DNA from: Solobacterium sp.
GTDB lineage: Bacteria; Bacillota_I; Bacilli_A; Erysipelotrichales; Erysipelotrichaceae
DNA length: 22,205 bases
Assembly (NCBI GenBank): GCA_016291725.1
Contig: JAEEYJ010000021.1
Location: 1-22,205, forward strand
Direction of reading: 5' to 3'
In this document: one piece after another, positions 1 to 22,205 of the stretch
Numbering within the stretch: the first letter of the stretch is position 1
Layout of the letters: each line of letters starts with the position of its first letter
Translations under genes and position numbers: made by a program
Notes under the pieces: model-generated
The model's database searches: none
Seen by the model: only the letters and a program-made list of their open reading frames with translations
Told to the model about the DNA's origin: nothing

Positions 1-977
1 GTCCGTTCTGCGACTGCGTTCTGCTCCGGTGTCTGAGGAAACAGGACAAGCGGTACACCGTAGTACAATGATTCAGAAACAGAATTCATGCCGCAGTGCG
101 TGATGAATACATCCGCGATTGACAGCACTGCCATCTGGTCAACTGATTTGTACACCTGTATGTTTTCCGGGAGTTCCGTAAAATGATCGGTGTTCGCTCC
201 CATGGAGATGATCACCTGCCAGTCTGTCGCAGCCAGGGCATTGATGCAGTTCTGGTAGAACTGTTTGTTCTGGTTCACGGTTCCCATTGAAACATAAACA
301 GTCCTGTCCGCAGTCTTTTCAAAGGGCTCGGTGATCGGCCGCATGGATGGACCGATGAAGCGGTATCTATCAGAGAACGTTTCGGCACAGGGCTGGAAAT
401 ATCTGGATGTATACACGATTGTATTCGTATCATTGTCGTTCTGCACGATGTCGAGCAGACTTTTCACCGGATAGCCTTTTTCACGCAGACGCTTCAGCTG
501 CTTGTTGATGCGCGGCATCGCCAGAAGCATCCTGCCTATATCCCAGACGCTTTCCTGCATATACTTGGCGGAATAGCGGTTGAAGGCAAAGGTGGTAGTG
601 GATGAAACATACGGTAGATTGTGCTTCATGGCCGCGAGCTTGCCCCAGAACGCTACAGAGTCGGATACGACAATATCCGGCTTGATTTCTTCGATAGCCC
701 GTGATGTCATTTCATCAAGAGCCAGCGTTGAAGAAACAAGCAGCTCGGTCGCAAAGACCTTGTCCTTGCCGACACGGTCCGCGTTGTCTTTGTCTTCCAT
801 TTCAAAGTCGTATCCATCGCAGCCTATGAAATACGCTCCGGCAGATTCTATCTTCTCTCTGAAGTCTTCGAATGAAAAATACCAGATCTGATGTCCGGCC
901 TCCGTAAGTGCCTTGACCAGCCCGAGCGTCGGATTCGTGTGTCCGTGCGCGGGAACGCAGAACCAGGCGATTCTCAT
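1..977 (-). CDS. MGT-type (GT1 family) glycosyltransferase, 3' end cut by window edge
   Basis: Reading the minus strand from ATG at 977, the frame stays open for 325 codons to the window edge. The product is probably a UDP-sugar-dependent glycosyltransferase of the macrolide-glycosyltransferase/YjiC type, a cytosolic GT-B enzyme acting on a small lipophilic acceptor. The N-terminus MRIAWFCVPAHGHTNPTLGL is typical of the acceptor domain (HGHTNP, residues 11-16). The C-terminal nucleotide-sugar domain shows VYVSMGT (about 227-233) and the donor-binding signature THCGMNSVSESLYYGVP (about 293-309) followed by PQTPEQ. Family members are around 390-400 residues, so roughly 65-75 are missing. The start is fixed by an ATGA overlap with the upstream AbrB-type gene, which implies translational coupling. 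The acceptor cannot be told from sequence; antibiotic, glycolipid or plant-compound glycosylation are all possible. Confidence 0.87.
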   Translation of the reverse strand, partial: MRIAWFCVPAHGHTNPTLGLVKALTEAGHQIWYFSFEDFREKIESAGAYFIGCDGYDFEMEDKDNADRVGKDKVFATELLVSSTLALDEMTSRAIEEIKPDIVVSDSVAFWGKLAAMKHNLPYVSSTTTFAFNRYSAKYMQESVWDIGRMLLAMPRINKQLKRLREKGYPVKSLLDIVQNDNDTNTIVYTSRYFQPCAETFSDRYRFIGPSMRPITEPFEKTADRTVYVSMGTVNQNKQFYQNCINALAATDWQVIISMGANTDHFTELPENIQVYKSVDQMAVLSIADVFITHCGMNSVSESLYYGVPLVLFPQTPEQNAVAER

Positions 978-1195
978 TGCTCCTCACCGCCGCTTTCTTC
1001 TGTAAAGACGGTGGAGAACAGTTTTGAAAAAGCCCCGCCGTTCGGGATTGCGATTCCCCGCTCTTCATCGCCCAAAATCAGCAGGGTATCTCCGGGCTTG
1101 ATATTGAAAAGGTCTCTGGCCTGTTTCGGAATCACAATCTGTCCCTTTTCTCCGACTGTAGCTGTCCAGGCATATTTGCCTTTGGGTGTTGCCAT
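974..1195 (-). CDS. AbrB/SpoVT/MazE-type DNA-binding regulator
   Basis: A 73-residue protein with one swapped-hairpin AbrB-like domain. TATVGEKGQIVIPKQARDLF (about residues 11-30) followed by IKPGDTLLILGDE is the characteristic looped-hinge core. I chose ATG 1195 because a good Shine-Dalgarno (GGGAGGTG) lies about 5 nt upstream; the open frame extends further upstream, but that stretch contains the promoter. The stop overlaps the glycosyltransferase start by 4 nt (ATGA). Such single-domain proteins act as dimeric transcription regulators or as antitoxins. No toxin-like partner is adjacent, so a regulator controlling this two-gene operon, including itself, is the simplest reading. An inverted repeat on its own -10 box supports autoregulation. 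Confidence 0.85.
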   Translation of the reverse strand: MATPKGKYAWTATVGEKGQIVIPKQARDLFNIKPGDTLLILGDEERGIAIPNGGAFSKLFSTVFTEESGGEEQ

Positions 1196-1220
1196 GCCGT
1201 CACCTCCCTGAGTATGATTT

Positions 1221-1236
1221 GTATAACAAATTATAC
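1221..1236. promoter_or_regulatory. inverted repeat over the -10 box, candidate operator
   Basis: GTATAA-CAAA-TTATAC is a perfect 6-4-6 inverted repeat that contains the entire -10 hexamer of the abrB-type promoter. A protein bound here would block RNA polymerase. The natural candidate is the AbrB-type protein encoded just downstream; that assignment is inference. Confidence 0.5.
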
Positions 1237-1258
1237 TTATGAATGCTCGGGCGGTCAA
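1230..1258 (-). promoter_or_regulatory. sigma-A promoter of the abrB-type/glycosyltransferase operon
   Basis: On the minus strand TTGACC (1258-1253) is followed after exactly 17 nt by a perfect TATAAT (1235-1230). The predicted start lies about 25-30 nt upstream of the ATG at 1195. Confidence 0.8.
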
Positions 1259-1298
1259 TTTCTTGCTCTATCCGCTTCACCGGTACATTCTTTCTCAT

Positions 1299-1322
1299 AA
1301 AAAACACCTTCATGATGGAAGG
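1299..1322 (-). terminator. probable intrinsic terminator after the ATPase gene
   Basis: On the minus strand, 12 nt after the ATPase stop codon, CCTTC-CATCAT-GAAGG forms a 5-bp stem followed by TG and six T residues. The stem is short, so strength is uncertain, but it sits exactly between two operons. Confidence 0.5.
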
Positions 1323-1333
1323 CGCAGGTCGGG

Positions 1334-2062
1334 CTATCGTGCTTCTTCCTCCTCGAGCAGTCTGACAAGGAACTGTTCCCGGTGGTTGACGAACATCTTC
1401 ATGATCTGCAGACTGCCGGTTTCCTCATAGCTGCATTCACGCATTCCGTCATCGAAGTTCAGGATCTGTGCATCCGGTATGCCCAGCAGGATGGGGGAAT
1501 GCGTAGCGATGATGAACTGGGCACCTTTCCCGGCAGCTCTGTGGATCTCCAGCAGCAATGTCAGCTGCATCTGCGGGGAAAGGGCAGCTTCCGGCTCATC
1601 GAAGAAATACATGCTGTCTGCGTGCATATTGTTCTGCAGGACGGAGAGAAAGCTTTCACCGTGGGACTGCTGATGGTAATGCTGGGGATTGCCGCCGGGT
1701 CCCCGGCTGTATTCGTCTTCCTTGGTTGCGACATTGTAGAAGCTTTCGGCTCTGAGATAATAGCCCCATTGTGCTCTGCGGGAAGAACGCATCAGAGAGA
1801 GATGCTCGTGCAGGTCCGAATGGGAGTCATAGGTGGAGAAGCTGTAGTTGCGGGTGCCGCCTTCGGGGTTGAACCCGTAGGCGACCGCAATGGCTTCCAG
1901 CAGAGTGGACTTGCCGCTTCCGTTCTCGCCGGCGAACAGGGTGACAGGCGCATGAAAGAGCAGGGAATCCGTTCCTGCAAGAGCAGGGATGCTTCGCAGC
2001 CAGCTTTCCTGCGGAATGTCTTCCCAGTGGATCTGCAGTCCTTTCAGCAGAAGTTCATTCAT
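1334..2062 (-). CDS. small AAA/ABC-type ATPase (AAA_21/AAA_23-like, COG3910 type)
   Basis: A 242-residue soluble ATPase of the SMC/ABC-like class. Walker A is GENGSGKS (residues 45-52). A signature-like SHGES (133-137) precedes Walker B plus catalytic glutamate, MYFFDEPEAALS (151-162). The switch histidine lies in IIATHSP (184-190). It has no transmembrane segment and no fused effector domain. ATG 2062 overlaps the end of tmcAL by 8 nt and is preceded by CGGGAGA, so the two are probably translated together. Proteins of this size are widespread in Firmicutes as stand-alone ATPases of unknown function. I see no OLD-family TOPRIM nuclease domain and no neighbouring nuclease, so I do not call it a defence gene. 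Confidence 0.8.
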   Translation of the reverse strand: MNELLLKGLQIHWEDIPQESWLRSIPALAGTDSLLFHAPVTLFAGENGSGKSTLLEAIAVAYGFNPEGGTRNYSFSTYDSHSDLHEHLSLMRSSRRAQWGYYLRAESFYNVATKEDEYSRGPGGNPQHYHQQSHGESFLSVLQNNMHADSMYFFDEPEAALSPQMQLTLLLEIHRAAGKGAQFIIATHSPILLGIPDAQILNFDDGMRECSYEETGSLQIMKMFVNHREQFLVRLLEEEEAR

Positions 2063-3182
2063 GGTTGTCTCCCGGGATGATATGGATACCCTCGATCTCT
2101 GCCTGCAGGATGCGTCTGCGCTCTGCAGGGGAGAGAACGGAGGTGTACAGCAGTGTACTGCGGTATTCCAGGCTTCTCAGCGCTTCCGGCAGCGCAGCGA
2201 AGCGGGAAGCCACAGGAACCTCTCTCTTACGGAGCTCCCTGAGCCACTTCCTGCCGGTATCGTTGCAGGCAAGCGGACGCAGTATACAGCTCTCTCTGAG
2301 ACCGGCTGCTTCCTGCTTGGTGGTCTGCGTCATGATATGCATACAGGTGCGGCGGATGCGGGAAGCGGTATAGCGCCAGTTCACTGCCTGTTTCAGGAAA
2401 CTGTGCCAGTCATCGCATTCCGCGGCACATTTCTTCAGATGGTTCTCGATTCCTTCCGTTACCATCAGGTACCGTGAAAGGTCCTCCGCTGGACTCAGCA
2501 GCAGGATATTCCTCAGATACGGATACAGGTCTTCCGGCCATACGTGTTCATGTTCCCTGAGCGCTTTCCCCAGCACCGTGGTATCACCGGGATCCGTGCC
2601 GTTCCTGAGGGCATTGCGGATGGCGATGCCGCTCGGTACCGCTGTCATCTCCTCGCTGCTGTGCGCGCCTGTACGGGGAATCAGGACAGGTGTGATGCCG
2701 GTGCCGGCAATCTCCTTGAGATAGCAGACCGCCAGGATATCGTTCGGTTCCATGGTGGTGGTCAGCAGACTGTAGGCTTTGGGATAGCTCAGCCCTTTGT
2801 TCAGGGATTCCCGCAGGTGATCCGGGTTGATCGGTGTGCCGGCGATTTCCTGAAGATTCTCCAGATTCCCGCATTCACTGCCGAAGGACAAGTGCGTGAT
2901 TCCGGCCTGCTTGAGGATGTTCAGGGCACCATGGCTGAACGGACCGGCGCTCTGCACAGCGTGGATGTAGGGCAGTTCCAGCACCAGGTCGATTCCGTTC
3001 TCAACAGCAGCTTCCGCGCGGGTCCATTTGTCCAGTACCGCAGGTTCTCCCCGCTGTACCGTGTTTCCGGACATGACAGCGATCAGAACATCCGGCGTAC
3101 AGATCCGGCGTGTCTCTGCGATATGGTATTCATGTCCTCTGTGAAACGGATTGTACTCCGCCGTTATTCCGCATACGATCAT
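2055..3182 (-). CDS. tmcAL: tRNA(Met) cytidine acetate ligase TmcAL (formerly YlbM/DUF795)
   Basis: A 375-residue member of the TmcAL nucleotidyltransferase family. In B. subtilis this enzyme uses acetate and ATP to form N4-acetylcytidine at the wobble base of elongator tRNA-Met. The N-terminal GITAEYNPFHRGHEYH carries the HxGH nucleotide-binding motif (H14-H17). SGNTVQRGEPA, DKWTRAEAA and LVLELPY follow, all characteristic of the family, then FGSECGN around residue 100. ATG 3182 has GAGGTG 5 nt upstream. A TACAAT at 3209-3204 could be its -10, but I find no good -35. The gene diverges from yceD-rpmF. TmcAL, YceD and L32 are also neighbours in B. subtilis (ylbM-ylbN-rpmF), which supports the assignment. 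Confidence 0.93.
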   Translation of the reverse strand: MIVCGITAEYNPFHRGHEYHIAETRRICTPDVLIAVMSGNTVQRGEPAVLDKWTRAEAAVENGIDLVLELPYIHAVQSAGPFSHGALNILKQAGITHLSFGSECGNLENLQEIAGTPINPDHLRESLNKGLSYPKAYSLLTTTMEPNDILAVCYLKEIAGTGITPVLIPRTGAHSSEEMTAVPSGIAIRNALRNGTDPGDTTVLGKALREHEHVWPEDLYPYLRNILLLSPAEDLSRYLMVTEGIENHLKKCAAECDDWHSFLKQAVNWRYTASRIRRTCMHIMTQTTKQEAAGLRESCILRPLACNDTGRKWLRELRKREVPVASRFAALPEALRSLEYRSTLLYTSVLSPAERRRILQAEIEGIHIIPGDNHE

Positions 3183-3246
3183 GGCTGCACCTCACACAGC
3201 CCTATTGTATTACGTAACGTGCAATGCGGTATACATGTTGTTTTGA

Positions 3247-3274
3247 TTGACTTTGGTTATGTGTTTGTTATAAT
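3247..3274 (+). promoter_or_regulatory. promoter of yceD-rpmF
   Basis: TTGACT (3247-3252), a 16-nt spacer and TATAAT (3269-3274), with a TGT just before the -10 giving an extended -10 (TGnTATAAT). It lies about 33 nt upstream of the yceD start. Confidence 0.75.
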
Positions 3275-3306
3275 AACTCCGTTACGACCAAGGAGAAGTT
3301 TTTGCT

Positions 3307-3813
3307 GTGAAGTGGACGCGTTCGGAACTGACTGCGGATGACGCACTGAATGTCACGTTTGATGAAGCACCGGAAATCAGTGATGAAGCTTTCCGGAACA
3401 ATTCCCGGATCAATTCGGTCAAGGACGTACGTGTCCAGGGAAGAGGTTTCCTCGATGAGGAGAACGATTGTTTCCGGGTCTTCATGACGGTGAGCGGCAC
3501 CATGCTGGTGCCGGATGCGGTCAGCGGAGAAGAGATCGAGTATCCGTTCGAAACGGAAAGCGAGGAAGTCTACGCGTTCGGACCGTCGGATGAAGACGGT
3601 GTCCGGGCAGCACAGGGCGATGTGGTCGATTTGCTAGAGGCAGTCGTCGATGATATTATTCTCGAAGTGCCGATGCAGTACAGTGTCATTGACCCGGAGG
3701 ATTATCCGAGCGGGGACGGCTGGCGCGTCATCACGGAAGAAGAGTATCAAAGAAGTCAGGAGGAACGCATGGATCCCCGCCTGGCAAAGCTGAAGGAATA
3801 CAAGGAAGAATAG
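3307..3813 (+). CDS. yceD: YceD/DUF177 family protein
   Basis: A 168-residue acidic, soluble protein of the DUF177 (YceD/YlbN) family. The family is usually encoded directly before rpmF and has been linked to large-subunit rRNA metabolism; I treat the exact role as unsettled. Visible traits are the mixed beta N-terminal half (residues 20-75) with VSGTMLVPDAVSGEEIEYPF, an acidic patch, the conserved block GDVVDLLEAVVDDIILEVPM (about 104-123), and a charged C-terminus ending MDPRLAKLKEYKEE. The start codon is GTG at 3307 with AAGGAG 11 nt upstream; no ATG in frame fits better. rpmF follows after 14 nt, so the two are co-transcribed. There are no cysteines to suggest metal binding. Confidence 0.88.
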   Translation: MKWTRSELTADDALNVTFDEAPEISDEAFRNNSRINSVKDVRVQGRGFLDEENDCFRVFMTVSGTMLVPDAVSGEEIEYPFETESEEVYAFGPSDEDGVRAAQGDVVDLLEAVVDDIILEVPMQYSVIDPEDYPSGDGWRVITEEEYQRSQEERMDPRLAKLKEYKEE

Positions 3814-3827
3814 GGAGGTGTCAGGCA

Positions 3828-3992
3828 ATGGCAGTACAGCAGAGAAGGAATTCAAGTACAAGAAGGGACAAGAGAAGAACGCATTACAAACTCGTTGCGC
3901 CGACTTTGGTTGAGTGTCCTGTTTGTCACACGATGAAGCAGCCGCATCATGCGTGTCCGAATCCGGAGTGTCCGTCGAACACCGGAAAATAA
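3828..3992 (+). CDS. rpmF: 50S ribosomal protein L32
   Basis: A 54-residue basic protein and structural component of the large ribosomal subunit. The N-terminus MAVQQRRNSSTRRDKRR and the following HYKLVAPTLVECP are typical of L32. It is the zinc-binding form: four cysteines in C-x2-C-x9-C-x4-C spacing (CPVC...CPNPEC) make a zinc ribbon, so no zinc-free paralogue is implied here. GGGAGGTG lies about 9 nt before the ATG. It shares the promoter of yceD and is followed by a strong terminator, so yceD-rpmF forms a two-gene transcript separated from the dcw operon. Confidence 0.97.
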   Translation: MAVQQRRNSSTRRDKRRTHYKLVAPTLVECPVCHTMKQPHHACPNPECPSNTGK

Positions 3993-3997
3993 GCTGA

Positions 3998-4022
3998 TTT
4001 CAGGCATTCTGCAAACCTGAAA
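3998..4022 (+). other. stem-loop in the rpmF 3' untranslated region
   Basis: TTTCAGG and CCTGAAA form a 7-bp inverted repeat with an 11-nt loop. It is followed by A residues rather than T, so it is not itself a terminator. It may protect the rpmF transcript 3' end, or may be chance. Confidence 0.35.
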
Positions 4023-4037
4023 AAAGAGCTGGAAACA

Positions 4038-4063
4038 GTGCGGTCAAAGCCGCACTTTTTTTG
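4038..4063 (+). terminator. intrinsic terminator after rpmF
   Basis: AGTGCGG-TCAAAG-CCGCACT followed by seven T residues: a GC-rich 7-bp stem with a 6-nt loop. It separates yceD-rpmF from the mraZ operon. Confidence 0.9.
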
Positions 4064-4084
4064 TAAAAACAGGGTGGTTTTACC

Positions 4085-4112
4085 TTGTTTTTTTATGCGT
4101 AGGTGGTAGAAT
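4085..4112 (+). promoter_or_regulatory. candidate promoter of the mraZ (dcw) operon
   Basis: TTGTTT (4085-4090), 16 nt, TAGAAT (4107-4112). Both boxes are imperfect, but position is right and the MraZ repeats begin at the next base. It overlaps only the tail end of the rpmF terminator region. Confidence 0.55.
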
Positions 4113-4152
4113 AGTGCATGTAAGTAGCAATTAGTGTCAGAAAGTAGCAGAT
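4113..4152 (+). promoter_or_regulatory. MraZ operator: four direct repeats at 10-bp period
   Basis: Four consecutive decamers, AGTGCATGTA / AGTAGCAATT / AGTGTCAGAA / AGTAGCAGAT, start at 4113, 4123, 4133 and 4143. All begin with AGT, and the last three share CA at positions 6-7. Helical-turn spacing of short direct repeats directly ahead of mraZ is the known form of MraZ operators (TGGGN repeats in E. coli, AAAGTG-type boxes in Mycoplasma). The array fills the space between the -10 box and the start codon, as expected for autorepression. Confidence 0.75.
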
Positions 4153-4155
4153 AGC

Positions 4156-4587
4156 ATGTTCATCGGAGAATACAGACACGGTCTGGATGCGAAAAACAGG
4201 TTGATCATTCCCGCAAAGTTCCGCGATGAACTGGGCGACACATTTATTGTTACGGTCGGATTCGATGGCTGCCTGAACGTCTATACCATGGCTTCCTGGG
4301 AAAGGATGGCTGCCCGGGTCTCCGGACTGCCGATGACGAAGCAGGATTCCCGCCAGCTGGTACGTGTATTCATGGGAAGCGCGCGCCAGGTGGATGTGGA
4401 CGGTATGGGCAGGATCCCGCTGCATTCCTCTCTGCTGAAGAATGCCGGCATCACCAAAAAGTGCGTTCTGGTCGGCGTGCTGGACCACATTGAAATCTGG
4501 GATGAAGAGAAGTGGGACAGCTACTACAGCGAAGCCAACAGTTCGATCAATGAAAATGCAGAAAACCTGACGGAGTTCCTGAGATGA
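4156..4587 (+). CDS. mraZ: MraZ transcriptional regulator of the dcw cluster
   Basis: A 143-residue protein of normal family length. MFIGEYRHGLDAKNRLIIPAKFRDEL is the classic MraZ start and the first AbrB-like half; the second half repeats the fold at DVDGMGRIPLHSSLLKNAGI (about residues 79-98). MraZ forms a ring of subunits that binds repeated boxes at its own promoter and usually represses the division/cell-wall operon. The repeats are visible immediately upstream. The start is fixed by homology, yet no Shine-Dalgarno is evident (the 20 nt before ATG are operator repeats), so its translation may be weak. It overlaps rsmH by 4 nt (ATGA). Confidence 0.96.
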   Translation: MFIGEYRHGLDAKNRLIIPAKFRDELGDTFIVTVGFDGCLNVYTMASWERMAARVSGLPMTKQDSRQLVRVFMGSARQVDVDGMGRIPLHSSLLKNAGITKKCVLVGVLDHIEIWDEEKWDSYYSEANSSINENAENLTEFLR

Positions 4588-5519
4588 AGCATACCAGCGT
4601 TCTGCTGAAGGAAACGGTGGATGCTCTGAATGTCCGGGAAGACGGAATCTATGTGGACGGTACCTTAGGTAGAGGTGGCCACGCCAAACTGCTCCTGTCT
4701 TATCTCAAAGATGGTCATCTCTACGGTATCGACAAGGACAGGGAAGCGCTGAGGGAATCCGAAGCGAATCTCTGTGACTACAGCGGCAAGTATACGCTGA
4801 TACACGGCGACTTCCGCGATATGAAGAATCTCCTGGGGGGATACGGTGTAGAGCGCGTGGACGGCGTCATGCTGGACCTGGGCGTCAGTTCCCCGCAGTT
4901 CGATGATCCGGAACGCGGATTCTCCTACCGGTACGATGCCCGCCTGGATATGCGGATGGACCGCACACAGGAAAAGGACGCGTATCTGGTGGTGAATACG
5001 TACAGCCGGGAGGATCTGACAAGGATCCTGCGGGAATACGGCGAAGAGCGGTTCGCTCCCCGCATCGCAGAGAACATTGTCAGAGCCAGGCAGGAAGCTC
5101 CGGTAGAGACCACACTGCAGCTGGTGGAAATCATCAGATCATCCCTGCCGGCAAAAGTGCTGAACAAAAAGGGGCATCCTGCAAAACAGACCTTCCAGGC
5201 GCTGCGCATTGAAGTAAACGATGAACTCGGCGCACTGGAGGAAGGCCTCAGGGAAGCCTGCGCGCTGCTGAAGGAAGGGGGCAGATGCGCAGTCATCACC
5301 TTCCACTCACTGGAAGACCGGATGGTGAAGAATGTGTTCCGTGAACTGACGGAACCGCCGTACATCGATCCGAAGCTTCCCGTAAAGGAAAAGGATTTAC
5401 CGAAGGCAGAATACCGGCTGCCTGCAAGAAAACCGGTAACAGCCGGTGAAGGGGAACTGGAAGAAAACCACCGGGCACACAGTGCAAAGCTAAGAGTGAT
5501 TGAGAGGGCAGAGGGATGA
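4584..5519 (+). CDS. rsmH: 16S rRNA (cytosine-1402-N4) methyltransferase RsmH
   Basis: A 311-residue SAM-dependent methyltransferase, formerly MraW, that methylates N4 of C1402 in the decoding centre of 16S rRNA. MKHTSVLLKETVDAL and YVDGTLGRGGHA (SAM-binding loop, about 24-35) are diagnostic, followed by YGIDKDREAL, VDGVMLDLGVSSPQFD (about 93-108) and RGFSYRYDARLDMRMD. The insertion region holds HPAKQTFQALRIEVNDEL, and ITFHSLEDRMVKN lies near the C-terminus. The gene overlaps mraZ and ftsL by 4 nt each, giving a tightly coupled operon. GGAG sits 8 nt before the start. Confidence 0.97.
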   Translation: MKHTSVLLKETVDALNVREDGIYVDGTLGRGGHAKLLLSYLKDGHLYGIDKDREALRESEANLCDYSGKYTLIHGDFRDMKNLLGGYGVERVDGVMLDLGVSSPQFDDPERGFSYRYDARLDMRMDRTQEKDAYLVVNTYSREDLTRILREYGEERFAPRIAENIVRARQEAPVETTLQLVEIIRSSLPAKVLNKKGHPAKQTFQALRIEVNDELGALEEGLREACALLKEGGRCAVITFHSLEDRMVKNVFRELTEPPYIDPKLPVKEKDLPKAEYRLPARKPVTAGEGELEENHRAHSAKLRVIERAEG

Positions 5520-5833
5520 AGTTCACAGTAAAGAAGAGAAAGAAGTACAGACTGACACTGAGTTTTGTAGCAACGTGGTTGTTCTTTGTGTCTACTATGA
5601 TGTTCTTCGGAACCAAACTGTTCCTCCACACCATCAACAACAGCCTGAGCTCCCGGATCCAGACGATTGAAGCACAGACGACAGAGATGACGGTCCAGAA
5701 CGATGCCGTAAGGATCGAGATCCAGACACTGAGCACACGGGAACGTGTGGACGGTTTCGCCAAGGACAACGGTATGAGCATCAACCAGGACAGCATTATC
5801 ACGATCACCGCGTCCGCTGCCGACGGAGATTGA
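5516..5833 (+). CDS. ftsL: FtsL-like septum formation protein
   Basis: A 105-residue bitopic membrane protein: a basic cytoplasmic tail (MKFTVKKRKKYR), one transmembrane helix (about 13-37, LTLSFVATWLFFVSTMMFFGTKLF), then an extracytoplasmic coiled coil (about 40-85). FtsL scaffolds the divisome with DivIC/FtsB and DivIB/FtsQ. Sequence conservation in this family is low, so the assignment rests on size, topology and position between rsmH and the PBP gene. The start overlaps the rsmH stop (ATGA), with GAGGG just upstream. The next gene follows after a single base. Confidence 0.85.
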   Translation: MKFTVKKRKKYRLTLSFVATWLFFVSTMMFFGTKLFLHTINNSLSSRIQTIEAQTTEMTVQNDAVRIEIQTLSTRERVDGFAKDNGMSINQDSIITITASAADGD

Positions 5834-5834
5834 T

Positions 5835-8003
5835 ATGTACCGCCGTACCCAGCGGGTCATACGTTCAATACTATTAATGACATTAGCAATCCTGATGATT
5901 CTGACTGCTAATGTTTTTGTCGTTTCCGTGGGCAAACGCCATATGCGCTCCGGGACGGATCTGAGCCGCTATGTCAGCACCTCCAATACCGTGCATATCA
6001 TTACCAAGGCACTGCGGGGCAACATCTATGACCGCAACCACAATGTCATCGCGCAGGATGTCCGGACATACAACATCATCTGCATCCTTTCCGATTCCCG
6101 TCCTTCGCCCGATGACATGCCGGGCTACGTAGTGGACAAGCAGCATACAGCCGAAGCACTGGCGCCGTATCTGCATATGGACGCAGAGACCATCCTGGGC
6201 TACTTGAACCAGGATCTGTACCAGACAGAACTGGGCACGAACGGAAGAAACCTTTCCCAGACCACAATGGAAGCCATCAGCGCGCTGAAGCTGCCGGGCA
6301 TTGAGTTCGAGAATTCCATCAAGAGGAGCTATCCGCTGGGCACGTTCGCTTCCAATCTGATCGGCTTTGCGCAGAGTGACGAATACGGCTCCACCGTCGG
6401 CAGGATGGGTACAGAGCTGTACCTCAATACCTATCTGTCCGGTACGGACGGCGAGCGCACCTACCAGGCGGACAAGAACGGCCATATCCTGCCGGGCATG
6501 AAGGAATACACAGTCAGTGCAGTCAATGGATATGATGTCCATACCACCATTGACCAGGAGATCCAGGAAGCCCTGGAGGAATCCTTCAACATCTCCCGGG
6601 AGATCTTCGATGCCCGGAGAGTATGGGGCGCCGTCATGGAGATCAAGACCGGCAAGATCCTGGCATGGGGCCAGTATCCTTCCTTTGACCCGAACACACT
6701 GGATATTGCGGACTACAACAACTACGGTGCGCAGCTTCCCTATGAACCGGGCTCCACACTGAAGACCTTTACGTATGCCGCTGCCATCAATGAAGGAACC
6801 TACGACGGTTCCATGGAAGTGTACAGCGGACCGTACTGCTTCTCTTCGGATGAACGGAACAATCCTGTCCGTGTCGAGAGCGGAGGATGGGGCTGCATCT
6901 ACAACGCCGGAAGAAAGAACTACGGCATGATCGACCTGGACCATGGTCTGATCATGTCCCTGAATACCGTGACCGCCGAGGTTGAGAATACACTGATTAC
7001 ACCGGATATCTATCTGGACTATCTGAAGAAATTCGGCTTCTTCCAGACCGTCGATACCGATGGACTGCCGGAAGAGACCGGCACGCTGAACTTCCGCTGG
7101 CCGGCGGACAAGCTCTCGCTGTGCTACGGACAGGGGAGCACTGTAACGATGCTGCAGATGCTGCAGGCGTACAGCGCTGTGTTCGGCGATGGTACGATGG
7201 TCCGTCCGTACTACATTGATTCCATCCGGGATTCCTATGACCCGACCCATGTGCTCTATCAGGCACAGACTCAGGTGACAGGCCATCCGATTACCCCGGA
7301 GACCGCCAAGGAGCTTCAGCGCATTCTGTACCTGGTCATCAACGATGAGCGCGGTACAGCGAAGCACTACCAGATTCCGGAATGCAAGCTTATGGGCAAG
7401 ACAGGAACAGCCGAAGTCGCTTCCCTGGGCAACTATTCCTCGGGATATACCATCACATCCCTGATGTGCGCCATGCCGGCGGAGAATCCGCAGGTCATTG
7501 TGTACTACTGCTTCGAGGCAATCTACAATCCGAACGGTCAGTACTATACCGACGCGGCACAGAATCTGCTCAGGAAAACGGCCATCCGCCTCGGTTTTGC
7601 CGGACAGCCGCAGAGCCAGGAAGAAGCGCCGGAACAGTATATCGATGAGATCATTACGTATGATATGCCGTCCCTGGTCAACCATACGGTGGAATACGCT
7701 TCCTGGAAGCTGAATGACTTCCAGGTGAACACCATCGTCCTGGGCAGCGGCAATACCGTCATCCGTCAGTATCCGGATGACAATTCCAGCGTCAATACCG
7801 GCCAGCGTGTCTTCCTGCTGACCGATGCGGACAGCTTTATCATGCCGGACATGAGAGGGTGGACCCGCAAGGACGTTACCGCCCTTTGGGCAGTCACCCA
7901 GTTCGGTTTCCGTCTGGAAGGCGAAGGACGTGTCACCTATCAGAACATCGCTCCCGGTACACCTGTCAGCCGCGGTGTACAGATCGAAGTTGTGTTTGAA
8001 TAG
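5835..8003 (+). CDS. ftsI: division-type class B penicillin-binding protein with two PASTA domains
   Basis: A 722-residue transpeptidase that cross-links septal peptidoglycan, anchored by an N-terminal membrane helix (about 12-32). The dimerisation/pedestal domain begins with RGNIYDRNHNVIA (about 61-73). Catalytic motifs are STLK (Ser307/Lys310), SLN (Ser375-Asn377) and KTGTAE (Lys522). Two PASTA domains follow: MPSLVNHTVEYASWKL (from about 614) and MPDMRGWTRKDVTALW (from about 674). The two-PASTA layout resembles B. subtilis PbpB more than SpoVD. GGAG lies 6 nt ahead of ATG, one base after the ftsL stop. It probably works with an SEDS polymerase (FtsW) that is not in this window. Confidence 0.93.
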   Translation: MYRRTQRVIRSILLMTLAILMILTANVFVVSVGKRHMRSGTDLSRYVSTSNTVHIITKALRGNIYDRNHNVIAQDVRTYNIICILSDSRPSPDDMPGYVVDKQHTAEALAPYLHMDAETILGYLNQDLYQTELGTNGRNLSQTTMEAISALKLPGIEFENSIKRSYPLGTFASNLIGFAQSDEYGSTVGRMGTELYLNTYLSGTDGERTYQADKNGHILPGMKEYTVSAVNGYDVHTTIDQEIQEALEESFNISREIFDARRVWGAVMEIKTGKILAWGQYPSFDPNTLDIADYNNYGAQLPYEPGSTLKTFTYAAAINEGTYDGSMEVYSGPYCFSSDERNNPVRVESGGWGCIYNAGRKNYGMIDLDHGLIMSLNTVTAEVENTLITPDIYLDYLKKFGFFQTVDTDGLPEETGTLNFRWPADKLSLCYGQGSTVTMLQMLQAYSAVFGDGTMVRPYYIDSIRDSYDPTHVLYQAQTQVTGHPITPETAKELQRILYLVINDERGTAKHYQIPECKLMGKTGTAEVASLGNYSSGYTITSLMCAMPAENPQVIVYYCFEAIYNPNGQYYTDAAQNLLRKTAIRLGFAGQPQSQEEAPEQYIDEIITYDMPSLVNHTVEYASWKLNDFQVNTIVLGSGNTVIRQYPDDNSSVNTGQRVFLLTDADSFIMPDMRGWTRKDVTALWAVTQFGFRLEGEGRVTYQNIAPGTPVSRGVQIEVVFE

Positions 8004-8018
8004 AGAAACCGCTATAAT
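7990..8018 (+). promoter_or_regulatory. possible internal promoter for mraY
   Basis: TTGTGT (7990-7995), 17 nt, then a perfect TATAAT (8013-8018), spanning the PBP stop codon and 27 nt ahead of mraY. The -35 is weak. Confidence 0.5.
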
Positions 8019-8044
8019 AAGCAAACGGAAAAGAGAGGGACTGT

Positions 8045-9007
8045 ATGAAGTTGGTTTTATGTTTCCTGACCAGTATGCTGACCGTTCTCTTTTTCATGCC
8101 CAGGCTCATCGTCTACCTGAAGCGGATCAGCTTCAACCAGACGGTCAGTGAATACAGCCTCCAGCAATACAAGGACAAGAGTTCCACCCCGATCATGGGA
8201 GGAATCATGTTCATCATCGTACCGGTGGTCATTACCATACTGGCAACCGAACGCCTGCTGGAGAATACCGGCATCCTGATCATCCTGATGACTTTTACCG
8301 GATACGGCCTGATCGGCTTTACTGATGACTGGCTGATTGCCGTAAAAAAGAACAACGATGGTCTTCTCCCCGGCCAGAAGTTCCTGATGCAGCTGGTGCT
8401 GGCCATCGTTGTCTATGTTCTCTATGCTTCGCATGCTGAGCTGACTGTATCCCTGCTGTTCAGCGGGAAAAAGGTGTATCTCGGCGTTTTCTATATGATC
8501 CTGGTCCTTCTGATGTTCACCGGCTCCTCCAACGCGGTCAATCTGACGGACGGCATGGACGGTCTGGCCGGCGGCTGTACAGCCATAGCCCTGTGCGCGT
8601 TCTTCGTCATTGCGCTTCTGCAGGGACGCCGTGATGTAGCAGTGTTTATCATCAGTCTCATCGGAGCGCTGATCGGCTATCTGTACTACAACGTCAAGCC
8701 GGCACGGATCTTCATGGGAGACACGGGCTCGCTGGCGCTCGGCGGTGCACTTGCAGCAATCGCGATGATTCTGAAAACGGAGCTGTCCTTGATTGTGATC
8801 GGCGGAGTGTTCGTGGTAGAGACACTGTGCGTAATGATCCAGCTGGCCGCGGTCAAGCTGATCCACCGGCGCGTCTTCCTGTATACCCCGATCCATTATG
8901 CCTTCGTCCTGAAAGGGATGGGAGAGCGGCAGACCGTACATCTGTTCTGGCTTGCCGGCATTGCGTGTGCTGCCGCAGGACTGCTCGTTACGATCTTTTC
9001 GTTTTAG
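8045..9007 (+). CDS. mraY: phospho-N-acetylmuramoyl-pentapeptide transferase MraY
   Basis: A 320-residue polytopic membrane enzyme (about ten helices) that transfers phospho-MurNAc-pentapeptide to undecaprenyl phosphate, making lipid I. Conserved parts present: STPIMGGIMF (about 41-50), the Mg-binding TDDW (near residue 97), NLTDGMDGLAGG (about 164-175) and FMGDTGSLALGG (about 222-233). The usual PIHHHFE motif reads PIHYAFV here, keeping only the first His (His284). Start: ATG with GAGAGGG about 5 nt upstream. It is the last dcw gene here: murE, murD, ftsW, murG and ftsQ do not follow. The family assignment is firm; the altered motif is discussed as a finding. Confidence 0.93.
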   Translation: MKLVLCFLTSMLTVLFFMPRLIVYLKRISFNQTVSEYSLQQYKDKSSTPIMGGIMFIIVPVVITILATERLLENTGILIILMTFTGYGLIGFTDDWLIAVKKNNDGLLPGQKFLMQLVLAIVVYVLYASHAELTVSLLFSGKKVYLGVFYMILVLLMFTGSSNAVNLTDGMDGLAGGCTAIALCAFFVIALLQGRRDVAVFIISLIGALIGYLYYNVKPARIFMGDTGSLALGGALAAIAMILKTELSLIVIGGVFVVETLCVMIQLAAVKLIHRRVFLYTPIHYAFVLKGMGERQTVHLFWLAGIACAAAGLLVTIFSF

Positions 9008-9028
9008 CATTCCCATGGATTATATTTT

Positions 9029-9037
9029 TGCTATAAT
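9029..9037 (+). promoter_or_regulatory. extended -10 promoter ahead of the ComN-like gene
   Basis: TGC-TATAAT forms a perfect extended -10 element. There is no recognisable -35. It lies in the only gap between mraY and the next gene and likely starts the secDF block. Confidence 0.65.
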
Positions 9038-9066
9038 AGTTATTCGCAGGCAAAGGTGCATGAGGA

Positions 9067-9369
9067 ATGGAAGAGCGTTATAACCTGGAAAATATAGAAG
9101 TGCAGATGGCTCTGGTCATCAAGCTTCACGAGCTTCAGCGGGATGTACTGCCGTCCATCAGCTATTCCGTTCTGGAGGATTATATCAGTACCGTGCTTTG
9201 GCCGAAAGGGGCGCCGCGGACATTGAACCAGGCAGTGGATGACATTATGCGGATCGATGCCGGCGCAATCGTCAAAAGCATGGCAATGCAGGCAAAGCTG
9301 CAGAGCGGGCGGTCCACACTGGCGGACTACTCGGACGTGATCGGAGGGAAGAATCAGTATGAAGAATAG
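9067..9369 (+). CDS. ComN-like post-transcriptional regulator (putative)
   Basis: A 100-residue soluble, mostly helical protein with no signal or membrane segment. The part SYSVLEDYISTVLWPKGAPR followed by LNQAVDDIMRIDAGAIV looks like the small Post_transc_reg family (B. subtilis ComN/YrzD), and the gene sits directly before secDF as such genes do. ComN in B. subtilis promotes competence by acting on comE mRNA; no com genes are in view, so function here is open. AAAGGTG lies 8 nt before ATG 9067; an ATG seven bases earlier opens a frame that stops at once. The end overlaps secDF by 11 nt. The family call rests on weak similarity plus context. Confidence 0.6.
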   Translation: MEERYNLENIEVQMALVIKLHELQRDVLPSISYSVLEDYISTVLWPKGAPRTLNQAVDDIMRIDAGAIVKSMAMQAKLQSGRSTLADYSDVIGGKNQYEE

Positions 9370-11635
9370 AAAAGGCGGGCTGTACGGTCTGGCGGCAATC
9401 ATCGCGGTGATTGCGGTCCTGATCGGTACAACATTCGGATCCATCAAGGACAGTCTGAACCTGGGACTGGACCTGCAGGGTGGATTTGAGATCCTGTATG
9501 AAGTGACACCGCTCTATGAAGGCGGAAGTATGGATATGACCGCGGTGACCAACAGCATCCGCAAGCGTATCGACGTGCTCGGTGTCAATGAACCCTCCAT
9601 CATCGTGGAAGGAACCGACCGTGTACGTGTACAGCTGGCAGGCATCGCGGATCCGGAAACAGCCAGGCAGATGCTCGGCACGACGGCGAACCTGACATTC
9701 CGCGACATTGATGACAATGAACTGTCGGATGCTTCGATCATTGTGGAGGGCGGTGCATCGCTGGCCTACCAGGACGGACGTCCGATCGTATCCCTGAAGA
9801 TTGCGGACGCTCAGAAATTCGGCGAGATCACCCGTACGGTTGCGGCAAAGACCGGCGGGCAGAACCTGATGGTCATCTGGCTGGACTGGGAGGAAGGGGA
9901 TTCCTACCGTGAGGAAGCGGCGAAGGCAGCTGCCGGGCAGGAACCGAAGTACATCTCCGCGGCTTCCGTCAACAGTGAAATCAGCGGTGACTGCATCATC
10001 CAGGGCAACTTTACGGATGATACTGCCAGAACGCTGGCCAATCTGATCAATTCCGGCTCTCTGCCGGTGAAGATGACGGAAATCAGCTCCAATGTGGTTT
10101 CTGCGCAGTACGGTGCGGATGCGCTGGCGAAGACAGCGAAGGCCGGTATGCTGGCCATTGCGATCGTTGTACTGATGATGATCCTGATCTATCGTGTGGA
10201 AGGTCTGCTGTCCGGTGTTATGCTGGCGGCTTATATCTGGGCCATCTTCGGTGTCTATGCACTGATCGGTGCAGTATTCACACTGCCGGGCATCGGCGCG
10301 CTTGTGCTGGGTGTCGGTATGACGGTGGACGCGAACATCATTACTTATGAGCGGATCCGCCAGCAGCTCTACAAGGGCCACAGTGTACGCAGTTCGGTTG
10401 CGGAAGGCCAGAAGGTCAGCTTTGTAACGATCTTCGACGCACAGTTCACAACCCTGCTGGCAGCGCTGATCATGTACTGGTGGGGCAATGGTGCGGTCAA
10501 GGGATTCGCGACCATGCTGATCATCACGGTGTTCATGACCATGGTGCTGAACGTCGGCCTGTCCCGTCTGATGCTCAATCTGCTGGTCAACAGCGGTATA
10601 TGCGACGGTCATCCGGAGTGGTTCGGTGTCAAGCGGGATCAGGTTCCGGATGTCAACAAAGGCGAAGAGCAGTTCTACTTCGGTGGAATCAGCTTTGATT
10701 TCATCTCGAAGGCAAAGCTGCAGTATATCCTCGCGGCTGTGGTTCTGGTGGCCGGACTGGCCATCTCCGGCATGAGCAGTGTCCAGGGCAAGGGATTCCT
10801 GAATCTCGGCATCGACTTCTCTTCCGGCACGAAACTGACGGTTTCTTCCCAGGAACCGATTACCATCGAGGAAGTGCGTACAGAGATGGAGAGCCTCGGC
10901 TATGATTCCTTCAGCTACCAGTCTGCGGGAACGGATACTGTCTACGCGACAACAAAGGAGCATCTCTCCACGGATGAACTGGCAGTGATCAAGGCTCAGT
11001 TCAAGGAGATGTACGGTACAGAACCGGGCGACAACGTGGTTACACCGGTCGTCGGCCGGGAACTGGTGCACAACGCAGTCATCCTGACCCTGATTGCCTG
11101 GGTGGCGATGCTGCTGTACATAACACTGCGCTATCAGTGGGACTATGCGCTGGCCTGCCTTGCGGCGCTGGTGCACGACGTTGTCATTACCCTGGCGGTG
11201 TTCGGCATCCTGCGCCTGGAAGTCAATACAGAGCTGATTTCCGTCCTTCTGACGGTCATCGGTTATTCCATCAATAACTCCATTGTTGTCTGTGACCGGA
11301 TCCGTACAACGCTGGAAGACGGCAGGAAGGTGAAGAAGGAAGACTACAGGAGCATTGTCAATGATGCGCTGAATTCTACCTTCAAGGTATCCATGTTCAG
11401 TACAATCAGTACGGTTCTGCCGGTCATCCTGATGCTGCTGCTTGGATCCAGGGAAATCTTCACATTTACGTTCGCAATGTTCGTCGGCATTGTTGCCGGT
11501 ACGCTGTCCTCTCTGTTCATTACACCGACTATCTGGCTCTGGTTCCGTACACATCATGAGTACAAGGAAAAGAAGCAGAAGAAGGTATACAGGGAAGAAC
11601 TCGACGAGCACACGATCAAGGGAATCAATGCGTAA
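9359..11635 (+). CDS. secDF: protein translocase subunit SecDF (fused SecD-SecF)
   Basis: A 758-residue fusion of the two RND-like accessory subunits of the Sec translocon, which use proton motive force to pull proteins across the membrane. The SecD half has a first helix (about 8-26), LNLGLDLQGG (33-42), the P1 periplasmic domain, and a membrane block with VGMTVDANIITYERIR (about 320-335). The SecF half starts with a helix near 454-470 and LNLGIDFSSGT (near 481-491; the more usual form is GIDFxGG), and ends with TVIGYSINNSIVVCDRIR (about 633-650). Fusion is usual in Bacillus-like Firmicutes. It overlaps the preceding small gene by 11 nt, with GGAGGG upstream. Confidence 0.95.
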   Translation: MKNRKGGLYGLAAIIAVIAVLIGTTFGSIKDSLNLGLDLQGGFEILYEVTPLYEGGSMDMTAVTNSIRKRIDVLGVNEPSIIVEGTDRVRVQLAGIADPETARQMLGTTANLTFRDIDDNELSDASIIVEGGASLAYQDGRPIVSLKIADAQKFGEITRTVAAKTGGQNLMVIWLDWEEGDSYREEAAKAAAGQEPKYISAASVNSEISGDCIIQGNFTDDTARTLANLINSGSLPVKMTEISSNVVSAQYGADALAKTAKAGMLAIAIVVLMMILIYRVEGLLSGVMLAAYIWAIFGVYALIGAVFTLPGIGALVLGVGMTVDANIITYERIRQQLYKGHSVRSSVAEGQKVSFVTIFDAQFTTLLAALIMYWWGNGAVKGFATMLIITVFMTMVLNVGLSRLMLNLLVNSGICDGHPEWFGVKRDQVPDVNKGEEQFYFGGISFDFISKAKLQYILAAVVLVAGLAISGMSSVQGKGFLNLGIDFSSGTKLTVSSQEPITIEEVRTEMESLGYDSFSYQSAGTDTVYATTKEHLSTDELAVIKAQFKEMYGTEPGDNVVTPVVGRELVHNAVILTLIAWVAMLLYITLRYQWDYALACLAALVHDVVITLAVFGILRLEVNTELISVLLTVIGYSINNSIVVCDRIRTTLEDGRKVKKEDYRSIVNDALNSTFKVSMFSTISTVLPVILMLLLGSREIFTFTFAMFVGIVAGTLSSLFITPTIWLWFRTHHEYKEKKQKKVYREELDEHTIKGINA

Positions 11636-11640
11636 AGGAA

Positions 11641-11664
11641 AAAGCGGATCGGAAGATCCGCTTT
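11641..11664 (+). other. perfect hairpin between secDF and recJ
   Basis: AAAGCGGATC-GGAA-GATCCGCTTT gives a perfect 10-bp stem closed by a GNRA-type tetraloop (GGAA), 5 nt after the secDF stop. Only three T residues end the 3' arm, so it is a weak terminator at best; it may set differential recJ expression or stop 3' exonucleases. Confidence 0.7.
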
Positions 11665-11682
11665 CATAAAGGAGGGACCGGT

Positions 11683-13275
11683 ATGGGATACAGGATCATT
11701 GAGCCGGATGAAGCAGCAGTCTGCCGGGAATACGGCGTATCAGCACTGGCAGGAAAGGTGCTTGCGGCATCCGGACTGCCTCAGGAGCGGATCGAAGAGC
11801 TGCTGCAGGGCGATACAGATCTGAAGACCAGTACAGCGCCGTGCGTCAAAGCGGCGTGTGCCAGGATTCTGGCTGCCCGCGATAATCACGAGAAGGTTTT
11901 CGTCGGGGGAGACTACGACGCCGACGGTATCTGCAGTACAGCCATAATGAAGGATGTACTGGACCGGCTCGGCATTGTGAACGGCTACTACATTCCTGAC
12001 CGTTTCCGCGAGGGATACGGCTTGAAGCCGGAAACTGTGCGTCTGGCGCATGAGAAGGGCTATTCATTGATCATTACGGTTGACAACGGTGTCAAGGCGC
12101 ATGAGGCCATTGCCGAGGCGCACAGGCTCGGTATAGATATCCTGGTGACGGACCATCACAGGATCGAAGAACCGGTGGATACAGAGATCCTGGTTCATCC
12201 GGATGAAATGGAAGAAGAGTATGAGTATCTCTGTGGAGCCGGTGTCGTGCTGCAGATCGCGCGCACCCTGGTCGGTGACTGTGCATTCCATACGGCGCTG
12301 GCTGCTGCAGCCCATATCGGTGATGTGATGCCACTGTGGAAGCAGACCCGGGTGATTGTCAAGCGCGGTATGGAACTGCTCAATCAAGGTGCAGTCAAGG
12401 CTCTGGACGCCATGAACACCCGCAGGGAAGTCTATGACAGGGAAATGCTGGGCTTCCGGATCGTACCCATGATCAATGCCATCGGCAGGATGAACGATGT
12501 GTCCAATGTCAATACACTGGTACCGTTCCTGCTGAGCAGGGATGAGGTACAGCTGGCATCCTATGCAGCGCAGCTTTCCCGTGTGAACGAGATGCGCAAA
12601 CAGCTTTCAGCGCAGATGGTGAAGGATGCGGAGAAGATGATCGGCGATGATCCGTTCCCGGTCATTGCCTCGTCTTCCTTCCATGAAGGGATCTGCGGTC
12701 TGGCAGCCGGCAGACTGGCCAGGATGTACAGCCGGCCGGTACTGATCCTGGCCGAAACAGCAGAAGGCATGAAGGGCAGCGGCAGATCGGTTCCCGGCCT
12801 GGATCTATATAGTTTCTTCCGGGAAGGATTCCCGGAGCTCATCGCGTTCGGCGGACACAGTATGGCGGTCGGTCTGACTGTGGACAGGAACAGCTATGGA
12901 TCCTTCCGGGAGAAAGTGCACAGGCGCTATGAAGAAAGCGGGTTTGCTCCTGTTGAGGAAACCCAGGATTATATCCTGATCGACAAGCACGTTACACTGA
13001 AGGATGTGATGGACCTGTCCATGCTGGAACCCCTCCCGGAAGAGCTGTCCAGGTATGCATTCGCCATGCGGGAACCCACAATCATCAGCCGCAGTGATCT
13101 GCAGAAAGCGTCGAAGTTCCTGCTGGAGAACGGCAGTGATACTGTGGATGCTGTGGTATTCAGCTACCGGCAGCTGCAGATACCCGAGGAGGTGCACCTC
13201 ATCGGGGGTACGCTGCGCATCAATGTATTCCGTGGAAGGCGCAGTATCCAGCTCGATGCGGATCTCATCGAATAA
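11683..13275 (+). CDS. recJ: single-stranded-DNA-specific 5'-3' exonuclease RecJ
   Basis: A 530-residue DHH-family nuclease used in recombination and repair. Metal-binding motifs are DYDADG (77-82), TVDNG (about 130) and TDHH (156-159), followed by CGAGVVLQIA and AAHIGDVMPL. The DHHA1 half shows SSFHEGICGLAAGRLAR, GSGRS and FGGHSMAVGL. A C-terminal domain after about residue 430 looks like the nucleic-acid-binding OB domain. It is shorter than B. subtilis RecJ (close to 790 residues), so the extra C-terminal region is absent; the core is complete. AGGAGGG is about 8 nt before the ATG. It lies between secDF and apt as in B. subtilis. Confidence 0.92.
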   Translation: MGYRIIEPDEAAVCREYGVSALAGKVLAASGLPQERIEELLQGDTDLKTSTAPCVKAACARILAARDNHEKVFVGGDYDADGICSTAIMKDVLDRLGIVNGYYIPDRFREGYGLKPETVRLAHEKGYSLIITVDNGVKAHEAIAEAHRLGIDILVTDHHRIEEPVDTEILVHPDEMEEEYEYLCGAGVVLQIARTLVGDCAFHTALAAAAHIGDVMPLWKQTRVIVKRGMELLNQGAVKALDAMNTRREVYDREMLGFRIVPMINAIGRMNDVSNVNTLVPFLLSRDEVQLASYAAQLSRVNEMRKQLSAQMVKDAEKMIGDDPFPVIASSSFHEGICGLAAGRLARMYSRPVLILAETAEGMKGSGRSVPGLDLYSFFREGFPELIAFGGHSMAVGLTVDRNSYGSFREKVHRRYEESGFAPVEETQDYILIDKHVTLKDVMDLSMLEPLPEELSRYAFAMREPTIISRSDLQKASKFLLENGSDTVDAVVFSYRQLQIPEEVHLIGGTLRINVFRGRRSIQLDADLIE

Positions 13276-13277
13276 AG

Positions 13278-13305
13278 AAGACATTTTCTGATTCTTGAGT
13301 ATAAT
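13278..13305 (+). promoter_or_regulatory. candidate promoter of apt
   Basis: AAGACA (13278-13283), 16 nt, TATAAT (13300-13305), placed directly after the recJ stop and 25 nt before the apt start. The -10 is perfect, the -35 is partial. Confidence 0.55.
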
Positions 13306-13330
13306 TGTTGTATACGTTCAGGAGGGTTCT

Positions 13331-13858
13331 ATGGCTTTGAAACTTGAAGATTATGTCGCGTCCATACGCGATTTCCCGACAGAAGGCATTCTGTTCCGGG
13401 ACGTAACACCGATCATGGAGGACGGCGCTGCGTTCCATGAATGCATTATGCGCTTTGCTGAGATCGGCCGGAAGGTCGGTGCCGACGTGATCGTCGGACC
13501 GGAAAGCCGCGGCTTTGTTTTCGGCTGTCCGACTGCCTATGAGATGGGTGTAGGATTCGTACCGGTTCGCAAACCGGGCAAGCTGCCGCGTGAAACCATT
13601 TCCTGCGACTATGAACTGGAATACGGTGTCAATACGCTGAACATGCACAAGGATTCCATCAAGCCCGGCCAGAGATGTCTGATCGTTGACGATCTGCTGG
13701 CAACCGGCGGTACGGCCAAAGCGACCGCTACCATGATTGAACAGCTGGGCGGCGTCGTTGCCGGCTTTGCGTTCATCATTGAACTGGACGGTCTCAACGG
13801 CAGGGATAAGCTGGAAGGCTATGATGTCTTTGCGATGATGAACATGTCCGACAAATAA
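13331..13858 (+). CDS. apt: adenine phosphoribosyltransferase
   Basis: A 175-residue purine salvage enzyme converting adenine and PRPP to AMP. The start [29 protein letters not shown] is typical. The catalytic loop region is [10 protein letters not shown] (about 56-65) and the PRPP-binding motif is [15 protein letters not shown] (117-131). I chose ATG 13331 because AGGAGGG lies about 5 nt upstream; an in-frame TTG 36 nt earlier would begin inside the promoter. Apt next to relA is a conserved Firmicute arrangement and links purine salvage with (p)ppGpp metabolism. Confidence 0.96.
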
Positions 13859-13867
13859 TCTATATAA

Positions 13868-13895
13868 AACTGAAGCAGACAACTTCGGTTTTTTT
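13868..13895 (+). terminator. intrinsic terminator between apt and relA
   Basis: AACTGAAG-CAGACAA-CTTCGGTT is an 8-bp stem with one G-U pair, followed by a run of T residues. It ends 20 nt before the relA start codon, leaving no room for a promoter behind it. Confidence 0.8.
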
Positions 13896-13915
13896 GCAGG
13901 AAGGAGGGGAAGAAC

Positions 13916-16114
13916 ATGGCTGAAAAGAAACAGATCACTATGGATGACATCAGAGCGCAGGTCCATACCTATCTCAATGAACCATCCAATCTGGAACTGA
14001 TTGAACACGCAGCAGCGTTTGCCGAGAAGCGCCACGAACACCAGAAGCGCAAGAGCGGCGAGCCTTACTTTGTTCATCTGATGAATGTAGCCTATATCCT
14101 CGCAGAGCTGCATACCGGTCCGGAGACCGTTGCGGCCGGCTTCCTGCACGATACGATCGAAGATACCGGCATCACCAAGGAAGAACTGGCCAAGGAATTC
14201 AATCCCGACATTGCCGAGATCGTTGATTCTGTTACCAAGATCGGTGCGCTGAAGCTCAACAACATGGATGAGAAGGAGTACCAGGCATCCAACCACCGGA
14301 AGATCTTCATCGCCATGGCAAAGGATATCCGGGTCATTCTGGTGAAACTGGCGGACCGTCTGCACAATATGCGTACACTGCAGTTCAAGTCGGAAGCGAG
14401 CCAGAAGCGGATAGCAAGGGAAACGCTGGATGTCTACGCACCCATCGCGCACCGCCTGGGTATCAGTACGATCAAGAATGAGCTGGAGGATCTTTGTTTC
14501 TTCTATCTGGACAGGGAAGAGTACTACCATGTTGCGAAGCTGGTGGAAATGAAGAAGGCGGAGCGCGATGAGTCTGTCCAGCAGATGATCCGCGATATCT
14601 CTGCACTGCTGCAGGAGCACAATATCGAGTTCAATATTTTCGGCCGCTCCAAGCACCTGTACTCCATCTATCACAAGATGACCGAGCGCAACAAGCGCTT
14701 CGATGAAATACTGGACCTGCTGGCAATCCGCATTGTAACGAAGACCGAGCTGAACTGCTATGAGATCCTCGGCTACATCCATGCGAATTACCGGCCGATC
14801 CCGGGCAGGCTGAAGGACTACATCGCCATGCCGAAGGTCAACATGTACCAGTCCCTGCATACCACGATCATCGGCCCGGACGGCAGGATCTATGAGATCC
14901 AGATCCGTACGGAAGAGATGGATGATATTGCAGAGAAGGGTATTGCGGCGCACTGGAAGTACAAGGAAGGCACGAACTACAATTCCCGCCGGGAACAGAA
15001 GGAAATGGAAGAGAAGCTCTTCTGGTTCCGTGATTTCGTCGCGTATACAGGAGAAAGCCAGGATGCGAGCGCCAGTGAGTACATGGAGACCCTGCAGCGG
15101 GACATCTTCGAAGCGAACGTCTATGTCATGACGCCCAGAGGCAAGGTCATTGACCTGCCCAACGGAGCGACACCGATCGACTTTGCCTACCGTATTCATA
15201 CCGATGTCGGAAACCAGGCAGTCGGTGCAATCGTCAACGAGACAATGGTTCCGCTCAATACAGAACTGCATACCGGCGATGTAGTGCAGATCAAAACGAT
15301 GAAGGGTACCGGTCCGAGTGAAGACTGGCTGAAATTCGTCAAGACCAACCAGGCCAAGTCCAGGATCCGTGCCTATCTGACCAAGAAGGAAACCGAAGAA
15401 AAGCAGAAGCTGGTTCCGGAAGGCGAGCGCATGCTCAGGGATGAACTGCGCAAGCGGGGATTCGATCCGGAAGACTGGATGGACAAAAAGAAGCTGGAGC
15501 CGCTGCTGACCGTACTGTCCAAGAAGACGATCGTGGATCTGTTCTATGCCATTGCGGTCAGATCGTTGACTGCTTCGCAGGTGGCAGAGAAACTGACGAA
15601 CCAGAAGCGCCCGGTCAGCGATGAAGAACTGGAGAAGTTCATCAACCGGGATAAACGGCGCACACCGTCCAAGAGCGGTGTCTATGTACCGGGAATCGAG
15701 TCGATGAAGATTTCCCTGGCCCAGTGCTGCATGCCTGTGTACGGGGACAAGATCGTAGGCTTCATCACCAAAGGAGAAGGCGTCAAGGTGCACCGGGCGG
15801 ACTGCCCGTCCCTGAAGCGGGGCCCGAAGAAGTTCATTGATGTCAAGTGGGAGGACGTCAATGATGAACGGATGTTCGACTGCAACCTGATCATCCTGGC
15901 CAAGAGCCGCAACTTCCTGCTGACGGATGTTGTCACAGCCATCTCCCAGATGAAGGCACCGATGGTGCAGGTCAACGCGAACATGAACCAGGAGACACTG
16001 ATCACAACGATCAAGATGAAGGTCCAGGTGCACAATGCCCAGCAGGTGGACGCAATCGCAGTGAATCTGAAGAAGGTGGATTCCATCCTGGAAGTCAAGC
16101 GTGATTCAAACTGA
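13916..16114 (+). CDS. relA: bifunctional (p)ppGpp synthetase/hydrolase (Rel/RSH)
   Basis: A 732-residue long RSH protein that makes and degrades the stringent alarmone (p)ppGpp. The N-terminal HD hydrolase domain is intact: VHLMNVA, HDTIEDTG (His78-Asp79) and KLADRLHNMRTL. The synthetase domain has GRSKHLYSIYHKM, then PGRLKDYIAMPK with the RxKD signature (Arg298-Asp301) of bifunctional enzymes rather than the ExDD form of monofunctional RelA, then NMYQSLHTT and EIQIRTEEMD. The TGS domain starts near YVMTPRGKVIDLPNGATPIDFAYRIH, and an ACT domain closes the protein. AAGGAGGGG lies upstream of the ATG. dtd, which follows relA in B. subtilis, is not present. Confidence 0.96.
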   Translation: MAEKKQITMDDIRAQVHTYLNEPSNLELIEHAAAFAEKRHEHQKRKSGEPYFVHLMNVAYILAELHTGPETVAAGFLHDTIEDTGITKEELAKEFNPDIAEIVDSVTKIGALKLNNMDEKEYQASNHRKIFIAMAKDIRVILVKLADRLHNMRTLQFKSEASQKRIARETLDVYAPIAHRLGISTIKNELEDLCFFYLDREEYYHVAKLVEMKKAERDESVQQMIRDISALLQEHNIEFNIFGRSKHLYSIYHKMTERNKRFDEILDLLAIRIVTKTELNCYEILGYIHANYRPIPGRLKDYIAMPKVNMYQSLHTTIIGPDGRIYEIQIRTEEMDDIAEKGIAAHWKYKEGTNYNSRREQKEMEEKLFWFRDFVAYTGESQDASASEYMETLQRDIFEANVYVMTPRGKVIDLPNGATPIDFAYRIHTDVGNQAVGAIVNETMVPLNTELHTGDVVQIKTMKGTGPSEDWLKFVKTNQAKSRIRAYLTKKETEEKQKLVPEGERMLRDELRKRGFDPEDWMDKKKLEPLLTVLSKKTIVDLFYAIAVRSLTASQVAEKLTNQKRPVSDEELEKFINRDKRRTPSKSGVYVPGIESMKISLAQCCMPVYGDKIVGFITKGEGVKVHRADCPSLKRGPKKFIDVKWEDVNDERMFDCNLIILAKSRNFLLTDVVTAISQMKAPMVQVNANMNQETLITTIKMKVQVHNAQQVDAIAVNLKKVDSILEVKRDSN

Positions 16115-16143
16115 TTGAAATTATAGATACAGAAGAGTATACT
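16115..16143 (+). promoter_or_regulatory. promoter of the hisS-aspS operon
   Basis: TTGAAA (16115-16120), exactly 17 nt, TATACT (16138-16143), starting right after the relA stop. The predicted transcript begins near 16150, just ahead of T-box Stem I. A later TATAAC (16194-16199) falls inside Stem I and is probably not a promoter. Confidence 0.7.
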
Positions 16144-16149
16144 TTATTG

Positions 16150-16375
16150 CATAGCATTGAAATCCTGGGAACTTGAAATCCTGTGAAGTACGGTATAACA
16201 GAGACAATGGCAAGGTGAAAGCATTGACCGGAGGGCACAGGAAAGACACTTGGGAGGAGCGCTTCTGAGCCGCGGCAGGAAGCGACGGGATGCCCCGTTA
16301 CGGCAGAGCGCATGTTTATACATGAACTAAGGTGGTACCGCGCTTGCAGCGTCCTTGGACAAGGGCGCTTTTTTA
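16150..16375 (+). promoter_or_regulatory. T-box riboswitch leader of hisS-aspS
   Basis: A tRNA-sensing leader RNA. The T-box sequence AAGGTGGTACCGCG is at 16329-16342. Stem I can be drawn: CCTGTG (16180-16185) with CACAGG (16236-16241), CGGT (16191-16194) with ACCG (16227-16230), and CAATG (16205-16209) with CATTG (16222-16226), closed by a GCAAGGTGAAAG distal loop like the double T-loop of glyQS. The specifier region is AAAGACAC (16242-16249). Stem II may be CGCTT/AAGCG (16260-16264 with 16280-16284) and Stem III ACGGG/CCCGT (16285-16289 with 16294-16298). In the antiterminator, AAGG (16329-16332) pairs with CCTT (16353-16356), which is also the 5' arm of the terminator, so the two are exclusive. 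Uncharged cognate tRNA should switch the operon on. Confidence 0.93.
16349..16374 (+). terminator. T-box regulated terminator
   Basis: GCGTCCTT-GGAC-AAGGGCGC, an 8-bp stem with one G-U pair, followed by six T residues. Its 5' arm is shared with the antiterminator. Confidence 0.88.
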
Positions 16376-16395
16376 TCGAAAGGAGATACAGCACT

Positions 16396-17679
16396 ATGAG
16401 CAACACATTCCAGACCCCGAGAGGCACCTATGACATTCTTCCTGATGAAATGGGAAAATGGCATGATGCTGAACGGATCATGAGGGAGGTATCCGATCTT
16501 TACAGATACCAGGAGATCCGCACGCCCTACTTTGAACTGACCAAGGTTTTCGACCGTGAAGGGGACAGCTCCGACATGGTCAACAAAGAGATGTACTCTT
16601 TCCGGACAAAGGAACAGTACGGTGAGCAGTCCGAGTCCTACACACTGAGGCCGGAAGGCACAGCAGGTACAATCCGGGCATTCGACCAGCACAAGATGTA
16701 CGCAACCAATGAGCTGCCGGTACGTCTGTACTATCTTGGTCCGATGTTCCGTCATGAGCGTCCTCAGAAAGGCCGCCAGCGCCAGTTTACGCAGTACGGT
16801 GTAGAAGCGCTGGGCATCAAGAGCCCGCAGCTGGACGCGGAAGTAATTGCTCTGGGTGTAGATATTATCAAGGCCGTCGGAATCAAGTCCGTCAAGGTCG
16901 CCATCAATACACTGGGCGATGATGACAGCCGTGCAGCTTACCGCCAGGCGCTGAAGGACTACTTCGCACCGCATATCGATGAGCTCTGTGAAGACTGCCA
17001 CCGCCGTTATGAACAGAACCCGCTGCGCATTCTTGACTGCAAGGTGGACGGAGACAACCCGGTCGTGCTCAATGCACCGAAGCTGTCCGATTATCTGACG
17101 CCGGAATCCAAAGCCTACTTCGATGAAGTGCTGAAGTCACTGGAGAGCCTGGGCATCGACTACGAAGTGGATGATCGTCTGGTGCGCGGTCTTGACTACT
17201 ATACCGATACTGTCTTCGAAATCATCTCCGTACGTCCGGAAAGCGGAAAAGCAGCTACCGTATGCGGCGGCGGCCGGTATGACCACTTCATTGACTACTA
17301 CGGCGGTCCTGAGCTTTCAGGTATCGGCTTTGCGTTCGGTGTAGAGCGCCTGCTGACACTGGCTGTTGAGGAAGGGCATGTATTCAATGAGGACCGTCCG
17401 CTGGATGCGTACATCATCAGCCTCGGCGAGACCGGCAGCATCCCTCTGCAGGTAGCCCAGGAACTGAGGCATGCAGGATTGACAGCGGAAGTGAACTTCG
17501 TGCCGCGCTCCCTGAAGTCCCAGTTCAAGTCTTCAGACCGGAAAGGCGCGAAGTACGTCGTGATCATCGGCGAGACGGAAGCAGCGGAAGGAAAGGTCAA
17601 CCTGAAGCGTCCGGGTGAAAAGGAACAGGTTACGGTTGACAGAAAAGACCTGGTCAGAACAATAGAAGGAATGGAATAA
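16396..17679 (+). CDS. hisS: histidyl-tRNA synthetase
   Basis: A 427-residue class II aminoacyl-tRNA synthetase charging tRNA-His. The true start is ATG 16396 (MSNTFQTPRGTYDILPDE) with AAAGGAGAT about 8 nt upstream; the open frame extends upstream only because the T-box leader happens to lack stops. Family markers are LRPEGTAGTIRAF (amino-acid pocket), LYYLGPMFRHERPQKGRQRQF (motif 2), the HisA-type RGLDYYTDTVFEI, and GFAFGVERLL (motif 3). The C-terminal anticodon-binding domain begins near residue 335. aspS follows 7 nt after its stop, the standard Firmicute hisS-aspS pair under one T-box. Confidence 0.97.
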   Translation: MSNTFQTPRGTYDILPDEMGKWHDAERIMREVSDLYRYQEIRTPYFELTKVFDREGDSSDMVNKEMYSFRTKEQYGEQSESYTLRPEGTAGTIRAFDQHKMYATNELPVRLYYLGPMFRHERPQKGRQRQFTQYGVEALGIKSPQLDAEVIALGVDIIKAVGIKSVKVAINTLGDDDSRAAYRQALKDYFAPHIDELCEDCHRRYEQNPLRILDCKVDGDNPVVLNAPKLSDYLTPESKAYFDEVLKSLESLGIDYEVDDRLVRGLDYYTDTVFEIISVRPESGKAATVCGGGRYDHFIDYYGGPELSGIGFAFGVERLLTLAVEEGHVFNEDRPLDAYIISLGETGSIPLQVAQELRHAGLTAEVNFVPRSLKSQFKSSDRKGAKYVVIIGETEAAEGKVNLKRPGEKEQVTVDRKDLVRTIEGME

Positions 17680-17686
17680 AGATACT

Positions 17687-19450
17687 ATGGAACGTACATG
17701 TGGCAACGGCACACTCCGGCTGAGTGATGCCGGCAGAGAAGTAACGTTGATCGGATGGGTTCAGAAAAGAAGAAACTTCGGCTCTCTGGTATTCATTGAC
17801 CTGAGGGACCGTTCCGGTCTGGTGCAGATCGTCTTTGACGAGACGATCAGCGAGAAGGTCAAGGATGTCCGCAGTGAGTTCATTCTGCAGGTATGGGGTA
17901 CAGTGGTCGCCCGGCAGGATCCGAACCTGAAGATTCCGACCGGTGAAATCGAAGTGCGTGCCAGGGATGTGAAGATCATCAATACCGCTGCGACGCCGCC
18001 GATCATGATATCCGACGATACGGACGCGCTGGAGGACACCCGCCTGAAGTACCGTTATCTGGACCTGCGCCGTCCTTCGCTGCAGAAGATCCTGATGACG
18101 AGGCACAAGGTATGCATGGTCACCCGGAAAACACTCGACAGCATGGGATTTGTCGAGGTGGAAACACCGATCCTGGCGCGTTCTACACCGGAAGGCGCAA
18201 GGGACTACCTGGTGCCTTCCCGTCTGTACAACGGCAGATTCTGGGCACTGCCCCAGTCTCCGCAGATCTACAAGCAGCTGCTGATGATCGGCGGTATGGA
18301 GAAGTACTTCCAGATCGCCAGATGCTTCCGTGATGAGGACCTCCGGGCAGACCGCCAGCCGACCTTTACCCAGATCGACGTAGAGATGAGCTTCGTGGAC
18401 GAGAACGATGTCTTTGCAGTGGTGGAAAAGCTGATGCAGGAGATCTTCATGGAGATCCGTGGCTACAAGGTAGAGGATCATTTCCAGAGGCTGACGTGGA
18501 AGGAGTGCATGAAGCGCTTCGGCAGCGATAAGCCCGATCTGCGCTACGGCTATGAAATCAATGATATCAGCGATCTCTTTGCGGATACCGGGTTCACGGT
18601 GTTCAGGAATGTACTGGACAACGGCGGAGAAGTCGATGCATTGAAGTTCGACGCGGCAGCCGGTCATTACAGCCGGAAGAAGCTGGACGAACTGCAGGAG
18701 TTCATCAAGCACAATTTCCGGGCCAAGGCACTGGCGTGGCTGAAGATGGAGAAGGGAGTACTGTCCGGTTCCATCGCCAAAGGCATCAGTGATGCTGAGA
18801 AGCAGGCATTGGTAGAGCGTCTGGGCATTGCGGACGATGATCTGGTACTGATTGTGGCGGACAAGCCGGAAACGGCTGAGACAGCGCTCGGTGCGCTGCG
18901 CATCCGTCTGGCGCATGAGCTGGACCGTCTGCCGAAGGAAGAAACCTATAAGTTCCTGTGGGTTACGGATTTCCCGATGTTCGAATGGGATGAAGAAGAG
19001 CAGAGATGGCAGGCCGCGCACCATCCGTTTACAGCGCCGCGCGTCAATGACATCAATGAACTCTTTACCGATCCGGGCAATGTGATGAGCCGTGCCTACG
19101 ACCTGGTTCTGAACGGTTATGAGCAGCTGAGCGGGTCCATCCGTATCTTTGATCAGAACATGCAGGAGAAGGTGTTCGAGTCCATCGGTATGACCATGGA
19201 ACAGGCGCACCAGAAGTTCGGCTTCTTCCTGGATGCCTTCCAGTACGGTACACCGCCCCACGGTGGATTCGCGATCGGTCTGGAGCGCCTGATCATGGTA
19301 CTGTGCGGTACCGACAACATCCGAGATGTCGTAGCGTTCCCGACGAACAACAGTGCCGTGGATCTGATGAGCGATTCGCCGAACATTGTGGATCAGGCAC
19401 AACTGGATATCCTCGGACTGCAGATTGCGGAAAAAGCAAAAAAACAGTAA
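17687..19450 (+). CDS. aspS: aspartyl-tRNA synthetase
   Basis: A 587-residue bacterial-type class II synthetase. The N-terminal OB anticodon-binding domain includes VTLIGWVQKRRNFGSLVFIDLRD. The catalytic core has RYLDLRRPSLQ, the flipping-loop region PILARSTPEGARDYLVPSR, FWALPQSPQIYKQLLM, motif 2 (ARCFRDEDLRADRQPTFTQID) and motif 3 (GGFAIGLERL). The GAD insertion domain lies between motifs 2 and 3, giving the long bacterial form. Whether it is strictly Asp-specific or also charges tRNA-Asn cannot be judged here. There is only a poor Shine-Dalgarno ahead of ATG 17687, so expression may depend on translation of hisS just upstream. Confidence 0.97.
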   Translation: MERTCGNGTLRLSDAGREVTLIGWVQKRRNFGSLVFIDLRDRSGLVQIVFDETISEKVKDVRSEFILQVWGTVVARQDPNLKIPTGEIEVRARDVKIINTAATPPIMISDDTDALEDTRLKYRYLDLRRPSLQKILMTRHKVCMVTRKTLDSMGFVEVETPILARSTPEGARDYLVPSRLYNGRFWALPQSPQIYKQLLMIGGMEKYFQIARCFRDEDLRADRQPTFTQIDVEMSFVDENDVFAVVEKLMQEIFMEIRGYKVEDHFQRLTWKECMKRFGSDKPDLRYGYEINDISDLFADTGFTVFRNVLDNGGEVDALKFDAAAGHYSRKKLDELQEFIKHNFRAKALAWLKMEKGVLSGSIAKGISDAEKQALVERLGIADDDLVLIVADKPETAETALGALRIRLAHELDRLPKEETYKFLWVTDFPMFEWDEEEQRWQAAHHPFTAPRVNDINELFTDPGNVMSRAYDLVLNGYEQLSGSIRIFDQNMQEKVFESIGMTMEQAHQKFGFFLDAFQYGTPPHGGFAIGLERLIMVLCGTDNIRDVVAFPTNNSAVDLMSDSPNIVDQAQLDILGLQIAEKAKKQ

Positions 19451-19480
19451 ATGTCAAGACTGTATTTGCATATACAGGAT

Positions 19481-19489
19481 TGATATGAT
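19481..19489 (+). promoter_or_regulatory. extended -10 promoter of the 6S RNA
   Basis: TGA-TATGAT fits an extended -10 (TGnTATnnT). The -35 region is not clear. The predicted start is near 19496-19498. Confidence 0.55.
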
Positions 19490-19495
19490 GATGGT

Positions 19496-19682
19496 GCAGG
19501 GAGGCTACTTTGATTTTCCTACATATTGTTATAAGGGAGCCCTGACCGGAGATGTCTGTGTGAAAGCCCGGTGCGGCCGGGAATCCTGAGGGCTGACCAA
19601 GGACACCCACCTCTACATAAGAGGGAACACATCACTCCTTCCTGCGCAGGAGAGTGAAGGGGAGGACATCGTCCTCCCTTTT
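19496..19682 (+). ncRNA. ssrS: 6S RNA
   Basis: A roughly 185-nt untranslated region with its own promoter and terminator, in the position of B. subtilis 6S-1 (bsrA), directly after aspS. 6S RNA mimics an open promoter and sequesters housekeeping RNA polymerase. By eye it folds as expected. A long closing stem joins 19508-19520 with 19648-19660 (12 of 13 positions paired, three wobbles). A terminal stem pairs AGCCCT (19538-19543) with AGGGCT (19589-19594), enclosing a CCCGG/CCGGG hairpin (19567-19581). The 3' strand of the central bubble reads GGACACCCACC and holds a small CCTCT/AGAGG hairpin (19610-19624), as in known 6S RNAs. Ends are approximate. No open reading frame of note lies inside. 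Confidence 0.8.
19660..19682 (+). terminator. intrinsic terminator of the 6S RNA (and probably aspS read-through)
   Basis: GGGAGGAC-ATC-GTCCTCCC, a perfect 8-bp stem followed by four T residues. There is no separate terminator between aspS and the 6S RNA, so this one likely ends both transcripts. Confidence 0.85.
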
Positions 19683-19685
19683 ATC

Positions 19686-19714
19686 TTGCAAAGAAGGGGC
19701 AAACAGAGTAAGAT
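19686..19714 (+). promoter_or_regulatory. promoter of the UPF0154 gene
   Basis: TTGCAA (19686-19691), 17 nt, TAAGAT (19709-19714), located between the 6S terminator and the gene. Confidence 0.55.
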
Positions 19715-19740
19715 AAATCCGTATAAAGGTGGTATCGATT

Positions 19741-19956
19741 ATGACAGAGTTTTGGTCTTCACTGGGGTTTTTCATCTTCGGAGGAATCATTGGTGCAATT
19801 ATCGGTTTTCTTCTGACCAGAAGGGCTTTTCAGAAGCAGCTGAAGGAGAATCCGCCGGTCACCGAGAAAATGATCCGGGCGATGTATATGCAGATGGGCA
19901 GGAAACCAAGTGAAGCGCAGATTCGTCAGATCATGAAGACAATGAAACAGCAGTAG
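19741..19956 (+). CDS. UPF0154 (YneF-like) small membrane protein
   Basis: A 71-residue protein of the UPF0154 family, widespread in Firmicutes and of unknown function. It has one N-terminal transmembrane helix (about residues 6-25, rich in Phe, Ile and Gly) followed by a basic turn (TRRAFQKQLKENPP) and a cytoplasmic tail with the family motif MIRAMYMQMGRKPSEAQIRQIM. I chose ATG 19741 because AAAGGTGG lies 8 nt upstream; an in-frame GTG at 19729 overlaps that site. It is a single-gene transcript with its own promoter and terminator, between the 6S RNA and nifJ. Confidence 0.92.
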   Translation: MTEFWSSLGFFIFGGIIGAIIGFLLTRRAFQKQLKENPPVTEKMIRAMYMQMGRKPSEAQIRQIMKTMKQQ

Positions 19957-19958
19957 AG

Positions 19959-19984
19959 AGCTCTGGTACAGAGCTTTTTCTTTT
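19959..19984 (+). terminator. intrinsic terminator after the UPF0154 gene
   Basis: AGCTCTG-GTA-CAGAGCT, a 7-bp stem starting 3 nt after the stop codon, followed by TTTTCTTTT. Confidence 0.88.
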
Positions 19985-20022
19985 ATGTATGAAAATACAG
20001 GGAAAGAATTCCTTTAAGGGTT

Positions 20023-20050
20023 TTGTATCATTCGTTAAATACGCTATAAT
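20023..20050 (+). promoter_or_regulatory. candidate promoter of nifJ
   Basis: TTGTAT (20023-20028), 16 nt, TATAAT (20045-20050). A perfect TTGACA at 20052-20057 has no -10 at proper distance, so I prefer this pair. Confidence 0.55.
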
Positions 20051-20083
20051 ATTGACAGTATCTTACGTTATACAGGAGGAGAT

Positions 20084-22205
20084 ATGACAGAAAGAAAGAA
20101 AGTTTTCCAAGCGATGGATGGAAACACCGCGACTGCGCATTCAGCTTATGCGTTCACGGAAGTAGCGGGCATCTATCCGATCACGCCGTCATCACCTATG
20201 GCCGATAACGTTGATAACTGGTCCACAGCAGGACGTCTGAACGTCTTCGGGGACAAGGTCAAGGTTGTCGAGATGCAGGCAGAGGGCGGCGCTGCAGGTG
20301 CTATCCACGGTGCACTGCAGGGCGGCGCTCTGGCTGCTACATTCACAGCATCCCAGGGTCTGCTGCTGATGATTCCTAACCTTTACAAGCTGAAGGGCGA
20401 GATGCTGCCGGGTGTTATCCATGTGTCCGCACGTTCACTGGCTACACACACGCTGAGCATCTTCGGTGATCATCAGGACGTCTATGCCTGCCGTCAGACA
20501 GGTGTAGTCATGATGTGCTCCCACTCCGTTCAGGACTGCATGGACCTGGCCGGCGCTGCGCATCTGATCGCCATTGACGGTGCTGTTCCCGTCATGCATT
20601 TCTTCGATGGTTTCCGTACATCCCACGAAATCCAGAAAGTCGAAGTCATGGACTATGACTATCTGAAGTCCCTGCTTCCGATGGACAAGGTTGAAGCGTT
20701 CAGGAAGAACTCCATGAACCCGCACGGAAATGCGGTTACCCGCGGCGGTTCCCAGAACGATGACATCTACTTCCAGGCTGCTGAAGCACAGAACAAGCAT
20801 TATGAGGAAGTTCCGGACATTGCGGCGAAGTACTTCGAGAAGATCAGTGAGTACACAGGACGCAAGTACGCTCCGTTTGTCTACTACGGTGCTCCGGATG
20901 CTGAGCGCGTCATCATCGCGATGGGCTCTGTTACAGAGACAATCGTTGAGACAGTCGACGCTCTGAATGCGGCCGGCGAAAAGGTCGGTCTGATCAAGGT
21001 TTATCTGTACCGTCCGTTCAGCCAGAAGTATCTGGAAGCGGTTCTGCCGGCAACAGCGAAGAAGATTGCTGTTCTCGACCGTTCCAAGGAAACAGGTACA
21101 AGAGAGCCTCTGTTCCTGGATGTTACCTATGCACTGCGCAACCACAAGGATATTACCCTGATCGGCGGCCGTTACGGTCTCTCCTCCAAGGACACCAATC
21201 CTGCGCAGATCAATGCAGTATTCGAAGAGCTGAAGAAGGATGACCCGAAGGAAGAGTTCACCATCGGTATTGAAGATGATGTAACATTCCTGTCCCTGGC
21301 ACCGAAGCCTGTGGCACTGAAGCCTGACTATACCAGCTGCCTGTTCTACGGTCTCGGTTCCGACGGAACTGTCGGTGCAAACAAGAGCTCCGTCAAGATC
21401 ATCGGCAACAATACGGATCTGTACGCTCAGGCCTATTTCGCCTACGACTCCAAGAAGTCCGGCGGTGTCACACGTTCGCATCTGCGTTTCGGTCCGACAC
21501 CGATCCACAGCCCGTACTACATTGACCAGGCTGACTTCATTTCCTGCTCGCTCGACAGCTACTGCTACAAGTTCGATATGGTCCGCAACCTGAAGGAAGG
21601 CGGAACATTCCTGCTGAACACAACGTTCGCTCCGGAAGAGATCGAAACAAAGCTGCCGGCGAAGATGCTGGCCCAGCTGGCTGAGAAGCATGCGAAGTTC
21701 TACATCATCAACGCTACCCGTCTGGCAATCGAGACCCACATGGGCCGTCACACGAACACGATCCTGCAGTCTGCGTTCTTCGCACTGAACGAGCAGATCA
21801 TGCCGTACGCGACAGCGGTTGAGCTGATGAAGGACAGTGCGCGCCACACCTATGCACGCAAAGGCGCGGATGTTGTCCAGAACAACTGTGATGAGATCGA
21901 CACCGGCAAGTCCGGTCTGGTTGAGATCACAGTGAAGCCTGAATGGGCTGAACTGCCTCATGAAGAGTCCCTGATCGTCAAGACAGGCGATGAGTACTTC
22001 GACAACAACCTGCAGAGAATCAATGCTCTGGAAGGCGACCGCATGCCGGTTTCCAGCTTCACGAAATACGGTGTTCTGGATGGAACCATCCCGGGCAACG
22101 TTGCGTTCCGTGAGAAGAGAACGATTGCGGTCGAAGTCCCGTCCTGGGATGCTTCGAAGTGCGTACAGTGCGGCAACTGTGCGTATGTCTGCCCGCACGC
22201 TACCA
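20084..22205 (+). CDS. nifJ: pyruvate:ferredoxin (flavodoxin) oxidoreductase, 3' end cut by window edge
   Basis: The frame from ATG 20084 (AGGAGG about 6 nt upstream) is open for 707 codons to the window edge. Full-length enzymes are near 1170-1200 residues. It oxidatively decarboxylates pyruvate to acetyl-CoA and passes electrons to ferredoxin, the standard route in anaerobes. The N-terminus MTERKKVFQAMDGNTATAHS and AGIYPITPSSPMAD (about 29-42) form the thiamine/pyruvate-binding first domain. The second domain contains VIIAMGSVTETIVETVDAL, and GGVTRSHLRFGPTPIHSPY lies in domain III. The last visible part is the first 4Fe-4S ligand set of the ferredoxin domain, CxxCxxCxxxCP with Cys693, 696, 699 and 703. 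The second cluster and the thiamine-diphosphate domain lie beyond the window. Single-chain form, oxygen-sensitive class. Confidence 0.96.
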   Translation, partial: MTERKKVFQAMDGNTATAHSAYAFTEVAGIYPITPSSPMADNVDNWSTAGRLNVFGDKVKVVEMQAEGGAAGAIHGALQGGALAATFTASQGLLLMIPNLYKLKGEMLPGVIHVSARSLATHTLSIFGDHQDVYACRQTGVVMMCSHSVQDCMDLAGAAHLIAIDGAVPVMHFFDGFRTSHEIQKVEVMDYDYLKSLLPMDKVEAFRKNSMNPHGNAVTRGGSQNDDIYFQAAEAQNKHYEEVPDIAAKYFEKISEYTGRKYAPFVYYGAPDAERVIIAMGSVTETIVETVDALNAAGEKVGLIKVYLYRPFSQKYLEAVLPATAKKIAVLDRSKETGTREPLFLDVTYALRNHKDITLIGGRYGLSSKDTNPAQINAVFEELKKDDPKEEFTIGIEDDVTFLSLAPKPVALKPDYTSCLFYGLGSDGTVGANKSSVKIIGNNTDLYAQAYFAYDSKKSGGVTRSHLRFGPTPIHSPYYIDQADFISCSLDSYCYKFDMVRNLKEGGTFLLNTTFAPEEIETKLPAKMLAQLAEKHAKFYIINATRLAIETHMGRHTNTILQSAFFALNEQIMPYATAVELMKDSARHTYARKGADVVQNNCDEIDTGKSGLVEITVKPEWAELPHEESLIVKTGDEYFDNNLQRINALEGDRMPVSSFTKYGVLDGTIPGNVAFREKRTIAVEVPSWDASKCVQCGNCAYVCPHAT

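Follow-up and report, generated by a model that had tools for sequence, protein, structure and literature searches.

The leader upstream of the hisS-aspS operon in the window, by which we mean the whole 22,205-nucleotide stretch of Solobacterium sp. DNA that was analysed, is very probably a canonical transcription-attenuating T-box that controls both genes by reading uncharged tRNA-Asp alone or nearly alone, while the His codon CAC that overlaps its Asp specifier GAC is best explained as a by-product. When one T-box governs two synthetase genes, it has to be asked to which shortage the operon responds, and an earlier note on this DNA had taken the overlap as a possible sign that two tRNAs are sensed. 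Our analysis argues against this use of the overlap, since CAY is generic at this place in T-boxes with an NNC specifier, the last base of the supposed His codon is the closing-pair base of the specifier loop, and the T-box bulge is of the Asp type.

A covariance-model search matched the T-box leader of Rfam (RF00230) at 16158-16359 of the forward strand, on which all features described here lie (90.4 bits, E 1.4e-20); the match runs from Stem I to the antiterminator and spans the full model (positions 1-219 of 219). It is one of 18 RF00230 matches in the host genome, an assembly of 1.67 Mb in 218 contigs that is 80.9% complete and of which the window is one whole contig. In a search at the RF00230 gathering score of 93 bits the window leader is not listed, as it falls 2.6 bits short. 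Profile matches place hisS at 16396-17679 (TIGR00442, 459 bits) and aspS at 17687-19450 (NF001750, 809 bits; also TIGR00459), which confirms the T-box before hisS-aspS described in the earlier note. CCTGTG (16180-16185) and the complementary CACAGG (16236-16241), paired in the minimum-energy fold, form the helix of Stem I that lies above the specifier loop, and the 3' arm is followed by AAAGACACT (16242-16250), with GAC at 16245-16247 and CAC at 16247-16249; both the arm and the pentamer lie where the note had put them. In the Rfam alignment the consensus specifier 'uuc' stands over GAC, 'a' over A16248, the purine that is conserved immediately 3' to the specifier, and a 'C' that is paired in the model over C16249, the closing base of the specifier loop and at the same time the last base of the supposed His codon. 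The covariance model therefore keeps the specifier at GAC without any shift, in agreement with the note's reading of GAC followed by the usual purine, with CAC two bases on. The partner of C16249 is G16175 in the Rfam alignment or G16169 in the window's minimum-energy fold, where TCCTGGG (16163-16169) pairs with 16249-16255 as the upstream strand of the lower helix in Stem I. Sequence and Rfam alignment place the UGGU of the T-box bulge at 16333-16336, with U16336 opposite the tRNA discriminator base, and the intrinsic terminator (16348-16374) is a AGCGTCCTT / AAGGGCGCT hairpin with a T run; according to sequence and predicted fold, terminator and antiterminator are mutually exclusive. The specifier GAC in the Stem I loop agrees with the downstream aspS, and both the T-box and GAC are more than chance. 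The CAC overlap exceeds chance only weakly, given that CAY stands at the equal offset in 45 of 61 comparable NNC T-boxes.

The alternative that survives best is a two-codon T-box, in which GAC would read tRNA-Asp and CAC, shifted by two bases, tRNA-His, so that starvation for either amino acid would switch on both genes. Although both synthetases are encoded downstream, and dual sensing has been suggested for hisS-aspS according to the available text of PMC4342826, we regard this reading as improbable. We sampled 134 hisS loci from 166 genomes of the host's family and class, of which 82 have a recognised T-box leader and the other 52 stand outside the counts; specifiers were read by eye and by a script that looked for GAG at a distance of nine bases downstream from the start of the specifier. 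GAC is present in all 82 leaders, which were collected without fixing GAC, and the pentamers are GACAC in 66, GACAA in 5, GACGC and GACAT in 4 each, and GACCC, GACCT and GACAG in one each. The last two bases thus differ from AC in 16 of the 82, and the 12 leaders in which a His codon is absent altogether speak against reading by tRNA-His. Eight more hisS loci, among the at least 119 matches to a pattern that fixes AGAC and GGTGGYACC, of which the 119 listed were all screened, and hence left out of the GAC and bulge-base counts, carry GACAC (4), GACAT (3) and GACCC (1); they come from Erysipelotrichaceae (L302, L317), Enterococcus (L307, L370), Levilactobacillus (L397), Oscillospiraceae (L303), Clostridia (L364) and Exiguobacterium (L356). 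When these eight are added to the 82, CAC stands at the offset in 70 of 90 hisS leaders and CAC or CAU in 77 of 90. GACAC is thus the commonest form and shows a small CAC excess over controls, both of which favour the two-codon reading. With regard to the conservation of all five bases, which the earlier note had proposed to check, GAC is invariant (82/82) and the last two bases vary (16/82); their drift is not free, yet T-boxes without a His gene seem to be similarly conserved there.

The conservation of GACAC as proof of dual reading was rejected on the basis of tyrS and other NNC controls. Of the tyrS T-boxes (TAC) of the same family, recounted by eye, 17 of 22 had CAY at the offset, with the specifier followed by AC in 14 (TACAC), AT in 3, AA in 3, AG in 1 and GC in 1, and other NNC T-boxes had CAY at the offset in 28 of 39 (for example ATCAC, AGCAC and AACAC). 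Pooled, these NNC controls without a His role show CAY in 45 and CAC in 37 of 61; CAY at the offset is therefore about as common without any His gene, which counts against the two-codon reading. In Fisher tests that ignore kinship and give single-test p values, hisS leaders and controls were compared for CAY (74/87 versus 45/61, p 0.097), CAC (69/87 versus 37/61, p 0.016) and A directly after the specifier (80/87 versus 49/61, p 0.047), and a pyrimidine in the next place was equally frequent (81/87 versus 57/61, Fisher p 1.0). With three named loci added, again with kinship ignored and single-test p values, CAY is found in 77/90 versus 45/61 (p 0.092) and CAC in 70/90 versus 37/61 (p 0.029). 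Two loci, L017 and L145, have ten bases where the reading rule has nine; without L017, p = 0.09 and 0.028. Within the host's family CAC is present in 37 of 44 leaders (p 0.010 against the controls; CAY p 0.15), kinship being ignored and the p values again those of single tests. The CAC excess in hisS leaders is small, and it weakens when CAU, which tRNA-His would also read, is counted.

The tyrS set comprised 30 loci, of which five without the core and three without a readable TAC were dropped, leaving 22. The other controls were 39 of 107 non-hisS T-box loci of the family (17 from the host genome and 90 others), after removal of those with a specifier other than NNC, His specifiers (L442, L463), repeats (L002, L172, L183, L459) and unclear readings (for example L010, L013, L167, L186, L443 and L489). 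Patterns with TAY and CAY served to find the tyrS and hisZ-like leaders, respectively, and the highest-scoring T-boxes were taken first, so that the generic control leans to typical ones. An asnS control was dropped, as 24 of its 30 loci lacked the core motif and one AAC candidate was found. In general, these comparisons carry the warning that an NNC specifier tends to yield an apparent overlapping CAY codon, and that such overlaps should be judged against other T-boxes.

Further evidence comes from leaders that stand before aspS without hisS, defined as a T-box directly before aspS with hisS unmatched in the locus or located on another contig. This set of at least eight leaders is small and mixed in lineage, and CAY is kept in 4 of 8 compared with 77 of 90 hisS leaders (p 0.029, a single-test value that ignores kinship); this lower share favours the two-codon reading. 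Among the matches listed, a GACAC T-box precedes an AspRS gene with no hisS in the locus in Nonomuraea endophytica, N. pusilla and Amycolatopsis echigonensis, where the gene encodes an aspartate--tRNA(Asn) ligase (non-discriminating; NF003483 above cut-off). In Kibdelosporangium aridum a GACAC T-box precedes a gene start with a short AspRS match that ends at the locus edge, likewise with no hisS in the locus (the actinobacterial GACAC loci are L304, L352, L373 and L379, the gene of L379 being cut by the locus end). The other aspS-only leaders carry GACAA (L384, from Firmicutes bacterium UBA4916 with a bacterial AspRS, and L258), GACAG (L260) and GATAA (L246). The actinobacterial cases show GACAC arising without hisS, and the four non-actinobacterial leaders lean the opposite way, in the direction predicted by a His role. 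In family f12, CAY is present in 5 of 6 hisS-linked leaders (L117 and L262-L265, but not L116) and in neither of two aspS-only leaders (p 0.11, again a single-test value that ignores kinship), and in family f6 the hisS-linked L120, L130 and L271 are without CAY, like the aspS-only L258. In the hisS leaders L264/L509 and L265/L508, GACAC is found where hisS is followed by an aspartate--tRNA(Asn) ligase gene (NF003483) instead of bacterial aspS, and the persistence of the pentamer before an AspRS of this archaeal type is a further point on the side of two codons. A T-box before a divergent aspS (L259), left out of the aspS-only set, has the Asn specifier AAC (AACAC in full) and may serve an AspRS that also charges tRNA-Asn.

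Several of these leaders differ from the window's in their architecture. Ultrashort Stem I T-boxes precede hisS-aspS or aspS in some Bacilli, namely in L120, L130, L271 and L258, and also in L119 and L260; here Stem I is a small hairpin that carries the Asp codon within or close to its apical loop, distal loops are absent and the T-box core is normal. CTGACAA lies in or near the loop of L120, L130, L271 and L258, and in L120, L130 and L271 a hairpin resembling a terminator, together with a T run, is also present; for the small hairpins, the predicted folds are weak and dissimilar. According to the available text of PMC7583486, an ultrashort Stem I is a typical trait of T-boxes that act on translation, and those that act on transcription in general require a long one; for this reason, ultrashort leaders before hisS-aspS or aspS may be unusual.

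The last two bases of GACAC can be accounted for by the structure of the specifier loop. T-boxes in general have a purine next to the specifier on its 3' side, which is attributed to stacking (PMC7583486, available text). Among 69 hisS leaders with a long Stem I, the four bases from the fifth base of GACAC onwards can form four pairs with a stretch directly after a 5' GA-N motif in 55, and in all 55 leaders with a four-pair partner at this fixed place a G lies opposite the fifth-base C. In the 33 leaders with an arm other than CTTT, the leader's own 5' strand pairs in 21, compared with 5.0 on average and 11 at most when arms were swapped between leaders (2000 draws, 33 leaders). Neither of the two GACAT leaders among the 69 has a partner at the fixed place; their best-pairing stretch puts A opposite U (CGGA/TCCG in L054, GGAA/TTTC in L122), which is only suggestive of kept pairing because the stretch was selected for its pairing. 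Covariation and partner counts together place the last base of the supposed His codon in the closing helix in most relatives. In a two-codon T-box the second codon should be unpaired, whereas the Rfam alignment and the predicted fold both pair the final C of CAC, and the relatives covary; furthermore, we infer that a two-base shift would misplace both the purine and the helix below.

The window leader belongs to the 14 of 69 leaders without a perfect four-pair partner at the fixed place, so that opening C16249 would be easier here than in most relatives. The lower helix of its Stem I (16163-16175, 16249-16255) is degenerate, and a leader from the same genus (L020) is likewise without a four-pair partner at the fixed place; in the window's minimum-energy fold a seven-pair helix that includes G-U pairs replaces the degenerate helix. 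The weak lower helix, its recurrence in L020 and a score below the gathering score (90.4 versus 93 bits) would also be expected of a decayed, non-functional leader in the host genome, but we consider decay very unlikely, since the distal loops of Stem I, the specifier, the UGGU bulge and the terminator with its T run are intact and the same operon and leader recur across the host's family.

The T-box bulge provides a further indication of the tRNA that is bound, as the last base of UGGN separates Asp-type from His-type leaders in the host's family. In all 82 hisS leaders this base is U (52) or C (30), although any base was allowed in recognition; it was read by script in 73 leaders and in 9 more, with L056 and L083 read separately. 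T-boxes before hisZ-like genes, weak HisS paralogues of the same family, have the specifier CAC in 16 of 16 and A at this base in 14, G in 1 and T in 1 (20 loci, of which 4 without the core were set aside, the label 'hisZ-like' being given without a family test). Two more CAC leaders, L442 and L463, carry A, which brings A to 16 of 18 His T-boxes compared with 0 of 73 hisS leaders (Fisher p 6e-16). In the host genome and a relative of the same genus, with acceptor stems read by eye, tRNA-Asp has G73 (L411 in the host, L416 in the relative) and tRNA-His C73 (L507, L497), so that the window's UGGU would fit the GCCA end of tRNA-Asp through a G-U wobble and would not fit tRNA-His. The bulge of a two-codon T-box would be expected to resemble that of the second tRNA's own T-boxes, whereas the window's UGGU is unlike most His T-boxes of the family and the base is never of the His type in the 82 leaders. 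The His T-boxes themselves (L193-L209 except L199; L442, L463) mostly carry UGGA, though tRNA-His ends in C73 in the two genomes examined, leaving A and C unpaired. The least probable reading of all, a His-only T-box read at CAC with GAC incidental, agrees with the presence of CAC and with hisS as the first gene, but was rejected because GAC is invariant (82/82) while CAC is not (66/82), the Rfam alignment puts the register on GAC, the bulge has an Asp-type base, and in the family's own His T-boxes (16 leaders upstream of hisZ-like genes) CAC occupies the specifier place itself, mostly together with UGGA.

The sequences show the anatomy, the register, the covariation in relatives and the bulge base; that the leader is specific for tRNA-Asp in the cell, and that it switches, we infer. 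GAC would pair with the GUC anticodon of tRNA-Asp, A16248 would stack beneath the codon-anticodon pairing, and C16249 would be kept within the closing helix of the specifier loop; binding of the GCCA end of uncharged tRNA-Asp by the UGGU bulge would then tip the balance from the terminator at 16348-16374 to the antiterminator. The overlapping CAC would arise from an NNC specifier, a generic purine and a generic closing-pair pyrimidine, with hisS carried along in the operon and a shortage of His unsensed or sensed only weakly. There is a small chance that tRNA-Asp is the main reading and that tRNA-His is read through CAC as a weaker second one after the closing pair opens. If this were the case, a trace of selection for dual reading would be seen in the CAC excess of hisS leaders and in the smaller share of CAC among aspS-only ones, and dual reading would work best in genomes with a weak lower helix such as the host's.

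The reading of tRNA-Asp alone or nearly alone can be compared with what has been reported for related systems. In the available text of PMC5313534, GACAC in the specifier loop is described as characteristic of hisS-aspS T-boxes, and Gutierrez-Preciado et al. (2009) are cited there as having suggested that GACAC interacts mainly with tRNA-Asp, whereas the available text of PMC4342826 cites the same review for the suggestion that the element adopts two alternative structures and senses both tRNAs; as far as these texts go, the two sources disagree on its content. Both the occurrence of GACAC in hisS-aspS T-boxes and the idea of dual sensing are thus already published. The earlier note had rightly guessed that the concept was known, and its suggestion that the instance might be new does not stand: as far as the available texts describe them, the published hisS-aspS GACAC T-boxes share operon, pentamer and leader type with the window and only the host differs. 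Among the named loci listed, the closest hisS genes are those of Erysipelotrichaceae L302 (67% identity) and L317 (64%). With RF00230 the window leader shares Stem I, antiterminator and terminator, and it differs in its score below the gathering score and its weak lower Stem I helix. TBDB examines the frames -1, 0 and +1 around specifiers and notes alternative frames (PMC7778990, available text), whereas the overlapping codon of the window lies in frame +2. The two-codon T-box reported by Saad et al. (2013, PNAS) shares with the proposal made for the window the notion that a single T-box carries codons for two different tRNAs, and the difference is that the putative second codon of the window lies at generic positions of the specifier loop.
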